From Eximiradius sp. (lineage in GTDB: Bacteria; Bacteroidota; Ignavibacteria; Kapaibacteriales; UBA2268), in the NCBI GenBank assembly GCA_937127445.1, contig CAKZLY010000002.1, forward strand, positions 1 to 64,000: a DNA stretch of 64,000 bases, written 5' to 3'. Position numbers and translations under genes: made by a program. The notes below the pieces were generated by a model, which was not told where the DNA came from, ran no database searches, and saw only the letters and a list, made by a program, of their open reading frames with translations. Position 1 is the first letter of the stretch, and the number at the start of each line of letters is the position of its first letter. This document shows positions 1 through 64,000 of this stretch, one piece after another.

Positions 1-171
1 GGCGAAGTGTTAAATACGCTCAAAGAACAAGATGCTGACGGCGGTTATCGCTGGAACTTGCAAGATAGGTTGGGAAATAAGCTTAAACCAGGTGTATATT
101 TGCTCAAAATTACCAATACAGATAATCCAAATGAAGATTATGAAATAAAAAAGATATTAATCAAGCCATGA
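1..171 (+). CDS. C-terminal end of a probable surface/secreted protein (partial)
   Basis: Only the last 56 codons are in the window; the 5' end lies upstream. The visible stretch has a W-N-L-Q-D-R-L-G-N-K-L-K-P-G-V-Y pattern followed by an ILIKP end. This is the hallmark of FlgD-Ig-like or type IX secretion C-terminal beta-sandwich modules (aromatic-D-x-x-G-N-x-L-x-x-G-x-Y). Such modules end many exported Bacteroidota proteins, including cell-surface and sorting components. The TGA stop overlaps the ATG of the next gene (ATGA, 168-171), so the two are probably translationally coupled. The catalytic or binding part is out of view, so no specific function can be given. Confidence 0.7.
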   Translation, partial: GEVLNTLKEQDADGGYRWNLQDRLGNKLKPGVYLLKITNTDNPNEDYEIKKILIKP

Positions 172-674
172 TTTCTAAAATTAAATTATTATTATTATTG
201 ACTACTTTCATTGTTGCTTTTTCTTTTGAAAATGCAATCGAAACTTATAATTATGCTGTTCAACATCACAAAAAAGGAAATTTAGATATTGCAAAAAGTG
301 TTTATAATAAACTTCTATCAAACAAGGATACCAATATATCTTTTCGCTCTTCATTTAATTTAGGCTGTATTTATTTAGCACAACATAAATATGACAGCGC
401 AATGAAATTCTTTGAAAAAGCAATACTATTAAATTCATTCAATTATGAAGCAAAATATAACTATGTTTATGCTAAACTGAAGCACCAATCAATCATAAAT
501 TACACGCAAAAAACTTCGAATACTGAAACGACAAAATCAACAAGTAATAAAATTGAGGGAAATATTGCATCTGAACAAATTTTAAATGTAGTTAAAGCTA
601 AAGAACAAGAAACTAAAAAAAAGTATTTCAATAACTTACAGATTGAAACGCCAAAAAGTAAAAATCCCTGGTAA
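168..674 (+). CDS. Exported TPR-repeat protein
   Basis: A 168-residue protein with a hydrophobic N-terminus (about residues 5-20) that looks like a signal peptide. Two to three tetratricopeptide-like helical pairs follow over residues 22-108; the second is the clearest (NLGCIYLAQHKYDSAMKFFEKAI). The C-terminal 60 residues are polar, rich in K, N and T, and low in complexity. TPR units are protein-interaction scaffolds; BatC/BatE-type TPR proteins of Bacteroidota have a similar size, but that assignment is only a possibility. It is coupled to the upstream gene by an ATGA overlap and followed 15 bases later by ligA. Confidence 0.7.
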   Translation: MISKIKLLLLLTTFIVAFSFENAIETYNYAVQHHKKGNLDIAKSVYNKLLSNKDTNISFRSSFNLGCIYLAQHKYDSAMKFFEKAILLNSFNYEAKYNYVYAKLKHQSIINYTQKTSNTETTKSTSNKIEGNIASEQILNVVKAKEQETKKKYFNNLQIETPKSKNPW

Positions 675-3909
<3,235 letters not shown>

Positions 3910-3950
3910 TTATTTTATTTTTGATTTTGTTAGTTTATGAATTTAATTAA

Positions 3951-3982
3951 TTTGCTTCCCAAGCAATGATTTGATAATTTTG
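3951..3982 (+). promoter_or_regulatory. Predicted Bacteroidota-type promoter
   Basis: TTTG at 3951-3954, 20 bases, then TAATTTTG at 3975-3982. This fits the -33/-7 consensus (TTTG ... TAnnTTTG) described for the primary sigma factor of Bacteroidota. It lies 34 bases before the start of the PLP enzyme at 4016. The same arrangement with identical spacing precedes rex. Confidence 0.6.
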
Positions 3983-4015
3983 TAGAATATAATTTCTTCA
4001 TTACTGGAGGTAGTT

Positions 4016-5200
4016 TTGAAAAACATAAGAAGCTATGAAATCGAAACACAATGTGTTCACGCAGGGCTCAAAGAAACACAAGAAGGAGCAGTAGTTACAC
4101 CCATTTATCAAACTTCAACTTTTAAATTTCAAGATGCAGACCATGGCGCAAGATTATTTAAAGGAGAAGAAGAAGGTTATATTTACACTCGAATGAGAAA
4201 TCCGACAGTTGAAGCAATGGAAAATGCTGTTGCAATACTTGAAGGTGGAGCAAAAGCATTAGGATGTGCTACTGGTATGGCAGCAGTTCATACTTTATTT
4301 GCCGCTACTCTGAAATCGGGTGATCATATTATTTGTAGCGAATCTTGCTATGGAGCAACGGCTACGTTGCTTGCAAACATAATGCCCTATTTTGGTATAA
4401 CTACTACATTTGTTGACACTTCAAATTTAGATGAAGTGAAAGATGCAGTTCAACCTAATACAAAAATGATCTATGCCGAAACTCCTGGCAATCCTACTCT
4501 TATTATCAGTGATTTACAAGCCCTCTCAAATATTGCCAAATCAATAGGTGCCAAATTAGCCGTTGATAATACTTTTATGAGTCCTGTGTTGCAAAAGCCA
4601 TTCGAACTTGGTGCAGATTATATTATTCATAGTATGACAAAATACCTCAATGGGCACGCTGACGTCGTTGCTGGTGTTATTATTCTCAAAAATGAGGAAG
4701 AATACCCTCATTTTAGAAAAATATTAAATCATTTGGGCGGCACTATTGATCCATTTAATTCTTTTTTAGTTCATCGTGGATTAAAAACTTTAAAAATTAG
4801 AGTGCTGCAACAACAAGAAAATGCTAAAAAAGTTGCAGAATATTTGAATAATCACCCCAAAATCGAATGGGTACGTTATCCTGGTTTGAAGTCCCATCCC
4901 CAATATGATATTGCTCAAAAACAAATGAAAGGTCCAGGTTCTATGATTGCTTTCGAATTAAAGGGCGGTATAGAAGCTGGCAAAATATTAATGAACAATA
5001 TCGAAATTTTCGGGTTAGCAGTTTCATTGGGCGGGGTTGAATCTTTAATCCAACATCCAGCATCAATGACACACGCGGGAATGACCCAAGAAGCAAGAAA
5101 GCAAGCAAAAATTACCGATGGACTGGTTCGAATTTCCGTAGGTATTGAAAACGTAAATGATCTGATTAATGCGTTGGATAAAGCTCTTTCGCTCATTTAA
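4016..5200 (+). CDS. Cys/Met-metabolism PLP enzyme (methionine gamma-lyase / cystathionine gamma-synthase family)
   Basis: A 394-residue fold-type I PLP enzyme acting on sulfur amino acids. Seen: YTRMRNPT (57-64, substrate/phosphate-binding Tyr and Arg of the neighbouring subunit), the PLP lysine K209 in SMTKYLNGHADVVAG, and D184 in AVDNTF. The sequence resembles methionine gamma-lyases. However, the active-site cysteine that follows YG in those enzymes is alanine here (CYGATAT, 111-117), so cystathionine gamma-lyase or synthase activity is equally possible. The start is TTG at 4016, supported by GGAGG at 4006-4010; no better ATG is in frame. It is a single-gene unit with its own promoter and terminator. 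Confidence 0.92.
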   Translation: MKNIRSYEIETQCVHAGLKETQEGAVVTPIYQTSTFKFQDADHGARLFKGEEEGYIYTRMRNPTVEAMENAVAILEGGAKALGCATGMAAVHTLFAATLKSGDHIICSESCYGATATLLANIMPYFGITTTFVDTSNLDEVKDAVQPNTKMIYAETPGNPTLIISDLQALSNIAKSIGAKLAVDNTFMSPVLQKPFELGADYIIHSMTKYLNGHADVVAGVIILKNEEEYPHFRKILNHLGGTIDPFNSFLVHRGLKTLKIRVLQQQENAKKVAEYLNNHPKIEWVRYPGLKSHPQYDIAQKQMKGPGSMIAFELKGGIEAGKILMNNIEIFGLAVSLGGVESLIQHPASMTHAGMTQEARKQAKITDGLVRISVGIENVNDLINALDKALSLI

Positions 5201-5214
5201 TAAATTGCTTAAAT

Positions 5215-5239
5215 AAAGGACGTTTAAAAACGTCCTTTT
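5215..5239 (+). terminator. Rho-independent terminator after the PLP enzyme gene
   Basis: AAAGGACGTTT (5215-5225) pairs with AAACGTCCTTT (5228-5238); the innermost A-T pairs form the loop in practice. A short T tract ends the arm. It lies 15 bases after the stop at 5200. Confidence 0.75.
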
Positions 5240-5254
5240 CTATTTTGAGAGCAT

Positions 5255-6202
5255 ATGCAAAAAACTAAAAAGAAAGCGTGGTATAAGTCGAAGTCGTTTT
5301 GGGGTTCATTGCTTTTTGCAATTGCTCTATGGAGTTATACTTCATTAAATTCAGAATATCAAACTATTGTCGAAATTCCTTTAAAGATAACCTTACCGCC
5401 TAATCGAGCATTAGAGAACATCCCACCTGAAAATGTTTTCGTCGATGTTAAAGGAACTGGTTGGAATCTGTTTTATTTAATTTTTCTGAATAATGCAAAG
5501 ATTTGCAATATTGATCTATCCAGAGAAGCGTATTTGGATAGTATTTACCGAATTAGCAAAATTGACTTACAAAGAAGCTTAAAATATCTTAAAAATGTAA
5601 ATCCAATTAATGTTTTACCAGAAAACGTACAGTTAATTACTGGAAAAATCGAAGAATATGAAGTATTGGTAAATCCCAAAATTACCATTATCCCACGCGA
5701 AGGTTTTATTTTGGTTGGCAAACCTGAAATTGACCCACTGAAAGTGAAGATAAAAGGGAATGATAGAATTGTTTCGAAAATAAATAAGTGGGAGACTGAA
5801 AACATATTGTTTGATAATGTAAATTCTCCATTATTTACAAGTGTAAACCTTATTGATACTTTGAAGGGTGTTGTTTCAGTTACTCCCAAAAAAGTAATAA
5901 TAAAGGCAGACGTCCAACAATCTGCCGAAATTATAATTGATGATATTCCAGTGGAAACTATAAATGGTTCTTTACCTGCTGGACATATCATTCAGCCACC
6001 AATTATTTCTGTTGTTATACAAGGAGGAGTAGACGTTTTATCAGAAATTACAAAATTTGATATTTCTGCATTTATTGAATTCGAAAAAATTATTAACGAT
6101 ACAACTGGTATTATAAAACCAGTAATTAATTTGCCTTCCAATGTTTCACTTTTGAGAATTGAACCGCCTTTTCTTACTCATAAAGTAATCACGACCAAAT
6201 AA
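5255..6202 (+). CDS. YbbR-domain membrane-anchored protein (CdaR-like)
   Basis: A 315-residue protein with one N-terminal membrane anchor (about residues 13-30, FWGSLLFAIALWSY) followed by an extracytoplasmic region of repeated YbbR-type beta domains. Residues 33-115 (IPLKITLPPNRALENIPPENVFVDVKGTG region) and about 140-220 and 225-300 are the clearest repeats. In Firmicutes the related CdaR regulates the diadenylate cyclase CdaA and is encoded beside it; no DAC-domain gene is in this window. The start ATG has only a weak upstream GAGA. The fold is clear, the function here is not. Confidence 0.8.
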   Translation: MQKTKKKAWYKSKSFWGSLLFAIALWSYTSLNSEYQTIVEIPLKITLPPNRALENIPPENVFVDVKGTGWNLFYLIFLNNAKICNIDLSREAYLDSIYRISKIDLQRSLKYLKNVNPINVLPENVQLITGKIEEYEVLVNPKITIIPREGFILVGKPEIDPLKVKIKGNDRIVSKINKWETENILFDNVNSPLFTSVNLIDTLKGVVSVTPKKVIIKADVQQSAEIIIDDIPVETINGSLPAGHIIQPPIISVVIQGGVDVLSEITKFDISAFIEFEKIINDTTGIIKPVINLPSNVSLLRIEPPFLTHKVITTK

Positions 6203-6271
6203 TTACAAAATATTTAATATTTAGTTTCGTCTAAATATTTAAGTTATGATTATTATTTTAAGAGGCTAACA

Positions 6272-6859
6272 ATGAAAAAATTACTTTTGCTTACATTATT
6301 CACATTGTTTTCTTCGGTCCTTGCATTGTTTGCTCAGGATATTTACAATGCAGACACCAAAGAAAGTGTTATTCGATGGGAAGGCAGAAAAATTGTAGGG
6401 GGCCATTGGGGAGATGTATTTATCAAAAGCGGTAATCTTGAATTCAAAAACAATAAGCTTTCTGGTGGCAGTTTTGTAATTGACATGAATAGTATAGTTG
6501 TATTAGATTTAGATGAAAAAGGAGGAAAATCCAAATTAGAAGGGCACTTGCGTTCTGAAGATTTTTTTAGCGTTGATGAATATCCAACTTCTGAATTTGT
6601 TATAAAAGATGTAAAAGATAATAAAAATAATAAATACGAAATTACAGGAAATTTGACAATAAAAGGAATAACCCATTCAATAAAATTCCCTGCTAATATT
6701 AATATCAAAAATAATAGATTAGAAGCACGTGCTGAATTCAAAATAGATAGAACTAAATGGGATATTCGATATGGATCCGGAAAATTTTTTGATAATTTAG
6801 GTGATAGAATGATTAAAGATGATATTATTTTCAAAGTGAAAATAATTGCAAACAAATAA
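6272..6859 (+). CDS. YceI-family periplasmic protein
   Basis: A 195-residue protein with a signal peptide (residues 1-21, cleaved near LFAQ) and a YceI lipocalin-like beta-barrel. Family features seen: an initial strand with SVIRWEGRK, the middle SKLEGHLRSEDFFSVDEYPTSEF block (about 88-112) and the ITGNLTIKGITHSI strand pair. YceI proteins bind isoprenoid-type lipids or similar amphiphiles in the periplasm; the ligand here is unknown. AGAGG at 6261-6265 serves as ribosome-binding site. The gene is followed by a strong terminator and seems to be monocistronic. Confidence 0.9.
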   Translation: MKKLLLLTLFTLFSSVLALFAQDIYNADTKESVIRWEGRKIVGGHWGDVFIKSGNLEFKNNKLSGGSFVIDMNSIVVLDLDEKGGKSKLEGHLRSEDFFSVDEYPTSEFVIKDVKDNKNNKYEITGNLTIKGITHSIKFPANINIKNNRLEARAEFKIDRTKWDIRYGSGKFFDNLGDRMIKDDIIFKVKIIANK

Positions 6860-6889
6860 TTAGGGGAAAAACTTAAAGAAGATTGTTTT

Positions 6890-6920
6890 AAAGTTGCCTT
6901 ATTTGGCAACTTTATTTTTT
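6890..6920 (+). terminator. Rho-independent terminator after the YceI gene
   Basis: AAAGTTGCC (6890-6898), loop TTATTT, GGCAACTTT (6905-6913), then ATTTTTT. A nine-base-pair stem with a T run, 30 bases after the stop. Confidence 0.85.
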
Positions 6921-6990
6921 CAAAGATAATTATCTTAATGAATAATGGAATTAAAAGCAACTTTCAAAAATAAAATATTTCTTTCGTTAT

Positions 6991-7020
6991 CAAATAATTT
7001 CAAATCATATCAAATCATAT
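6991..7020. repeat. Short tandem repeat, three 10-base units
   Basis: CAAATAATTT (6991-7000) is followed by two exact copies of CAAATCATAT (7001-7010, 7011-7020). The repeat is phased at about one helical turn and sits between the ends of two convergent genes, so it may simply be local slippage. Confidence 0.6.
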
Positions 7021-7070
7021 CTTATAAGAATTTAAATATGCATAACATATTAGTAAATAATAATTGAATA

Positions 7071-7098
7071 AAAAAAAGAGGCTGCCAAACACAGCCTC
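7071..7098 (-). terminator. Rho-independent terminator of the rex-hydCBA operon
   Basis: Read on the minus strand: GAGGCTG, seven-base loop, CAGCCTC, then a run of seven T. The arms lie at 7092-7098 and 7078-7084, 27 bases past the hydA stop codon. Confidence 0.88.
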
Positions 7099-7124
7099 CG
7101 TTAAGGTAGTATATGGTTATTTAT

Positions 7125-9125
7125 TTAAGCTATTTGAGAAACTAATGCCTCTAATGTTCTGATCGCAGATTCCGCACTGCATTTTTTTATTAATTTATCA
7201 CCTACTGTGACGCTTGGACCTTCATCACAATTTTCCATACAGAAATTGGCTTTTATATCTACAACATCAGTTAAGTTATTTTGTTCAACATAATTAATTA
7301 GCTTCTTCAATATTTCCTGTGAACCTTTAATAAAGCAATTTGTACCAACACATACACTAACCTGAAGTTTAGAACTATCACTTGTGATTAATTCCATAGC
7401 ACCTTCTTTAATACGCTTTTTACTCTTATATTGAGTATGTAATAGATGATGAGCAACTTCGCTATTGGGTTCTTTGAGAATATTTTTATATAAATCAGCA
7501 ACATAAGGATTTTCTTGGGATTTATGCAACTGCAACATTTTATCACAATCATAGATACCTTTTGTTCTGTTATTACGCGTCTCTTCGTCGTAATAAACAG
7601 GTTGCCCTGCACCACCAATACAACCACCAGGACAAGCCATAACTTCAATTAAATCATAGTGCTTTTCACCGTTTTGAATTTGTTTAACAATATTTTTGGC
7701 GTTTTTAAGTCCGTGAATTATACATAAATTAATCATTTGTCCATTGATTTGGATTGAAGTTTCCCTAATTGCATTTTTTCCTCGAACTTCTTTGAAATCA
7801 ACATTATCCAGAATTTGTCCGCTAATTTTTTCGTATGCGTATCTGAGCACAGCTTCTGAAACACCACCTGAATTTCCGAATAAAACGCCTGCACCAGTTT
7901 TGAAACCAAGTGGTAAATCGAATGCTTCTGGTGAGAGATTTTCGAATTTTATTCCTACTTGCTTTATCATATTTGCAAGTTCTTGAGTTGTAAGCACATA
8001 ATCAACATCTTGAAGTCCATCAGTTGAGAATTCTGGTCTGCGTGCTTCTACTTTCTTTGCTGTGCAAGGCATTATTGAAACAACAACAATGTCCTCACGT
8101 TTTTTACCTAACAAATCAGGTAAAATTGATTTCGCAATTGAGCCAAACATTTGTTGTGGAGAACGGCAAGTAGATAAATTATGTAAATATTCGGGGAAGT
8201 ATTGTTCTACATATTTAACCCAAGCGGGACAGCAAGAAGTAAACAAAGGTAAGTTTTCGTTTTTAGTTTTTCTCTCAATAAATTCGTTGGCTTCTTCAAT
8301 TACTGTTAAATCAGCTGTAAATGAAGAATCAAATACTTTGTCGAAGCCTAACATTTTCAATGCTGCTATCAATTGTCCAGTAACAATTGTTCCGGATTTG
8401 TAACCAAATTCCTCGCCAATTGCTACTCTAACAGCAGGAGCAATTTGTGCAACTACTACTTTTGAATTGTCCTCTATAGCTTTCCATACTTCAGCAACTT
8501 CTGATTTTGGAACTATCGCACCAGTTGGACAAACTCTACTGCATTGCCCGCAATCAACACAATCTATATGAGAAAGTCCTTTCCCAAAAGCGGGTGATAC
8601 AACTGACTTTGCACCACGGAATGCAAAATCAATTGCGCCAATACCTTGTATTTCCTCACAGGCTCTAACGCAATCACCACAAAGAATACATTTATTTGAG
8701 TCGCGAAGAAGTGCATGAGAAGAATTATCGACTGGTAATTGTTCTTGATTACGCTTAAATCTAATTTCTCGAACACCTAATTTATACGCTAATTCTTGCA
8801 ACTTACAATTATTGTTTTTTGCACAAGTTGGACAATCGTGATTGTAGCTTGCAAGTAGTAATTCTATATATATCTTACGCAAGTTTCTTAATTGTTCGGT
8901 ATTAGTTCGGACTTTCATTCCAGATTCAGGAGCTAATGAACAAGACGCTTGAACACCTCGCCCATCAACTTCGACAACGCATAATCGACAAGCACCGTAA
9001 ATACTAAGCTCTGAATGGTAGCAAAAAGTCGGGAGGTCTATGTTTTCTTTTCTAATAACTTCTAATAAATTTTTCTCACCATTAAATTCTACTGCTTTAC
9101 CATTTATTTCTAAAGTCTTTTTCAT
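7125..9125 (-). CDS. hydA: [FeFe]-hydrogenase catalytic subunit HydA (trimeric, NADH-linked type)
   Basis: A 666-residue iron-only hydrogenase large subunit. In order: a [2Fe-2S] domain (C35, C46, C49, C62), a His-Cys3 cluster site (H96, C98, C101, C107), two [4Fe-4S] sites (C146-C156 and C189-C199) and the H-cluster domain. All three H-cluster signatures are intact: TSCCP (C298, C299), MPCTAKK (C353) and EVMACPGGCIGG (C498, C502). A thioredoxin-like [2Fe-2S] domain (C592, C597, C629, C633) ends the protein. This layout matches HydA of Thermotoga-type or HndD-type electron-bifurcating enzymes. It follows hydB by two bases. The HydE/F/G maturases needed for the H-cluster are not in the window. 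Confidence 0.96.
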   Translation of the reverse strand: MKKTLEINGKAVEFNGEKNLLEVIRKENIDLPTFCYHSELSIYGACRLCVVEVDGRGVQASCSLAPESGMKVRTNTEQLRNLRKIYIELLLASYNHDCPTCAKNNNCKLQELAYKLGVREIRFKRNQEQLPVDNSSHALLRDSNKCILCGDCVRACEEIQGIGAIDFAFRGAKSVVSPAFGKGLSHIDCVDCGQCSRVCPTGAIVPKSEVAEVWKAIEDNSKVVVAQIAPAVRVAIGEEFGYKSGTIVTGQLIAALKMLGFDKVFDSSFTADLTVIEEANEFIERKTKNENLPLFTSCCPAWVKYVEQYFPEYLHNLSTCRSPQQMFGSIAKSILPDLLGKKREDIVVVSIMPCTAKKVEARRPEFSTDGLQDVDYVLTTQELANMIKQVGIKFENLSPEAFDLPLGFKTGAGVLFGNSGGVSEAVLRYAYEKISGQILDNVDFKEVRGKNAIRETSIQINGQMINLCIIHGLKNAKNIVKQIQNGEKHYDLIEVMACPGGCIGGAGQPVYYDEETRNNRTKGIYDCDKMLQLHKSQENPYVADLYKNILKEPNSEVAHHLLHTQYKSKKRIKEGAMELITSDSSKLQVSVCVGTNCFIKGSQEILKKLINYVEQNNLTDVVDIKANFCMENCDEGPSVTVGDKLIKKCSAESAIRTLEALVSQIA

Positions 9126-9127
9126 TT

Positions 9128-11029
9128 TTACACTCCTACAATTGCATTTAATCTACAAGTTTCTAAACAAGCACCGCATTTGATGCACAATTCTTCATTT
9201 ATATAATGTGCTTCTTTACGAACACCGGAAATAGCATTAACCGGACAAACTTTCACACATAATCCACAGCCTTTACATTTTTCTGGAATGATTTGTGGGC
9301 TGAGCAATGCCTTACATTGTTTAGCAGGACACTTTTTTTGAATAACGTGTGCTTCGTATTCTTCACGAAATTGTGTCATCATCGAAAGTACCGGATTAGG
9401 AGCAGTTTTGCCAAGTCCGCACAAAGAACCTTTTTGCACCGCTTTTGCTAATTCTTCCAGAATGTCCAATGTTTCTCCTGTTGCTCGTCCTTCAATAATA
9501 TCTTCGAGCAATGCAAGCATTTGCTTGGTTCCTTCTCTGCAAGGAATACATTTACCACATGATTCATTTTGAGTAAACTGCATAAAGAAATGAGCCATTT
9601 TGACCATACAAGTGTCTTTATTCATAACAACCAACCCACCGGAACCGACCATCGCACCAATACCACTTAATGAATCGAAATCAAGCGGCATATCCATATG
9701 TTCTGTTGTCAAACAACCTCCAGAAGGGCCGCCAATTTGCACAGCTTTAAGTCCATTACTGGAAATTGTTCCATCTGATAAAGTTACACCGCCACCAATA
9801 TTATAAACTATTTCGCGAATAGTAGAACCAAATGGTACTTCTATCAACCCAGTATTTGCAACGTGACCAGTCAAAGCAAAAGTTTTTGTACCGGGAGAAT
9901 TTTCCGTACCACAGCTTCTAAATTCTTTTGCTCCATAGAGAATAATTTGCGGAACAGATGCCAACGTTTCAACATTATTTATCACTGTTGGTTTACCAAA
10001 TAATCCAGATTGAGCAGGGAATGGTGGTTTGGGCTTTGGCATACCTCTTTTCCCTTCAATTGAGGACATTAAAGCGGTCTCTTCCCCGCATACAAACGCA
10101 CCTGCGCCTTCCATAACGTGAAGTTTGAAATTAAATCCTGTGCCCATAATATTTTCGCCAAGCAGTCCAAGTTCTTCTGCTTGTTTAACGGCAATTTTAA
10201 GCCTTCTTACAGCGAAAGGATATTCAGTACGAACATAGATATATCCTTCGTCAGCACCTATCGCTTTTGCAGCTATTATCATTCCTTCAATTACAGAGTG
10301 TGGATTGCCTTCCATCACACTTCTATCCATAAACGCGCCTGGATCACCTTCGTCACCATTGCATATCACATATTTTTTTTCAGACTTTTGAATTCTTGTT
10401 AATTCCCACTTACGACCTGTTGGAAAACCTCCTCCTCCTCTTCCGCGAAGTCCTGCATAAGTAATTTCTTCACAAATATCTTTGTCCGTCATTTCAGTTA
10501 ATGCTTTGAATACTGCTTGATAACCATTTTTTGCAATATATTCATGAATGTCAGAAGGATTAATATGTCCACACAAACCTAAAACTTTTCTTGACTGACG
10601 ATTGTAGAAACGAATATCTTGCGTATGAACACAATGCTCACCAGTCAATGGATCAACGTATAACAATCTATCGATTGGTTTCCCTAAAACTAATGTGTGG
10701 TTAACAATTTCTTGCACATCTTCTACTTTAACTTTGACATAATGAATACCATCAGGCTCTATAGTTACAAGAGGTCCCATCTGGCAGAAACCCTGGCAAC
10801 CGCTTTCAGAAACTAAAATTTTACTTTCATTAGATTCTTCCATTTTTAATTCAACTATACAGTCAATTCCAGCTTCTTTTATTTTCTTTACCAGCTGATT
10901 GTAAATTTTAAGTGAACCATTGGCAACACAACCAGTTCCAGCACAAACAATCACTCTTTTTTTCAATATGTTACTGCTATTATTGTATTTTACTGCTATT
11001 TCTTTTAATTCATCAAGCGACTTGAGCAT
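9128..11029 (-). CDS. hydB: Hydrogenase NADH-binding flavoprotein subunit HydB (NuoF-like)
   Basis: A 633-residue diaphorase subunit that exchanges electrons between NAD(H) and the hydrogenase. It has an N-terminal thioredoxin-like [2Fe-2S] domain (C29, C34, C78, C82). The NuoF core follows, with GRGGGGFPTGRKW (about 196-208, FMN/NADH) and GDEGDPGAFMDR (about 225-236). A [4Fe-4S] site ESCGKCIPCREGT comes next, and a two-cluster ferredoxin tail (CKGCGLCVKVCP and CIKCGACLETCR) ends the protein. NuoF of complex I lacks the extra ferredoxin tail, so this belongs to the hydrogenase type. It overlaps hydC by 17 bases and precedes hydA. Confidence 0.96.
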   Translation of the reverse strand: MLKSLDELKEIAVKYNNSSNILKKRVIVCAGTGCVANGSLKIYNQLVKKIKEAGIDCIVELKMEESNESKILVSESGCQGFCQMGPLVTIEPDGIHYVKVKVEDVQEIVNHTLVLGKPIDRLLYVDPLTGEHCVHTQDIRFYNRQSRKVLGLCGHINPSDIHEYIAKNGYQAVFKALTEMTDKDICEEITYAGLRGRGGGGFPTGRKWELTRIQKSEKKYVICNGDEGDPGAFMDRSVMEGNPHSVIEGMIIAAKAIGADEGYIYVRTEYPFAVRRLKIAVKQAEELGLLGENIMGTGFNFKLHVMEGAGAFVCGEETALMSSIEGKRGMPKPKPPFPAQSGLFGKPTVINNVETLASVPQIILYGAKEFRSCGTENSPGTKTFALTGHVANTGLIEVPFGSTIREIVYNIGGGVTLSDGTISSNGLKAVQIGGPSGGCLTTEHMDMPLDFDSLSGIGAMVGSGGLVVMNKDTCMVKMAHFFMQFTQNESCGKCIPCREGTKQMLALLEDIIEGRATGETLDILEELAKAVQKGSLCGLGKTAPNPVLSMMTQFREEYEAHVIQKKCPAKQCKALLSPQIIPEKCKGCGLCVKVCPVNAISGVRKEAHYINEELCIKCGACLETCRLNAIVGV

Positions 11030-11534
11030 TGTTATTCTCCATAGTTATTATTTTATCAATAATTTCAACTATTGTTTGCGGATTAACCTGCGAATAAACA
11101 TCTTCATTAATAACAACGACAGGTGCCAATCCACAGGCACCAAGGCAGGAAACTTTTTCCAAAGTAAAAAGCAAATCGTCAGTAGTATGTTTTTTATCAT
11201 TAAGTCCAAGCTTTAATTCAATTGCCTCAACAACAGGATTAGAACCTTTGACGTGACATGCAGTACCATCACACACCTTAATCACGTATTTGCCTTTGGG
11301 TTCTAATGCAAAATGTGCATAAAATGTAGCGACCCCATAAAGCTTAGCTGGGGAAATATCCAGCGAAGAAGCAACAAATATCATCACATCTTCTGGCAAA
11401 TACCTATATTCTTCTTGTATGGTTTGAAGAATTGGTATTAGTTTAGTAGAATCATAATTGTAACTTTTTAAGATTTCGCATACTTTTTCAAATTTACGGA
11501 CAGGCAAAGAATCCCCGTTGTGCGAACTCATCAC
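11013..11534 (-). CDS. hydC: Hydrogenase thioredoxin-like [2Fe-2S] subunit HydC (NuoE-like)
   Basis: A 173-residue NuoE-family protein that passes electrons within the HydABC complex. Residues 20-70 form the helical N-terminal bundle (ILQTIQEEYRYLPEDVM). The [2Fe-2S] ligands lie in CDGTAC and, further on, CLGAC. GGAG upstream on the minus strand supports the start; two adjacent ATG codons (11534 and 11531) are both usable. It is the first structural gene after rex, 38 bases downstream of its stop. Confidence 0.95.
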   Translation of the reverse strand: MMSSHNGDSLPVRKFEKVCEILKSYNYDSTKLIPILQTIQEEYRYLPEDVMIFVASSLDISPAKLYGVATFYAHFALEPKGKYVIKVCDGTACHVKGSNPVVEAIELKLGLNDKKHTTDDLLFTLEKVSCLGACGLAPVVVINEDVYSQVNPQTIVEIIDKIITMENNNAQVA

Positions 11535-11572
11535 ACTTTCTCCAATTAATTTTCACAAAAAATTATTTTTTA

Positions 11573-12226
11573 TTATAACAATGTTTGTTTATAAACAGAT
11601 AGTTTCCTTGTTAACACAGCCAAAGATTGAGAGAACTGAGCATTCTCAACTATCACATTTTGGGGAACTTTAATTTGCATCGGAGCAAAATTCCAAATAG
11701 CAACAATTCCTCCTTTTAGCATGATATCCACGCATTCTTGCGCGGCTTTCGCTGGTACAGTAAGCACAGCTAAATGAATTTTCATCAACTGAGCTAACAC
11801 TGGTAATCTGTCAATACTCAGCACCTCAATACCGTGGATTTTTTGTCCAACTTTTTCCGGGTCATTATCAAATGCAGCAACAAAATTTAGCCCGTAGTCT
11901 TTGAACTGTTTGTAGCCTAACATAGCAGTGCCTAAACTACCAGCACCTATTAAAAATGCATTTTCATAACGGTTCCAGTTAAGACATGTTTGAATAGCAT
12001 TGATTAATGAATTGACATCAAACCCAGTTTTTGGCTTGCCAATAATATTAGTATATTGAACATCTTTACGAACTTGTGTAGAATCCAAACCAAGCTCGTT
12101 AGCAATAAATGTTGATGACACACTTTTCACACCCTGTTCTTTCAAATTTAGCAGTAGATGTAAATAGTGTGGAAGCCTTCTTAAAGTAGGCTCAGGAATT
12201 ACAACAATGTTTTTTTTAGTTAACAT
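11573..12226 (-). CDS. rex: Redox-sensing transcriptional repressor Rex
   Basis: A 217-residue Rex: an N-terminal winged helix (residues 1-80, recognition helix near QVRKDVQY at 51-58) and a Rossmann domain with GAGSLGTA at 94-101 that binds NAD(H). Rex leaves DNA when NADH rises, derepressing fermentative and hydrogenase genes. It is the first gene of rex-hydC-hydB-hydA. A near-perfect inverted repeat just downstream of its promoter is a likely operator, giving autoregulation. AAGGAG precedes the start codon. The pairing of regulator and target operon makes the assignment secure. Confidence 0.96.
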   Translation of the reverse strand: MLTKKNIVVIPEPTLRRLPHYLHLLLNLKEQGVKSVSSTFIANELGLDSTQVRKDVQYTNIIGKPKTGFDVNSLINAIQTCLNWNRYENAFLIGAGSLGTAMLGYKQFKDYGLNFVAAFDNDPEKVGQKIHGIEVLSIDRLPVLAQLMKIHLAVLTVPAKAAQECVDIMLKGGIVAIWNFAPMQIKVPQNVIVENAQFSQSLAVLTRKLSVYKQTLL

Positions 12227-12254
12227 TTTACAGCTCCTTTAATCAGTAATGCTG

Positions 12255-12276
12255 TATTGATAAAATATTATCGATA
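12255..12276 (-). promoter_or_regulatory. Putative Rex operator
   Basis: A 22-base dyad: TATTGATAA, four-base spacer AATA, TTATCGATA, with one mismatch between the arms. It has the TTGnTAA-N4-TTAnCAA-like form known for Rex sites in several phyla. It starts immediately after the -7 box of the rex promoter, thus over the expected transcription start, which is a typical repressor position. Confidence 0.7.
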
Positions 12277-12308
12277 CAAAATTAATGAATTATTTTATCA
12301 TAAACAAA
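12277..12308 (-). promoter_or_regulatory. Predicted promoter of rex-hydCBA
   Basis: On the minus strand TTTG (12308-12305), 20 bases, TAATTTTG (12284-12277). This is an exact fit to the Bacteroidota -33/-7 consensus and identical in both boxes and spacing to the promoter at 3951-3982. Confidence 0.65.
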
Positions 12309-12580
12309 CATTTTCTCGCTTTTATTAAAAATCACACACATTTTTTATTTAATTCATAATTTTTGATTAATAGATAGATTTAATTGAACTGTTTTAAAAA
12401 CAGAAAATTTAGATATACTACAAATGAATTATTGATATTAAATTATATAAATTAACGAAACAAAACAAGAAATATTTATCAATAAAAATCAAATAATTGA
12501 CCGTTGGAGAATACTCATTAATCATTTTTATTCTCTACTTACAATACCTTTTTTTATTTTTTAGTCTATTCTTTTTTAAT
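12309..12580. other. Divergent intergenic region, no gene
   Basis: Very AT-rich sequence between the divergent rex and PqqD-like genes (whole gap 12227-12604). Apart from the rex promoter and operator at one end and the TATATTTG box at the other, I see no open frame with coding character, no RNA gene and no convincing hairpin. Confidence 0.6.
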
Positions 12581-12588
12581 TATATTTG
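12581..12588 (+). promoter_or_regulatory. Probable -7 box for the PqqD-like/pepD pair
   Basis: TATATTTG matches TAnnTTTG. The -33 position about 20 bases upstream holds only a T-rich stretch, so the match is partial. Transcription would begin near 12595, leaving a very short leader. Confidence 0.4.
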
Positions 12589-12604
12589 AGCATTAATATA
12601 ATGA

Positions 12605-12982
12605 ATGATATTATTTATGTTTAAAAGAAGAAATGAAATCAATCTATTAGAGTTAACACCGACAAAAAATCATCCTCACGAGGTTAATGAAGATGGATTA
12701 GTAGATGTATTAGTTCCTCGTTTTAAAAGCACGTTTATGCAAAAATTCATTCCAAAAGGAAGAAGTTTATATATACGTGCAAATCTGGACGAAATTGGCT
12801 CAAAAGTTTGGTGCTTAATTGATGGAAAAACAAAAGTCTATGAAATTGCCGAATGCCTAAAAAATGATTTTGGAGACAAAGCAGAACCTATTTATCCTCG
12901 ACTTAATTTATTTTTGACTCAATTGTATCATAATGGTTTTATACATTTTATAGAATTAAAAAAAGGAGAAAAAAATGTCTAA
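12605..12982 (+). CDS. Small PqqD-family protein
   Basis: A protein of 125 residues (121 if ATG at 12617, MFKRRNEINLLEL, is used; neither ATG has a clear ribosome-binding site). The C-terminal 75 residues resemble PqqD: a strand, then GSKVWCLIDGKTKVYEIAECL, which matches the conserved G-x-x-x-W-x-L-[IL]-D-G-x-x-[ST]-x-x-E-[IL] pattern, and a final helix pair. PqqD proteins are peptide chaperones that usually serve radical SAM enzymes, but no such partner or precursor peptide is adjacent. The 3' end overlaps pepD by eight bases, so the two are co-expressed. Confidence 0.7.
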   Translation: MILFMFKRRNEINLLELTPTKNHPHEVNEDGLVDVLVPRFKSTFMQKFIPKGRSLYIRANLDEIGSKVWCLIDGKTKVYEIAECLKNDFGDKAEPIYPRLNLFLTQLYHNGFIHFIELKKGEKNV

Positions 12983-14435
12983 AGTACTGAGCAATTTGAA
13001 ACCAGAGTTAGTGTGGAAATACTTTGAAGAGATTACTCAAGTTCCTCACCCTTCTAAAAAAGAGGAAAAAATTAGAGAATATATGATTAATTGGGCAAAA
13101 TCTCTTGGTTTTGAATACAAAACCGATGCTTTTGGTAATCTCGTTATTAAAAAACCCGCCACTCCTGGCATGGAAAATCGTAAATCTGTATGCATACAAG
13201 GTCATCTTGATATGGTTTGTGAAAAAAATAGTGATGTTGAATTTGACTTTGATAACGACCCACTAAAAGTGTATATTGATGGTGATTGGGTAAAAGCTGA
13301 TGGGACCACTCTTGGTGCAGATAATGGTATCGGAATTGCTATGGGAATGGCTTTGATGGCATCAAATGATATTGAACATCCAGTATTAGAGCTTCTCTGC
13401 ACATTGGACGAAGAGACAGGTCTTACAGGGGCTATTCAATTAGGCACTGATTTAGTAACTGCTGATATATTAATTAATCTCGATTCAGAAGATGAAGATG
13501 CATTTACAATTGGATGTGCGGGTGGATTAAATACTTCTGGTATTTTTAAATATGAAGCCGAAGAAATCCCCTCAAATCATTCGCCTTTTAAATTATCACT
13601 GAAAGGTTTGCGTGGAGGACACTCAGGTATTGAAATACACGACGGACGTGCTAATGCTGCTAAACTGTTATCACGTTTTTTATGGAATGCGATCCAAAAA
13701 TTGCCGATAAAGTTTGTTTCATTCAACAGTGGCAACAAGCACAATGCTATCCCTCGCGAAGCTTTTGCTACCGTACTAGTTCCCAACGAAAAAGTTGATG
13801 AATTCAATAATTTAATAAACGAATATAAAGCCATCTTTAAAAAAGAATATGCGACAAAAGAGCCTAATCTGGATTTCTTCTATGAGGATGCTGAAATGCC
13901 AAATAAAATTCTTAGATCTGAATTAGCATATAAAGTACTCTCCTCATTTGTGGCAATGCCTCACGGTGTAATCAGAATGAGTCCTGATATTTCTGGACTT
14001 GTTCAAACATCAACTAACTTTGCAATTGTCGAAACAAGAGAAAATGAAATTTATGTTTTGACTTCTCAGAGAAGTTCAGTTGAATCCGAAAAAAGATTTG
14101 TTGAAAATATGGTTTATGCAGCCCTTGAATTGGGTGAAGCAGAAGTCTCAACTGGAGATGGCTATCCAGCCTGGGAACCAAATGTAAATTCTGAAATTTT
14201 AAATGTAGCAAAACAAGTTTATAAAAGCGTTTTAGGCAAAGAACCTAAAATCGAAGCCATTCACGCTGGTCTTGAATGCGGGCTTATTGGTGAAAAATAT
14301 CCCGGTATCGATATGCTATCCTGTGGCCCAAATCTTCGTGATGTTCATTCTCCTGATGAAAGAGTTAGCATCTCATCTGTTCAAAGAATTTGGAACTTCC
14401 TTGTTGAATTAATTAAGAATATTCCTCAAAAGTAA
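12975..14435 (+). CDS. pepD: Aminoacyl-histidine dipeptidase (cytosolic non-specific dipeptidase)
   Basis: A 486-residue M20-family zinc dipeptidase that hydrolyses Xaa-His and other dipeptides in the cytoplasm. Metal and catalytic residues are visible: H77 and D79 in IQGHLDM, D116 in LGADNGIG, E146-E147 in TLDEETGL, D175 in NLDSEDED, and a late histidine in RDVHSPDE. AGGAG nine bases upstream supports the start. It overlaps the PqqD-like gene and is followed by a strong terminator, so the two form a complete operon. There is no sign of a signal peptide. Confidence 0.95.
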   Translation: MSKVLSNLKPELVWKYFEEITQVPHPSKKEEKIREYMINWAKSLGFEYKTDAFGNLVIKKPATPGMENRKSVCIQGHLDMVCEKNSDVEFDFDNDPLKVYIDGDWVKADGTTLGADNGIGIAMGMALMASNDIEHPVLELLCTLDEETGLTGAIQLGTDLVTADILINLDSEDEDAFTIGCAGGLNTSGIFKYEAEEIPSNHSPFKLSLKGLRGGHSGIEIHDGRANAAKLLSRFLWNAIQKLPIKFVSFNSGNKHNAIPREAFATVLVPNEKVDEFNNLINEYKAIFKKEYATKEPNLDFFYEDAEMPNKILRSELAYKVLSSFVAMPHGVIRMSPDISGLVQTSTNFAIVETRENEIYVLTSQRSSVESEKRFVENMVYAALELGEAEVSTGDGYPAWEPNVNSEILNVAKQVYKSVLGKEPKIEAIHAGLECGLIGEKYPGIDMLSCGPNLRDVHSPDERVSISSVQRIWNFLVELIKNIPQK

Positions 14436-14450
14436 TAATCGAAAAGCGTT

Positions 14451-14479
14451 AGGCTGTCTCAAAAGGACAGCCTTTTTTA
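14451..14479 (+). terminator. Rho-independent terminator after pepD
   Basis: AGGCTGTC (14451-14458), seven-base loop, GACAGCCT (14466-14473) and a run of T. It lies 16 bases after the stop. Confidence 0.88.
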
Positions 14480-14534
14480 TATTCTAAATCACCTTTTCCA
14501 AAAAAATTTGCCATTAAAAATTGCAAAAATATCA

Positions 14535-14565
14535 ATAAAAATGGGACGCTTTTAAAGCGTCCCAT
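14535..14565 (-). terminator. Rho-independent terminator of the isocitrate dehydrogenase family gene
   Basis: On the minus strand ATGGGACGC, an A/T loop, GCGTCCCAT, then TTTTATT. The two arms (14541-14552 and 14554-14565) are exact complements. It lies 25 bases beyond the stop. Confidence 0.82.
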
Positions 14566-14590
14566 ATAGAAGTGACTAATGCTAAATAAT

Positions 14591-15709
14591 TTACAATCTT
14601 TCTGCAATAGCTTTGCCCATTTCTAAAGTTGTATTGCTACCACCCATATCATAAGTTTTCACTTTGCCTTCCGCTATAACTTCGGCAGTTGCTTTTTCAA
14701 TACGGTCAGCTAATTCTTTTTCTCCAAGCCATTCAAGCATCATTTTCCCAGCTAAGATAGTAGCAATTGGATTAACTTTATACATCCCAATATATTTCGG
14801 AGCAGATCCGTGTGTTGGCTCAAATACCCCAAGATTTTGCCCAATATTACCAGAACAGCCGAAACCTAAACCACCTACCATTTGAGCACATAGATCGGAA
14901 ATTATATCTCCGAAAAGATTTGGAGCAACCAGAACATCATAATTATTCGGATTTTTCAGCAGCCACATTGTGATTGCATCAATATTTGCGTCATCCATTT
15001 CAATTTCTGGGAAGTCCTTGTGAACTTGGTGAGCAGTTTCAAGAAATAGTCCATCAGTAGCTCTCACAACATTAGCTTTGTGAATCACAGTAACCTTTTT
15101 TCTATTGTGTTTACGAGCATATTCAAAAGCAGCACGAATGATTCTATCGGAACCTTTTTTTGTATTTATTTTGCAAGAAATAGCAAAATCATTCGCATCG
15201 AGATTTGCAAAGGCTCCAAATGGCCTGGATAATTTTGTTAGTATATCTAATAATTCTTGTGGGACAGGATGAAATTCTACACCCGCATAAAGGTCTTCAG
15301 TATTTTCACGAAATACAACTAAATCAATATTATCTCGATAATTCAATGTATTGCCTTTATAAGCTTTGCATGGACGCAAACAAGTATATAAATCAAAAAG
15401 CTGACGCATTCTAACAATTGGGGAACGGTACACCAAGCCTTTTCCTTGTAATTCAGGGATGAGTTCAGCTTCGGCTTGCTTTACGGGTTTAGAAGTAATA
15501 GCACCAAACATAGCGGCATCAACTTCTTTAAGCAGATCAATTGTTCTTTGTGGAAGAGCATCGCCTTCTTTGCACCAAAATTCCCATCCGATATCGCCGT
15601 GAATATATTCGGCATTAAAGTTTAATTTGTCGAAAACAATTTGTGTAGCTTCTAATACCTCTTTTCCTACACCGTCTCCTGGTAACCAGGCAATTTTGTA
15701 ACGCTTCAT
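14591..15709 (-). CDS. Isocitrate/isopropylmalate dehydrogenase family enzyme, probably isocitrate dehydrogenase
   Basis: A 372-residue metal-dependent beta-decarboxylating dehydrogenase. Seen: GDGVGKEV at the N-terminus, FRENTEDLYAGVE, VIHKANVV with the catalytic lysine, the Mg-binding aspartates in DVLVAPNLFGDIISD, and THGSAPKYIGMYKVNP. The K-Y after HGSAP corresponds to NADP-preferring isocitrate dehydrogenases, but the second phosphate-binding arginine after TYD is replaced (TYDMGGSN), so cofactor choice is open. Homoisocitrate or tartrate dehydrogenase cannot be excluded. Nearby aconitase and citrate synthase genes favour the TCA role. Preceded by GGAG (in ATAGGAGCTAGTT). Confidence 0.85.
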   Translation of the reverse strand: MKRYKIAWLPGDGVGKEVLEATQIVFDKLNFNAEYIHGDIGWEFWCKEGDALPQRTIDLLKEVDAAMFGAITSKPVKQAEAELIPELQGKGLVYRSPIVRMRQLFDLYTCLRPCKAYKGNTLNYRDNIDLVVFRENTEDLYAGVEFHPVPQELLDILTKLSRPFGAFANLDANDFAISCKINTKKGSDRIIRAAFEYARKHNRKKVTVIHKANVVRATDGLFLETAHQVHKDFPEIEMDDANIDAITMWLLKNPNNYDVLVAPNLFGDIISDLCAQMVGGLGFGCSGNIGQNLGVFEPTHGSAPKYIGMYKVNPIATILAGKMMLEWLGEKELADRIEKATAEVIAEGKVKTYDMGGSNTTLEMGKAIAERL

Positions 15710-15767
15710 AACTAGCTCCTATATTTTTTGTTGTTGAGAAAAAAATTTGTGAAGTGTAATATACATT

Positions 15768-15792
15768 TTTTTCTTTTCAAATAAAAGAAAAA
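15768..15792. repeat. AT-rich inverted repeat between the GWxTD gene and the dehydrogenase gene
   Basis: TTTTTCTTTT (15768-15777), CAAAT, AAAAGAAAAA (15783-15792): a perfect ten-base dyad with only one G-C pair per arm. It lacks a following T run in either direction, so it is at best a weak terminator for the GWxTD gene. Confidence 0.4.
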
Positions 15793-15818
15793 TTGAGCGA
15801 GAAGAGAAGATATAATAA

Positions 15819-17114
15819 CTAATTCTTATAACGATATTTTTCTATAACTGAGATTGGTCTGACTAAACGAAAATCTCCAAATCCAGTATTATCAAGGAAA
15901 AGGAACTCCCGATTATCTGTATAAATCCAGCGTTCGTAAACTCGTCCATCACTCATAGGATTAGACCTTTCAACTGAAAATGGTTGCCCAAAAATAATAT
16001 AAACCATACCTCTATCAGTCAGCCAACCTTCTGTATATGAACGGAAATTATCATTAGCATAAGCAATACGTAAATAATATTGCTCAAAAGCTTCGTTACG
16101 TTCTGTATTGGGCGTTGGATCTAACAATTTCCAAAAATCATTGAAACGTCTAAATTTCTCATCTTCTGTTTTTGCAGAACGGATGTAATTAATATCGTCA
16201 GAATTTGCGACATACCTCAACTGTCTAATTGCTTTATCCAGATCGTTTAAAATAAAACCACTTAAACGAGTGATTGATTTCATAGAACGCTGAGCAACTG
16301 CAAGTATATCCTCTATTTCATAATCATCAGAATTATTCGGCTTTAACGCTAATAATCTCAAAGTATAATTATTCCTTGAAATTTTAGCAGGTTTCTTCAC
16401 ACGAATAAATAATCTATTTGTTCCAATTTCAATCTCTTTTTGAATTTTAGAACCTTGCTCAATCAGTTCGTCATTTTCAAATATTTGATATAAAAAATCA
16501 ACCTTCTGGTTTAAATTCGAGTAATATTCAAAAAAAACGAAAAAGCCTTCTCTTAAACTGCCAATATTGTCTGAAATATGAGGTGTAATTTTCCATCGTC
16601 CTTTATCTTCCTCAATAGAACTAACTAATAACAAACTACTCATAACATTGTCAAATTTTGTAAAATCAACGACGCTTAAACTTCGCGATTGAGAATATTC
16701 AGTCTTGGAGTTTTCATCTGTAAGAATTGCTTTAATTTGGTAGTTCCCAGGTACTAATAAAAATTGCAACTGCCGAACATCGAATTTGGCTGTTGCACCT
16801 TGAGCTATATTGTAGTCTTTTTCAACGAATACTCTGTCGTAATTTTTCGATGCAACAGCATTACCAAGAGAATCATAAGCTGTTAAGAAAACAGTGATTT
16901 TAGAGATAAAATTATCTTCAAATTTGACAAAAGTTAGCGATTGGTATGGCACTAATACATAACAATCAACTCTAGCATAGTTTGCCGTATCACCTTTGAA
17001 AATCACAGCATCAAAGAAAAAAGCTTCTGTTCCATCTTGAATTTTTGACAGTTGAGAATGTAGTGATTGACTAATGATTGACAAGAAAATGAAAAATAAT
17101 AATAATCTATACAT
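15819..17114 (-). CDS. GWxTD-domain exported protein
   Basis: A 431-residue protein with a signal peptide (residues 1-20). Beta-rich regions follow (about 30-150 and 165-260, typical of Ig-like or macroglobulin-like modules) and then the C-terminal GWxTD domain. The signature GWLTDRGMVYIIFGQP starts at residue 363 and is followed by a YERWIY segment and the final strand FGDFRLVRP. GWxTD proteins occur mainly in Bacteroidota, Chlorobi-related and Acidobacteria genomes; their role is unknown. The gene lies 12 bases after the glycosyltransferase gene and ends the three-gene run that starts at 19144. Confidence 0.85.
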   Translation of the reverse strand: MYRLLLFFIFLSIISQSLHSQLSKIQDGTEAFFFDAVIFKGDTANYARVDCYVLVPYQSLTFVKFEDNFISKITVFLTAYDSLGNAVASKNYDRVFVEKDYNIAQGATAKFDVRQLQFLLVPGNYQIKAILTDENSKTEYSQSRSLSVVDFTKFDNVMSSLLLVSSIEEDKGRWKITPHISDNIGSLREGFFVFFEYYSNLNQKVDFLYQIFENDELIEQGSKIQKEIEIGTNRLFIRVKKPAKISRNNYTLRLLALKPNNSDDYEIEDILAVAQRSMKSITRLSGFILNDLDKAIRQLRYVANSDDINYIRSAKTEDEKFRRFNDFWKLLDPTPNTERNEAFEQYYLRIAYANDNFRSYTEGWLTDRGMVYIIFGQPFSVERSNPMSDGRVYERWIYTDNREFLFLDNTGFGDFRLVRPISVIEKYRYKN

Positions 17115-17126
17115 AATTTCTCCGTT

Positions 17127-17783
17127 CTAACCTTGAATAGATTGGGCAAAAAGCTTAGAAATTGAATCGTTCATATCTCTATGATAGATATATGTTCTAT
17201 ATTCAACCGATGCCACACAATAATTCTCTTCAATTGCTCTTTTAGCAAAATCAGTATCATCACCATATTTGATATTTCTAAAGCCACCAAGATTAATTGC
17301 GACGTTTTTCTTAACAAAAAAAGAGCCACCCACATAGCATTCATCTATATGTTTCTGCTTTGAATTATCATAAAAATCCACAACATAAGGGTAGCCAATT
17401 ATCTCGACACCTCCATAGAGAAGGTCAACCTCAGGATGTTGCAAAAGAATGTTACGCCTAAGTTCCAAATGATTGTTCTTATATTCATCATCGGAATCCA
17501 GAAAAGTGCAATAAATCCCTGAAGAAGATAGAATCCCAACATTTCTCGAAAGTGGCAATCCTTTATTTTTATGAAATAGATAACGTATCCTTATATCACT
17601 GAAATACTTGGAACAAATATCAAAAGTATTATCTTTCGAACCATCATCAACTATAAGAAGCTCCCAATCCTGCTCTGTTTGATTAAGGACGGAATTTATT
17701 GCTCTATCAATAATATAACCTCGATTATAAGTTGTAAGAATAACCGAGAAAAAAGGAATTCTATTATTCTTATAAATGAACAT
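17127..17783 (-). CDS. Family 2 glycosyltransferase
   Basis: A 218-residue GT-A enzyme. The N-terminus FFSVILTTYNRGYIIDRAINSVLNQT is the classical nucleotide-sugar-binding start. VDDGSKDNT and FLDSDDEY (the DxD-type metal site, about residue 95) follow, and a YGDDTDFAKRAI segment near residue 180 may carry the general base. ATG at 17783 is preferred to TTG at 17786. It shares one base with the TGA of the upstream gene (TGATG), so translation is coupled. It is short for the family and has no membrane segment. The acceptor is unknown; glycosylation of the neighbouring exported protein is a speculation from context. Confidence 0.88.
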   Translation of the reverse strand: MFIYKNNRIPFFSVILTTYNRGYIIDRAINSVLNQTEQDWELLIVDDGSKDNTFDICSKYFSDIRIRYLFHKNKGLPLSRNVGILSSSGIYCTFLDSDDEYKNNHLELRRNILLQHPEVDLLYGGVEIIGYPYVVDFYDNSKQKHIDECYVGGSFFVKKNVAINLGGFRNIKYGDDTDFAKRAIEENYCVASVEYRTYIYHRDMNDSISKLFAQSIQG

Positions 17784-19144
17784 CAACGTCTAATAACAAA
17801 TTTTTCACTCAAAATCTGGTTATCGAATTGTAGTTGTATGAAATATAAACCAGATTGATAGTCGGTAGCATTCCAATCAAACGAATTTTCCCCAGCATTA
17901 AAAAAAACATTTGTTAATTTATAAATCTCTTGCCCAAATGAATTAAATATTTTAATAGTGCAGTTTTGAGCGTACGGCAAATTAATTCGAACATTTAGAA
18001 TATCATTAGCAGGTTGTGGAGAAATGGACAAAATTTTAAAGTCTGATTGTCGCTGACTATCATTGACACTTGTTTTAAGATAAGTGGATTTGAATAAGCC
18101 TTCATTATGCACACCTGCAAAAATCATAAAACCAGCCTCAGCCGTATCCCAGTTAGGTATCATAACTGTTCTAACAGATTTATTTTCTGGCAAACCATTA
18201 TTAAATGCTTCGAAATAATGTCCATAAATAGAAGAAACAAGAACTCCGGCATTTCCAGCTGCAGCAGCAACAAGATGCGGGAAACGCGGATGTTCAGCAA
18301 ATTCAAAAATTTGATTGCCTGCACCAGTAAAATATTGCCAGGTATTACCGGTATCCAAGCTTATATATATTCCTTTCCCAATACTCGAACCATCAACAGT
18401 TAACGAATCCACTCCACATAGCACAATAGATGAGTTGATTGATGACGGTAAAATAGATAGCACACGTAACCCTTCTAAACCGCTGCTTTCACGTATCCAG
18501 GTTCGACCATTATCGTATGACCTCAGAACTCTACCTTGTGATGATGCATCTCCCGAGAGAAATAGGAGATTAGATATTTTCGAAAAAGCGACAGAACGAG
18601 TTTCAACACTATAAGATGACAAATTGCAAGTAATGAAATCATTATCTGAATAAACAAATCCTTCACTTGTATTAATGGCAGCAGCAACGAAGAATTCATT
18701 TTCATTAATAATTTTTGAAGATATGCGGTATAATTGATTGGAAGATTCGCATAAAATATCTTCACTCCAATCTTCTCCACGATTTGTTGATAATAACACC
18801 CCACCACGAGTAAAATGTCTCACTGCGGCAAACCATTTATTAGGATTTTTTTTAGACTGATATATATCGTACACAGAGCGTTCGTTCAATTGATATTTTG
18901 TAAATGTTTTTCCAGAATCAACACTTTCTTGGTAACCATTACCAATAAATGGAAATTCAATGTTTTTTTGAAGAATATCGGTAGGGAAACCACTTGAAGC
19001 AACTATAATTCTATCCGGTTCATCAGTTGGAGAAAAAATTTTGTTGATGTAGGGATTAACACCATCTACTTTTATCCAGTATTGAGCAAATGATAATGAG
19101 TTTGCAATAATGAGCAAAACACCTACAAGCATAAACTTTTTCAT
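17783..19144 (-). CDS. Secreted BNR/sortilin-like protein with type IX secretion tail
   Basis: A 453-residue protein from ATG 19144 (the TTG at 19156 has no support). A signal peptide ends near LSFAQ. The middle holds repeated beta-propeller-like units with S-x-D-x-G-x-x-W elements (SVDSGKTFTKY, STNRGEDWSED, SYDNGRTWIRE, SLDTGNTWQYF), as in BNR/photosystem-stability-like propellers. The last 80 residues (ISPQPANDILNVRI ... GLYFIQLQFDNQILSEKFVIRR) are a Por secretion system C-terminal sorting domain. It is therefore predicted to cross the outer membrane by the type IX system. It heads an operon with the glycosyltransferase and the GWxTD protein. Confidence 0.88.
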   Translation of the reverse strand: MKKFMLVGVLLIIANSLSFAQYWIKVDGVNPYINKIFSPTDEPDRIIVASSGFPTDILQKNIEFPFIGNGYQESVDSGKTFTKYQLNERSVYDIYQSKKNPNKWFAAVRHFTRGGVLLSTNRGEDWSEDILCESSNQLYRISSKIINENEFFVAAAINTSEGFVYSDNDFITCNLSSYSVETRSVAFSKISNLLFLSGDASSQGRVLRSYDNGRTWIRESSGLEGLRVLSILPSSINSSIVLCGVDSLTVDGSSIGKGIYISLDTGNTWQYFTGAGNQIFEFAEHPRFPHLVAAAAGNAGVLVSSIYGHYFEAFNNGLPENKSVRTVMIPNWDTAEAGFMIFAGVHNEGLFKSTYLKTSVNDSQRQSDFKILSISPQPANDILNVRINLPYAQNCTIKIFNSFGQEIYKLTNVFFNAGENSFDWNATDYQSGLYFIQLQFDNQILSEKFVIRR

Positions 19145-19216
19145 ATTCAATCTCAAAAATTAATAAACAACTCTTGTAATATAGCAAAAAGTTGTCATTA
19201 ATTAAAAAAGTTTAAT

Positions 19217-19660
19217 TTACATACCCGTACTACCAAATCCTCCATCACTTCGAGAAGTGTGGGGAAGTTCCTCGACCAGTTGAAATTCAGCCTTTTCGTA
19301 ACGAGCAATTACTATTTGAGCAATTCTATCACCACGATTAACCACAAACGGTTCATTTCCGAAATTCGCCAAAATAATTTTTATTTCGCCACGATAGTCA
19401 CTATCTATTGTTCCAGGCGCATTCAATGCGAAAACACCAAACCGAGCAGCCAATCCACTTCGCGAACGCACTTGTGCTTCGAATCCATCTGGTAAAGCCA
19501 TCGCAATAGAAGTTGGGATAAGTACTGTTTGATGTGGAAAGATTGTAATTGGTTCCTCTATTGCCGCATAAATATCCATTCCAGCTGAACCTGGAGTTTG
19601 ATATGTCGGTAAGGGTAAATCACTATATTGATTATCTAAACGTTTAATTTGAATTTTCAT
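19217..19660 (-). CDS. dut: dUTP diphosphatase
   Basis: A 147-residue trimeric dUTPase that hydrolyses dUTP to dUMP and diphosphate, limiting uracil in DNA. All five family motifs are visible: GSAGMDIYA; RSRSGLAAR; the uracil-binding NAPGTIDSDYRGEI, which includes the catalytic Asp; GDRIAQIVI; and the flexible C-terminal RSDGGFGSTG that covers the active site. It lies 36 bases downstream of the aconitase gene on the same strand, probably in the same transcript. Length and motifs are standard. Confidence 0.96.
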   Translation of the reverse strand: MKIQIKRLDNQYSDLPLPTYQTPGSAGMDIYAAIEEPITIFPHQTVLIPTSIAMALPDGFEAQVRSRSGLAARFGVFALNAPGTIDSDYRGEIKIILANFGNEPFVVNRGDRIAQIVIARYEKAEFQLVEELPHTSRSDGGFGSTGM

Positions 19661-19696
19661 CTTTTATCTAAAATATTCAACATAAAATTTATAGAT

Positions 19697-21949
19697 TTAC
19701 TTAATCAAATTTAATGCACTTCCGGCTTTGAACCATTCAATCTGCTGGACGTTATAAGAATGTGCTACTTCGAAACTCTCTGTACTACTGTCTTTGTGAT
19801 GAAGAACAACTTTTAAAGGTTTGTTCGGAACAAAGTCCTTTAGTCCAATGATGTCAATAGTATCGTCCTCTAATATTTTATTATAATCATTTTTATCAAT
19901 AAAAGTAAGAGCGAGCATACCTTGTTTTTTCAAATTTGTTTCGTGAATACGTGCAAATGATTTAACTAATATAGCTTTAATTCCCAAATATCTTGGTTGC
20001 ATAGCAGCGTGTTCCCGAGAAGAACCTTCACCATAATTTTCATCACCTACAACAATTGAACCAATACCAAGCGATTTATAATAACGCTGAACTTTTGGAA
20101 CTTCATCATATTCACCAGTAATTTGATTTTTGACATAGTTAGTTTTATCATTAAAGAAATTAACAGCACCGATAAGTGTGTTTTTCGATATGTTATCTAA
20201 ATGGCCGCGATATCGCAACCAAGGACCAGCCATAGAAATATGATCTGTAGTGCATTTTCCTTTAACTTTAATTAGAAGTCTTAATCCAAGAAAATCGTTT
20301 CCATCCCACTTTTCAAAAGGAGGGATAATTTGAAGCCTCTCTGAATTAGGATTGATGATTATTTCCAGGTTGAAGCCATCTTCGGCCGGTGCTTTATACC
20401 CATTTTCAATAACGTCAAAACCCGATGGCGGGAATTCGATTCCTTCCGGTTCTTTAAGAAAAACTTCTTTGCCATCAGCATTGACCAACTTATCTTTCAT
20501 AGGATTAAAATCAAGCCGACCAGCAAGCACAAAGGCTGTAACAATTTCCGGTGAAGCTACAAAAGCGTGAGTGTTTGGATTTCCATCATTTCTTTTTGCA
20601 AAATTTCTATTGAATGAGGTAATTATGGAATTTTTCTCTTGCTCCTTAGCATTTAGTCGTTTCCATTGCCCAATGCAGGGGCCACAAGCATTTGCAAGCA
20701 CTACCCCACCAATTTGTTCAAACATATTTATGAACCCATCTCGCTCAATTGTATATCGAATCATCTCAGAACCAGGAGTTATCGTAAATTCGCATTTAGC
20801 AGATAATTTGTTATCAATAGCTTGTTTGACAATCGAAATCGAGCGAGCGATATCTTCGTAAGATGAATTAGTGCAAGAACCTATTAATCCAGCAGAAAGC
20901 TCGATAGGCCAACCATTCTTCCTTACTTCTTCAGAAAATTTTGAAATAGGATTAGCCAGATCAGGTGAAAAAGGACCATTAATATGCGGTTCCAGTTCGG
21001 ATAAGTTAATTTCAATTACTTGATCAAAGTATTTCTCTGGGTTTTGATAAACTTCGTCATCGGCTGTTACACATTCAAGCATAGAATTACAGTAGTCAGC
21101 AATTTCTTCTCTTCCAGTAGCCATTAAATATTCACTCATTTTTTCATCATAACCGAAAATAGAAGTTGTTGCACCAATTTCTGCTCCCATATTACATATG
21201 GTTCCTTTGCCAGTAGCAGATATGGACTTGGCACCATCCCCAAAGTACTCTAAAATATATCCGGTTCCACCTTTTACAGTAAGAATACCAGCAACTTTAA
21301 GTATCACATCTTTTGCAGAGGTCCATCCCGACAACTTGCCAGTAAGTTTAATCCCAATTAGCTTAGGGAATCTTAATTCCCACGGCATACCAACCATAAC
21401 ATCCACTGCATCAGCTCCACCAACACCAATAGCGACCATTCCAAGACCACCAGCATTAACAGTATGCGAATCAGTTCCAATCATCATACCACTTGGAAAG
21501 GCATAGTTTTCAAGAATTACTTGATGAATGATTCCTGCCCCAGGCTCCCAGAAACCAATCCCATATTTATTAGAAACGGATTCAAGAAAATCGTATACCT
21601 CTTTATTTGCTTCAAGAGCAGATTCTAAATCTTTTTTAGCTCCGATCTGAGCTAATATCAAATGATCGCAATGAACGGTTGTCGGTACTGCTACTTTATT
21701 TTTCTGAGCTTGCATAAACTGCAAGAGAGCCATCTGAGCGGTAGCATCTTGCATCGCTACGCGATCAGGAGCAAATTCAACATAATCGACACCTCGTTCA
21801 AATTCTTTGATAGAATTAATATCGAACAAATGCGTGTAAAGGATTTTTTCAGTAAGAGTAAGTGGTCGCTTAATTTTTGATTTTACAATCTGAACTTTTT
21901 CCGCAATTGAACTATAATGCTTACGAAGCATATCAATATCGAGTATCAT
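19697..21949 (-). CDS. acn: Aconitate hydratase
   Basis: A 750-residue aconitase, interconverting citrate and isocitrate in the cytoplasm with a [4Fe-4S] cluster. Cluster cysteines are in [10 protein letters not shown] and in [11 protein letters not shown]. Substrate residues are in [14 protein letters not shown], and the C-terminal swivel domain has [15 protein letters not shown]. The length and order match the mitochondrial-like aconitases of Bacteroidota rather than the roughly 890-residue AcnA or the AcnB type. Upstream of dut on the same strand. Together with citrate synthase (42 kb) and the isocitrate dehydrogenase family enzyme (15 kb) it completes the citrate-to-oxoglutarate branch. 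Confidence 0.95.
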
Positions 21950-22044
21950 AACACACCTATGAAAAAATATTAAGAATTTAGTCTAATTCATTAACGTATT
22001 TGTGTAATTATTAATTTAGTAAAAAAAGGAAAATTAAGCGACGT

Positions 22045-23067
22045 TCACTTGTTTCTAACTAATCTAATTCCCACAATATTATTTGGACTACGCCGGGAAC
22101 TATATCGAGCATAAGATTTCGGATCAAGGAAGCATCCACCTCGACTTATCCGTTCTTTGCCTTGATTTTGGATAGGATTAATTGTATCAAATGGGTTATA
22201 TTTAGCATAAGCATCCCAGCACCATTCACATACATTACCTGACATATCGAATAATCCAAAGGCATTTGGTAATTTCTGCCCTCCAATTTTAGGCATACCA
22301 CCAGAATTTTCAATAAACCATACAGATGAATAAATATTCACAGGGACATCCATTGTGCTGCCCGCTCTTGCCAGATATTCCCACTCGGCTTCAGTAGGCA
22401 AACGCCATCCGTTTGCAGTAGTATCAAAAACAACAATAGTATCATTAATAGAATATACAGCTTTTAATCCATCTTTTTCAGATAATTTATTGCAAAAAAT
22501 TATTGCATCCAGCCAAGATACATTGTAAACTGGAAGTGCATAATCTTTGATAGTACTTGGGTTGTTTTTCGTTATAAACTCATAAAGCCTTTGTGTTATT
22601 TCTTTCTTTGACACTTCGATTGTTTTAGTAAGATAAACGTTTCTTATAGGCAACTCATCTTCAAGACCTGTTGTACTGCCCATTTTAAAATAACCTGAAC
22701 TCACTGTTATGATTTCTAATGGAGGATACGGCAGTACAGTTAAATTGATTTTTTCACTCGTATCTTTACCGAATACGATATAAAAATAACCGCTGGGAAT
22801 TTGCTCATCAATAATTAGACCGATAGAATTAGCTCGCCAATAAAGACAGTCATTTTTTCTAATAACAACGCTATCATTAAAAATAATAGCTGCACTATCA
22901 TAATTTAATGGGAAATTTTTCCCAAAGATAATTAATGTATCTGTTGGATACGTAATATGATTAGAAAGACTTGTGATCTTTGGTGAACCTGATGAAATCG
23001 CGAAATCATTATTGCCATCGCAGGAAAAAAGAAAAATTGCAATAAATATGTATATAAAAAATTTCAT
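22045..23067 (-). CDS. Lipoprotein with Ig-like (IPT/TIG) and formylglycine-enzyme-fold domain
   Basis: A 340-residue protein from ATG 23067. The signal sequence ends in a lipobox (LFSC, C16), so it is a lipoprotein. Residues 25-115 look like an IPT/TIG module (PKITSLSNHITYPTDTLIIFGKNF). Residues 120-340 form an FGE-sulfatase domain (GYFKMGSTTG, VSWLDAIIFCNKL, WRLPTEAEWEYLARAG, GLFDMSGNVCEWCWD, SRGGCFLDPKSYARYSSRR). The two catalytic cysteines of true formylglycine-generating enzymes would align to Asp and Ala here, so sulfatase activation is unlikely. Such domains often serve as binding or structural folds. Confidence 0.85.
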   Translation of the reverse strand: MKFFIYIFIAIFLFSCDGNNDFAISSGSPKITSLSNHITYPTDTLIIFGKNFPLNYDSAAIIFNDSVVIRKNDCLYWRANSIGLIIDEQIPSGYFYIVFGKDTSEKINLTVLPYPPLEIITVSSGYFKMGSTTGLEDELPIRNVYLTKTIEVSKKEITQRLYEFITKNNPSTIKDYALPVYNVSWLDAIIFCNKLSEKDGLKAVYSINDTIVVFDTTANGWRLPTEAEWEYLARAGSTMDVPVNIYSSVWFIENSGGMPKIGGQKLPNAFGLFDMSGNVCEWCWDAYAKYNPFDTINPIQNQGKERISRGGCFLDPKSYARYSSRRSPNNIVGIRLVRNK

Positions 23068-23163
23068 TACCAAAAATTAATGAATTATTAATTCAAATAT
23101 AATATTTAGATGTAGATAAAACAACTAAATTAATTAAATGATAAGAAGGAATTAAAGGACTAA

Positions 23164-24951
23164 CTAAATTTCATTCAATTCAGTTATGCTATGACGACCT
23201 ATTGCTTTTTCAAGTTTCGTTTTAACTTCGAAATAATCATTAGAGTTCAAAATATCCTCGGCAATTAATTTTGCTTCTGAATAGGTCAATGATCTAATCC
23301 TGTTTTTTAATTCGAGCAAAAGAGAAGGCGCAACACTCAATTCATCTACATCCATTCCAATAAGCAATTGAGTAGCTGCAGCATGCCCAGCTAATTCTCC
23401 ACATATGGAAACAGTAACACCATTTTTGTGAGCAGTTTTTATGATAAAATCAATTAATCGCAGAACGGAGGGATGGAAATCGTCGAAAATATCAGAAACA
23501 AGTTCGTTATTTCTATCTGCAGCCAAAGTATATTGTGTAAGATCATTTGTACCGATACTGAAAAAATCAGCTACTTTTGCTAATCCATCAGAAATAATCG
23601 CGGCAGCAGGTGTCTCTATCATCACTCCAAGAGCAATACGATTATCGAAAAGAACACTATCTTGTTGAAGTTCGGTTTTACATTTTTCCAAAATTTTTCG
23701 AGAAATTTCAACTTCGTGCAACGAAGTTACCATTGGGAGCATAATTTTTAAGTTTTTATTGACTGAAGCGCGCAGTAATGCTCGAAGTTGAGCTTTGAAT
23801 ATATCCTGACGAGAGAGTAGAAAACGAATTCCTCGCAAACCTAATGCAGGATTAAATTCTTTAATTGGCAAACCTTCAACAAATTTATCGCTACCTAAAT
23901 CAAAAACTCTTATTGTAACTGGTTTTGGATAAGCTCGTTCGCAAATTTCTCTATACCATTTATACTGAGTTTCTTCATCGGGGAAACCTTTCAATTCCAT
24001 GACCAAATTCTCAGAACGGACAAGTCCATAACCATCAGCTCCATTGATTTCTCCAGAGCGTACATCATCTAAGAAATTCACATTGCCAAGCAAAGAAATT
24101 CTCTTCCCATCAAAAGTTTCCGAGGGAAGCTTTGCTAATGCTCCAAGATTTCTTTTGTGTTCCTCTAATGCCTCAATCTTTTGTAAATAAACATCTCTAA
24201 CATCTTTCTTCGGCTTCACTACAACAATACCAGCAAATCCATCGACAATTAATTCTGTCCCATTTTTAATAACATCTGTTGCATTATGTACACCAATTAC
24301 AGCTGGGATGTCAAAGGAACGAGCCAGAATTGAAGCATGAGAGGTTACTCCACCAACTTCAGTAATTATGGCAAGTATTCCAGCTTCCTTGAAATTCACT
24401 ATATCAGTTGTTGTTAAAGCTTGAGCAACAACTATTGATTGCTGACTTTTTTCATAATCTATTGATTGATCTTTTAGCGATGCAAGAAGCTTACGTTTAA
24501 TATTATCAATTTCGTTGGCTCGTTCTTGCAACAAAGCATCTGAAGCATTTAGAAAAAATTTTCTCTGATTGTCGAATTCAGAAACAATAGCACTTTCAAC
24601 ACTGAAACCATCTTTAATCCTGTTTCTAATCCCATCGTATAAAATGGGGTCGGTTAGAATTAACAAGTTAGTCTCAAGTATAGCAATAACATTACTACCG
24701 AGAGAACGAACTTTATGCAGGCTCTGCATAAATTGATGAACTAAGTTTGTATGCGCTTTTTCAAATTTTAATAGTTCATTTGATATTTCTTCACTTGGAA
24801 TTTTAATTGATGGACTAATTAACGATTCTGGTTGCAAAACTATAGCATTGCCTAACGCTATACCCGCCGAAGATGGAATCCCTTTCAGAACAAACTGTTC
24901 TTTAAGTAGTTTATAATCTGTTTTGCCATATATTACTTCTTGAGGAGCCAT
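23164..24951 (-). CDS. ptsI: Phosphoenolpyruvate-protein phosphotransferase (enzyme I)
   Basis: A 595-residue PTS enzyme I that transfers phosphate from PEP to HPr. The phospho-histidine is H205 in GGVTSHASILAR. The PEP-binding C-terminal barrel shows MIETPAAAI, the FSIGTNDLTQYTLAADR block and the catalytic cysteine in SICGELAGH. The N-terminus is about 16 residues longer than in E. coli. Its start shares one base with the ptsH stop (TAATG), so ptsH-ptsI are coupled. No EIIA, EIIB or EIIC gene is in this window; HPr kinase lies at 29.5 kb. Confidence 0.96.
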   Translation of the reverse strand: MAPQEVIYGKTDYKLLKEQFVLKGIPSSAGIALGNAIVLQPESLISPSIKIPSEEISNELLKFEKAHTNLVHQFMQSLHKVRSLGSNVIAILETNLLILTDPILYDGIRNRIKDGFSVESAIVSEFDNQRKFFLNASDALLQERANEIDNIKRKLLASLKDQSIDYEKSQQSIVVAQALTTTDIVNFKEAGILAIITEVGGVTSHASILARSFDIPAVIGVHNATDVIKNGTELIVDGFAGIVVVKPKKDVRDVYLQKIEALEEHKRNLGALAKLPSETFDGKRISLLGNVNFLDDVRSGEINGADGYGLVRSENLVMELKGFPDEETQYKWYREICERAYPKPVTIRVFDLGSDKFVEGLPIKEFNPALGLRGIRFLLSRQDIFKAQLRALLRASVNKNLKIMLPMVTSLHEVEISRKILEKCKTELQQDSVLFDNRIALGVMIETPAAAIISDGLAKVADFFSIGTNDLTQYTLAADRNNELVSDIFDDFHPSVLRLIDFIIKTAHKNGVTVSICGELAGHAAATQLLIGMDVDELSVAPSLLLELKNRIRSLTYSEAKLIAEDILNSNDYFEVKTKLEKAIGRHSITELNEI

Positions 24952-25217
24952 TAAATTTCACCGAAACCACTTTCAAATAACTTAACAATCTCATCTACTG
25001 CTTCTTGTTCGTCTGGTCCTTCGGCACGCACCTTAATTTCACTACCTTGTTCTGCTGCAAGCGTCATTACTCCAATTATACTTTTACCATTTATTGCAAA
25101 CTTATCTCTAATTAAATATATCTCAGACTTAAATTTAGAAGCCAATTTTACAATACTTGCTGCTGGTCGAGTGTGTATGCCTGAACGATTAACAACTTTG
25201 ACTAATTTTTCAACCAT
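24951..25217 (-). CDS. ptsH: Phosphocarrier protein HPr
   Basis: An 88-residue HPr from ATG 25217. This start puts the phospho-histidine at exactly H15 (SGIHTRPAA) and the regulatory serine at S46 (NGKSIIGV), the canonical numbers, which argues against the TTG at 25226. S46 is the target of HPr kinase, whose gene is present at 29504. Coupled to ptsI. Confidence 0.96.
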   Translation of the reverse strand: MVEKLVKVVNRSGIHTRPAASIVKLASKFKSEIYLIRDKFAINGKSIIGVMTLAAEQGSEIKVRAEGPDEQEAVDEIVKLFESGFGEI

Positions 25218-25356
25218 TAGTAACAATATCCATATTCATCAATTTAATATATAAAAACAATTATTCGTTAATATAAATAAAATATGTGCTTTTTGCAAGT
25301 GTAAAATTAATGGCATTATAAAAAAAATGATTTAAATTTAATTTTACAGAATATTG

Positions 25357-25446
25357 TTAAATATCAGATTGTTTGGTCTGCAAAATCCTAAACAAGAGCT
25401 TATTGGTATTGCCTGCTCTCAAGAACGCCAGCGGTGCTTCTCTCAT
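25357..25446 (-). CDS. Possible 29-codon open frame inside the structured intergenic segment
   Basis: An ATG at 25446 opens a short frame (MREAPLAFLRAGNT ... QTKQSDI) ending with TAA at 25357. Its composition is less AT-rich than its surroundings. There is no good ribosome-binding site and no recognised family. It may be part of a repeat element and not a gene. It is listed because it is the longest coherent frame in the 25.2-26.1 kb gap. Confidence 0.2.
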   Translation of the reverse strand: MREAPLAFLRAGNTNKLLFRILQTKQSDI

Positions 25447-25499
25447 CTTCGCTACTTACGAAATACAACAACTAAACATTTTTGAAGAATTGGCTAATT

Positions 25500-25830
25500 A
25501 TGCTTGTAAATAAATTGGTTACAAGCTGCTCTGCAGTTCGCTCAATAAATTTCTCGGCGTTCTCGAACGCACTCCACCTAATCATCCACATAGCTGCTTG
25601 CATTTGCTCTTCAAATCGAAATTAAATTCGCTTTTCAGAGACTCGTAGTCACTCCGACATCTCATTTTGTTCAATGTTTTGGCAGTTGTATGATACAGTA
25701 AGCTTTTGAATTTTTTTGGAATTCACGAACTATAATGATTAAAAATTGCTTCACAATGCTGCGAAACTGCTCTGCAAAAATCTTTATGACTTATATAAAA
25801 TTATCTCAGAAGATTTCGAATCGACATAAC
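25500..25830. other. Structured, relatively G+C-rich non-coding segment
   Basis: The 858-base gap between ptsH and the histidine kinase (25218-26075) has no credible long gene. Its middle contains several hairpins. CTTGTAA/TTACAAG lies at 25503-25509 and 25519-25525, and GCGTTC/GAACGC at 25557-25562 and 25565-25570. A GACT-CGT-AGTC element lies near 25640, and a repeated CTGCTCTGCA at 25526-25535 and 25767-25776. This could be a structured RNA, an interspersed repeat or a decayed element. The flanks (25227-25350 and 25840-26075) are plain AT-rich DNA in which I see nothing. Confidence 0.35.
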
Positions 25831-26075
25831 AAAGGAATCTTAAATGTCCACTTTTCTGCTATCAATTCAAATGGAATATAATGTTTGCGGTAGTAAATTT
25901 AAAGAAATCATCTTAAATCTAAAACAACCTATCATTTGTGTATTATACGTTATGTTTTTGAAACCATTTTGTGTTTTTAATTAATTTTTTTTTATTATTT
26001 ATTAATTTTACAATTACTGTTTGTTTCGTATCTTATAGTCAAAAAATTTTTCCACATTTTTAATTTAATAATAAA

Positions 26076-28373
26076 ATGACTTATGTACATCTCAACATCG
26101 CTAATATATTGAATTTAGAAAATATTGCTAATTTTCTGGAATTTATTCCATATGGAATACTTTTTTACCAATTTAACGAACCGGATTCATTAGAATTAGT
26201 TTACTGCAATAAGTTTGCTGGTGATATTTTGCAAATTGACTGCGAGAAATTGACGGCTAAAAAAGATTTTAGTGACATTTGGAAAAATTCTGATACTCTT
26301 AAATTAAAAGATAAATTTCTAAGTGTTTTAAAGACAGAAAGAATTAGAGAATTAGACGATGTAAACTATATAATTAATGGCTCCAAATTTATCTTCAAAA
26401 TAAAACTATTTAAATTTGAGAATAATAAACTTTGTGTAATCTTCGAAGATATTCATAAACAAAAACAAATAAAGGAAAAGTTAGAAAAACTAGATGAAAA
26501 ATTTGTGCAGTTAATAGAAAACTCATATGATGCCATATACATTTTAGAAGGACGACATTATAGCTATGTAAACCCACAATTTGTTAATTTACTAGGGTAT
26601 ACTTTGAAAGAAGTTACTTCTCCTGATTTCGATTTTAGCGTATTACTAACAGAAAAGAGCAAGGAAATTGTCGAACAACGTTATAAAGCACGTCTGAGAG
26701 GTGAATATGTCCCTAGCAAGTACCAAACTCAACTATTATCCAAATTTGGTGAAGTGAAAGAAGTCGAGATTTCTACTGTATCACTTTCATCTGCTGGTGA
26801 AGTTGCAGTAATGGGGATTATACACGATATCACTGATAGAATACGCTTGGAAACAGAATTGTTAAATTCAATGAAGACTTATTTTGGAATAATTAACAGC
26901 TTAAATGAAGCCGTGTACATATTAAATAGAGAACATAAATTTATTTTTGTTAATAAAGTTGCAGAAAAATTTTATGGGTATAGCCTTGAAGATTTCGTTG
27001 ACAAAACTCCTGAATTTTTATCAGCTGAAGGAAAAAACAATTTAACCGCTGTAAAAGAAATGATAGATTTGGCATTTGAAGGAATAAATCAGCAATTTGA
27101 ATTTTGGGGGAAGCGTGTTGATGGGAGTATTTTCCCGAAAAGTATAATATTATCGAAAGGAGATTATTTTGGTGAAGAAGTAGTAATAGCATCTGCTCGC
27201 GACATTACAATAAATAAAATTTTAGAAGAAGAATTATTAATAGCAAAGGAAAAAGCCGAAGAAAGCAATAGATTAAAGAGTGCATTTATATCTAACTTAA
27301 GCCATGAAATACGGACACCACTGAATGGAATTCTTGGATTTGCTAATTTGCTTTCTGAACAAAACTTATCTGATAAAGAAAAAACAGAATATACAGTTTT
27401 GCTCAACAACAGTTCTGAAAGACTATTAAAAACAGTCAACGATGTCATCGAATTATCTAAAATTGAAACAGAACAATTAGAGATTAACTATTCATCGTTT
27501 AGCTTAAGTAACTTGATAACTGAACTTTATGAGTCGTATTTAATAAAATTTAAAGAAAAGAGAATCGGATTCAAGTACTTCATTGATAAAGAAATAGAGA
27601 ATGTAGTTGTTCATTCGGATGAGAGAAAATTATTTACAATTTTAGATAAACTTATTAATAACGCACTAAAATTCACAAAAAATGGAAGCGTTGAATTCGG
27701 ATGCTGGAAAAAAGGAAATAATATTGAGTTTTTTGTTGAAGACACAGGAATAGGGATTTCTGAGGAAAATCAAGAAAAAATATTTGAGGCTTTTGTCCAG
27801 GAGGACCCAACTTTTACAAGAAGCTATGAAGGAGCAGGAATAGGACTTACAATTGCAAAGGGATTAGTAGAATTGATTGGTGGAAAAATGTATTTAAATT
27901 CATTTAAGGGAAAAGGAAGTAGATTTTATTTTATTATTCCGATTGAAAAATTAACCGTAGTGGATATTACTAAAAATAATGATAATGAAATACCGGAACA
28001 GAATATTTCAAAAAGAAAAGTATTAATCGCGGACGATGATATAACAAATGTTACTTTATTAGAAAAAATATTATCAAACAACTTTCACGACATTGAAATT
28101 GTTAAAGCAATGAATGGAGACGAAGTTATAGAAAAAGTAGAAAAAATAAAAAATTTAGTCCTTATTTTGCTGGATATTAAGATGCCAAATACAGATGGAA
28201 TAAAAGCTGCAAAAATACTACGAGAAAAAGGTTTTAAAGTACCAACAATTTTCATTACTGCTTCAACTTCACCAGAAGATAAGAAAAAAGCTTTGGAAGT
28301 AAGTTATGATGATTATATTTTAAAGCCAATTAATGTTATAGATATTCTAGAAAAAATTAGGCGATTTTTATAA
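26076..28373 (+). CDS. Hybrid histidine kinase with PAS sensors and C-terminal receiver
   Basis: A 765-residue soluble signalling protein without membrane segments. In order: three PAS-like domains (about 15-128, 140-258 and 266-383), a HisKA dimerisation domain with phospho-acceptor H410 in NLSHEIRTPLNGI, and a HATPase domain (N529 in LINNALKF, DTGIG at 556-560, GAGIGLTIAKG). A receiver domain ends it, with acidic D653-D655, phospho-acceptor D700 in LLDIKMP and K750. Phosphotransfer from H410 to D700 is expected. No output regulator is adjacent, so the final target is unknown. It is monocistronic and separated from recA by 76 bases. Confidence 0.93.
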   Translation: MTYVHLNIANILNLENIANFLEFIPYGILFYQFNEPDSLELVYCNKFAGDILQIDCEKLTAKKDFSDIWKNSDTLKLKDKFLSVLKTERIRELDDVNYIINGSKFIFKIKLFKFENNKLCVIFEDIHKQKQIKEKLEKLDEKFVQLIENSYDAIYILEGRHYSYVNPQFVNLLGYTLKEVTSPDFDFSVLLTEKSKEIVEQRYKARLRGEYVPSKYQTQLLSKFGEVKEVEISTVSLSSAGEVAVMGIIHDITDRIRLETELLNSMKTYFGIINSLNEAVYILNREHKFIFVNKVAEKFYGYSLEDFVDKTPEFLSAEGKNNLTAVKEMIDLAFEGINQQFEFWGKRVDGSIFPKSIILSKGDYFGEEVVIASARDITINKILEEELLIAKEKAEESNRLKSAFISNLSHEIRTPLNGILGFANLLSEQNLSDKEKTEYTVLLNNSSERLLKTVNDVIELSKIETEQLEINYSSFSLSNLITELYESYLIKFKEKRIGFKYFIDKEIENVVVHSDERKLFTILDKLINNALKFTKNGSVEFGCWKKGNNIEFFVEDTGIGISEENQEKIFEAFVQEDPTFTRSYEGAGIGLTIAKGLVELIGGKMYLNSFKGKGSRFYFIIPIEKLTVVDITKNNDNEIPEQNISKRKVLIADDDITNVTLLEKILSNNFHDIEIVKAMNGDEVIEKVEKIKNLVLILLDIKMPNTDGIKAAKILREKGFKVPTIFITASTSPEDKKKALEVSYDDYILKPINVIDILEKIRRFL

Positions 28374-28449
28374 AAATTTATTCATATTTTACGCATTATT
28401 TAATATTTTGTATAATAAAATTTTTGTTAAATAAACAATAAAAAACAAA

Positions 28450-29502
28450 ATGGCAAAAGAAGAAATACAAAAAATTAGTGACGAAAAACAAAAAGCTGTA
28501 AAATTAGCAATTGAACAAATCGAAAAGAACTATGGCAAAGGCTCAATAATGAGATTGAGCGATAGAAACGTAGTACAAGTGGAAGCAATTCCAACCGGGT
28601 GCTTATCGCTTGATGCGGCTATTGGAATTGGAGGAGTGCCAAGAGGAAGAATTACGGAAATTTTTGGTCCTGAATCATCTGGTAAAACAACTATTTGCTT
28701 GCACATAATTGCTGAGGCTCAAAAGAGAGGCGGAATAGCAGCATTTGTTGATACAGAACATGCTCTTGATGTCAAATATGCTGAACGTCTCGGAGTTGAT
28801 CTAAATAATCTGTTACTTGCACAACCAGAATTCGGTGAACAAGCCTTAGAAATTGTTGAAACGCTTGTTAGAAGCAATGCAATTGATGTAATTGTAATTG
28901 ATTCCGTTGCAGCGCTTACTCCACGTGCAGAAATCGAAGGTGAAATGGGAGATGCGCAAATGGGCTCGCAGGCAAGGTTGATGTCGCAAGCAATGAGAAA
29001 ATTAAATGCTGCAATAGGAAAAACAAAAACTACTGTTATTTTTACAAATCAGCTAAGAAGTAAGCTTGGAGTTGTTTATGGCAATCCTGAGACAACTACA
29101 GGTGGCAATGCGTTGAAATTCTATGCTTCTGTCAGAATTGATATTCGCCGTAAAGAAGTTATCAAAGATGGTCAAGAGGCAATTGGAAGCAGAACAAAAG
29201 TAAAAATAGTCAAAAATAAGGTCGCTCCACCATTTAAAGAAGTAGAATTTGATATTCTTTATAATGAAGGTATCTCAAAAATTGGAGATTTAATGGATGT
29301 TGCAATTGAACACGGAATTATAACAAAGAGCGGTTCTTGGTTCACTTACAAAGATGAAAGAGTGCAAGGACGAGATGGACTAAAAAAAATATTATCAGAA
29401 AGGCCTGAGTTAATGAACGAATTAGAAGAAAAAGTTAGAAATGTATTAAATAGCAATCCTTCATTTACCAAAACTTCATCTAAAACTGAGATAGAATTGT
29501 AA
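28450..29502 (+). CDS. recA: Recombinase RecA
   Basis: A 350-residue RecA, which forms filaments on single-stranded DNA, catalyses strand exchange and triggers SOS cleavage. The Walker A motif GPESSGKT is at 73-80, and Walker B is [10 protein letters not shown]. The L2 loop region ([30 protein letters not shown]) is fully conserved, with the C-terminal domain following. The upstream leader is too AT-rich to show a ribosome-binding site, as often in this phylum. I saw no LexA-like box. Followed after one base by hprK. Confidence 0.98.
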
Positions 29503-29503
29503 G

Positions 29504-30523
29504 ATGAAATTTGAAGAATTAGAAGAAATAACGCAGGAAAGTATCGTTGTCGAATCTTTGCTAAGCTCTCCTGCTAAATTAAAGCTTCTTACGGGAAATA
29601 TTGGATTAGATAAATTAATTAAGAACAAAGATTTGCATCGTCCGCAACTTGCATTGGCGGGTTTTGTAGAGCTTTTTAATCATAATCAAATCCAAATTAT
29701 TGGAAATACAGAGTATTTCTATTTAAAAAGTTTAACAAAGCAACAAAGGATTAATTCAATAAAAAACCTGGCTCAATTCGATATACCTTGTGTTATCATT
29801 ACAAATGGACGAGAACTTTTCCCAGAATTTTTACAGATTGCAAAAGAACATAATATTCCTATTTTTTCGACTGATTATAATACTACAAAAGCATTTAATC
29901 TTTTATCAGAATATTTAGATGATCAGTTTGCACCACACGTTGTTGTTCATGGTTCATTTGTTGATGTCTACGGCGTAGGAGTTCTTTTTGTTGGCAAAAG
30001 CGGTATTGGAAAAAGTGAAATCGCTCTTGATTTGGTTGAGCGTGGTCATAGACTTGTTGCAGACGACATAGTTATGCTAACAAAGAAACGTGAAACAATA
30101 ATAATGGGAACGGGAACAAGTTTAGTCCAACATTTTATGGAAATTCGCGGATTGGGAATAATAGACGTCAGACAAATGTTTGGTATCCGTGCAATTCGCT
30201 TTCAGAAAAGGCTCGAAATAATTGTTGAATTAGAAGAGTGGTCCCAAAATCAAGAATATACAAGAACAGGATTAGATGAGACTTATGCAAACATCATGGG
30301 TGTAGAAATTTCAATGGTCAAACTGCCAATTATTCCTGGCAAGAACATCACAGTGATTGCCGAAGTAATAGCGATAAATTATCTATTGCGCACTTATGGA
30401 TATAATGCAGCCAAAGTATTTACAGATAATCTCAAAGATGCAATAAAAAAACGTTCCGCTGGACCACAAAGAAATTTTCAGGATAAAAGGCTTATAAATT
30501 ATTTCCAAGGCGATAATGAATAA
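29504..30523 (+). CDS. hprK: HPr kinase/phosphorylase
   Basis: A 339-residue bifunctional enzyme that phosphorylates HPr on Ser46 and removes that phosphate. The N-terminal domain is residues 1-135. The kinase domain has H149 and D154 in VHGSFVDVYG, a P-loop GKSGIGKS at 164-171, DD at 187-188 and the family signature EIRGLGIIDV. It begins one base after recA. With ptsH/ptsI at 25 kb it makes a Ser-phosphorylated HPr circuit, known for carbon regulation in Firmicutes and found without transport PTS in many Gram-negatives. Its output here cannot be seen. Confidence 0.95.
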   Translation: MKFEELEEITQESIVVESLLSSPAKLKLLTGNIGLDKLIKNKDLHRPQLALAGFVELFNHNQIQIIGNTEYFYLKSLTKQQRINSIKNLAQFDIPCVIITNGRELFPEFLQIAKEHNIPIFSTDYNTTKAFNLLSEYLDDQFAPHVVVHGSFVDVYGVGVLFVGKSGIGKSEIALDLVERGHRLVADDIVMLTKKRETIIMGTGTSLVQHFMEIRGLGIIDVRQMFGIRAIRFQKRLEIIVELEEWSQNQEYTRTGLDETYANIMGVEISMVKLPIIPGKNITVIAEVIAINYLLRTYGYNAAKVFTDNLKDAIKKRSAGPQRNFQDKRLINYFQGDNE

Positions 30524-30553
30524 TTGAAAGTTATATATCGAGGTATATTAATT

Positions 30554-32473
30554 ATGAAAAAATTATTTTTGTTATTCTTCTTTCTTTTAATTGGATTACA
30601 TACAAATTTAAATGCTAATGCTCCTGTTAAATTAGTTGCAAACCCCTCAAAATTAGAAGTCAAAAAAGGCGAAAAATTTAATGTTCAGCTTACTATGACT
30701 TTCAATGGACATTGGTACTCTTATTCACTTGTTGAAGTTGTAGGACCGGATGGATTAGGTCCAATGCCAACCGTTATTAGTGCAGAACCAAATAGTTTAG
30801 TCGAATTATCCGACAAAGTCAAAGAACCAAAGCCGAAAAAAAAATTTGATAAAGCCTTTGAAATTGATGTATTATATCATAAAGGAACAGTAAACTTTAT
30901 TGTACCATTAATAGCTAAAAAGGATTTAAATTTTTCCACAGATAAAGTAAAAATAATTGCAAATATGCAACTTTGTGAGGACGAAAGATGCCTTCCACCC
31001 GAGGATTATGTCGCGATAGTATCCAACGAAACCTATATCGACAATGAAAAAGAAGCATATGAACAAGGAATAGATACTGCTTCAAATAATTTGACCGTGA
31101 GTATCAAAGACACAGCAAAAGATACAATTACCAAGGTTGAGCATTATAAATCAGGAACAAAATCTGAGTTAGAAGAAAAAAAAGAGCAAGGGATATTATC
31201 ATTCTTATGGTTTTCTATGACAGCAGGGGCACTGGCGTTATTAACGCCTTGTGTTTTCCCGATGGTGCCAATTACGGTTTCATTTTTCACAAAGAGAGCT
31301 GAAAAAAACAAAGGAAAAGGACTTAGAGATGCATTAGTTTATGCATTTGGTATTATTTTCACTTTTACAGGACTTGGCTTCTTATTCTCAATTTTATTTG
31401 GTGCAAGTGGAATACAGGATTTCACGTCCAGTCCGTGGGTAAATTTTGTAATTGCAATTATTTTTATTGTTTTTGCATATAGTTTGTTTGGTGCTTTCGA
31501 GTTACAAATACCAACATCAATAACGAACAAACTTAATCAAAAGAGTATGCAGGGAGAAGGTATTTTTAGTGTAATCTTGATGGGACTTACATTTTCGCTG
31601 GCTTCTTTTTCTTGCACTGGTCCATTGGTTGCAGCTGCACTGGTAAGTGCGGCATCTGGTGAATGGTTCTATCCAATTATCAGTATGCTTGGATTTTCAA
31701 CAGTTCTTGCTGCACCGTTTTTTCTGCTTGCATTATTCCCAACTGCTCTCTCATCTTTGCCACGTGCGGGTGGATGGATGAATAATATCAAGGTTGTGCT
31801 TGGTTTTCTCGTAATTGCTGCAACGCTAAAATTTTTGAATAATGCTTTTGCTGATTGGGGAATTGGATTAAGTCGCGAAGTATTTTTAGCTATTTGGATT
31901 GCTTGCCTTGCGCTTGCTACTCTCTATATACTTGGCATATTCAAAATGTCGCACGATGCACCTGTTGACTCAGTGAGTCCAACTCGTTTAACTTTTGCAA
32001 TACTATTTGCAAGCATTACTTTGTATATTTCAACTGGATTTTTCAGCCCATCAATGGGCTTTCTCGAAGCATTTTTGCCTGCATCAGAAACAATCTCCAA
32101 TGTTATTGGAACCGCCCAAACAAAACAAAAATGGTTTGACAACATTGAGCAAGCAAAAATTGAAGCAAAAAGCTCAAATAAACTTCTATTACTTGACTTC
32201 ACTGGTAAGCACTGCCCAAATTGCAGGCTTATGGAAAGAAATATATTCACATTACCAGAAGTTTCTGCAAAATTAAATGAGCTTGTCAAAGTTAAGTTAA
32301 TAACAGATTTGCGAGAAGAACCATACATTTCGAATAAAAAATACCAAATGGAGAATTTCAACACGGTGGCAATTCCATTTTATGTGCTGATGGATGCAAA
32401 TGGTGAAATAATTAATCAAATTGGATACACTCCAAATAAAGATGAATTTCTGAAATTTTTAAACTCAAAATAA
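30554..32473 (+). CDS. dsbD: Thiol:disulfide interchange protein DsbD
   Basis: A 639-residue inner-membrane reductant conductor, passing electrons from cytoplasmic thioredoxin to periplasmic partners. All three modules are complete: an N-terminal periplasmic domain with C141/C146 (CEDERC), an eight-helix core with C233 (LTPCVFPM) and C354 (SFSCTGPL), and a C-terminal thioredoxin domain with CPNC at 554-557. ATG 30554, preceded by GAGG at 30540-30543, fits the signal peptide (MKKLFLLFFF) better than TTG at 30524. It is followed after one base by the MFS gene, and lies downstream of recA-hprK in the same direction. Confidence 0.94.
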   Translation: MKKLFLLFFFLLIGLHTNLNANAPVKLVANPSKLEVKKGEKFNVQLTMTFNGHWYSYSLVEVVGPDGLGPMPTVISAEPNSLVELSDKVKEPKPKKKFDKAFEIDVLYHKGTVNFIVPLIAKKDLNFSTDKVKIIANMQLCEDERCLPPEDYVAIVSNETYIDNEKEAYEQGIDTASNNLTVSIKDTAKDTITKVEHYKSGTKSELEEKKEQGILSFLWFSMTAGALALLTPCVFPMVPITVSFFTKRAEKNKGKGLRDALVYAFGIIFTFTGLGFLFSILFGASGIQDFTSSPWVNFVIAIIFIVFAYSLFGAFELQIPTSITNKLNQKSMQGEGIFSVILMGLTFSLASFSCTGPLVAAALVSAASGEWFYPIISMLGFSTVLAAPFFLLALFPTALSSLPRAGGWMNNIKVVLGFLVIAATLKFLNNAFADWGIGLSREVFLAIWIACLALATLYILGIFKMSHDAPVDSVSPTRLTFAILFASITLYISTGFFSPSMGFLEAFLPASETISNVIGTAQTKQKWFDNIEQAKIEAKSSNKLLLLDFTGKHCPNCRLMERNIFTLPEVSAKLNELVKVKLITDLREEPYISNKKYQMENFNTVAIPFYVLMDANGEIINQIGYTPNKDEFLKFLNSK

Positions 32474-32474
32474 A

Positions 32475-33782
32475 ATGTCCAATTCAAGTAAAAAAGAAAG
32501 GCTGGGTTGGTATTTTTATGATTGGGCTAACTCAGCCTTTCCTACAACTGTAATTACAGTTTTTTTAGGACCATATATAACTTCAATAACAAACAACGTT
32601 TCCGTAAATGGACAGATAAATGTTTATGGGATAGCAATTGCAAGTGGTTCATACTATCCATATTTAGTTTCAATTTCAGTTTTTCTTCAAGTATTTTTCC
32701 TGCCAATAATTGGAAGTATTGCTGATAAAACAAAAGCCAAAAAATTAATATTGGGTATCACTGCTTATATAGGAGCATTGGCAACACTATGTTTGTTTTT
32801 TTTGGATGGGAATAGATATATTTTGGGTGGTTGGATGTTTGTAATTGCCAATATTGCTTTTGGTGCTTCGATTGTAGTTTATAATTCAATTTTGAATGAT
32901 ATCTCGACAATCGACGAACGAGATAACGTATCATCGAAAGGCTGGGCATTCGGTTACATCGGTGGTGGTTTGCTGCTTCTGATTAATCTTGTTTTCTTTA
33001 ACAATGCGGGAAATTTTGGAATAAGCACATCAGATGCTGTCCGTATTTGCCTAGCATCAGCAGGAGCCTGGTGGTCTGTTTTCACTGTATTTCCTTTAAT
33101 GTGGATAAGAAAATACAAAAATCAGATAAAGAAACAAAATAAAAAACCAATAAAAATATTAAAGGGTGGTTTCGAGCAGTTTATTGATACGTTCAAAAAT
33201 GCCAAGAAATATCCAAGAACGCTATATTTTTTGATTGCATATTTGATGTATAACGATGGAGTGCAAGCAGTAATTGCACTTGCAGCACAATTTGGACAGG
33301 AAGAACTTGGTCTGGAAATGTCTTTTTTGACATTTGTAATATTGATTGTTCAGTTTGTTGCTTTTGGTGGTGCATTATTTTTCGGTAAACTTGCCAATTA
33401 TTTAGGAACAAAAAAAGCATTAGCAACAAGCATTACTATATGGATCTGCGCAATTATTTTCGCATTTGGATTTTTATACGGAAAAACTGAATTTTTAATT
33501 TTAGGGCTGACAATTGGCTTAGTAATGGGTGGCACCCAGGCTTTGAGTCGTTCGCTTTTTTCCAAAATCATTCCTAAAAATCAAGAAGCAGAGTATTTCA
33601 GTTTCTATGAAATTAGTGAACGTGGGACAAGCTGGCTTGCACCATTGCTTTTTGGTTTGGTGTACCAATTTACTGCATCATATCGGCTGGCAATATTATC
33701 GCTACTTGTATTTTTTGTTATAGGTTTATATATGCTTTTACGAGTTAAATTAGAAAAAGCAATTATTGATTCACAATCCTAA
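32475..33782 (+). CDS. MFS permease, UMF1/Atg22-like
   Basis: A 435-residue membrane protein with about 12 hydrophobic helices. The N-terminus GWYFYDWANSAFPTTVITVFLGPYI carries the YDWANSAF signature of the UMF1 (Atg22-like) family of major facilitators. In yeast, Atg22 exports amino acids from the vacuole; the bacterial substrates are unknown. A cytoplasmic loop rich in lysine separates the two halves (about residues 215-240). It starts one base after dsbD and ends ten bases from the convergent dapD. Confidence 0.88.
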   Translation: MSNSSKKERLGWYFYDWANSAFPTTVITVFLGPYITSITNNVSVNGQINVYGIAIASGSYYPYLVSISVFLQVFFLPIIGSIADKTKAKKLILGITAYIGALATLCLFFLDGNRYILGGWMFVIANIAFGASIVVYNSILNDISTIDERDNVSSKGWAFGYIGGGLLLLINLVFFNNAGNFGISTSDAVRICLASAGAWWSVFTVFPLMWIRKYKNQIKKQNKKPIKILKGGFEQFIDTFKNAKKYPRTLYFLIAYLMYNDGVQAVIALAAQFGQEELGLEMSFLTFVILIVQFVAFGGALFFGKLANYLGTKKALATSITIWICAIIFAFGFLYGKTEFLILGLTIGLVMGGTQALSRSLFSKIIPKNQEAEYFSFYEISERGTSWLAPLLFGLVYQFTASYRLAILSLLVFFVIGLYMLLRVKLEKAIIDSQS

Positions 33783-33792
33783 TTATAAAATT

Positions 33793-34626
33793 TTATCTTA
33801 ATATATCTTCCAAAGCAACTCGTGCGTCTGTTTGTTCGTCTCTGTATTTCACAATTATCGGTGTATAAATACCAAGTCCATAATTTTCAGCGAAATAACC
33901 TTTAACTTTTCTGCTGCCTGCAACAACAACAGCGGAACGTGGGACTTCCAAAGGTTTATCGTTCGAACCTTTGATAATTCGATTATGAACAATGTCGTAT
34001 ATTGGAGTAGATGCTGTTAAAATAACTCCTGACGCAATAATTGCGTTTTGACGGACAAGCACACCCTCGTAGATACCACAATTGCCACCAATTAACACAT
34101 TGTCTTCTATTATCACGGGACGAGCGCCTATTGGTTCAAGAACACCGCCAATTTGAGCAGCTGCGCTAATATGCACATTTTTCCCGATTTGAGCGCAAGT
34201 GCCAACAAGCGCGTGGGAATCAACCATACTACCAGAATCTACGTAAGCACCAATGTTAATATACATAGGGGGCATACAAATAACACCCTTCGCAATGTAT
34301 GCACCAGTTCTAATCGAAGAACCACCAGGAACTAATCTAATATTATCTTGTAGAGAAATTTGTTTTAATGGCAAAGTATGCTTGTCAAAAAAACAAAAAT
34401 CATCTGAAATGGACATATCAATTAATTTCCCATACCGAAAGAGTATCAATATACCTTCTTTCACCCAAGTATTAATTATCCATTCCTCATTAATTTTTTC
34501 TGCAGCACGAATCTTCCCTTGATTCAGAAGGGAAATAAATTCATCAACAAATTGCTGTAACTCTAAATGTGAACAATGCTCATAATTCAGTTTAACATGA
34601 GCAATCTTCTCTTGTATTGTATCCAT
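33793..34626 (-). CDS. dapD: Tetrahydrodipicolinate N-succinyltransferase
   Basis: A 277-residue trimeric acyltransferase of the succinylase branch of lysine/meso-DAP synthesis, using succinyl-CoA. An alpha-helical N-terminal domain (1-100) is followed by a left-handed beta-helix with hexapeptide repeats ([50 protein letters not shown]) and the C-terminal CoA-binding part. Length and repeat pattern match DapD. The STAS gene lies 12 bases upstream in the same direction. It supplies the precursor for the meso-DAP-type MurE at 38.7 kb. Confidence 0.94.
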
Positions 34627-34638
34627 AAATAACTCTAT

Positions 34639-34995
34639 TTAAGTTGTTGAGATTACTTCTTCAATATTGTTAAAGATACGAAGAACTTTATGTAAATGAG
34701 TAACTTCAAGTAAATATTTAACTTTTTCAGGCACATTTACCAAAGCAAAAGATATATCCGAATTGCGCAATGTGCTCATTGTTCCAACAAGCATACCTAA
34801 ACCTGTACTATTGATAACCTCGACTTCGCATAAATCAGCAATAATAGCACTAACATTTTGTTCTTTACATTTTTGAATAGCAAGATTAAATTCTAATGCA
34901 TCATTCCCACCAAGAACTTGCTTTTTCAATAAAATTTTTGCAATTTTCGTTTCATTAGATAAGAATTCTATGTTATATGAATTATCTTGGTTCAT
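34639..34995 (-). CDS. STAS-domain anti-sigma factor antagonist-like protein
   Basis: A 118-residue stand-alone STAS domain. The core has a strand-helix pattern with IIADLCEVEVINSTGLGML, where S63 in NSTGLG is the serine normally phosphorylated by an anti-sigma kinase. The NVPEKVKYLLEVTHLHKVLRIF segment forms the last helix. Known homologues (SpoIIAA, RsbV, BtrV) switch partner proteins by phosphorylation. No RsbW-like kinase or PP2C phosphatase gene is adjacent, so its partner is elsewhere. Probably co-transcribed with dapD. Confidence 0.88.
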   Translation of the reverse strand: MNQDNSYNIEFLSNETKIAKILLKKQVLGGNDALEFNLAIQKCKEQNVSAIIADLCEVEVINSTGLGMLVGTMSTLRNSDISFALVNVPEKVKYLLEVTHLHKVLRIFNNIEEVISTT

Positions 34996-35141
34996 TGCGC
35001 AATCCTGTTTAAGTTAATTATTCAATAATACAAAAAAAAATATTGCATTCAAAATACAATTTGTGTAATTATCATTTTATCTGATAAATCGCAAAAAATT
35101 ATTAATTTGCAAAATCATATTATGCAAATTTGAGGTTAATA

Positions 35142-36650
35142 ATGGCAGAACAATTGAATGAGCAAGATTTAAGACGTTTCGAAGAACTCGAACTGCTCGA
35201 AAAAGCAGGAATTGAGGTTTATCCATATAGTTTTAATAAAACTCACTCTACTAAATTTATCTTAAAGAACTTTAATGACGAAAAATCAGAAGAATTGTTC
35301 AATGTCGGTGTTGCTGGACGTATTTCTGCAATTAGACGAATGGGGAAAGCAAGCTTTTTCCACATTGCAGATGAAACTGGTAAAATTCAAATTTATATGA
35401 AAAAAGATGATTTACCTGATTTTTACGAAAACACAAAATTACTTGATATAGGCGATATTATTGGAGTTGAAGGCTTTACATTTAGAACTAAGACTGGTGA
35501 AATCACTATTCACGCAAGAAAGGTTTCTCTTCTTGCAAAATGTCTGAGAACATTACCGGTTGTAAAAGAAGAAATTGATGAACAAGGCAATAGGATTGTA
35601 TATGATGCTTTTGCTGATAAAGAGTTACGTTACCGTCGAAGATATGTTGATTTAATTGTAAATCCGGATGTTAAAAATACATTTATCAAACGTTCGAAAA
35701 TTATTTCTTACATACGAAAGTTTTTTGATGAAAAAGGTTGGCTAGAAGTTGATACACCTATTCTGCAAACTATATATGGTGGAGCAACAGCAAGACCATT
35801 TATTACACATTTGAATGCTCTGGATATTACATTATACTTACGGATAGCAGTGGAATTATATTTGAAACGCCTGATTGTAGGCGGTTTTGAGGGAGTATAT
35901 GAAATTGGAAGAAACTTCCGTAATGAAGGGATGGACCGCACTCATAACCCTGAATTTACAATGTTAGAACTTTACGTTGCTTACAAAGACTACAACTGGA
36001 TGATGGATTTAACAGAAGAACTAATCTCAAAAACTGCATTAGAAGTCAATGGTTCTTATGAAGTAGAATTTGACGGTAAATTAATTAGTTTAAAACCACC
36101 GTTTCGTAGAGCAAAGATGTTTGATTTATTCAAGCAATATACAGGATACGAGCTTAAAGGAAAATCGCGTGATGAACTATTCGAAATAGCAAAGAAACTA
36201 AACGTTGATGTAGATGATAATGCCTCATCAATGAAAATACTTGATGAAATATTTGGTGCAAAAGTTGAAGAACATCTTTTACAACCAACTTTTGTGATAG
36301 ATTATCCTCTTGAAATGTCTCCACTTGCCAAAAAACATAGAAGCGAGGAAGGTCTTGTTGAGCGCTTTGAATTATTTGTAAATGGGAATGAACTTGCAAA
36401 TGCTTTCAGCGAACTTAACGACCCACGAGACCAGCAGCAACGTCTTGAAGAACAAGCAAGAATTAGAGCTGCAGGAGATGAAGAAGCGATGGTTGTTGAT
36501 GAGGACTTTTTATACTCTCTTGAAGTTGGGATGCCACCGACAGCGGGCTTAGGAATTGGAATTGACAGACTTGTGATGCTACTTACTGGTGAAAGTTCAA
36601 TACGCGATGTCATACTATTTCCTATGATGCGACCCGAGAAAAACAAATAA
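35142..36650 (+). CDS. lysS: Lysyl-tRNA synthetase, class II
   Basis: A 502-residue enzyme that charges tRNA-Lys. It has an N-terminal OB-fold anticodon-binding domain (about 55-150) and a class II core with motif 2 ([19 protein letters not shown]) and motif 3 ([24 protein letters not shown]). ATG 35142, six bases after GAGG at 35132-35135, is preferred over the in-frame TTG at 35130. It heads the lysS-protease-murB run; the next gene begins two bases after its stop. Confidence 0.97.
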
Positions 36651-36652
36651 AA

Positions 36653-37708
36653 ATGAACGATTACTTTAAAATAAATAAAGCAACAAAAAACTCAATTTTT
36701 ATTAATATTGGTCTTTTTGTTGTTACATTTATAACCTGCTCAATTGCTGGTACACAGTGGGCTAATGTTGATTTTACAGAAATATTAAACTGGCACTTTG
36801 GTTTTACTTATGCAATCTTGATTCTCACTTTTTTGTCGGCCCATGAATTTGGGCATTATTTTGCTGCAAAGTATCATGGAGTAGATGCAACATTACCATA
36901 TTATATACCATTTCCGATACCTATTGCAGCAAATTTCGGAACTTTTGGTGCTGTTATAAAAACTCGTTCACCTATTCCAAGTAGCAAGGCACTTTTCGAT
37001 ATTGGAGCGGCAGGACCGATTGCTGGATTTATCGTGTCATTAATTTTTCTTATCTATGGTTTTATGACACTTCCATCTATTGATTACCTTTATTCAATTC
37101 ATCCAGAATACATTACGCTTTACGGAGGGGAAATACCTAATAAAAGCTTGTTTTTCGGAGATACTATACTTTTTTGGATACTTGCTAAAATATTCGCCAA
37201 CTCCAATGGTTTTTTACCCCCAATGAATGAAATATATCATTACCCTTTTTTAAATGTAGGATGGTTTGGCTTATTTGTTACTACGTTAAATATGCTTCCA
37301 ATTGGTCAACTCGATGGCGGACATATTGTTTATGCGATGTTTGGAAAATCTAAGCACGCTAAAATTGCTCGAACATTCTGGGGCATTTTGATGATCCTGG
37401 GTCTATTTTCGCTACTCGGTGTTTTATACGAAACACTAAAAGTAGATAACCCCAACAAAATCATTATATGGTTTCAAGACTTATTATTGCCCTCTCTATC
37501 TTTTGTTGACTCACACTTCCCTTTTATTTTTCAATCGTGGTTTGGATGGTTAGTATGGGCATTGGTTACGAGATTTTTTGTTAAGTTAGATCACCCACCG
37601 GTGCTTCATGAATGTGATATTGGAGCAGTTCGGAAAACGATTGGATGGATTACTATCATAATATTATTTCTTTCATTTTCTTATAATGGAATTTATTTTG
37701 TAGAATGA
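36653..37708 (+). CDS. M50-family intramembrane site-2-type protease
   Basis: A 351-residue membrane protein with about seven hydrophobic segments. The zinc site is HEFGH (H64, E65, H68) in the second segment, and the third ligand is in NMLPIGQLDGGH (D221). A cytoplasmic or luminal GxxG-type loop (PIAANFGTFGAVIKT) lies between. There is no PDZ domain, unlike RseP. Such enzymes cut regulatory membrane proteins, but the substrate is not evident. It is two bases after lysS and overlaps murB by four bases (ATGA). Confidence 0.9.
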   Translation: MNDYFKINKATKNSIFINIGLFVVTFITCSIAGTQWANVDFTEILNWHFGFTYAILILTFLSAHEFGHYFAAKYHGVDATLPYYIPFPIPIAANFGTFGAVIKTRSPIPSSKALFDIGAAGPIAGFIVSLIFLIYGFMTLPSIDYLYSIHPEYITLYGGEIPNKSLFFGDTILFWILAKIFANSNGFLPPMNEIYHYPFLNVGWFGLFVTTLNMLPIGQLDGGHIVYAMFGKSKHAKIARTFWGILMILGLFSLLGVLYETLKVDNPNKIIIWFQDLLLPSLSFVDSHFPFIFQSWFGWLVWALVTRFFVKLDHPPVLHECDIGAVRKTIGWITIIILFLSFSYNGIYFVE

Positions 37709-38724
37709 TAAATATTTTAGAGAACATATCATTAAAACATTATAATACATTTGGGATAGACATCAAAGCAAGATATTTCGTTAAAGTTCGCTGCATAGAC
37801 GATCTTACTGCTTTACTGCAAACAAAGCATTTTCAGGAAAATCGTAGAATAATTATAGGAGGAGGTTCCAATTTATTATTTAGACACGATTTTCAAGGAA
37901 TAATTATCTTGGTCGAAATCAAAGGCGTCCACTACCAAGGTTCAACTCAATCAAGTACAATTTTAAAAGTTGGAGCAGGGGAAAACTGGAATGAATTTGT
38001 TGAACTTTGTGTAAAAAACCGTTTGTATGGCATAGAAAACTTAGTTTATATTCCCGGCAAAGTTGGAGCTGCACCTGTGCAAAATATTGGTGCTTATGGT
38101 GTAGAACAAAAAGATTTTCTTCACAAAGTAGAATACTTCGATATTTCAACTGGCAAAATTGTAATTTTACATCAAGCAGAATGTAAATTTGATTACCGTA
38201 GTTCAATTTTTAAAAACGAGCTTGAAGACAAAGCCATAATAACGAATGTGTATTACGAGCTTTCAAGAGAATGGAAACCCAACATCAATTACAAAGACAT
38301 CAAGCAAGAACTGGATAAATTCACATTTGTGGAGCCTGATGCAGAATATGTGATGAATACAGTAAAAAGAGTGCGAAAAAACAAATTGCCTGCACCTTCG
38401 GATATTGGGAATGCGGGAAGTTTCTTTAAAAATCCGGTTGTCGATGAACAATATTTTTATACCTTAAAAGAAAAATATCCAGACATTCCCTATTTTCAAT
38501 TGGATAACCAATATAAAATTCCAGCAGCATATTTAATTGAAAAATGCGGTTGGAAAGGATACCGCTCAGGAAATTGTGGTGTTTACGACCATCATTCATT
38601 AATATTAGTTAATTACGGAAATGCATCAGGAGAAGAAATTTTTCAACTCTCTGAGAACATCAGACAATCTGTTCAAGATGAATTTGGGATTTTGCTTGAA
38701 CGAGAAGTAATCGTCGTTGAATAA
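37705..38724 (+). CDS. murB: UDP-N-acetylenolpyruvoylglucosamine reductase
   Basis: A 339-residue flavoenzyme that reduces UDP-GlcNAc-enolpyruvate to UDP-MurNAc with NADPH. Seen: an N-terminal NTFGIDIKA substrate element, the FAD-binding IIGGGSNLLF, GIENLVYIPGKVGAAPVQNIGAYG, the catalytic-region FDYRSSIFK, and NAGSFFKNPVV in the substrate domain. The length and the long C-terminal part match the type I (E. coli-like) enzyme. It ends five bases from the convergent murE; no terminator hairpin fits between them. Confidence 0.95.
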   Translation: MINILENISLKHYNTFGIDIKARYFVKVRCIDDLTALLQTKHFQENRRIIIGGGSNLLFRHDFQGIIILVEIKGVHYQGSTQSSTILKVGAGENWNEFVELCVKNRLYGIENLVYIPGKVGAAPVQNIGAYGVEQKDFLHKVEYFDISTGKIVILHQAECKFDYRSSIFKNELEDKAIITNVYYELSREWKPNINYKDIKQELDKFTFVEPDAEYVMNTVKRVRKNKLPAPSDIGNAGSFFKNPVVDEQYFYTLKEKYPDIPYFQLDNQYKIPAAYLIEKCGWKGYRSGNCGVYDHHSLILVNYGNASGEEIFQLSENIRQSVQDEFGILLEREVIVVE

Positions 38725-38729
38725 CTATT

Positions 38730-40199
38730 TCATATTTTTTTTAATTGCTCTAAATCATCAAAATGAAAGCGTGTTTGGCCAATAATTTGATACTTCTCGT
38801 GACCTTTGCCTGCAACCAACACAATATCTTCATTATTTGAATTATTTACTGCATAGCGTATTGCCTCAGAACGTTCGGCAATTTCAACAACCTTTGATTT
38901 ATTATCAATCGGGATTCCATCAATAATATCTTTTCTAATGCTTGCAGGTTCCTCTGTCCGAGGATTATCATCAGTAACGACAACAATATCTGCAAGTTGA
39001 GATGCAATATTGCCCATCTTAGGCCGTTTAGAACGATCACGATCTCCCCCACACCCGAACACACAAATTAGTTTAGAGTTTTGATGTCCAGAGTTTTGAA
39101 GAATTTCTCTACAGGTGAGCAAAGCTTTTTCGAGTGCATCGGGAGTATGCGCATAATCAACAATTCCTATGGCACCTGTTCGCAATTTAATTGAGGACAT
39201 CCGACCTTCGGCAGGAGATACGTCTTTCATAGCAGTTGAAATATCATCTGGATTGTATCCAAGCTCAATACAAGCAGCAACAGCAAGTGAAGAATTATCA
39301 ATATTGAATTTCCCCAAAAGTGAGGTTTCTATATTCAAATCGAAAATATCTGTTGACATTTGGAAAGAAATTCCATCCCGCATTATTTTTTCATTATATA
39401 TAAAATATTTATTTGTATTATTCCTACCAACAAAAACAATGTTATTGCATTTACAATTTGAAACCATAAAATTAGCCCATTCGGTGTCACCCTGCACAAC
39501 CGCAATAGATTCGGGCTTTAAATTATCGAATAGAATTTTTTTTGCAGACGCATAATTCTCCATATTTTTATGATAATCCAGGTGGTCGTGCGTAAGATTA
39601 GTGAATACTGCAACATCAAAGTCAATACCAAACACTCTTTTCTGCTCTAATGAGTGAGATGATACTTCCATAACAACGCATTGAACTCCATTTGTTGCCA
39701 TTTCTTTAAAGATACGGCAAAGTTCAAAAGATTCAGGAGTTGTGTGCGTCGCGTTATAAAAACGATTGAGGAAATAAATCCCCGTAGTGCCAATAATCCC
39801 AACTTTTAGCCCCATTTTTTCTAAAATTTGAGCTATTAGAAAAGTAGTTGTAGTTTTCCCATTTGTTCCAGTTACACCAATCATTTTCATATAACGGGTA
39901 GGATCATCAAACCACCAATGTGAAATTTCAGCAAGTGCTTGTCGTGAATTATCTACTTTGATAAAAGTAACATCATCGTATAATTCTGGAATTTTTTCGC
40001 AAACAATTGTTTTGCAGTTTTGCTTTATAACATCAGGAATAAAACTATGAGCATCAACTTTTGCGCCTTGCATAGCAACAAAAAGTGTACCGGAGGAGAC
40101 CAATCTTGAATCATAACTAATTGAAGATATCTTTCTGTCAACTAAATTTATTATTTCACTATAAGATAATTTTTTGAGTAAGTCCGAAAGCTTTTTCAT
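38730..40199 (-). CDS. murE: UDP-MurNAc-tripeptide synthetase, meso-DAP-adding type
   Basis: A 489-residue Mur ligase. The P-loop is GTNGKTTT (111-118), the expected carbamylated lysine is K220 in SAKKILF, and the substrate-selecting loop reads DNPRTE (411-416), the signature of meso-diaminopimelate addition. ATG 40199 gives the normal MurE N-terminus (MKKLSDLLKKL). A longer frame extends upstream to 40331, but that extension overlaps the divergent PAP2 gene and has no family similarity. Fits with dapD and murB in the same region. Confidence 0.95.
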   Translation of the reverse strand: MKKLSDLLKKLSYSEIINLVDRKISSISYDSRLVSSGTLFVAMQGAKVDAHSFIPDVIKQNCKTIVCEKIPELYDDVTFIKVDNSRQALAEISHWWFDDPTRYMKMIGVTGTNGKTTTTFLIAQILEKMGLKVGIIGTTGIYFLNRFYNATHTTPESFELCRIFKEMATNGVQCVVMEVSSHSLEQKRVFGIDFDVAVFTNLTHDHLDYHKNMENYASAKKILFDNLKPESIAVVQGDTEWANFMVSNCKCNNIVFVGRNNTNKYFIYNEKIMRDGISFQMSTDIFDLNIETSLLGKFNIDNSSLAVAACIELGYNPDDISTAMKDVSPAEGRMSSIKLRTGAIGIVDYAHTPDALEKALLTCREILQNSGHQNSKLICVFGCGGDRDRSKRPKMGNIASQLADIVVVTDDNPRTEEPASIRKDIIDGIPIDNKSKVVEIAERSEAIRYAVNNSNNEDIVLVAGKGHEKYQIIGQTRFHFDDLEQLKKI

Positions 40200-40266
40200 A
40201 AGAATTTCAATTAATTTAAAAAATATGCATAAATTAATAGACAAAAATAGTAAAAATAATTGAAAA

Positions 40267-41055
40267 GTGAAGAAAATACTAATAATATTCATGATAGTTG
40301 CCTTAACCAACAGCAACTTATATTCAAACAATTTCTCTAATGATTGGAAAGAATTTAGGGAAGACTACCACCAATTATTTAGAAATGTTTCAAATACCAA
40401 GTTAAAAGATTTAGCAGCACCCTCTGCAATTGTCTTAAGTTCTTTGCTTGCAGCTCAATTCGATGAAGAAGTTCGAAATATTTTTAAATCTATTGATGAT
40501 AATAATTTCAATCAATTTCAAATAGTTGCTAATCAATTAGGAGAACCAATTTCTTTTTGTGTATTTCCTGGACTTGTATATGGCTCTGGCCATATCTTCA
40601 ACTCTAAAGCAATGAGAAAAACCGGCCGGCTTATGTACGAAAGCGTATTGCTAAATGGATTAATAACCGGAATATTAAAGACAACTCTTGGAAGAGCCAG
40701 ACCATATGTCGAATCAGGCAATTCACGTTTTGAGCATTTTACATACAAAGATGATAATTTCATGTCGATGCCATCTGGACATACTTCTATGGTGTTTGCG
40801 ATGGCAACAATATTATCGTATAGAAGCAGAAGTACATTATTATCGATAATATATTATGCTATGGCTGGTTCAACAGGAATGGCAAGAATTTATTTCGATA
40901 AACATTGGTTTTCAGATATAATTGCAGGCGCAATGATTGGAACAGCTTCATCATTGCTTATAATTAACGCTGAAAAAAGTAGAAAAAATAATATAGAAAC
41001 AACTGAAATACCTATTATTCAATTCAATATCACTATAGATAAAATTAAATTTTGA
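40267..41055 (+). CDS. Exported PAP2-family phosphatase
   Basis: A 262-residue protein with an N-terminal hydrophobic signal (residues 3-20). The three PAP2 motifs are present: KTTLGRARP, MPSGHTS and ARIYFDKHWFSD. The histidines of the second and third motifs are the catalytic pair. Family members hydrolyse membrane-linked diphosphates such as undecaprenyl-PP or phosphatidic acid, and the nearby cell-wall genes would suit an undecaprenyl-PP role, which is an inference. The start is GTG at 40267; no suitable ATG lies at the signal peptide start. Divergent from murE. Confidence 0.88.
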   Translation: MKKILIIFMIVALTNSNLYSNNFSNDWKEFREDYHQLFRNVSNTKLKDLAAPSAIVLSSLLAAQFDEEVRNIFKSIDDNNFNQFQIVANQLGEPISFCVFPGLVYGSGHIFNSKAMRKTGRLMYESVLLNGLITGILKTTLGRARPYVESGNSRFEHFTYKDDNFMSMPSGHTSMVFAMATILSYRSRSTLLSIIYYAMAGSTGMARIYFDKHWFSDIIAGAMIGTASSLLIINAEKSRKNNIETTEIPIIQFNITIDKIKF

Positions 41056-41101
41056 TAATATTATATCCAAACAAAGTTACAAATAAAATAAATAATTTAA
41101 A

Positions 41102-41428
41102 TTACCACTTAAGCAAATTAACTTCATCAACAAAAACGGTTTGTTTGAGTCTATATAGAGCAAGCACGATTGCAAGTCCAATAGCTGCTTCAGCAGCTGC
41201 AATAGCCATCACAAAGAAAACAAACAATTGGCCAAGTGTATCACCAAAATATATAGAGAATGAAACGAAAGTTAAATTGACAGAATTCAACATAATTTCA
41301 ATAGACATAAAGATAATGATAGCATTTCTACGAGTAAGAACACCAACAGCACCAATAACAAATAATATTGCCGAAAGCACTAAATAAAATTCCAAAGGTA
41401 TATTAGTGATTAGCATAATGTTCCTCAT
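41102..41428 (-). CDS. nuoK: NADH-quinone oxidoreductase subunit K
   Basis: A 108-residue membrane subunit of complex I with three helices. The two proton-path glutamates are conserved at E44 (FMSIEIMLN) and E80 (IAAAEAAIG), matching E36 and E72 of E. coli with a constant offset of eight. Its ATG overlaps the nuoJ stop (TAATG). Downstream lies the convergent PAP2 gene, so nuoL, nuoM and nuoN do not follow here. Confidence 0.94.
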
Positions 41429-41937
41429 TACATTAGTTTTCGTTTTGCAAGTAACACAGCACCAATTATTGCAGCAGTTAGCAAAAGCCCAATGGCTTCG
41501 AACTGAACTATGTAGTTTGTAAACAACGAACGTCCAATGACTTGAACAGTTGTAAAATTCAAATTATGACTGGGGAAAGATGTAGGTTCTGGATGCAGAT
41601 TAATAAACGCATAGATAACAGCCAATCCAAAAGTACCTGCTAATACAATACCACCAAAATTATTAAATGTTATTTTCTTTTCAAAAGATTGATCTTTGCT
41701 TAAATTAAGAAGCATAATAACAAAGACAACAAGCACCATAATAGCACCAGCATAAACCAAAATTTGCATAACAGCAACAAATTGAGCATTAAGAGTAAGA
41801 TAAAGTCCTGCCAACATAAAAAAATGAACAACAAGCGCTATTGCCGACCGGATAGGATGTTTTGTTGAAATTGTTACAATTGCAGAAGCAACCGCAAGTA
41901 CAGACAATATAATAAAGAAAAAATAGCTTATATTCAT
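41428..41937 (-). CDS. nuoJ: NADH-quinone oxidoreductase subunit J
   Basis: A 169-residue membrane protein with five hydrophobic helices. The family block [23 protein letters not shown] (about residues 54-76), which contains the pi-bulge helix of complex I, is well conserved. The N-terminal [10 protein letters not shown] motif is also typical. It is the first gene of a nuoJ-nuoK pair. The upstream neighbour is the divergent citrate synthase, so nuoA-I are not linked here. Confidence 0.94.
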
Positions 41938-42062
41938 TATTATTCATCAAAGATATCAAACAACTGTTAAAATACGAATTAGATAACGAAATGGCATAAT
42001 TATTATTTTTCTCTACTATACGTAAAAAATGGTTTAATAGTTGAAAAATCAATAAATATTGT

Positions 42063-42093
42063 TTTGAATAAAAAGAAAAATTCTTTAAATTAA
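42063..42093 (+). promoter_or_regulatory. Possible gltA promoter
   Basis: TTTG (42063-42066), 19 bases, TAAATTAA (42086-42093): six of eight positions of the -7 consensus. Upstream of the citrate synthase start at 42151. A weak prediction. Confidence 0.3.
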
Positions 42094-42150
42094 GGTAGCA
42101 TCTATTTTTTTCAACATTATTAAATTGTTTCCAAATTTTAAGGTATTTCT

Positions 42151-43431
42151 ATGTCCATATTAAAACAAAGACTTGGTGAAATTCTACCAAAACAGGTAGA
42201 AGAAATCAGACAATTTTTAAACGAGTACGGAGATAGAATTGTCTCCGATGTTAAGTTAGCACAGGTATATGGTGGACTGCGAGGAGTAAAGGCATTAGTT
42301 TGCGATACCTCAGAAGTTCCACCAGACAAGGGTCTTATAATACGCGGGATACCACTGAAAGACTTAGTTGATAAGCTTCCGGAAGAAGTATTTTGGTTGT
42401 TACTCACAGGTGAAATGCCAAATGATACTGAATTACGCGATTTGCAGAACGAATTATTAGCACGTCAGAGAGTTCCAGACTACGTTTGGAAAGTAATTGA
42501 CTCAATGCCAGAAAATTCTCACCCAATGGCAATGTTCAATACCGCAATTCTTGTAATGGAGATTGAATCTGAATTTGCAAGAAGATATTCAGAAGGATTG
42601 CCAAAATCAGAGTATTGGATACCTACACTGGAAGATGCTCTAAATATTATTGCTAAACTTCCTTCAATCGCTGCTTACGTTTATAGAAAGAGATTTAATA
42701 AAGGACCACGTATTGAACCAGCCAATGATTTAGATTGGGCGGCTAATTATGCTTATATGCTCGGAATTGATGACCCCAACGGTGAATTCCGTCAATTAAT
42801 ACGATTATATTTAACGTTGCATTGCGACCACGAAGGTGGAAACGTCTCGTCTTTCTCTGCTGCTACTATTAATTCTGGACTGTCTGATTTGTATTATGCA
42901 CTATCAGGAGGTTTAAACGGGCTTGCCGGACCGCTTCACGGGCTTGCAAATCAAGAGTGCCTGGCTTGGGTACTTGATACAATGGGAAAATTTGGTGGAG
43001 CACCTACCGAAGAACAACTTGAAAAGTATGCTTGGGATACATTAAATTCAGGGAAAGTTATCCCTGGCTATGGTCACGCTGTATTGAGAATAACCGACCC
43101 AAGATTTGAAGCCTTTTTGGAATTTGGCAAAAAGTATATGCCAAACGATCCCGTATTTAAAACAGTTGCAAGAGTATTCAACGTTGTTCCAAATGTTTTA
43201 TCACAAGTTAAAAAGATTAAGGATCCATGGCCAAACGTTGACGCAGGTTCAGGTGCGTTACTATATCACTATGGAATACAGGAATTTAGCTATTACACTG
43301 TTCTGTTTGCTGTATCCCGTGCTTTGGGTATTTGTGCGCAGAATATTATTGCTCGTGCTTATGGTTTGCCAATTATCAGACCAAAATCACTTCCTACTGC
43401 TAAATTTAAAGAAATCATTGAAAAACAGTAA
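42151..43431 (+). CDS. gltA: Citrate synthase, eukaryote-like type
   Basis: A 426-residue citrate (Si)-synthase that condenses oxaloacetate with acetyl-CoA. The catalytic triad maps by motif to pig heart enzyme: H263 in PLHGLANQE, H309 in PGYGHAVLR and D364 in NVDAGSG. HCDHEGGN (224-231) is also conserved. The sequence and length follow the mitochondrial type, not the NADH-sensitive GltA of Proteobacteria. AAGG upstream of the ATG is a plausible ribosome-binding site. It is monocistronic, ending in a strong hairpin. Confidence 0.95.
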   Translation: MSILKQRLGEILPKQVEEIRQFLNEYGDRIVSDVKLAQVYGGLRGVKALVCDTSEVPPDKGLIIRGIPLKDLVDKLPEEVFWLLLTGEMPNDTELRDLQNELLARQRVPDYVWKVIDSMPENSHPMAMFNTAILVMEIESEFARRYSEGLPKSEYWIPTLEDALNIIAKLPSIAAYVYRKRFNKGPRIEPANDLDWAANYAYMLGIDDPNGEFRQLIRLYLTLHCDHEGGNVSSFSAATINSGLSDLYYALSGGLNGLAGPLHGLANQECLAWVLDTMGKFGGAPTEEQLEKYAWDTLNSGKVIPGYGHAVLRITDPRFEAFLEFGKKYMPNDPVFKTVARVFNVVPNVLSQVKKIKDPWPNVDAGSGALLYHYGIQEFSYYTVLFAVSRALGICAQNIIARAYGLPIIRPKSLPTAKFKEIIEKQ

Positions 43432-43452
43432 TTTATGCTTGATAAAAAACAC

Positions 43453-43485
43453 AAGAGCCGCTTCTCGAAAACAAAGCGGCTCTTT
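43453..43485. terminator. Bidirectional terminator between gltA and nusB
   Basis: AAGAGCCGCTT (43453-43463), ten-base loop, AAGCGGCTCTT (43474-43484). A short T run follows on the plus strand and GTGTTTTTT follows on the minus strand, so it can serve both convergent genes. Confidence 0.85.
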
Positions 43486-43513
43486 CATATTTAATACTTA
43501 CAAATAATCACTT

Positions 43514-44098
43514 CTACTTTTCTAATAATCCTTTTCCACTTTTCTTTATCTTGCCTTGTCCTTTAAGTTTCTTTCTAAAATTATCAAGCAAACCGTTAAT
43601 AAAAATGTTGCTTTTATCAGTTGAATAATTTTTGGAAATTTCAATAATTTCATTAATTGTAACTTTTTCCGGAATTTCTGGAAAATAAATAAATTCGGCA
43701 AGAGCCATATTAATGAGAATTCTATCTATAAGAGCAATTCTCTCTATTTCCCAGTGACGAACTTCTTCTTTAATTAGATTAATTGTAAAATCTTTCAATT
43801 CAATTGAAGCATTAATTAGGCTTTTAGCAAAATTAATATTATCTTCTTTCCAGAGAATTGGAATATCAGATTCTAATTCAATAATTTGCTCTTGTTTAAG
43901 AAGAACACCCTGTGGTGGATTAGCAGGTTCAAATGTATAATCTCGATAGAAAATATTGGTAAAAAGAAAATCTAAATCACTTCCTGAAACTTCAAAAGCA
44001 ACCAAAATTTGCAAAACTTTTTCTCTAACAAGCCGTCGCGAACCAGTGATTTTTTTACTTTTGCTTAACGGATATAATTCAATTTCAGATAATAACAT
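43514..44098 (-). CDS. nusB: Transcription antitermination factor NusB
   Basis: A 194-residue NusB, which with NusE/S10 binds boxA RNA in rRNA transcripts. The typical core is at the ends: RRLVREKVLQILVAFEVSG near residue 22 and RHWEIERIALIDRILINMALAEF ... KVTINEIIEISKNYSTDKSNIFINGLLDNF at 120-180. It is longer than the usual 140 residues because of an insertion (about residues 45-110) and a lysine-rich tail that may aid RNA binding. Preceded on the same strand by maeB, but a 137-base gap with a dyad separates them. Confidence 0.9.
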   Translation of the reverse strand: MLLSEIELYPLSKSKKITGSRRLVREKVLQILVAFEVSGSDLDFLFTNIFYRDYTFEPANPPQGVLLKQEQIIELESDIPILWKEDNINFAKSLINASIELKDFTINLIKEEVRHWEIERIALIDRILINMALAEFIYFPEIPEKVTINEIIEISKNYSTDKSNIFINGLLDNFRKKLKGQGKIKKSGKGLLEK

Positions 44099-44141
44099 AT
44101 TTTAAAGAACGTTAGTATTATTATACTACAAAATTACAGAA

Positions 44142-44170
44142 ATATTATATAATTTCAAATTATATAATAT
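44142..44170. repeat. Perfect 14-base AT-only inverted repeat
   Basis: ATATTATATAATTT (44142-44155), single C, AAATTATATAATAT (44157-44170). An exact dyad of 29 bases lying 44 bases before the nusB start codon. It may be an operator-like site or a cruciform. Being only A/T, it is weak as a terminator. Confidence 0.6.
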
Positions 44171-44235
44171 AAGAATACCTCTTAAGAGCATATACTCCTA
44201 ATAGGTAACTTCGAAAAAAGATAAACCTTTAACTT

Positions 44236-46494
44236 TCATTCTTTATGAATAGCATCAGCTACTGCTATTGCAATTATATTGAAAATATCATCTACATCAG
44301 AACCACGCTGAAGTATATGAACAGAACGTTCCATACCAAGCAAAGCAGGACCGATTAGTCTCATACCGCCTATCTTTCCAAGCAGTTTATAAGCAATATT
44401 GCCCGCGTCAAGATTTGGGAAAATTAGAACATTTGCACCTGATTTCAGAATGCTAAATGGGAAAGTTTCACTAATGATATCAGGAGAGACTGCTGTATCT
44501 GCCTGCATTTCGCCATCAACTACTAATTCAGGTGATTTTTGGCGAATTATTTCCAAAGCTTTACGCATTTTTTCAGGCGATACACCATAAGCAGAACCGA
44601 AATTACTATAAGTGAGCAAAGCAACTTGCGGAATAATATCGAAATTAGCAGTAAAATCAGCAGTTGCAAGTGCTATATCGGCAATAGCTTCGGGAGTAGG
44701 ATCAATATTAAGTGTTGTGTCCGCGAGGAAAAAGGCTTTATTTTTAGATGAGACAATATAACAGCCACAAGCGTGGCTATACTTTGGATCTCTGCCAATT
44801 ATTTCAAGCGCTGGACGCACAGCATCTGGATAGTGAGTGCTAACACCTGTAACCATGGCATCAGCATCACCAAGATGAACCATCATAGCAGCGAAGTAAT
44901 TCCGACGAAAACGCAACCTATCAAAAGCTTCTTGCCGAATAATACCTTTCCTTTGACGCAAAGCTAAAAACTCATCAATATATTTATTAAGATCGTCAAA
45001 ATTCATCGGGTCAATAATTTGCATATCGGAAATATCAATTCCGTGTTCCTGTGCTACTTCTTCGATCACTTTTGGATTACCGAGAAGAATAGGTTTTGCT
45101 ATTTTTGAATCAATAGCATTCAGTGCTGCACGCATAATTTTTGGATTGTCACCTTCGGGCAGCACAACTGACTTTGGATTTTGACTTGCTCTTTTGAAAA
45201 TAGGGGTCATTATTACTTGTGCTCTTCCCATTCGAATATTTAGTTGACGCTTATATTCTTCGAAATCTTCAATTTTTTTGCGAGCAACTCCAGTATCCAT
45301 AGCAGCTTTAGCAACTGCCGGAGCAACCCACGTGAGGACTCGGGGATCAAATGGCTTTGGAATAATATATTCTCGCCCAAATTTCATTTCTTTTACACCG
45401 TAAGCACGTTTTACGCTGTCTGGCACTTCTTCTTTTGCAAGAGCAGCTAATGCATATGCAGCAGCGAGTTTCATTTCCTCATTAATCGCTTTGGAATGTA
45501 CATCCAATGCACCGCGAAAGATGAAAGGAAACCCAAGAACATTATTGACTTGATTTGGATAATCAGAGCGTCCTGTTGCCATAATAACATCCGACCGTGC
45601 TTCAAGAGCATCTTCATATGAAATCTCAGGGTCAGGATTTGCCATAGCAAAAATAATTGGGTTGTCCGCCATAGAACGCACCATGTCTTTTGTTACAACG
45701 TTCCCTTGTGATAGCCCTGCAAAAACATCTGCACCGACAAGAGCGTCTGCAAGAATACGAGCATCTGTTTCAACAGCAAACTCTTCCTTATAAGCATTCA
45801 TCCCTTTAGTTCTACCTTTATAAATCACTCCTTGTGAATCGCACATAATGATGTTTTCTTTCTTTACACCAAGTGAAACATAAAATTTTGCACAAGCGAT
45901 ACCAGAAGCACCAGCGCCATTGAACACAACTTTAACTTTATCAATTTTTTTATCAACAATTTCAAGAGCATTTAGCAAGGCAGCACCAGAAATAATCGCT
46001 GTCCCGTGTTGGTCGTCGTGAAAAACAGGTATATCAAGGCGCTTTTTCAGCTCTTCTTCTATTACAAAACATTCGGGTCCTTTTATATCTTCGAGATTAA
46101 TTCCACCAAAAGTCGGAGCAATTACTTCAATAACTCTTATTAATTCATCTACGTCTTTTGAAGCAAGTTCAATATCAAACACGTCAATATCAGCGAAAGA
46201 CTTAAAAAGAACTCCTTTTCCTTCCATAACAGGTTTCCCAGCAAGAGGGCCAATATCTCCGAGACCGAGCACAGCAGTACCATTGGAAATAACAGCAACA
46301 AGGTTACCTTTGGCAGTGTACTCGTAAACTAAACTTTCATCACGATAAATTTCGCGACAAGGTTCAGCCACACCTGGTGAATAAGCAAGGGATAAATCTC
46401 TTTGTGTAACACAAGGCTTTGTAGTAACAACTTCAATTTTGCCTTTACGCCCCATACTGTGGTACAGTAAGGCATCTTCTTTACGAATTTTCAT
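44236..46494 (-). CDS. maeB: NADP-dependent malic enzyme with phosphotransacetylase-like domain
   Basis: A 752-residue MaeB-type enzyme that decarboxylates malate to pyruvate with NADP. The malic domain (1-420) shows [32 protein letters not shown], the catalytic-region [10 protein letters not shown] and the NADP Rossmann motif [10 protein letters not shown]. The C-terminal 330 residues are a phosphate-acetyltransferase-like domain ([35 protein letters not shown]), which in MaeB is regulatory, binding acetyl-CoA, and not catalytic. AAGGTG precedes the start codon. It has its own predicted promoter. Confidence 0.95.
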
Positions 46495-46533
46495 AGATTC
46501 ACCTTTTTGAAATGGAAATAACGAGAACTACTG

Positions 46534-46565
46534 CAAAAGTAATAATTAATTATTCTAAATACAAT
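46534..46565 (-). promoter_or_regulatory. Predicted maeB promoter
   Basis: On the minus strand ATTG (46565-46562), 20 bases, TACTTTTG (46541-46534). A full match to TAnnTTTG with the spacing seen at rex. It lies 40 bases from the maeB start. Confidence 0.55.
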
Positions 46566-46603
46566 ATTTTTTCTCGATTAATTTATATATTTATATTTTT
46601 TTG

Positions 46604-46611
46604 TAATTTTG
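46604..46611 (+). promoter_or_regulatory. Probable -7 box for the aminotransferase gene
   Basis: TAATTTTG, identical to the -7 boxes at 3975 and at rex, 29 bases before the ATG at 46641. No TTTG is found at the expected -33 position. Confidence 0.4.
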
Positions 46612-46640
46612 AAAGTATTTATTTGTAAAAGGGTATTTTT

Positions 46641-47795
46641 ATGGGCAAAATATTCAATGCTAATAGAATTTCTTCAATGACAACTTCGATATTTGCTACA
46701 ATGAGCAAACTTGCATTTGATTATAAAGCAACAAATTTAGGACAAGGTTTTCCTGATTTTGATGGACCACAATGGCTTATGGATGCTGCATATGAGGCAA
46801 TGAAGTCAGGGAAAAATCAATATGCACCAAGTTCAGGTATTTTTTCTCTGAAAAAAGCAATTATCGATTATCATAAAAAATATTACGATTTAGATTGGAC
46901 GCAGGATGAAGTAATTGTTACTGCTGGTGCAACGGAAGCCTTGTTCTCTACAATTATGGCATTCATCGAACCGGATGATGAAGTAATTATTTTCGAACCA
47001 TTTTATGATTCATATCTTGCTGATATTACTCTTGCAGGAGGACATCCTATTGCCATAACTCTGAAAAAACCTAATTTCTTATTTGATTTAGATGAACTTG
47101 CCTCTGCTATTACAGATAAAACAAAAATGATAATTGTTAACACACCTCACAATCCAACTGGCAAAATCTTTACAAAAGATGAACTAGAATATATAGCCTC
47201 ACTTGCAATTAAGTACGATTTGCTTGTTCTTACAGATGAAGTATATGAATTTTTAACATTCGATAATTCTACTCACATTCCAATGGCTTCAATTGAAGGA
47301 ATGAAAAAAAGGACAATTACAATTTCATCGACAGGCAAAACTTTTGGTATGACAGGTTGGAAAATCGGTTATGCAATTGCAAATGAAACTCTTGCTGCTG
47401 CTATTCAAAAGGTGCATCAGTGGACAACTTTTGCTGTTAATACTCCTGCTCAACACGCTATGGCTTATGCTTTTTCAAAATTGGACGATTATTTGCCTGA
47501 ATTTCGAAAGCTATATCAGGAGAAACGAAATTTAATATATAACGAATTGTTAAAAACTAAATTTATTCCACACAAACCGCTCGGAAGTTATTTCATAATG
47601 GTAGATATTCCATCCAATATTTTTACTGATGATGTTCACACTGCAATGAAGCTTGTCAAAGATTACGGAGTTGCGACAATTCCCCCTTCCGTGTTTTATA
47701 TAAAAAGCGAGGAAGGACAAACAATGTTAAGATTGTGCTTTGCTAAAGAAAACAGCACAATTATTGAAGGAATAAGCAAAATGGCGAAAGTATAA
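46641..47795 (+). CDS. Class I/II aminotransferase (methionine/kynurenine aminotransferase-like)
   Basis: A 384-residue PLP aminotransferase. Seen: LGQGFPDFDGP at the N-terminus, TAGATEALF, NTPHNPTGKIF, the PLP aspartate in LTDEVYEF, the Schiff-base lysine K233 in SSTGKTFGMTGWKIGY and a C-terminal substrate arginine (MLRLCFAK). The QGFPDFDGP opening resembles YbdL-type methionine aminotransferases and kynurenine aminotransferases, which act on methionine, aromatic residues or glutamine. The exact donor is not determinable. AAGGG lies eight bases before the ATG. Single-gene unit. Confidence 0.9.
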   Translation: MGKIFNANRISSMTTSIFATMSKLAFDYKATNLGQGFPDFDGPQWLMDAAYEAMKSGKNQYAPSSGIFSLKKAIIDYHKKYYDLDWTQDEVIVTAGATEALFSTIMAFIEPDDEVIIFEPFYDSYLADITLAGGHPIAITLKKPNFLFDLDELASAITDKTKMIIVNTPHNPTGKIFTKDELEYIASLAIKYDLLVLTDEVYEFLTFDNSTHIPMASIEGMKKRTITISSTGKTFGMTGWKIGYAIANETLAAAIQKVHQWTTFAVNTPAQHAMAYAFSKLDDYLPEFRKLYQEKRNLIYNELLKTKFIPHKPLGSYFIMVDIPSNIFTDDVHTAMKLVKDYGVATIPPSVFYIKSEEGQTMLRLCFAKENSTIIEGISKMAKV

Positions 47796-47869
47796 TTTGG
47801 TTTATTCTATTGATTTACTTATATTAACTATTATTTAATAGTTGAAAATGATTTTCATTTGGTAAACAA

Positions 47870-48598
47870 ATGAATGTTAAAGTTATTTTTAGAAATGCAT
47901 TTTTTGGTGCATTATTTTTGCTTTTTTCAATCAGTTGCAATTCTGGAAACACTAACGATTGTAGAAACAAGCCAAATCCATACAAATTACCATTAATACA
48001 ATGTATTTCAGATTACAATTCATTGGTGTTGCAAAATCCAAATATGGAATTAGTTGATTTAGAGGAATATATACCGAATATAAAATTAGATATACGATAT
48101 GCAACTGAAAACAATTTTACAGGCAAAATAATTTACACAACGGCTAAGGCTTATGCTCGCAAACCTGTTGCAATGGCTCTTAAACATCTTCAAGATTCAT
48201 TAAACAAATTAGGATTAGGGTTAAAAATATATGATGCATACAGACCTTATTTAGCAACTTTAAAATTTTATGAAGTTTATCCCGATAACAATTTTGTAGC
48301 AAATCCTAAATTTGGTTCCCGACACAATCGTGGATGTGCAATTGATTTAACTTTGATTAATTTATCAACAGGCAATGAAATTCCTATACCAACATCATTC
48401 GATGATTTTACAGAAAAAGCACACCCTGACTATCCGAATTTACCTGATGAAGTAATTAATAATCGCTCATTCCTTTTTAATATTTTGTCTCATTTCGGAT
48501 TTACTCATTACTTAACAGAATGGTGGCATTTCGACTACCAAGGCTGGGAAAATTATCCTTTGATGGATTTATCATTTGAGGAATTGAAAAAGAAATAA
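47870..48598 (+). CDS. VanX-like D-Ala-D-Ala dipeptidase lipoprotein
   Basis: A 242-residue M15D zinc dipeptidase. The N-terminus is a lipoprotein signal (lipobox SISC, C23), so the enzyme is predicted to sit in the periplasm or outer membrane. Zinc ligands by motif are H152 and D159 (SRHNRGCAID) and H220 (EWWHFDY), with E217 as base and R125 (DAYRP) for transition-state binding. Cleaving D-Ala-D-Ala released from peptidoglycan, as DdpX/PcgL do, is more likely than vancomycin resistance because no vanH or vanA lies nearby. Confidence 0.92.
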   Translation: MNVKVIFRNAFFGALFLLFSISCNSGNTNDCRNKPNPYKLPLIQCISDYNSLVLQNPNMELVDLEEYIPNIKLDIRYATENNFTGKIIYTTAKAYARKPVAMALKHLQDSLNKLGLGLKIYDAYRPYLATLKFYEVYPDNNFVANPKFGSRHNRGCAIDLTLINLSTGNEIPIPTSFDDFTEKAHPDYPNLPDEVINNRSFLFNILSHFGFTHYLTEWWHFDYQGWENYPLMDLSFEELKKK

Positions 48599-48641
48599 CC
48601 ATAATAGCAAACCAATAAATAACTACTCTGAAATATTAGTA

Positions 48642-50741
48642 TTATTCAGAAAATTCTTGATTTTTTGACACTTTTTGCACAATCATTTCAGCAATGGCAC
48701 ATAAAATTGCTAGTAGTAGCATAATACTCCATAACTCAGTCCCAATTCTTGCTCGCTTCAAATCGTGTGACAATTGAAAGTAATTTGTGAGAATAAATAT
48801 GTTCTTGTTATGAATAGTTCTCGAATTTAGATATGAGAGGATATTTGAAACATCGGGTTTTTGAATATAAGACTCATTTTTAGGCATATTCAATGAAAAA
48901 ACGTAAGCAATTTTGTTTTGTGAATTAATGAGTTGATAAACACCTGCTTCATTGAATAATTCAAGTGATAAAGCAGCCCCAGATTGCAGCAAAGGAAGTT
49001 GAACTACAGTTTGATTCCCCGACGGGTCAATTAGCTTAAAGTTTTGGTTAGGAGATAATTTTCTTGGTATCATTACAGTTTGCTTACTCCCAACATCAAA
49101 AGAATAGCCTAATGTAATAGAAGAAGACAAATAAAAGACACTTCTAAAAATCAGCGATGGAAATAGTGAAAGCAACGGGAAATTGCTCCAATTTAAATTT
49201 GGTGCAACAGCAAAGTACAGGCATTTTCCATCTCCATATTGATTCTCAGATAAGAAATAGCCATCTTGGGATTCAATTATTGGAACACCTGTATTCACAG
49301 GTAAAATTGTAAATATTTTTGGATTGTCAATTTGGTTCAGGTTGACGCCATCGCCTGCAAGTTTGAACATTCCATCAAAGATTGGATGCTTTACATCTAA
49401 ATTAGAGAAATTGACAGGAGATTTTTCTGAAAAATTCTTTTTTTCTGATAGAGCAAATCCAAATTCTGCAAGGGAATTACGATAGTTTTCATTTATTGGG
49501 TCGGATGGGAAAAATATCGCTGAGCCGCCGCTGGATACGTATTCTCTTATTCGATTTCTATTGCTTTCAGAAAAATTTGAAAAATTGAGTATTAAGCAAT
49601 CAAACTTATTTAAATCAAGATTATTAACCGAGTTTTCATCATAAAAAGATGTATTTATTTGATTTTGAGCATCATCTGTTGAAAACAAAGCTTTTAAAAA
49701 GAAGTTGTTAGAAGTTTCACCAAAGATTGCAACGTTAGGTTTTTCTGGAATAATAAACCCAAAATAACGGTTATTATCAGGAATGAAAGCATCATTTTCA
49801 AGTTCAATAGCTGCGGATACGACTCCTGGTTTTTGAATTTGTGCGGCGATAGGAATTGACTTTATAGCATTAGCTTGAATGTCAAATGTTTTTTGAGCAA
49901 CTTTCTGTTTGTTGAATAGAAGGCTAATTAAAGCACCTTTTACATCTTTATCAGAATGATTTTTGACAGTAACGGAAAGCTCAACTGTTTTTCCAATAGA
50001 GAAAAATTTGGTAAGAACATCTATCGAATCAACAGATAGATTTTCAAAATTACTACTTGACGAATAACCAATCGGAATGAAGTAAATAGCAATGTTTCTA
50101 TTATTAAGTTTTAAGGAATCCTCTGAATGGAAAACATTTTTCTGTGCATCTGAAATAATAAACAACTCTTTCGAAAAATTATTAGCATTTTGAAAAAATT
50201 TGGCAGCTAATCTCATTGAATTATCTAATGAAGCAGGTATAGGATGCAATTTAATCTGAGAAAGCGACCGAATTAATAAATCTTTGTTCTTCGTAAATGC
50301 AGGTTGAAAAGTATTATTCATACTCGACATTTCAATAATGAGAGCTTCGTCTCCTTCTTTCATAGAATTAATAATTTTCTCGGCACTTTTCTTTGCCTGA
50401 ATAAATCGATTACCGAACTCATCAGATATATCCATACTGTAAGAGTTATCTATTAGAATAATAATGCTTGATTTAGCGTAATTCTCAAATCCAGGAATTG
50501 AACCTTCAATAATTGGTCGAGCAAATGCAAGAACAGTAAAAGTAATTATAAGGGTTCGTAGTATCAACAAAATGATTTGTTTTATTTTCAATCTTTTAAT
50601 TTTTGTCTTTTGTAGTTCTTTTAAAAACTTTAAAGATGAAAATTCAATATTCTTTAGCTTCCGTAAATTAAGAAGGTGTAATAGTACTGGTATTGAAGCA
50701 GCAATTAAGCCAAGTAGAAACAATGGATTTATAAAATTCAT
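48642..50741 (-). CDS. BatA-type membrane protein with von Willebrand factor A domain
   Basis: A 699-residue membrane protein. Its N-terminus (FINPLFLLGLIAASIPVLLHLLNLRK, then a second helix at 55-77) is the aerotolerance-regulator BatA module. The vWA domain starts at residue 92 with the MIDAS motif D98-N-S100-Y-S102. A long extracytoplasmic part with two beta-sandwich stretches (about 240-320) and a glutamine-amidotransferase-like region (about 330-460) precedes a C-terminal helix (about 670-690). It follows the TldE-like gene by 26 bases and is the last gene of the run starting at 54760. Bat proteins are linked to envelope stress; the role here is unknown. Confidence 0.85.
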   Translation of the reverse strand: MNFINPLFLLGLIAASIPVLLHLLNLRKLKNIEFSSLKFLKELQKTKIKRLKIKQIILLILRTLIITFTVLAFARPIIEGSIPGFENYAKSSIIILIDNSYSMDISDEFGNRFIQAKKSAEKIINSMKEGDEALIIEMSSMNNTFQPAFTKNKDLLIRSLSQIKLHPIPASLDNSMRLAAKFFQNANNFSKELFIISDAQKNVFHSEDSLKLNNRNIAIYFIPIGYSSSSNFENLSVDSIDVLTKFFSIGKTVELSVTVKNHSDKDVKGALISLLFNKQKVAQKTFDIQANAIKSIPIAAQIQKPGVVSAAIELENDAFIPDNNRYFGFIIPEKPNVAIFGETSNNFFLKALFSTDDAQNQINTSFYDENSVNNLDLNKFDCLILNFSNFSESNRNRIREYVSSGGSAIFFPSDPINENYRNSLAEFGFALSEKKNFSEKSPVNFSNLDVKHPIFDGMFKLAGDGVNLNQIDNPKIFTILPVNTGVPIIESQDGYFLSENQYGDGKCLYFAVAPNLNWSNFPLLSLFPSLIFRSVFYLSSSITLGYSFDVGSKQTVMIPRKLSPNQNFKLIDPSGNQTVVQLPLLQSGAALSLELFNEAGVYQLINSQNKIAYVFSLNMPKNESYIQKPDVSNILSYLNSRTIHNKNIFILTNYFQLSHDLKRARIGTELWSIMLLLAILCAIAEMIVQKVSKNQEFSE

Positions 50742-50767
50742 AATAGTTCAAATAAATAAAAAACAAA

Positions 50768-52519
50768 TCAATTCAAAACAACAGGTTTAGACAAAATTGG
50801 TGGTTTTTTGAAATCGTCATCGCTTGATTTAATTTCACCATCTTCAAGTAATATGTCAAAAGTAGTTATGCTGGCGGGGAGATACGATTTACCACCAGTC
50901 ATAAATGGATTAGCAACAGAGTTTGCTAAATAATTATAAACAAATTGATTTTTCCCAACAAAAATAATATCTTTAAAAGATTGAGCAGAAATATTATTAA
51001 CAAAAGTTCCACGAATTAGTTCTTCTTTGCCATCAGGAAAAACTTTATAAGCAAGAGTTATTAGTAATTTATTCCCGCCACGCGGAATATCAATATTCCC
51101 AAAAGTTAAGCCATATAAACCAGTATAAAGAATATTAAGATTTTGTATTTTCTTGACAATAATACCATAAGGCAGTTCGCGAGCTTTTATAAGTTTTATT
51201 AATTTACTTTTCAATTCGTTGTAAGATAGCTGATTCTTATTTGCTGATAAAATAAGATTACTAATCATAGCGGAACCACCTCTGTTATGTCCATTACTCT
51301 GCTTGACACGACGAGTAGGCACACGCGAAGACATCAAAGATTTTAAGTAACCATTCTCAACTAATAGAACATCTTGTGCAGGTATCCCATCATCATCAAT
51401 TTTGTAATACCCAAATAATTGAGTGCCCTTATAATCAGAAAGATTAGGTTTTGCCCAAACAGAAATAAATTCAGGCAGGACTCTACCACCAATTTTATTT
51501 TGAAAGAGAGAGAACTGAACATCATCAGTAAAAAAGCCACCGTCCATTATAGGTTTTCTTTGAGCAACAAGATTTGGAGCAAAAATTTGAGCCACTAATT
51601 CAGCAGAAGCTTGTTCAGTAAATAATATGGGACCGTTGTAAGCCTCATCTATTGTTGATGCCTGCTTCAATTGTGAAACATTCTGGGCCACAAGTTTTGC
51701 ACCGTTTATAAGTGAATCAAGTGAAGGCAGTTTTTCAGGTGTTCTGCTATAGGAGGAGAAGAAATCAAAAACAAGCATACCATCAGTAGATTGAGTTGCT
51801 GCAATAACTTCTACCCCACACTGAGTATTTCTTTTGATGTATTCAGTTCCTTCACTGTTAATATAGTAAACAAATTCGTCGATACCTTCAACTGTAGTTC
51901 TGGAAACATCAATATTATTATAGTTTCTAAAAACATAGGAAACTTTCTTAGCAATTTCTTCTAACTTATTAATGTCAAATTTAACCAGATAATTAGTATC
52001 AATAGACTTATACGATGGAGTTTTAAGGAAATCGGGCGTTGTATCTCTTCTTATTTTATTTTTAAGCGAAGTTTCTTTCTTTGTGAAAATTTCTGCACTT
52101 CTCTTATAAGCAGCATCAGTTGCAAGCCACAAATTTTTTCGAAGGTTATGGTAGCTAAGTTCAATAGGAAGGCGACGGTTCATAAATTGTTCTTCGTCAT
52201 CACTACTACCAAATAAATTCAATCCAAAATCAATATAATTTGAGTTATCAAACTGATAATCTCCAACTTTGACATTAACAGTAAGTCGAGCAATCGGTGC
52301 AGTTTGCAAATCGGTAGTGTTCCCTAAAACTGCTTGAACATTGATATTTGTTGAATATTCAAGTTTATATTCAATAAAATATGGTATTTTCAAATTTTCT
52401 ATTTTTAGATTTCTCATTGAACGGTCCATTTCGTCTCGCATTGCTTGCATAATTTCATCTTTTGCGAACAAATTAGAAATAAATGCCAAAAATAGAAGAA
52501 GCAAAAATATTTTTTTCAT
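50768..52519 (-). CDS. Exported TldE/PmbA-like protein (non-catalytic TldD-family paralogue)
   Basis: A 583-residue protein with a clear signal peptide (residues 1-19, LFLAFISNLFAKD). It aligns in order with the TldD-like protein encoded upstream: helical start, DFGL/KVGDYQFDN strand, VARRAY-like helix, G-Y-Y-x-x-D-D-x-G-I-P-A-Q-D block. It lacks the HExxxH motif (SAELVAQIF at that place) and the C-terminal cysteine ligand. This is the relation of TldE to TldD in E. coli, where only TldD binds metal. Classical TldE is cytoplasmic, so export is unusual. It overlaps the membrane-protein gene by four bases. Confidence 0.85.
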   Translation of the reverse strand: MKKIFLLLLFLAFISNLFAKDEIMQAMRDEMDRSMRNLKIENLKIPYFIEYKLEYSTNINVQAVLGNTTDLQTAPIARLTVNVKVGDYQFDNSNYIDFGLNLFGSSDDEEQFMNRRLPIELSYHNLRKNLWLATDAAYKRSAEIFTKKETSLKNKIRRDTTPDFLKTPSYKSIDTNYLVKFDINKLEEIAKKVSYVFRNYNNIDVSRTTVEGIDEFVYYINSEGTEYIKRNTQCGVEVIAATQSTDGMLVFDFFSSYSRTPEKLPSLDSLINGAKLVAQNVSQLKQASTIDEAYNGPILFTEQASAELVAQIFAPNLVAQRKPIMDGGFFTDDVQFSLFQNKIGGRVLPEFISVWAKPNLSDYKGTQLFGYYKIDDDGIPAQDVLLVENGYLKSLMSSRVPTRRVKQSNGHNRGGSAMISNLILSANKNQLSYNELKSKLIKLIKARELPYGIIVKKIQNLNILYTGLYGLTFGNIDIPRGGNKLLITLAYKVFPDGKEELIRGTFVNNISAQSFKDIIFVGKNQFVYNYLANSVANPFMTGGKSYLPASITTFDILLEDGEIKSSDDDFKKPPILSKPVVLN

Positions 52520-53064
52520 TTATGAACCTCGTTTTGATTGCAAAATTTAGATAAAGTATTATAGAAATCGTTTGGTTTTTGAGTACCAATAAGCAACCGA
52601 GCACCATCTTCGAAAAACAGTTGAATGCCTATTTTACCGTAGACGTTAAATGCACGTCCAGCGGGTCCGACACGAATTCCCCAACCTCCATAATCAAGAA
52701 TTGGGCTATACTGACGAATTTGAAAACGTTTAATATTATCAAAACTATATGTTTTAAATTTCATAAACGGGAATAGTCTCACGTGAATTCCAGATTTTGT
52801 GATATACGTCTCCAACTTACTTGAAAAGAAAAGCAAAAGAATACCAACCGCGAATACAACTGAAATTACCATTGATATTAACAATCCTTGATTTGATAAT
52901 GGCTTATCTCCAAAAGGGATATTTTTAACTGCTTGAAGATAATATCCATAAACAAAGAACAATAACGGAAACAGTGCCGCAATAATTACTAATACAATTA
53001 AAGGTTTTTGTTTAAATTTTTGAATTTCATAAAATTCAATTTTTTCATTGAGAAAATGCTTCAT
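52516..53064 (-). CDS. Small two-helix membrane protein
   Basis: A 182-residue protein with two hydrophobic helices (about 22-42 and 61-81) and a C-terminal soluble domain of beta strands. The strongest block is YGGWGIRVGPAGRAFNVYGKIGIQLFFEDG and GTQKPNDF, a pattern seen in PH-like membrane-associated domains of unknown function. Its start overlaps the end of the TldD-like gene by 20 bases, and its end overlaps the TldE-like gene by four. This tight packing between the two protease-like genes suggests a shared function, for example membrane attachment. Confidence 0.75.
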   Translation of the reverse strand: MKHFLNEKIEFYEIQKFKQKPLIVLVIIAALFPLLFFVYGYYLQAVKNIPFGDKPLSNQGLLISMVISVVFAVGILLLFFSSKLETYITKSGIHVRLFPFMKFKTYSFDNIKRFQIRQYSPILDYGGWGIRVGPAGRAFNVYGKIGIQLFFEDGARLLIGTQKPNDFYNTLSKFCNQNEVHK

Positions 53065-54760
53065 AATCGGGTGCCTCCAAAATTGGGGGTTTAGCTTGAG
53101 ATTTAACTTTTTTCTGTACTTCTATTCTTGAAACTAATAAACTTGGAGAAACAGCAGACACTGGAACTCCACCAGATTCAGCTCCACAAGTGCCATTGAA
53201 AACACCAATATCATCAGCTGCTAATATTACATTAGAAAAAGTAGTAAGAGGTGTTCCGATTAAATCAACACCTCGAACAAGTTCATCAGGACGCCCATCG
53301 ACATACACTTTATAGATAATTATTGGAGTAACATTGAAAGCATTTGGAATATATCTCGTAGTGAAAGTAAAACCGCCTGAAACTTGCTCAAAAAACAATC
53401 CATATTCTTTGTTCTGTTTTTTAGCTTCTTCGATAAGTTTATTTCTTAACTCAGGTTTAGAAACTGTTTGAGTAGCCTCGACGATTAAATTTGATTGGCG
53501 TGAAATCGCCTGATAACCAATTTGCTTTCTACCGTGACCATTTGAATTAGGGAAGTTCTCGATAGGAATTCGAGACATAAGATAGCCATTGAAAATACCA
53601 TTTTTGACTGTTTCTACTTTTTGAGCTGGAATGCCTTCGTCGTCGTATTGATAATAACCTGAGATTGCTTTTCCATTAATTTCAGATACATTAGGATCGA
53701 AAATTACATTAATAAAATCAGGTAAAATTTTCTTTCCCAGAGAACTTTTGAAAGTCTGACTGCTGGAAGGATCTTTTTCACGATGCCCCTCCACTCTATG
53801 ACCAAAAATTTCGTGGAAAAACACACCAGCTGCCTCTCCTGACAAAATTGCAGGTCCTGAATAAGTTTCAGCAAGAGAAGCATTACGTAATTTATCGAGT
53901 AAAACAATCATTTCATCAATTTTTTTTGAGATTTCATCTTCGGGAGGTAATCCGTCAGGAGTAAAGGCGAAATACGATTGGTGTAGTGGAAGGCTCATTC
54001 CATCGTCTGCTTTAGTTTTCAAATAAACAAAAATTCGAGCGAAACTTTCGCTAGTGGCGACTTCAAATCCGTCGGTATTAAGAATTAATTTATTATTAAC
54101 TTCAAATGAAAAAGAGACAGTAGCATTGTGTAGCCATTTATGAGAATTAAATTTTTCTGATAAATTACGTAATACACCTGCCCATTTTACTGTATCCAAA
54201 TAATAATGTTGATTATCGCTCTGAGATAAATTGATATATTTCCAGGCTTGAATATCTCGAACTGGCTTTTCTTTAGAAAAATCGTCTGAAGTATCTTCTT
54301 CGGCAACTTTTACTGCCTGGTTTGTAAGTGCTTTTTCGTATCGCTCAATAGCATTTTTATATATTTGGTCGGTAGCATACCATATAATATCTCTAATTGA
54401 AGCTTCATCATTATTTAATGGCAGCGATATTTTACTAACACTTGACGAGAAATCAAAAGGATTCCCTCTAATTATATGTGTATTGTCAAACTTATGGCTA
54501 CCGACTCTGATATCGATATCCATAAATCTTGATAGGTCAAAACTATTTACACTTATCTTCCCGAAAGATGCTTGTATTGTTGATTTTTGAGTTTCTAATA
54601 CGTAATATGAAATGAAATATGGTGGCAGCTTTTGCAATGATAGTTCTTCCTGACTTCTTAGCATTTCCTTTTTCAAAATATTTAAAAGTTCGATATTGGA
54701 AGAAATCAAGTTGGCAGAGAAACAGTAGAATAGCAGTATTACCAAAATTATTTTTTTCAT
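53045..54760 (-). CDS. Exported TldD-like metalloprotease
   Basis: A 571-residue protein with a signal peptide (residues 1-20, IILVILLFYCFSANLIS). The TldD zinc site is complete: HEIFGH (H316, E317, H321) and C525 in GTCGAESGGVPVSAVSPSLLV, which corresponds to the cysteine ligand of E. coli TldD. The block GYYQYDDEGIPAQ (368-380) is also typical. E. coli TldD/TldE is a cytoplasmic heterodimeric peptidase that trims unfolded peptides such as microcin B17 precursor. Here the same enzyme is apparently periplasmic. GAAGGA precedes the ATG. First gene of a four-gene operon. Confidence 0.9.
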   Translation of the reverse strand: MKKIILVILLFYCFSANLISSNIELLNILKKEMLRSQEELSLQKLPPYFISYYVLETQKSTIQASFGKISVNSFDLSRFMDIDIRVGSHKFDNTHIIRGNPFDFSSSVSKISLPLNNDEASIRDIIWYATDQIYKNAIERYEKALTNQAVKVAEEDTSDDFSKEKPVRDIQAWKYINLSQSDNQHYYLDTVKWAGVLRNLSEKFNSHKWLHNATVSFSFEVNNKLILNTDGFEVATSESFARIFVYLKTKADDGMSLPLHQSYFAFTPDGLPPEDEISKKIDEMIVLLDKLRNASLAETYSGPAILSGEAAGVFFHEIFGHRVEGHREKDPSSSQTFKSSLGKKILPDFINVIFDPNVSEINGKAISGYYQYDDEGIPAQKVETVKNGIFNGYLMSRIPIENFPNSNGHGRKQIGYQAISRQSNLIVEATQTVSKPELRNKLIEEAKKQNKEYGLFFEQVSGGFTFTTRYIPNAFNVTPIIIYKVYVDGRPDELVRGVDLIGTPLTTFSNVILAADDIGVFNGTCGAESGGVPVSAVSPSLLVSRIEVQKKVKSQAKPPILEAPDYEAFSQ

Positions 54761-54802
54761 TTTAATTCCTTCAAATCATAAAAAAGCTTTGACGAAAATT
54801 AA

Positions 54803-54836
54803 CAAAATTAATTTGTTAACACTATAAAATTACAAA
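54803..54836 (-). promoter_or_regulatory. Predicted promoter of the TldD/TldE/BatA operon
   Basis: On the minus strand TTTG (54836-54833), 22 bases, TAATTTTG (54810-54803). The -7 box lies inside a perfect dyad TTAACAAA-ATTAA-TTTGTTAA (54799-54819), a possible operator. Confidence 0.5.
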
Positions 54837-54931
54837 AAAATACTTAAATAATCAGCAAAGCCTCATTATTTAAGCCTTATAAAATTATAGATCAAATCAA
54901 AACCATCTGCAAAAACCGATGTGCTTATTTT

Positions 54932-56494
54932 TTACGTATAATTTTGCGGTACAAATATGGACAATTGAGATTTGTTATTTTTATAGGGTTGTATTTTTAT
55001 ATTTCCATTAATAGATTTTATGATAAAATCAATTAATTTTAGATTAATAGAAATGCTTTGAAAAAAACCAGAATTATTTATCATTTTTGTATTAATAAAT
55101 TGAAAAATATTAGGCGAAAACTCTCCTAAAATGCTTATTTCATAAAAATCATCTCTAGTTCTGTTCGTTATCGTTATTTGTTCATCAATGGAAATTTTAG
55201 AGATAACATCAATCAGATTATTAAGTAGTGAACGAATAATTAACCCATTATGAAGCAATATTTCATCACCTCCTTCATAATTGATTTTAACACTTCGGTA
55301 GCTAAGAGGGCTATTCACAATAGACTGTTCGATAGAATGAAGTATTTTAGGTAACACAATTTTATCTTTTTTAAAAGAAAATTCTCTGTCAGAATGGATT
55401 TGTTCTATCAGGCTTGCGACTTCCATAGATTTAGTCAACGAATCAATTAATTCGAAAATGTTTTGTAGGTGCTTTTTAGATATTTCGTCTAAATTTTCAT
55501 CGATTGGTTCTAAATAATTAATATCTATAAGACCGTAATATTTCTTAACTTCCTCTATATATGCTTTACGCAAACTTTTTGATTGTCTTTCTTGTTCACT
55601 GAATGAAGCAATTTCTTCTTTTGCTTGCTGAAATTTCTGGGAAGCACTTGATTTAAGAATTTCCAATGTTTCCTTATTAGATTTATTATTAATGCTTTTT
55701 TTAATAAGGTTTTCAAGCTGAACATTTATCTCAATCAAACATTTTTCTAATTCAAGCCTTTTTTCTGCATCGCGTAATAGGAAAAGTATTGCCTTATTCA
55801 TTCCCCAAGGAACTATTGAAGCAGAAACATCAACAAATAGATAACCGCCTTTTGCTTTCGGAAAACTTACAGAGTTATAAATTGAACCATTTATTTTAAT
55901 TGTTTCAAGGAAGTTATCCTGAAGAAAAAGTTTAGTATTAGAAAAAATCTTTGAATAGTGTTTCCCAATATTGGGTTTTTTCTTATATCCAAGAAGATTA
56001 TACATTGTATAATTTATATCATAAACAATTCCAGTGTTGCAATCCATAACAAAAGCAGCATCATGAGAAAAATCAAAGTATTTTTGAAAAGCTTGCTTCG
56101 ACTTTTGCAATGCTTCACAATTACTGTTTTGTTCTAATCCATATTTCAATACTCGTCGTAAAACGCTGGAATTTAAGTTATTTTTCGAGATATAGTCGAT
56201 TGCACCATTTCGCACTGCCAGAATAGCATAGTCTTCATCCTGATTGCCAGTAAGCACAGCAATTGGAATACCTTTGGCAAGCGATTGCATTTTTAGAAAA
56301 GTATTAATTCCGAATGAATCAGGCAAAGCTAAATCGAGTAAAATTAAATCAAAATTATCTTTGTTTAACTCACTTAATCCATCTTCCAATCTGATTTGCC
56401 AATTAATATCAACATTCTCATTGGAATACCCTTCAATAAGCGTTTTAACTAAAAAATAATCAGATTTACTATCTTCAATCATTAATATTTTCAT
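54932..56494 (-). CDS. Receiver-PAS protein with degenerate kinase-like C-terminus
   Basis: A 520-residue soluble protein. Residues 1-120 are a receiver (acidic E7-D8, phospho-acceptor D54 in LLDLALP, K104). Residues 130-245 form a PAS domain (YFDFSHDAAFVMDCNTGIVYDINYTM), then a helical segment to 350. The C-terminal 140 residues resemble a HATPase fold (LLNNLIDVISKIS, FIIKSINGNIKIQ) but show no DxGxG or GxGxG loop, and no H-E/D-x-R/P phospho-histidine box is found. It is probably a pseudokinase or binding module. Its ATG overlaps the upstream response-regulator stop (ATGA). Confidence 0.8.
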   Translation of the reverse strand: MKILMIEDSKSDYFLVKTLIEGYSNENVDINWQIRLEDGLSELNKDNFDLILLDLALPDSFGINTFLKMQSLAKGIPIAVLTGNQDEDYAILAVRNGAIDYISKNNLNSSVLRRVLKYGLEQNSNCEALQKSKQAFQKYFDFSHDAAFVMDCNTGIVYDINYTMYNLLGYKKKPNIGKHYSKIFSNTKLFLQDNFLETIKINGSIYNSVSFPKAKGGYLFVDVSASIVPWGMNKAILFLLRDAEKRLELEKCLIEINVQLENLIKKSINNKSNKETLEILKSSASQKFQQAKEEIASFSEQERQSKSLRKAYIEEVKKYYGLIDINYLEPIDENLDEISKKHLQNIFELIDSLTKSMEVASLIEQIHSDREFSFKKDKIVLPKILHSIEQSIVNSPLSYRSVKINYEGGDEILLHNGLIIRSLLNNLIDVISKISIDEQITITNRTRDDFYEISILGEFSPNIFQFINTKMINNSGFFQSISINLKLIDFIIKSINGNIKIQPYKNNKSQLSIFVPQNYT

Positions 56495-56937
56495 TCTTCC
56501 CTCTTCGGAAGTGTTACAATTGAAAACCAGAAATTTTCAATTTTTCTAACAATTTCACAGAATTGATTAAAATCCAACGGCTTTGTAACATAGCAATTTG
56601 CGTAAAGATTGTATGATTTCAGAATATCTTGTTCATCATTAGAAACAGTCATTACAACAATGGGTATTTTCTTTAATTTTTCATCTTGTTTTACTTCTTG
56701 CAAGACTTCGAAACCATTTTTCCTTGGCATATTAAGGTCAAGTATAATAAGGTTAGGTGTAGGAACGTTTTCGAAGCCATTTTGCTTTCGTAAAAAATCC
56801 ATTGCATAAACACCATCAGAAACAGTATGCAGATTATTAAGCAGTTTGGTGTCTTTGAGTGCTTCTTCGATTAAACGGACATCGCCAATATTATCTTCAA
56901 CTAATAAAATTTCAGCAAAACGTAAATCATAATTCAT
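56491..56937 (-). CDS. Single-domain response regulator (Rcp1-like)
   Basis: A 148-residue receiver domain without an output domain. Acidic pair E14-D15 in LVEDNIGD, phospho-acceptor D67 in LDLNMPRKNG, T94 in VMTVSND and K109 in VTKPLD. The VEDNIGDVRLIEEALK opening and NGFEVL loop are typical of Rcp1-type regulators, the partners of phytochrome-like kinases. This agrees with the kinase type encoded directly upstream, which it overlaps by 11 bases. It probably receives phosphate from that kinase. Confidence 0.92.
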   Translation of the reverse strand: MNYDLRFAEILLVEDNIGDVRLIEEALKDTKLLNNLHTVSDGVYAMDFLRKQNGFENVPTPNLIILDLNMPRKNGFEVLQEVKQDEKLKKIPIVVMTVSNDEQDILKSYNLYANCYVTKPLDFNQFCEIVRKIENFWFSIVTLPKREE

Positions 56938-59209
56938 AGAAATTATCCTTAATGTTTTTCGAAATAGAAAAAATAAATGTAGTCCCCTTGTTTAATTCGG
57001 ATTCGAAGGTAATCCAACCATTATGGCGTTGAACGATACGTTGGCAAATAGCGAGTCCAATTCCATTGCCAGGGAATTCATCACGAGTATGTAGTCTTTG
57101 GAAAATTTTAAATATTCTATCCTTGAATTGGTTGTCAATTCCAATACCGTTATCCTGTACTTTAAAAATATATTCACTATCGTTTTCATCAGAAGAAATT
57201 AAAATTTCGGGTCTTACATCATTTTTTGAGAATTTCAGGGCATTGTTGATTAAATTTAATAAGAGCTGAAAAATTTGCCCTTCGTCGCAAATTATTTCTT
57301 CCGGAAGTTCATTGAAATATATACATGCTTTTTTGTCTCTAATAACTAATTTTAAATTATCGATAACCTTGCTGACAAGATTGTTCATATTCACAGGTTC
57401 AAATTTCCCGGGACGGGTATTAATCCGCGAATAGGACAACAAATCATTCACCATTTGCTGCATTCGTATAGAACCATCAATTGCAAAATCAACAAATTCA
57501 GTAGCTTCTTTGCTGAGTGAACTGAAATATCGCGATTTGAAAAGTTGCAAGAAACTACTAATCATCCGTAAAGGTTCTTGCAAGTCATGAGAAGCAACAT
57601 AAGCAAATTGCTGCAATTCTTCATTTGAACGTAAGAGTTTGCTCAATAATATTTTTTCCTTCTCTTCGAGTATTCTTCTTTCATGAATATCTTGCAAACT
57701 GCCAGCAACCCGGGTTGGCATATCATTTCCTTCTTTTATGATTTTGCCTCTAACCAAATACCACCTATAATTATTACTATTCGATTTCAAACGGAATTCC
57801 AAAACAAACGGCAAGAACTGGATGAAATGATTTCGAACAGTCTCAATTACATAATTTATATCGTCAGGGTGAATTAAATTTAATATATAAGAATTATTGA
57901 AAAGGCTTTCTTCCGCATCAATTTCAAGCATACTCTTTAACTTAGGGGACAACCAAAATTGTTTTTGCTGGACATCCCAATCCCATAAACCATCATTAGA
58001 ACCTTCAACAGCGAGCTCGTATCTTTGCTGAGTTTCAATTAGTTGTTTTCTTAATTCTCGAGCTACAGTAATATCTCGAAATATCAACCAATACCCATTA
58101 GTATTGCCGAAAAAATCTTTTTTTGTCCAAATTTTAGCATTAAGAATAATCTTACTACCATCTTTTTTATAAATTAATATTTCGTCAATAAAACTATATT
58201 CTTTATCAATATCAAGAGTTTGAATTGAGCTAATAATATCTTGTATTAATTTTCCTTTAACTTCAGAATAAGTCATTTCAACCATTTCGCAAAAAGTCTT
58301 ATTTGCATCAATTATTTTCCACTCATTAGAAACATAAATAATGCCGTCAGAACTAGTATGGAACAAATTTTGATAAAGCTTTATTGATTCGTTCAACTCC
58401 CTCGACAAAACATTAATTTTAGTAATATCAATGAAAAATCCAAAAACACCAACTACTTTATTGTTTCTATCTAAATGCTTTGTAAATGAAATATAAAAAT
58501 CTCGAACATTATTTTCGCTGATTAATATCGAAATATCAATAATAAAAGATAAATCATCTGAGATATAAAAATTAGCAACTTGCTGTTCTAAATGAAGTAA
58601 AGAAGTCTGAGAGTTTGACCCAACTTCTGATAATTTTTTATTCAGCAGTATATTCGAATTAGTTTGAAAAATTTTATTAAAAGCACTATTCGAATTTTTT
58701 ATTATAAGATTATCATTCAAATAGATAACTGGAATAGGAATAGAATCAAAAAAGACATTGAAATAATGTTTGATTTCCTCAATTAGAGAGTTTTTTTCTT
58801 CGAATTCCGTAACATCTTGACAAAAAGTAAGATAACCTATTGTTTTACTGCTTTTGTCGCAATATTTAACGTTAATCCATTCACAAACAACAACTGACCC
58901 ATCCTTTTTGTAATTACGATTTTTACTACGGCAATTGTCTTTCGAAGATAATTCATTAATTACTTTTTGAAATAAACCAAAGTCTTGTTCATAAACAAAG
59001 TTAATTTCAAAAACCGACTTACCAATTACTTCATTTTCTTCCCAAAGAAAAATTTCTTGGGCTTTGTTGGACCACTTAACAATACGCCACTTTGTGTCGA
59101 ACAAAATAATAGGGATAGGACTATAACTAAAAAAAATATCAATAGAATAGATAGTATTATCTAACATTAAATTTGATATTTCATTTATACTGCCAATCAT
59201 TTCATTCAT
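56927..59209 (-). CDS. Multi-PAS sensor histidine kinase
   Basis: A 760-residue soluble kinase. Four PAS domains (about 20-135, 145-265, 275-385 and 395-512, the last being PAS-PAC with WDWDVQQKQFWLSPKLK) precede the kinase core. The phospho-acceptor is H541 in VASHDLQEPLRMI, the bacteriophytochrome-type H-box. The ATPase has NLINNALKFS, QDNGIGID and GNGIGLAICQRIVQRH. There are no transmembrane helices and no GAF/PHY chromophore domain, so the signal is cytoplasmic and unknown. The gene is five bases downstream of a lone receiver gene and overlaps the next receiver. Confidence 0.93.
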   Translation of the reverse strand: MNEMIGSINEISNLMLDNTIYSIDIFFSYSPIPIILFDTKWRIVKWSNKAQEIFLWEENEVIGKSVFEINFVYEQDFGLFQKVINELSSKDNCRSKNRNYKKDGSVVVCEWINVKYCDKSSKTIGYLTFCQDVTEFEEKNSLIEEIKHYFNVFFDSIPIPVIYLNDNLIIKNSNSAFNKIFQTNSNILLNKKLSEVGSNSQTSLLHLEQQVANFYISDDLSFIIDISILISENNVRDFYISFTKHLDRNNKVVGVFGFFIDITKINVLSRELNESIKLYQNLFHTSSDGIIYVSNEWKIIDANKTFCEMVEMTYSEVKGKLIQDIISSIQTLDIDKEYSFIDEILIYKKDGSKIILNAKIWTKKDFFGNTNGYWLIFRDITVARELRKQLIETQQRYELAVEGSNDGLWDWDVQQKQFWLSPKLKSMLEIDAEESLFNNSYILNLIHPDDINYVIETVRNHFIQFLPFVLEFRLKSNSNNYRWYLVRGKIIKEGNDMPTRVAGSLQDIHERRILEEKEKILLSKLLRSNEELQQFAYVASHDLQEPLRMISSFLQLFKSRYFSSLSKEATEFVDFAIDGSIRMQQMVNDLLSYSRINTRPGKFEPVNMNNLVSKVIDNLKLVIRDKKACIYFNELPEEIICDEGQIFQLLLNLINNALKFSKNDVRPEILISSDENDSEYIFKVQDNGIGIDNQFKDRIFKIFQRLHTRDEFPGNGIGLAICQRIVQRHNGWITFESELNKGTTFIFSISKNIKDNFYEL

Positions 59210-59214
59210 ATCAG

Positions 59215-59580
59215 TTAAATATCGGAATTACATTCATAAAATTGAATAAGTTCAATAAAGACACTCCAATCCATAGGTTTATTAAGAAAATCAGTAGCTC
59301 CAAAATTAAATGCTTCTTTAATTATAGCCTGGTTTGGTGAGCCTGAATATAAGATAAAGACTATATCATCGTTCATTGCTTTTAAGTTCTTGAGTAAATC
59401 AATACCGTTAATATTTGGCATAAAGTAATCACAAAGCACAACATCGTATTTGTATGGCATATAGCTATCGAGAGCTTCTCTCGCATCATCAAATGCATCA
59501 CACTCGTAACCATTAATTTCTAATGCATTTTTTAACATTTCGAGTGTCGAGTTATCATCATCAACAATAAGTATTCTCAT
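59215..59580 (-). CDS. Single-domain response regulator
   Basis: A 121-residue receiver domain: D7-D8-D9 at the start (RILIVDDDN), phospho-acceptor D51 in LCDYFMPNINGIDLL, S80 in LYSGSP and K99 in NKPMD. ATG 59580 is chosen over an upstream in-frame start because a strong GGGAGGT (59591-59585) sits four bases before it. It is the first gene of the four-gene signalling run 59580-54932 and may act as an input or phosphate sink for the kinase that follows. Confidence 0.92.
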   Translation of the reverse strand: MRILIVDDDNSTLEMLKNALEINGYECDAFDDAREALDSYMPYKYDVVLCDYFMPNINGIDLLKNLKAMNDDIVFILYSGSPNQAIIKEAFNFGATDFLNKPMDWSVFIELIQFYECNSDI

Positions 59581-59647
59581 AATTACCTCCCAAATAGTAA
59601 TCATATAGTGTAGTAATCATTATTCATAATACATACAATTAACATAC

Positions 59648-59762
59648 CATTCGAAAAGAAAAGCAAAACATTCGAATAATTAATTGATGTATAAAAAGAT
59701 ACTTGTTTTAGTCGAAACTAAAATATATCTTTCAATTTTGAACAAGTTTTCATTTTCGAATG
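59648..59762. promoter_or_regulatory. CATTCGAA repeats and dyads in a divergent control region
   Basis: CATTCGAA at 59648-59655 and 59669-59676 are direct repeats exactly 21 bases apart, two helical turns. The inverted copy TTCGAATG lies at 59755-59762. Between them lies a perfect dyad TTTTAGT-CGAA-ACTAAAA (59706-59723), itself inside ACTTGTT (59701-59707) and AACAAGT (59741-59747). The gap 59581-59908 holds no gene. It separates the signalling cluster from the ABC-permease operon and is a likely site for a regulator. Confidence 0.45.
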
Positions 59763-59854
59763 CGGAATTGAAATCTCATTTAAATTTGAATAATTATATG
59801 AAATAAAAATGAATTTTTCATTAATGAATTATTTTATAAAAAATATTAATAAAA

Positions 59855-59887
59855 TTGAAACCAATTTCTGTTAATTACGTAAATTTG
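59855..59887 (+). promoter_or_regulatory. Predicted promoter of the permease operon
   Basis: TTG (59855-59857), 22 bases, TAAATTTG (59880-59887), followed 22 bases later by the ATG at 59909 with GAGAGGTG as ribosome-binding site. Confidence 0.45.
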
Positions 59888-59908
59888 AAATGAATACTGA
59901 GAGGTGAT

Positions 59909-61138
59909 ATGAACATTCTTGAAAGTGTAAAATTAGCAATTGATTCAATTAGAGTTAACAAGCTCAGAACTTTTTTAACTCTATTGAGTATCTCAATTGG
60001 AGTATTTGCTATTATTGGAGCCGGGTCGCTCGTCGCATCCATTAATTCAACAGTTGAAGGAGAAATAGAGGCACTTGGGGAAACTACTTTCTATATATTC
60101 AAAGAACCTAAAATACAAATGGGCAATTCCTGGAGAAAATATGCAAGAAGAAAGCCTATTACTTACTCACAATATCAACAACTGAAAAATCAGTTGTCGC
60201 TTGTGTCGCTTGCTTCTGCTGTTTCAGTTTCTTCGGGACAAACTGTAAAATTTGGTAATAGCGAAACAAATCCAGATGTTAATTTGATTGGCGTCGATGA
60301 AGATTATTTTATTCTGGAAAATCGAAATTTTTCAGAAGGAAGAAATATTGTAAAAAGTGATATTATTGCAAATCGGAATGTGGCAGTTATTGGAAATGAC
60401 GTAAAAGTCAAATTATTTCCCAATATCAACCCCATCGGTAAGATGATTACAATAAAAAATCAGAAATATGAAATAATAGGCGTTCTTGAACCAAAAGGAG
60501 CAATGTTCGGGCAAAGCCAGGACAATATGGTCTTAATTCCGATCACTCATTTGCTTAATTACTTTGCTTCGTTTTGGGAATCTTCTGTTCAGATTGTATT
60601 AAGAGCACGTTCCAGAGATGTATTTAATCAGGCAATTGACGAAGCAATTGGTGTTATGAGGTTGGTTAGAAATCTAAAACCTTGGGAAGAGAACGATTTC
60701 GAAATTGAGACAAATGAATCAATTAAAGAACAGTTTTCTGGGCTTACCCAATATTTGCAATGGTTTGGATTTATCAGTGGAGGGATTGCACTAATTGCAG
60801 CTGGGGTAGGGATAATGAATATTATGTTAGTCTCTGTAAAAGAAAGAACGCGTGAAATAGGTGTGCGGAAAGCGGTTGGCGCGAAACGACGCTGGATAAT
60901 GTATCAGTTTATCATTGAAGCGATAACATTATGCCAGGTTGGTGGAGCAATTGGTATAGTTGTTGGAGTAATCGCAGGTGGCGCATTTGGATTATTGATT
61001 GGTGGGACATTTTCAATCCCTGTTGGATGGGTTGTGTTTAGTGTTATTATTTGCACATTGTTAGGAGTTATCTTTGGAGCTTATCCTGCCTGGAAAGCAG
61101 CAAAGCTTGACCCTATAGAAGCATTAAGATATGAATAA
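59909..61138 (+). CDS. MacB/FtsX-type ABC transporter permease
   Basis: A 409-residue type VII ABC permease. The first helix is at about 20-42 (FLTLLSISIGVFAIIGAGSLVAS). A large periplasmic MacB core domain spans 43-285, and three C-terminal helices (about 290-310, 335-365 and 375-397) carry the FtsX block GIMNIMLVSVKERTREIGVRKAVGAKRRWI. MacB-like permeases need an ATPase partner, which is not encoded next door, so it must be supplied from elsewhere. It starts a four-gene run; the hydrolase gene follows after nine bases. Substrate unknown: export or envelope mechanotransmission are both known in the family. Confidence 0.92.
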   Translation: MNILESVKLAIDSIRVNKLRTFLTLLSISIGVFAIIGAGSLVASINSTVEGEIEALGETTFYIFKEPKIQMGNSWRKYARRKPITYSQYQQLKNQLSLVSLASAVSVSSGQTVKFGNSETNPDVNLIGVDEDYFILENRNFSEGRNIVKSDIIANRNVAVIGNDVKVKLFPNINPIGKMITIKNQKYEIIGVLEPKGAMFGQSQDNMVLIPITHLLNYFASFWESSVQIVLRARSRDVFNQAIDEAIGVMRLVRNLKPWEENDFEIETNESIKEQFSGLTQYLQWFGFISGGIALIAAGVGIMNIMLVSVKERTREIGVRKAVGAKRRWIMYQFIIEAITLCQVGGAIGIVVGVIAGGAFGLLIGGTFSIPVGWVVFSVIICTLLGVIFGAYPAWKAAKLDPIEALRYE

Positions 61139-61147
61139 GTAATTACA

Positions 61148-61810
61148 ATGAAAAAACATCAATACTTTACTGAAAATAATATTGAAGAAGTAGCAACTGA
61201 CATTAAGAACAGGCTTGAACATTTAGAATTAGGCAAATTCAAAGAGTTTTCAATCGATGAGACTGCTTTGTTAGTGCTTGATATGCAAAATTATTTTCTA
61301 CTGGAAAAATCTCAAGCGTTTGTTCCAGCAGCAAAATCAATTGTTACAAACATTAATAAATTGATACAAATATTCAATCGCAATAATTTTCCTGTAATAT
61401 TTACTAAACACTCTAATAATGAACAGAATGCAAAACAAATGGCTGCTCGTTGGAAACATTTAACACCTGAAACTGGTATTTTAAATAAAATTTATGATAA
61501 AATTGATAAAAGGAAAGGAATTTTAATCAATAAAAATCAATATGACGCATTTTATTGCACTAATTTATTGAACATTTTACAAGAGTTAAAAATAAAGCAA
61601 TTAATTATTACGGGTGTGATTGCCAACTTGTGTGTAGAAACTACTGCACGTTCTGCATTTGTAAACGGGTTCTACACGATAGTACCAATTGATGCAACTG
61701 CTACTTATAATTTTGATTTGCATTTATCATCATTAGTTAATCTATCATTTTCAATTAATTCCACTCCTACAACAAGCGAATTGATAAACTATTTGGAGAG
61801 AAATATTTGA
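61148..61810 (+). CDS. Isochorismatase-family cysteine hydrolase
   Basis: A 220-residue hydrolase with the family triad D45 (LVLDMQNYF), K129 (INKNQYDAF) and C162 (ITGVIANLCVETTARSA). The cis-peptide segment GVIAN precedes the nucleophile. The family includes nicotinamidase, isochorismatase, N-carbamoylsarcosine amidase and peroxyureidoacrylate amidase. An N-terminal extension of about 35 residues is unusual and there is no clear metal site of nicotinamidases (DxHxxxxH), which argues against that role. The stop overlaps the next start by four bases (TTGA), and it sits in an operon with a flavoprotein and a radical SAM enzyme. Confidence 0.88.
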   Translation: MKKHQYFTENNIEEVATDIKNRLEHLELGKFKEFSIDETALLVLDMQNYFLLEKSQAFVPAAKSIVTNINKLIQIFNRNNFPVIFTKHSNNEQNAKQMAARWKHLTPETGILNKIYDKIDKRKGILINKNQYDAFYCTNLLNILQELKIKQLIITGVIANLCVETTARSAFVNGFYTIVPIDATATYNFDLHLSSLVNLSFSINSTPTTSELINYLERNI

Positions 61811-62661
61811 AGGCAATTGTTATTGGTGCAGGTCCAGCAGGATGTGCCGCAGCCATACAATTAAAACGATTTGGATTGGATATCGAATTAATCGAGCGAG
61901 ATCGAGTTGGCGGATTAGTGCAAAATGCAAATTTAATAGAAAATTATTTGGGTTTTCCAAATGGTATCACTGGAGAGAGGTTTTGCGAATTGATAAAAGA
62001 ACATATCAATAAACTTGTTATTGATGTGATTTTTGATGAAGTGACAAATATTGATTTTATCGACAATAAATTTATCATTACACTAACAAAGAATACAACA
62101 ACAAGCGATATATGTATTGTTGCCACTGGAACTAAGCCTGTTAAACTTCCGGATGAAATGATAGCAAAAGAAGCGAACAATTTAATATACTACGAAATCG
62201 CTAATTTAAAACAACAAATTTCAGATTGTAAAATAGCTGTTTTAGGAAGTGGAGATGCAGCATTTGATTATGCAGTTTCGTTATCAGATAGAAACACTGT
62301 TACAATACTAATGAGAGGAGAAAACTTCAAAGCAATTCGAACATTGGTTAACACTTGTAAAAAAATTAAGAATATTTCATTAGAAAAAAATATTCAGTTA
62401 ATAAATATTATTAGAATAAATGAAAAATTGTTGTTAAATTGCATAAGGAATAACGAGTTAGTCAATTTTGAAGTTGATTATTTGATTGTAGCAATAGGTA
62501 GAGAAAAAAATCTACCAGAGATAACTGAAGAAGCTTTAAAATCAGATAGATTATTTTTAATTGGAGATGTTGCTTCGGGAAAAAACATTAGGCAAGCATC
62601 AATAGCAGCAGGCAATGGTATTGAAGTTGCAATGAAAGTGTATTTAGCGAATAAGGATTAA
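61807..62661 (+). CDS. Thioredoxin-reductase-like FAD/NAD(P) flavoprotein lacking the redox CxxC
   Basis: A 284-residue two-domain flavoprotein. The FAD motif GAGPAG is at 7-12, the NAD(P)-binding domain starts with VLGSGDAAFDYA (about 144-155), and the C-terminal FAD contact is GDVASGKN. In thioredoxin reductase a CxTC pair lies just before the NAD domain; the corresponding stretch here reads YYEIANLK, with no cysteine pair. It therefore cannot act as a normal disulfide reductase and may pass electrons from NAD(P)H to another acceptor. The start is TTG at 61807, overlapping the hydrolase stop. The radical SAM gene begins two bases after its stop. Confidence 0.86.
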   Translation: MKAIVIGAGPAGCAAAIQLKRFGLDIELIERDRVGGLVQNANLIENYLGFPNGITGERFCELIKEHINKLVIDVIFDEVTNIDFIDNKFIITLTKNTTTSDICIVATGTKPVKLPDEMIAKEANNLIYYEIANLKQQISDCKIAVLGSGDAAFDYAVSLSDRNTVTILMRGENFKAIRTLVNTCKKIKNISLEKNIQLINIIRINEKLLLNCIRNNELVNFEVDYLIVAIGREKNLPEITEEALKSDRLFLIGDVASGKNIRQASIAAGNGIEVAMKVYLANKD

Positions 62662-62663
62662 CT

Positions 62664-63611
62664 ATGAGAGTAATAGCAGAAACAGAAAAATCAGATATTG
62701 CAACAGTGTATATTGCGGAGTTTGGACAAGGTAAATATTTAGAATTCGTTGAATCAACTCAGCCACCTATCCCAAGAGAAAAAAAATGGGTATTAATTGT
62801 ATCCACCTTATTTGGTTGCCCAATTGAATGTAAGTTTTGCGATTCAGGTTGGCAGTATTTTGGGAAATTATCTAAACACGAAATATTTCAACAAATTGAT
62901 TATATGGTTGCAAAACGCTTCCCAACACGCGAAATAAACATAGATAAATTTAAAATACAATTCTCAAGAATGGGCGAACCAACATTGAACGAAAATGTTC
63001 TCAACGTGTTAGATGAATTTGACCAACATTTTAAAGCTAAGAACTTTATCCCTTCTTTATCAACAGTTGCTCCGATTGGAAGAGATAATTTTTTTGAAAG
63101 ATTGCTTGAAATCAAAAAAAGAAAATACGATGATACGTTTCAGTTACAATTTTCAATACATTCTACAAGCTACGCTCAGAGAGACAAAATAATACCTGTC
63201 AAAAAAATGAATTTCGAAGAAATAGCGAAATATGGTGAAAATTTTTATAGTGGGAATAACAGAAAGATAACACTTAACTTTGCTCTATTTAAAGAGGCTG
63301 AAGTTGATGTAAATACTATTAGAAAGTATTTTAGTCCAGATATATTTTTAATTAAATTAACCCCCGTCAATCCAACAGCTGCTTCAAAGAATAACAACAT
63401 TGTTTCAGAAGTCTTTTCTAATTCCAATGTTTTCAATTTAGTTAGACAATTTGAAGTATCTGGATATAATGTTATATTAAGCATTGGGGAAATGGAAGAA
63501 AACAAGATTGGGAGCAATTGCGGACAGTATATTACTAATTTTTTGAAAATGCGCCAAAAATTAGATGACGCATATACATACCAGTTGATTTTCACAAACG
63601 AAAGCATATAA
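62664..63611 (+). CDS. RlmN/Cfr-like radical SAM enzyme
   Basis: A 315-residue radical SAM protein. Cluster cysteines C52, C56 and C59 (CPIECKFC) have the CxxxCxxC spacing. SRMGEPTLN (101-109) matches the GMGEP motif of RlmN, SIHS (164-167) the SAM-binding strand, and C286 in SNCGQ the methyl-carrying C-terminal cysteine of RlmN/Cfr. The second catalytic cysteine of RlmN, seven residues before the first cluster cysteine, is I45 here. The reaction may therefore differ from rRNA adenine C2-methylation. It is two bases after the flavoprotein, a possible electron donor for the cluster, and ends before a terminator. Confidence 0.87.
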   Translation: MRVIAETEKSDIATVYIAEFGQGKYLEFVESTQPPIPREKKWVLIVSTLFGCPIECKFCDSGWQYFGKLSKHEIFQQIDYMVAKRFPTREINIDKFKIQFSRMGEPTLNENVLNVLDEFDQHFKAKNFIPSLSTVAPIGRDNFFERLLEIKKRKYDDTFQLQFSIHSTSYAQRDKIIPVKKMNFEEIAKYGENFYSGNNRKITLNFALFKEAEVDVNTIRKYFSPDIFLIKLTPVNPTAASKNNNIVSEVFSNSNVFNLVRQFEVSGYNVILSIGEMEENKIGSNCGQYITNFLKMRQKLDDAYTYQLIFTNESI

Positions 63612-63631
63612 ATACAAAATTTTATAAATAA

Positions 63632-63668
63632 AATCGAATGACTGGTTATTCAGTTCATTTGATTTTTT
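63632..63668 (+). terminator. Probable rho-independent terminator after the radical SAM gene
   Basis: AATCGAATGACTG (63632-63644), loop GTTATT, CAGTTCATTTGATT (63651-63664). The arms pair with one G-U and one bulge, and a T run to 63668 follows. Confidence 0.65.
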
Positions 63669-63709
63669 AGATTTTTTAATAACTATAATACAAAATAAAT
63701 ATAACTCAA

Positions 63710-64000
63710 TTAATATCTCATCAAAGCTGTAGCAGCCTCCACAACGTCTTTTACACTCAATAGTATTTCATTTTCATAAGATTTGGCAAAACCAACTGGT
63801 GTATTCTTAGAGCCTATTCTTTTTACAGGAGCATCTAAATATTTAAACATTTCATCAGAAATAGTAGAAGCAATTTCACCACCAAATCCACCGAACACTT
63901 TATCTTCGTGGATAATAAGTGCTCGACCAGTTTTTTTAACTGATTTGGAAACTGTCTCCTTATCCCATGGAACCAAAGAGCGCAAATCAATAATTTCTGG
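63710..64000 (-). CDS. 2-oxoacid dehydrogenase E1 component, beta subunit (partial, C-terminal part)
   Basis: The last 96 residues are in the window and the 5' part lies beyond position 64000. The visible part begins PEIIDLRSLVPWDKETV and continues with KKTGRALIIHEDK and GGFGGEIASTI, then KRIGSKNTPVGFA. This is the transketolase C-terminal domain of pyruvate or branched-chain 2-oxoacid dehydrogenase E1-beta subunits. Such subunits bind and orient the ThDP-dependent E1 heterotetramer. Pyruvate is the more common substrate, but the fragment cannot distinguish it from branched-chain acids. No hairpin is obvious between its stop and the convergent radical SAM terminator. Confidence 0.9.
   Translation of the reverse strand, partial: PEIIDLRSLVPWDKETVSKSVKKTGRALIIHEDKVFGGFGGEIASTISDEMFKYLDAPVKRIGSKNTPVGFAKSYENEILLSVKDVVEAATALMRY

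Follow-up and report, generated by a model that had tools for sequence, protein, structure and literature searches.

A conserved exported branch of TldD/TldE-like proteins in Kapaibacteriales and other bacteria

Does a TldD/TldE-like peptidase work outside the cytoplasm, and do the genes packed around it belong to the same machinery? In the literature that we found, TldD/E is treated as acting inside the cell, and the general role of this widespread pair has been called elusive (PMC5810440). The question is raised by a locus of Eximiradius sp. (GTDB lineage Bacteria; Bacteroidota; Ignavibacteria; Kapaibacteriales; UBA2268), which lies in a window of 64,000 nt (assembly GCA_937127445.1, contig CAKZLY010000002.1, positions 1–64,000, forward strand). 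When the open reading frames were re-read, the four packed minus-strand genes of the initial annotation were recovered at 48642–54760, joined in turn by a 20-base overlap, a 4-base overlap and a 26-base gap:

exTldD, 53045..54760, minus strand: 571 aa, with a predicted Sec signal peptide at about residues 1–22 and a full TldD-type metallopeptidase fold.
p182, 52516..53064, minus strand: 182 aa, DUF6141-like, with predicted transmembrane helices at 20–45 and 58–81 and a PH-like domain at about 83–176.
exTldE, 50768..52519, minus strand: 583 aa, with a predicted Sec signal peptide (LFA-KD site); a TldD/PmbA-type pseudo-subunit without metal ligands.
BatA-type protein, 48642..50741, minus strand: an N-terminal double-transmembrane domain and a vWA domain; a lineage-specific neighbour.
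Upstream region of 171 bases, 54761..54931, minus strand: between the run and a same-strand response-regulator/PAS gene.

Read directly, the upstream region carries AAGGA a few bases ahead of the exTldD start; promoter and terminator scans performed no better than shuffles. Directly upstream of the run are four consecutive signalling genes (54932–59604, minus strand), response regulators and a PAS-rich histidine kinase, which are kept in genus mates. Convergent with the BatA gene, a D-Ala-D-Ala dipeptidase-type M15 protein is encoded at 47870–48598 (plus strand) and has a lipoprotein-like start (LLFSISC).

Both Tld proteins matched the TldD/PmbA C-terminal domain in Pfam (PF19289; 1.2e-26 for exTldD, 2.7e-14 for exTldE). 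Residues were compared in one alignment of 205 proteins. The complete metal site claimed for the first gene was found exactly (H316, E317, H321 and C525) and is invariant in 62/62 exTldD relatives. In E. coli TldD, the ligands are His262, His267 and Cys454 and the acid-base is Glu263 (PMC5810440), which correspond to H316, H321, C525 and E317 of exTldD. The third gene likewise proved to be the ligand-free paralogue it had been taken for, with A, Q, P and M at those sites and the full set present in 0/56 relatives. The closest relative of exTldD in a PDB sequence search was E. coli TldD, over residues 267–547. Scores against the canonical TldD models of NCBIfam stayed below the cut-offs, at 81.9 versus 635 bits for NF040952 and 48.8 versus 513 bits for NF008006. 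An AlphaFold2 model of exTldD, built with 28 other sequences (pLDDT 86.6, pTM 0.84), gave 16 significant Foldseek matches in the PDB, every one a TldD/PmbA protein; E. coli TldD chains were best, led by 5njf_A (E 6.2e-30, target TM 0.77). The model thus presents the entire TldD fold in exTldD, even though its first domain escapes detection by Pfam.

Around the metal, the exported branch differs from canonical enzymes. Two residues that hold the clamp in E. coli TldD, K456 and D272, show little or no variation among 34 canonical sequences. In exTldD both have changed: A527 stands in place of the first (62/62) and, in most cases, H326 in place of the second (51/62), while R322, S529 and G530 are invariant. 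The resulting signature (R322, H326, A527, E528, S529 and G530; pattern HEIFGHRxEGHR...CGAESG) indicates that the branch has active-site features of its own on an unchanged metal site. Since both of these clamp residues are replaced, the exTldD active site may be tuned differently.

Export was assessed with a simple rule-based score that considers the hydrophobic stretch, n-region charge and a small-x-small site. Both Tld N-termini in the window, where the initial annotation had proposed signal peptides, score as Sec-type signals. Across relatives, the same was true of 58/62 exTldD, 52/56 exTldE and all 7/7 D–E fusions, versus 1/15 canonical TldD and 0/17 canonical TldE controls, and most of the signal-negative exported proteins are reading frames with over-extended starts. 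No consistent lipobox was seen in the exported Tld proteins, which makes soluble proteins in the periplasm the simplest reading. With export signals on both subunits, the enzyme should act outside the cytoplasm.

The genes for the two subunits are also kept together. Of 36 relatives in which linkage could be decided, about 30 have D next to E, far beyond chance, and six have kept both genes unlinked. Seven genomes encode the two as a single chain of about 1070–1160 aa, with D first and one signal peptide: an acidobacterium, three Bacteroidaceae/Prevotella, one other member of the Bacteroidota and two members of the window's order. Because the fused partners are a catalytic and a ligand-free copy, these chains give good, though indirect, support to a 1:1 heterodimer. 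The proposal of an exported heterodimeric TldD/TldE-like peptidase is therefore upheld by signals on both proteins, the split into catalytic subunit and pseudo-subunit, adjacency, co-retention when unlinked and natural fusions; periplasmic location and pairing are both well supported.

exTldD was present in 102/103 genomes of the window's order that are at least 90% complete, and in a 392-genome sample of the phylum it occurred in every order member and only patchily elsewhere. Named relatives come from Ignavibacteria/Chlorobi-side metagenome-assembled genomes (MAGs), Bacteroidales, Acidobacteria and MAGs labelled Planctomycetota and Myxococcales; a search of a plasmid collection returned canonical TldD annotations only, at low identity. 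The canonical pair (PF01523) was found in 18/103 order genomes, all within the window's own family, with two further weak PF01523 matches in the order outside that family. The exported pair is thus the sole TldD/E found in about four fifths of the order. Replacement of the canonical by the exported pair was rejected for the window genome, which has both; the idea fits about 80% of the order. In some family members (L055, G007:C56; L054, G023:C26) there is an additional, more divergent exTldD/exTldE pair, with about 48% identity for D.

How the inactive partner arose bears on how exTldD and exTldE relate to the known proteins. In a FastTree phylogeny, exTldD and exTldE were split from canonical TldD and TldE with support 1.0; exTldE fell outside the TldE clade and grouped with exTldD. 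A single ancient D/E duplication was rejected by constrained trees on the full-length alignment (451 columns, AU P = 8e-5) and again on the C-terminal domain without the ligand columns (LG+F+G and LG+C20, P = 0.02–0.03), a short alignment in which the third topology was not rejected (P = 0.06–0.08). The grouping of exTldD with exTldE suggests that the pseudo-subunit probably arose a second time; given the unrooted tree and its long central branch, this second origin is likely rather than proven.

Relative to E. coli TldD/TldE (PmbA; MEROPS M103), the exported pair thus shares the fold, with HExxxH and a remote Cys on one subunit and the other ligand-free. It differs in its Sec signals on both subunits, an identity of about 16% in structural alignment, the lack of a detected PF01523 domain, the replacement of K456/D272 and the grouping of exTldE with exTldD. 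The window genome's own canonical pair (L130, G000:C26:3968-6816) likewise combines an HExxxH-bearing TldD with an adjacent ligand-free TldE; unlike the exported pair, all three Pfam TldD domains are detected and there is a signal on TldD only. This signal is Tat-type (MIMQDYPRRDFLKHCGIGLGVVM), the partner TldE has none, and TatC is present in the genome.

Such starts are common among canonical-type TldD. RRx[FLIVM] occurred within the first 25 residues of 32/50 of these proteins in sampled Bacteroidota, versus 6/120 background reading frames, with 19/23 in distant Bacteroidota families, 5/5 in class outgroups, 8/12 in the window's family and 0/10 in one other set. The typical start is KRRDF(I/L) followed by a hydrophobic stretch (loci L130, L131–L150, L154–L157 and L168–L188), and it is missing from the TldD of some window-family members (L132, L136, L137 and L143). 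The motif was found in 0/36 TldE partners, none of which has a hydrophobic start, and in 25/32 cases a TldE gene lies within 150 bases of the Tat-type TldD gene. TldE is required for activity in E. coli, which makes Tat co-export of the folded pair a natural hypothesis. From these N-termini, it is possible that Tat-TldD brings the signal-less TldE along as a folded heterodimer, by hitchhiker export. Separately, in each of six Bacteroidota genomes two or three Tat-TldD genes stand in tandem, together with TldE genes.

The other two genes of the run have a different standing. The two-helix protein described between the Tld genes is borne out by the p182 model (pLDDT 80.5), in which a transmembrane hairpin (20–45 and 58–81) precedes a beta domain and a C-terminal helix. 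The domain appears PH-like, both by Foldseek (weakly) and by VIA-align (Z 9–10 against snRNP-assembly, myotubularin and bacterial PH domains). Against DUF6141 (PF19638), p182 scored 25 bits, just below the cut-off of 27, and one homologue (L036) scored 34.7 bits, above it. Bacterial PH-domain proteins (for example PDB 3dcx and 3hsa) share the PH-like fold; the hairpin ahead of the domain sets p182 apart from them and from DUF6141. Positive charges follow the second helix of p182, and about 12 residues are exposed on the opposite membrane face; by the positive-inside rule the domain would probably face the cytoplasm, which argues against p182 as a tether. It was present in about 11/25 family loci, always between D and E, and was not seen outside the window's family among the relatives' loci surveyed.

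The fourth gene encodes, as annotated, a BatA protein with a vWA domain (PF07584, 7.8e-18; VWA_2, 9.5e-11), the only PF07584 gene found in the genome. In Bat aerotolerance operons, batA is accompanied by further bat genes and by one for a MoxR ATPase. The window gene has PF07584 and vWA in common with those BatA proteins; it is flanked by the Tld genes and, at its other end, by convergent genes for an M15 protein and an aminotransferase, and membership of a Bat aerotolerance operon was rejected. BatA adjoins the pair in 5 loci from four genera only; in two it precedes D and in the others it follows E. The conservation of gene order expected in relatives thus holds for D–E adjacency and fails for p182 and BatA, so that a conserved four-gene unit is not supported. 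These two proteins are best read, in this lineage, as accessory neighbours that the enzyme does not need.

Upstream of exTldD, most families of the order have panD, a nucleotidyltransferase gene, a glyoxalase-type gene and a gpmA-like (phosphatase/mutase) gene, a cluster seen at some 20 loci. Directly 3′ of exTldE, Wzz, Wzy_C (O-antigen ligase/polymerase-like) and PBP2-type genes follow in 8–10 family loci, often with short gaps or overlaps. No substrate gene was found among the recurrent neighbours of the pair, nor any recurring precursor peptide gene or modification enzyme among open reading frames of at least 90 aa. The neighbourhood is envelope-flavoured, not specific.

What, then, would the pair do? 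The E. coli TldD/E complex is hollow, a shell pierced by a narrow pore; it binds peptides independently of sequence and processes them from the N-terminus (PMC5810440). As the metal site and fold are unchanged, E. coli-like action on unfolded peptides in the periplasm is the best-supported reading, and we consider it probable that exTldD and exTldE form a heterodimeric shell peptidase in the periplasm and that it trims or clears such peptides. Each protein would leave the cytoplasm on its own through Sec and have its signal peptide removed; in the periplasm the two would then combine into a closed heterodimer of roughly spherical shape, as in E. coli. exTldD would hold one metal through the two His of HExxxH and C525 and cut peptides, while exTldE, taking no part in catalysis, would complete the shell and its entry pore. 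Substrates would be unfolded peptides, taken N-terminus first with little sequence preference and degraded or trimmed; the most likely task would be clearing or recycling peptides released in the envelope. We prefer this task to a dedicated substrate because the pair is near-universal while its neighbours change.

The same observation weighs on the idea of a dedicated maturation protease, for which the target of trimming would be a specific secreted peptide or the N-terminus of certain envelope proteins. Leader removal is a known role of the family, for example in microcin B17 maturation (PMC5810440, PMC10885120), and the Wzz, Wzy_C and PBP2-type genes supply an envelope setting. However, near-universal retention in ten families whose neighbouring genes vary is more in keeping with a general task, and a recurrent precursor or modification enzyme gene is missing beside the pair, leaving this role unlikely. 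The TldD fold might instead be used on a non-peptide amide of an envelope glycan or small molecule. Such an amidase or deacetylase would fit the branch's own signature around the metal and the envelope polysaccharide and PBP genes often in its setting, and N-deacetylases are counted in the TldD/E family by the title of a review that PMC10885120 cites; the unchanged catalytic His-Glu-His-Cys set and full fold make it improbable.

Still less probable is a four-part envelope complex in which p182 tethers the pair to the inner membrane and the peptidase is coupled to BatA. It draws on the tight, overlapping packing in the window and in genus mates, the constant position of p182 between D and E, and the adjoining BatA genes, upstream of D in two genera and downstream of E in two. 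Against it stand the limited distributions of p182 and BatA and the topology of p182, with a hairpin, only a dozen or so residues beyond the membrane and a probably cytoplasmic PH-like domain; the membrane tethering suggested for this protein is thus unlikely. Finally, the signal stretch could be an uncleaved anchor rather than a cleaved peptide. That it is merely an anchor on a cytoplasmic or cytoplasm-facing enzyme is the least probable reading, since a short positive n-region with a single hydrophobic stretch predicts translocation of the remainder, small-x-small sites follow the stretch in most homologues, and canonical relatives lack it.

In the works searched, which do not include the 2022 family review, we found no account of TldD as exported, as periplasmic or as a Tat substrate. 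The exported TldD/E branch is real, conserved and, in this literature, undescribed, and it is built on a known enzyme. A broader reading, which we advance tentatively, is that Bacteroidota and some other phyla may have extracytoplasmic TldD/E by two independent routes: a Sec pair with a self-duplicated inactive partner, and a Tat-TldD that carries a signal-less TldE. These routes give directly testable predictions, namely Tat hitchhiking and a second origin of the pseudo-subunit. The exported form, near-universal in one order, offers a defined compartment and genetic setting for a substrate search, and the repeated D–E fusions are a ready single-chain form for structure work. If the two-route reading is true, the shell of enzyme plus pseudoenzyme would have two evolutionary origins, and across much of the Bacteroidota the envelope would be the main site of TldD/E action.

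Follow-up and report, generated by a model that had tools for sequence, protein, structure and literature searches.

RlmN (E. coli rlmN, TIGR00048) is the adenine-C2 methylase of 23S rRNA A2503 and tRNA A37, while Cfr is an adenine-C8 methylase that confers antibiotic resistance. To our knowledge, these are the sole characterised enzymes that methylate via a methyl-cysteine radical; both act on RNA and both require a second cysteine. Reductases of the FNR type that resemble thioredoxin reductase (TrxR) and lack its CxxC pair are also known. In RlmN, the roles of Glu105, C355 and C118 are established, and enzyme lacking C118 stalls as a covalent adduct (PMC9692996).

We analysed a 64,000-nucleotide stretch of Eximiradius sp. 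contig CAKZLY010000002.1 (the window), in which an RlmN/Cfr-related gene closes a run of four forward-strand genes. A MacB/FtsX-type ABC permease gene (59909..61138; MacB_PCD and FtsX domains) ends 9 bases upstream of hyd (61148..61810), encoding an isochorismatase-superfamily cysteine hydrolase of 220 aa (PF00857, 1.9e-37). The latter overlaps flav (61807..62661; TTG start), encoding a 284-aa TrxR-like FAD/NAD(P)H oxidoreductase without CxxC (Pyr_redox_2, PF07992, 1.8e-25), which is followed by rsam (62664..63611), encoding a 315-aa radical SAM enzyme that lacks the RNA-binding domain at the N-terminus and has a weak Radical_SAM match. The open reading frames lie at exactly these coordinates and are thus spaced by 9, -4 and 2 bases, as the first-pass annotation had reported. 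The promoter and terminator that it placed before and after the run were not upheld: promoter-like sites occurred at background frequency (32 versus 26.2 +/- 4.8 in shuffled sequences) and nothing terminator-like was found. As the permease gene adjoins the cassette only in congeners, the description of one run of four genes holds within this genus and fails outside it. We therefore excluded the permease from the conserved module, and with it the suggestion that an exporter is part of the system.

The three remaining genes are linked far beyond this genus. Upstream sequence of 2.2 kb or more was available for 58 loci, of which 44 showed the order hyd-flav-rsam, with genes that usually overlap, in many phyla and in archaea, and 8 further loci carried flav-rsam alone; many of the loci come from metagenome-assembled genomes. 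The overlap between flav and rsam was exactly 4 bases in 32/61 cases. Within the neighbourhoods of cassette loci, no other family recurred across phyla to a comparable extent. In a presence profile of 100 related genomes, the flav family was found in all 16 genomes with rsam and in 1 of the 84 others (Fisher 1.3e-17, a value that does not correct for ancestry). The linkage proposed between the hydrolase, the flavoprotein and the radical SAM enzyme is therefore well supported, and a genome-neighbourhood search, one of the checks suggested at first pass, recovers it in many other genomes.

Exceptions were also seen. In four of the 16 genomes with rsam, hyd is either missing or represented only by a more distant version away from rsam; two class-level relatives have rsam but no member of the flav family; and a single genome carries flav but lacks rsam. 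The distribution of rsam is patchy (16/100 relatives, and 1/98 genomes in a phylum-wide scan of another phylum), and the lineages that carry the module are, we presume, mostly anaerobic. In Melainabacteria-type genomes the three genes are split, with hyd-flav pairs located apart from rsam, yet most of these genomes carry all three; hyd was present in 21 of the 24 genomes with split genes that were searched. A single taxonomic family displays three different gene orders.

The genes might instead be neighbours by chance or shared ancestry, each with an unrelated housekeeping job. Synteny is common to nearby genomes, and the correlation between pairwise distances of the three proteins (r 0.77-0.82, with 0 of 2,000 permutations as high) is expected from common descent by itself. 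This explanation is very improbable, given that distant phyla and archaea share both the order and the overlap of the genes, that independent rearrangements retain linkage, that split genomes retain the parts and that flav and rsam are near-identical in presence and absence. We hold with high confidence that hyd, flav and rsam form a functional module. That they travel together through so many phyla of bacteria, and through some archaea, points to a metabolic module yet to be described. The combination had not been recognised as a pathway at first pass, and the open-licence literature that we searched likewise yielded no account of the three as a set.

Other candidate components and carriers were set aside. 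In 8 Bacteroidales loci the cassette adjoins a ribosomal protein/fusA operon on the opposite strand; ribosomal protein, GTPase and ABC neighbours reflect lineage-specific synteny or common families. Also lineage-specific is a small gene that precedes hyd in Melainabacteria-type genomes and looks, by eye, like a coiled coil. Viral carriage was rejected, as no relative was found among viral contigs, and the plasmids searched yielded only a distant RlmN-like match.

Alignment with E. coli RlmN placed C52, C56 and C59 of rsam opposite C125, C129 and C132, C286 opposite C355, E27 opposite Glu105 and I45 opposite C118. E27, C52, C56, C59, N236 and C286 are invariant in 61 rsam sequences. The CxxxCxxC cluster motif of class A methylases is thus retained, together with the counterparts of their methyl-carrier cysteine (C355/C338) and of Glu105, and C286 sits in a Cys-Gly-Gln motif as C355 does. 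The radical SAM core, GEP motif, N312 and fold are further likenesses to RlmN, while those to Cfr are the class A features common to both enzymes. Substrate-facing residues differ from those of RlmN: A/S101-R102 replaces M176-G177, and ENxIGSNCGQ stands where RlmN has DDIDAACGQ. In contrast, the resolving or general-base cysteine (C118/C105) is absent: residue 45 is I, T, L, M or S and is cysteine in 0/61 sequences, in which no fifth conserved cysteine replaces it. These results bear out the first-pass reading of a protein that keeps the cluster motif and C286 and has isoleucine in place of the second catalytic cysteine. Also missing, relative to both RlmN and Cfr, is the N-terminal domain (the HhH RNA-binding domain): the alignment begins at the beta-extension, leaving out about 70-95 residues. 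There is no resistance context of the kind associated with Cfr. An in-frame TGA in one relative proved to be a normal stop, which removed selenocysteine from consideration.

The window protein scored 59.8 bits against TIGR00048 (curated cut-off 290) and 41 bits against the Cfr profile (cut-off 530), and the rsam family forms a clade separate from RlmN. The genome also has a canonical rlmN at another site (G000:C21:68844-69902; 336 bits, cut-off 290), so that the window protein is not the sole RlmN homologue. Judged by these sequence relationships, rsam is not RlmN, although such proteins are readily mis-annotated as RlmN or overlooked, the window protein falling below Pfam's Radical_SAM cut-off.

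No solved or curated relatives other than RlmN and Cfr were found, and both of these act on RNA; the best solved fold for rsam is RlmN crosslinked to tRNA (5hr6, TM 0.68). The module could accordingly add a C1 unit to RNA, for example to a tRNA adenosine, with flav reducing rsam and hyd trimming the group so added or supplying a precursor; the retained Glu105 and methyl-carrier cysteine equivalents and the Bacteroidales loci beside the ribosomal protein/fusA operon would fit. The loss of the RNA-binding domain leans against an RNA substrate, however, as do the missing C118, a median pI of about 7.0 (mostly 7.6-10 for RlmN proteins), the patchy distribution and the company of a cysteine amidohydrolase without an evident role in RNA modification. 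We consider RNA modification quite unlikely, and the RNA target proposed at first pass is not supported. The substrate of the module is probably a small molecule.

The partner enzymes belong to known superfamilies but stand apart within them. In flav, the FAD- and NAD(P)-binding domains are those of low-molecular-weight TrxR and of the TrxR-like ferredoxin(flavodoxin)-NADP reductases, a family described in PMC10294844. TrxR-type profiles match it, and by profile score it lies nearer to TrxR (178 bits) than to 3ab1, the FNR structure known (103 bits). Unlike thioredoxin reductase, it has no CxxC in its NADPH domain: across 48 homologues the redox site reads E-x-x-P-like, and CxxC occurs in just 3/48, at no conserved place. 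The absence of the redox pair was thus confirmed beyond the window protein, and fits the TrxR-like reductases that dispense with it. The subfamily also separates clearly from the TrxB of the respective genome (at least 228 versus at most 183 bits).

The putative catalytic triad of hyd, D45-K129-C162, is invariant in 41 homologues, and its model (pLDDT 94) has the fold of the cysteine hydrolases, RutB, triuret hydrolase and isochorismatase. Fold and Asp-Lys-Cys triad, the signature of the superfamily, are shared with RutB, triuret/biuret hydrolase, N-carbamoylsarcosine amidase and PSPPH_2384. Unlike these characterised amidohydrolases, hyd falls below every curated profile cut-off and has its own invariant residues, H88, N90 and W102. 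A possible link to the orphan-SelD isochorismatase (PMC5029168) was set aside, the likeness seen being membership of the Pfam family to which hyd belongs.

From these features we infer a chemistry for all three enzymes. The best explanation as a whole, which we advance tentatively, is that the module makes or processes a small molecule by class-A-like radical C1 transfer. E27 would activate C286, whose methyl group would come from a first SAM; cleavage of another SAM at the [4Fe-4S] cluster, with C52, C56 and C59 as ligands, would yield the 5'-deoxyadenosyl radical, which would abstract hydrogen from the S-methyl-cysteine. The resulting CH2 radical may add onto the substrate at an unsaturated carbon. 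Since the family as a whole lacks a C118 equivalent, its adduct would need another resolution route, be it substrate-assisted, through a different polar residue, or towards a product other than methylated adenine. Electrons from NAD(P)H may pass through flav, directly or via ferredoxin or flavodoxin, to SAM cleavage and also to the C286 thiyl radical, while hyd would cleave an amide or ureido bond in a precursor or product. The flav-rsam pair is the tightest link, which makes electron supply by the flavoprotein plausible; of that earlier proposal the pairing is observed, and on balance we slightly favour flav as a redox partner.

Methyl-carrier chemistry is itself only modestly favoured. RlmN itself, as noted, stalls without C118. 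C286 may be no more than an ordinary thiol that serves a different purpose, and rsam may have lost the carrier reaction, using C286 as a hydrogen donor, ligand or structural residue while catalysing a small-molecule rearrangement, dehydrogenation or fragmentation. C118 was never present, A/S101 and R102 replace RlmN M176 and G177, and the polar invariants K97, Q99, R102, Q160, Q162, K201, K231, E279 and N280 define a non-RlmN-like pocket. Loss of the reaction nevertheless appears unlikely, given that the equivalents of Glu105 and Cys355, which make S-methyl-cysteine in RlmN, are invariant in all 61 sequences.

That the module, methyl-carrier chemistry, the redox role of flav and a small-molecule substrate all hold jointly is a possibility we put forward with reserve. 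In the same speculative spirit, rsam may stand next to RlmN and Cfr as a third, widespread branch of the methyl-cysteine radical SAM enzymes with a function of its own. Lacking the RNA-binding domain and the resolving cysteine, it would apply methyl-carrier chemistry to a small molecule in a new pathway of three enzymes, served by a separate flavoprotein reductase and amidohydrolase. If so, an enzyme with the carrier cysteine and no second cysteine would test how the protein-substrate crosslink resolves, and methyl-cysteine radical chemistry could reach other substrates. In some archaea, as in uncultured phyla of bacteria, the module is common, and it may therefore be a missing metabolic step there. 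Finally, an acyl-CoA-ligase-like gene takes the place of the usual partner for two divergent rsam genes, to which it is coupled at -4 bases, an arrangement that favours a small-molecule substrate.

Four forward-strand open reading frames encode a MacB/FtsX-type permease (59909-61138), an isochorismatase-fold cysteine hydrolase (hyd, 61148-61810), a thioredoxin-reductase-like flavoprotein (flav, 61807-62661) and an RlmN-related radical SAM protein (rsam, 62664-63611), at the positions and spacings (9, -4 and 2 bases) reported in the first-pass annotation. The hydrolase-flavoprotein-radical SAM core of that reading and its unusual active site held up. Its predicted promoter and terminator did not: promoter-like sites were at background level, and a search for a terminator-like site returned none. 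Nor was the proposed exporter part of the unit, as comparison of neighbours placed the permease beside the cassette in congeners only. Compared with its counterparts in congeners (L041, L042), the permease is 96-98% identical and flav only 73-76%, a difference in rate. Upstream of it, a divergent PAS-rich histidine kinase and a response regulator (56927-59604, minus strand) are kept in congeners.

The linkage of hyd, flav and rsam is strongly supported as a real three-gene module. Scanning one genome per species identified 369 relatives of rsam, and the best 80 of these were fetched, mostly from metagenome-assembled genomes. By record titles, these 80 span Bacteroidota, Ignavibacteria, Cloacimonadota, Melainabacteria, Chloroflexi, Zixibacteria, Latescibacterota, Krumholzibacteriota, Acidobacteria, Thermotogae and other phyla, as well as archaea (Thermoplasmata, Methanomicrobiaceae). 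Of the 58 loci whose upstream sequence reached 2.2 kb or more, 44 had the order hyd-flav-rsam, 8 had flav-rsam, and in 6 rsam stood by itself; no other family was a comparably frequent neighbour of the cassette across phyla. With start codons picked mechanically, the overlap between flav and rsam is exactly 4 bases in 32 of 61 cases, and most hyd-flav pairs share bases as well. Gene order varies within the window's own taxonomic family (hyd-flav-rsam, flav-rsam-hyd and rsam-flav). Melainabacteria-type genomes have hyd-flav pairs at another location from rsam. Sequence distances of the three proteins were correlated (r 0.77-0.82), which is compatible with joint inheritance, yet shared descent alone also predicts this.

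We found rsam in 16 of 100 related genomes. The flav subfamily, whose scores (≥228 bits) are separated from those of ordinary TrxB (≤183 bits), occurred in all 16 and in one other, G013 (Fisher 1.3e-17, ancestry not corrected for). The G013 gene (C282:504-1376; L158, L163) thus lies in a genome without rsam, through either loss or an assembly gap. Of the 16, 10 had hyd of the close type (≥277 bits), and in two more (G006, G026) a less closely related copy adjoined rsam. Three others (G023, G031, G050) had only a distant hyd placed elsewhere, and our search of G045 found none. Such distant copies turn up in genomes lacking rsam, too. Where rsam seemingly lacked hyd, genome searches recovered it in 21 of 24 cases, some truly adjacent but masked by shadow ORFs.

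By sequence, rsam is distinct from RlmN and belongs to a separate RlmN-like branch. It scores 60 bits against the RlmN profile (curated cut-off 290), and a canonical rlmN lies elsewhere in the same genome (G000:C21:68844-69902, 336 bits). All 61 family members matched RlmN/Cfr models, with a best value of only 1.2e-18, and the family matched no curated NCBIfam family above its cut-off. In a quick tree, the 61 sequences formed one fully supported clade against 10 RlmN/Cfr rows, the very long dividing branch showing good separation of groups and nothing more. The predicted rsam model (pLDDT 89) most closely resembles RlmN (5hr6, TM 0.68). Aligned with E. coli RlmN, rsam retains the three cluster cysteines, Glu105 (E27), N312 (N236) and the methyl-carrier C355 (C286), but lacks the N-terminal domain and replaces C118 with I45 and M176-G177 with A/S101-R102. 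Across the 61 sequences, position 45 is taken by I, T, L, M or S and never by Cys, and the only conserved cysteines are the three cluster residues and C286. The literature searched yielded no description of the family or module.

In RlmN, Glu105 activates C355 for methylation from SAM, and a second SAM yields the radical. The resulting methylene radical attacks adenine, and proton removal by C118 then allows the crosslink to break (PMC9692996); Cfr follows a corresponding mechanism (PMC13001441). The residues required as far as addition are retained in rsam, but not that of the final step, from which we infer that it may perform radical C1 transfer, or otherwise use a cysteine-bound methylene radical, with the crosslink resolved by a step other than the C118 route. 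Electrons would be delivered by flav. The lack of an RNA-binding domain, near-neutral pI (family median 7.0), polar invariant residues and amidohydrolase partner favour a small-molecule substrate.

The flavoprotein is of TrxR type but lacks CxxC, as do TrxR-like ferredoxin/flavodoxin reductases. By profile, it is nearer to TrxR than to the known structure of the latter type, 3ab1. That reductase family is described in PMC10294844.

The Asp-Lys-Cys triad of hyd is invariant, and its fold resembles cysteine hydrolases, RutB, triuret hydrolase and isochorismatase. A related but different sister subfamily (L149:1790-7845; also L150) lies in L149 with ornithine carbamoyltransferase, carbamate kinase, aspartate carbamoyltransferase and ornithine aminotransferase, a setting that suggests this branch may act on ureido-type compounds.

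An MttB-family corrinoid methyltransferase directly precedes the cassette, upstream of hyd, in five loci from Krumholzibacteriota, Latescibacterota and relatives (L077, L081, L090, L096, L111). In two of the five, L077 and L081, a homocysteine S-methyltransferase and a methionine-synthase-activation-like gene lie upstream as well, as does an MtgC-like corrinoid protein in L081. In these lineages, though not generally, such neighbours tie the cassette to the metabolism of methyl groups.

Two class-level relatives (G351, G379) encode a divergent rsam, and the flav family is absent from both genomes. This rsam overlaps an acyl-CoA-ligase-like gene by 4 bases (L161:6627-9280, L162:4791-7462) and follows HPPD and a homogentisate-dioxygenase-like gene.
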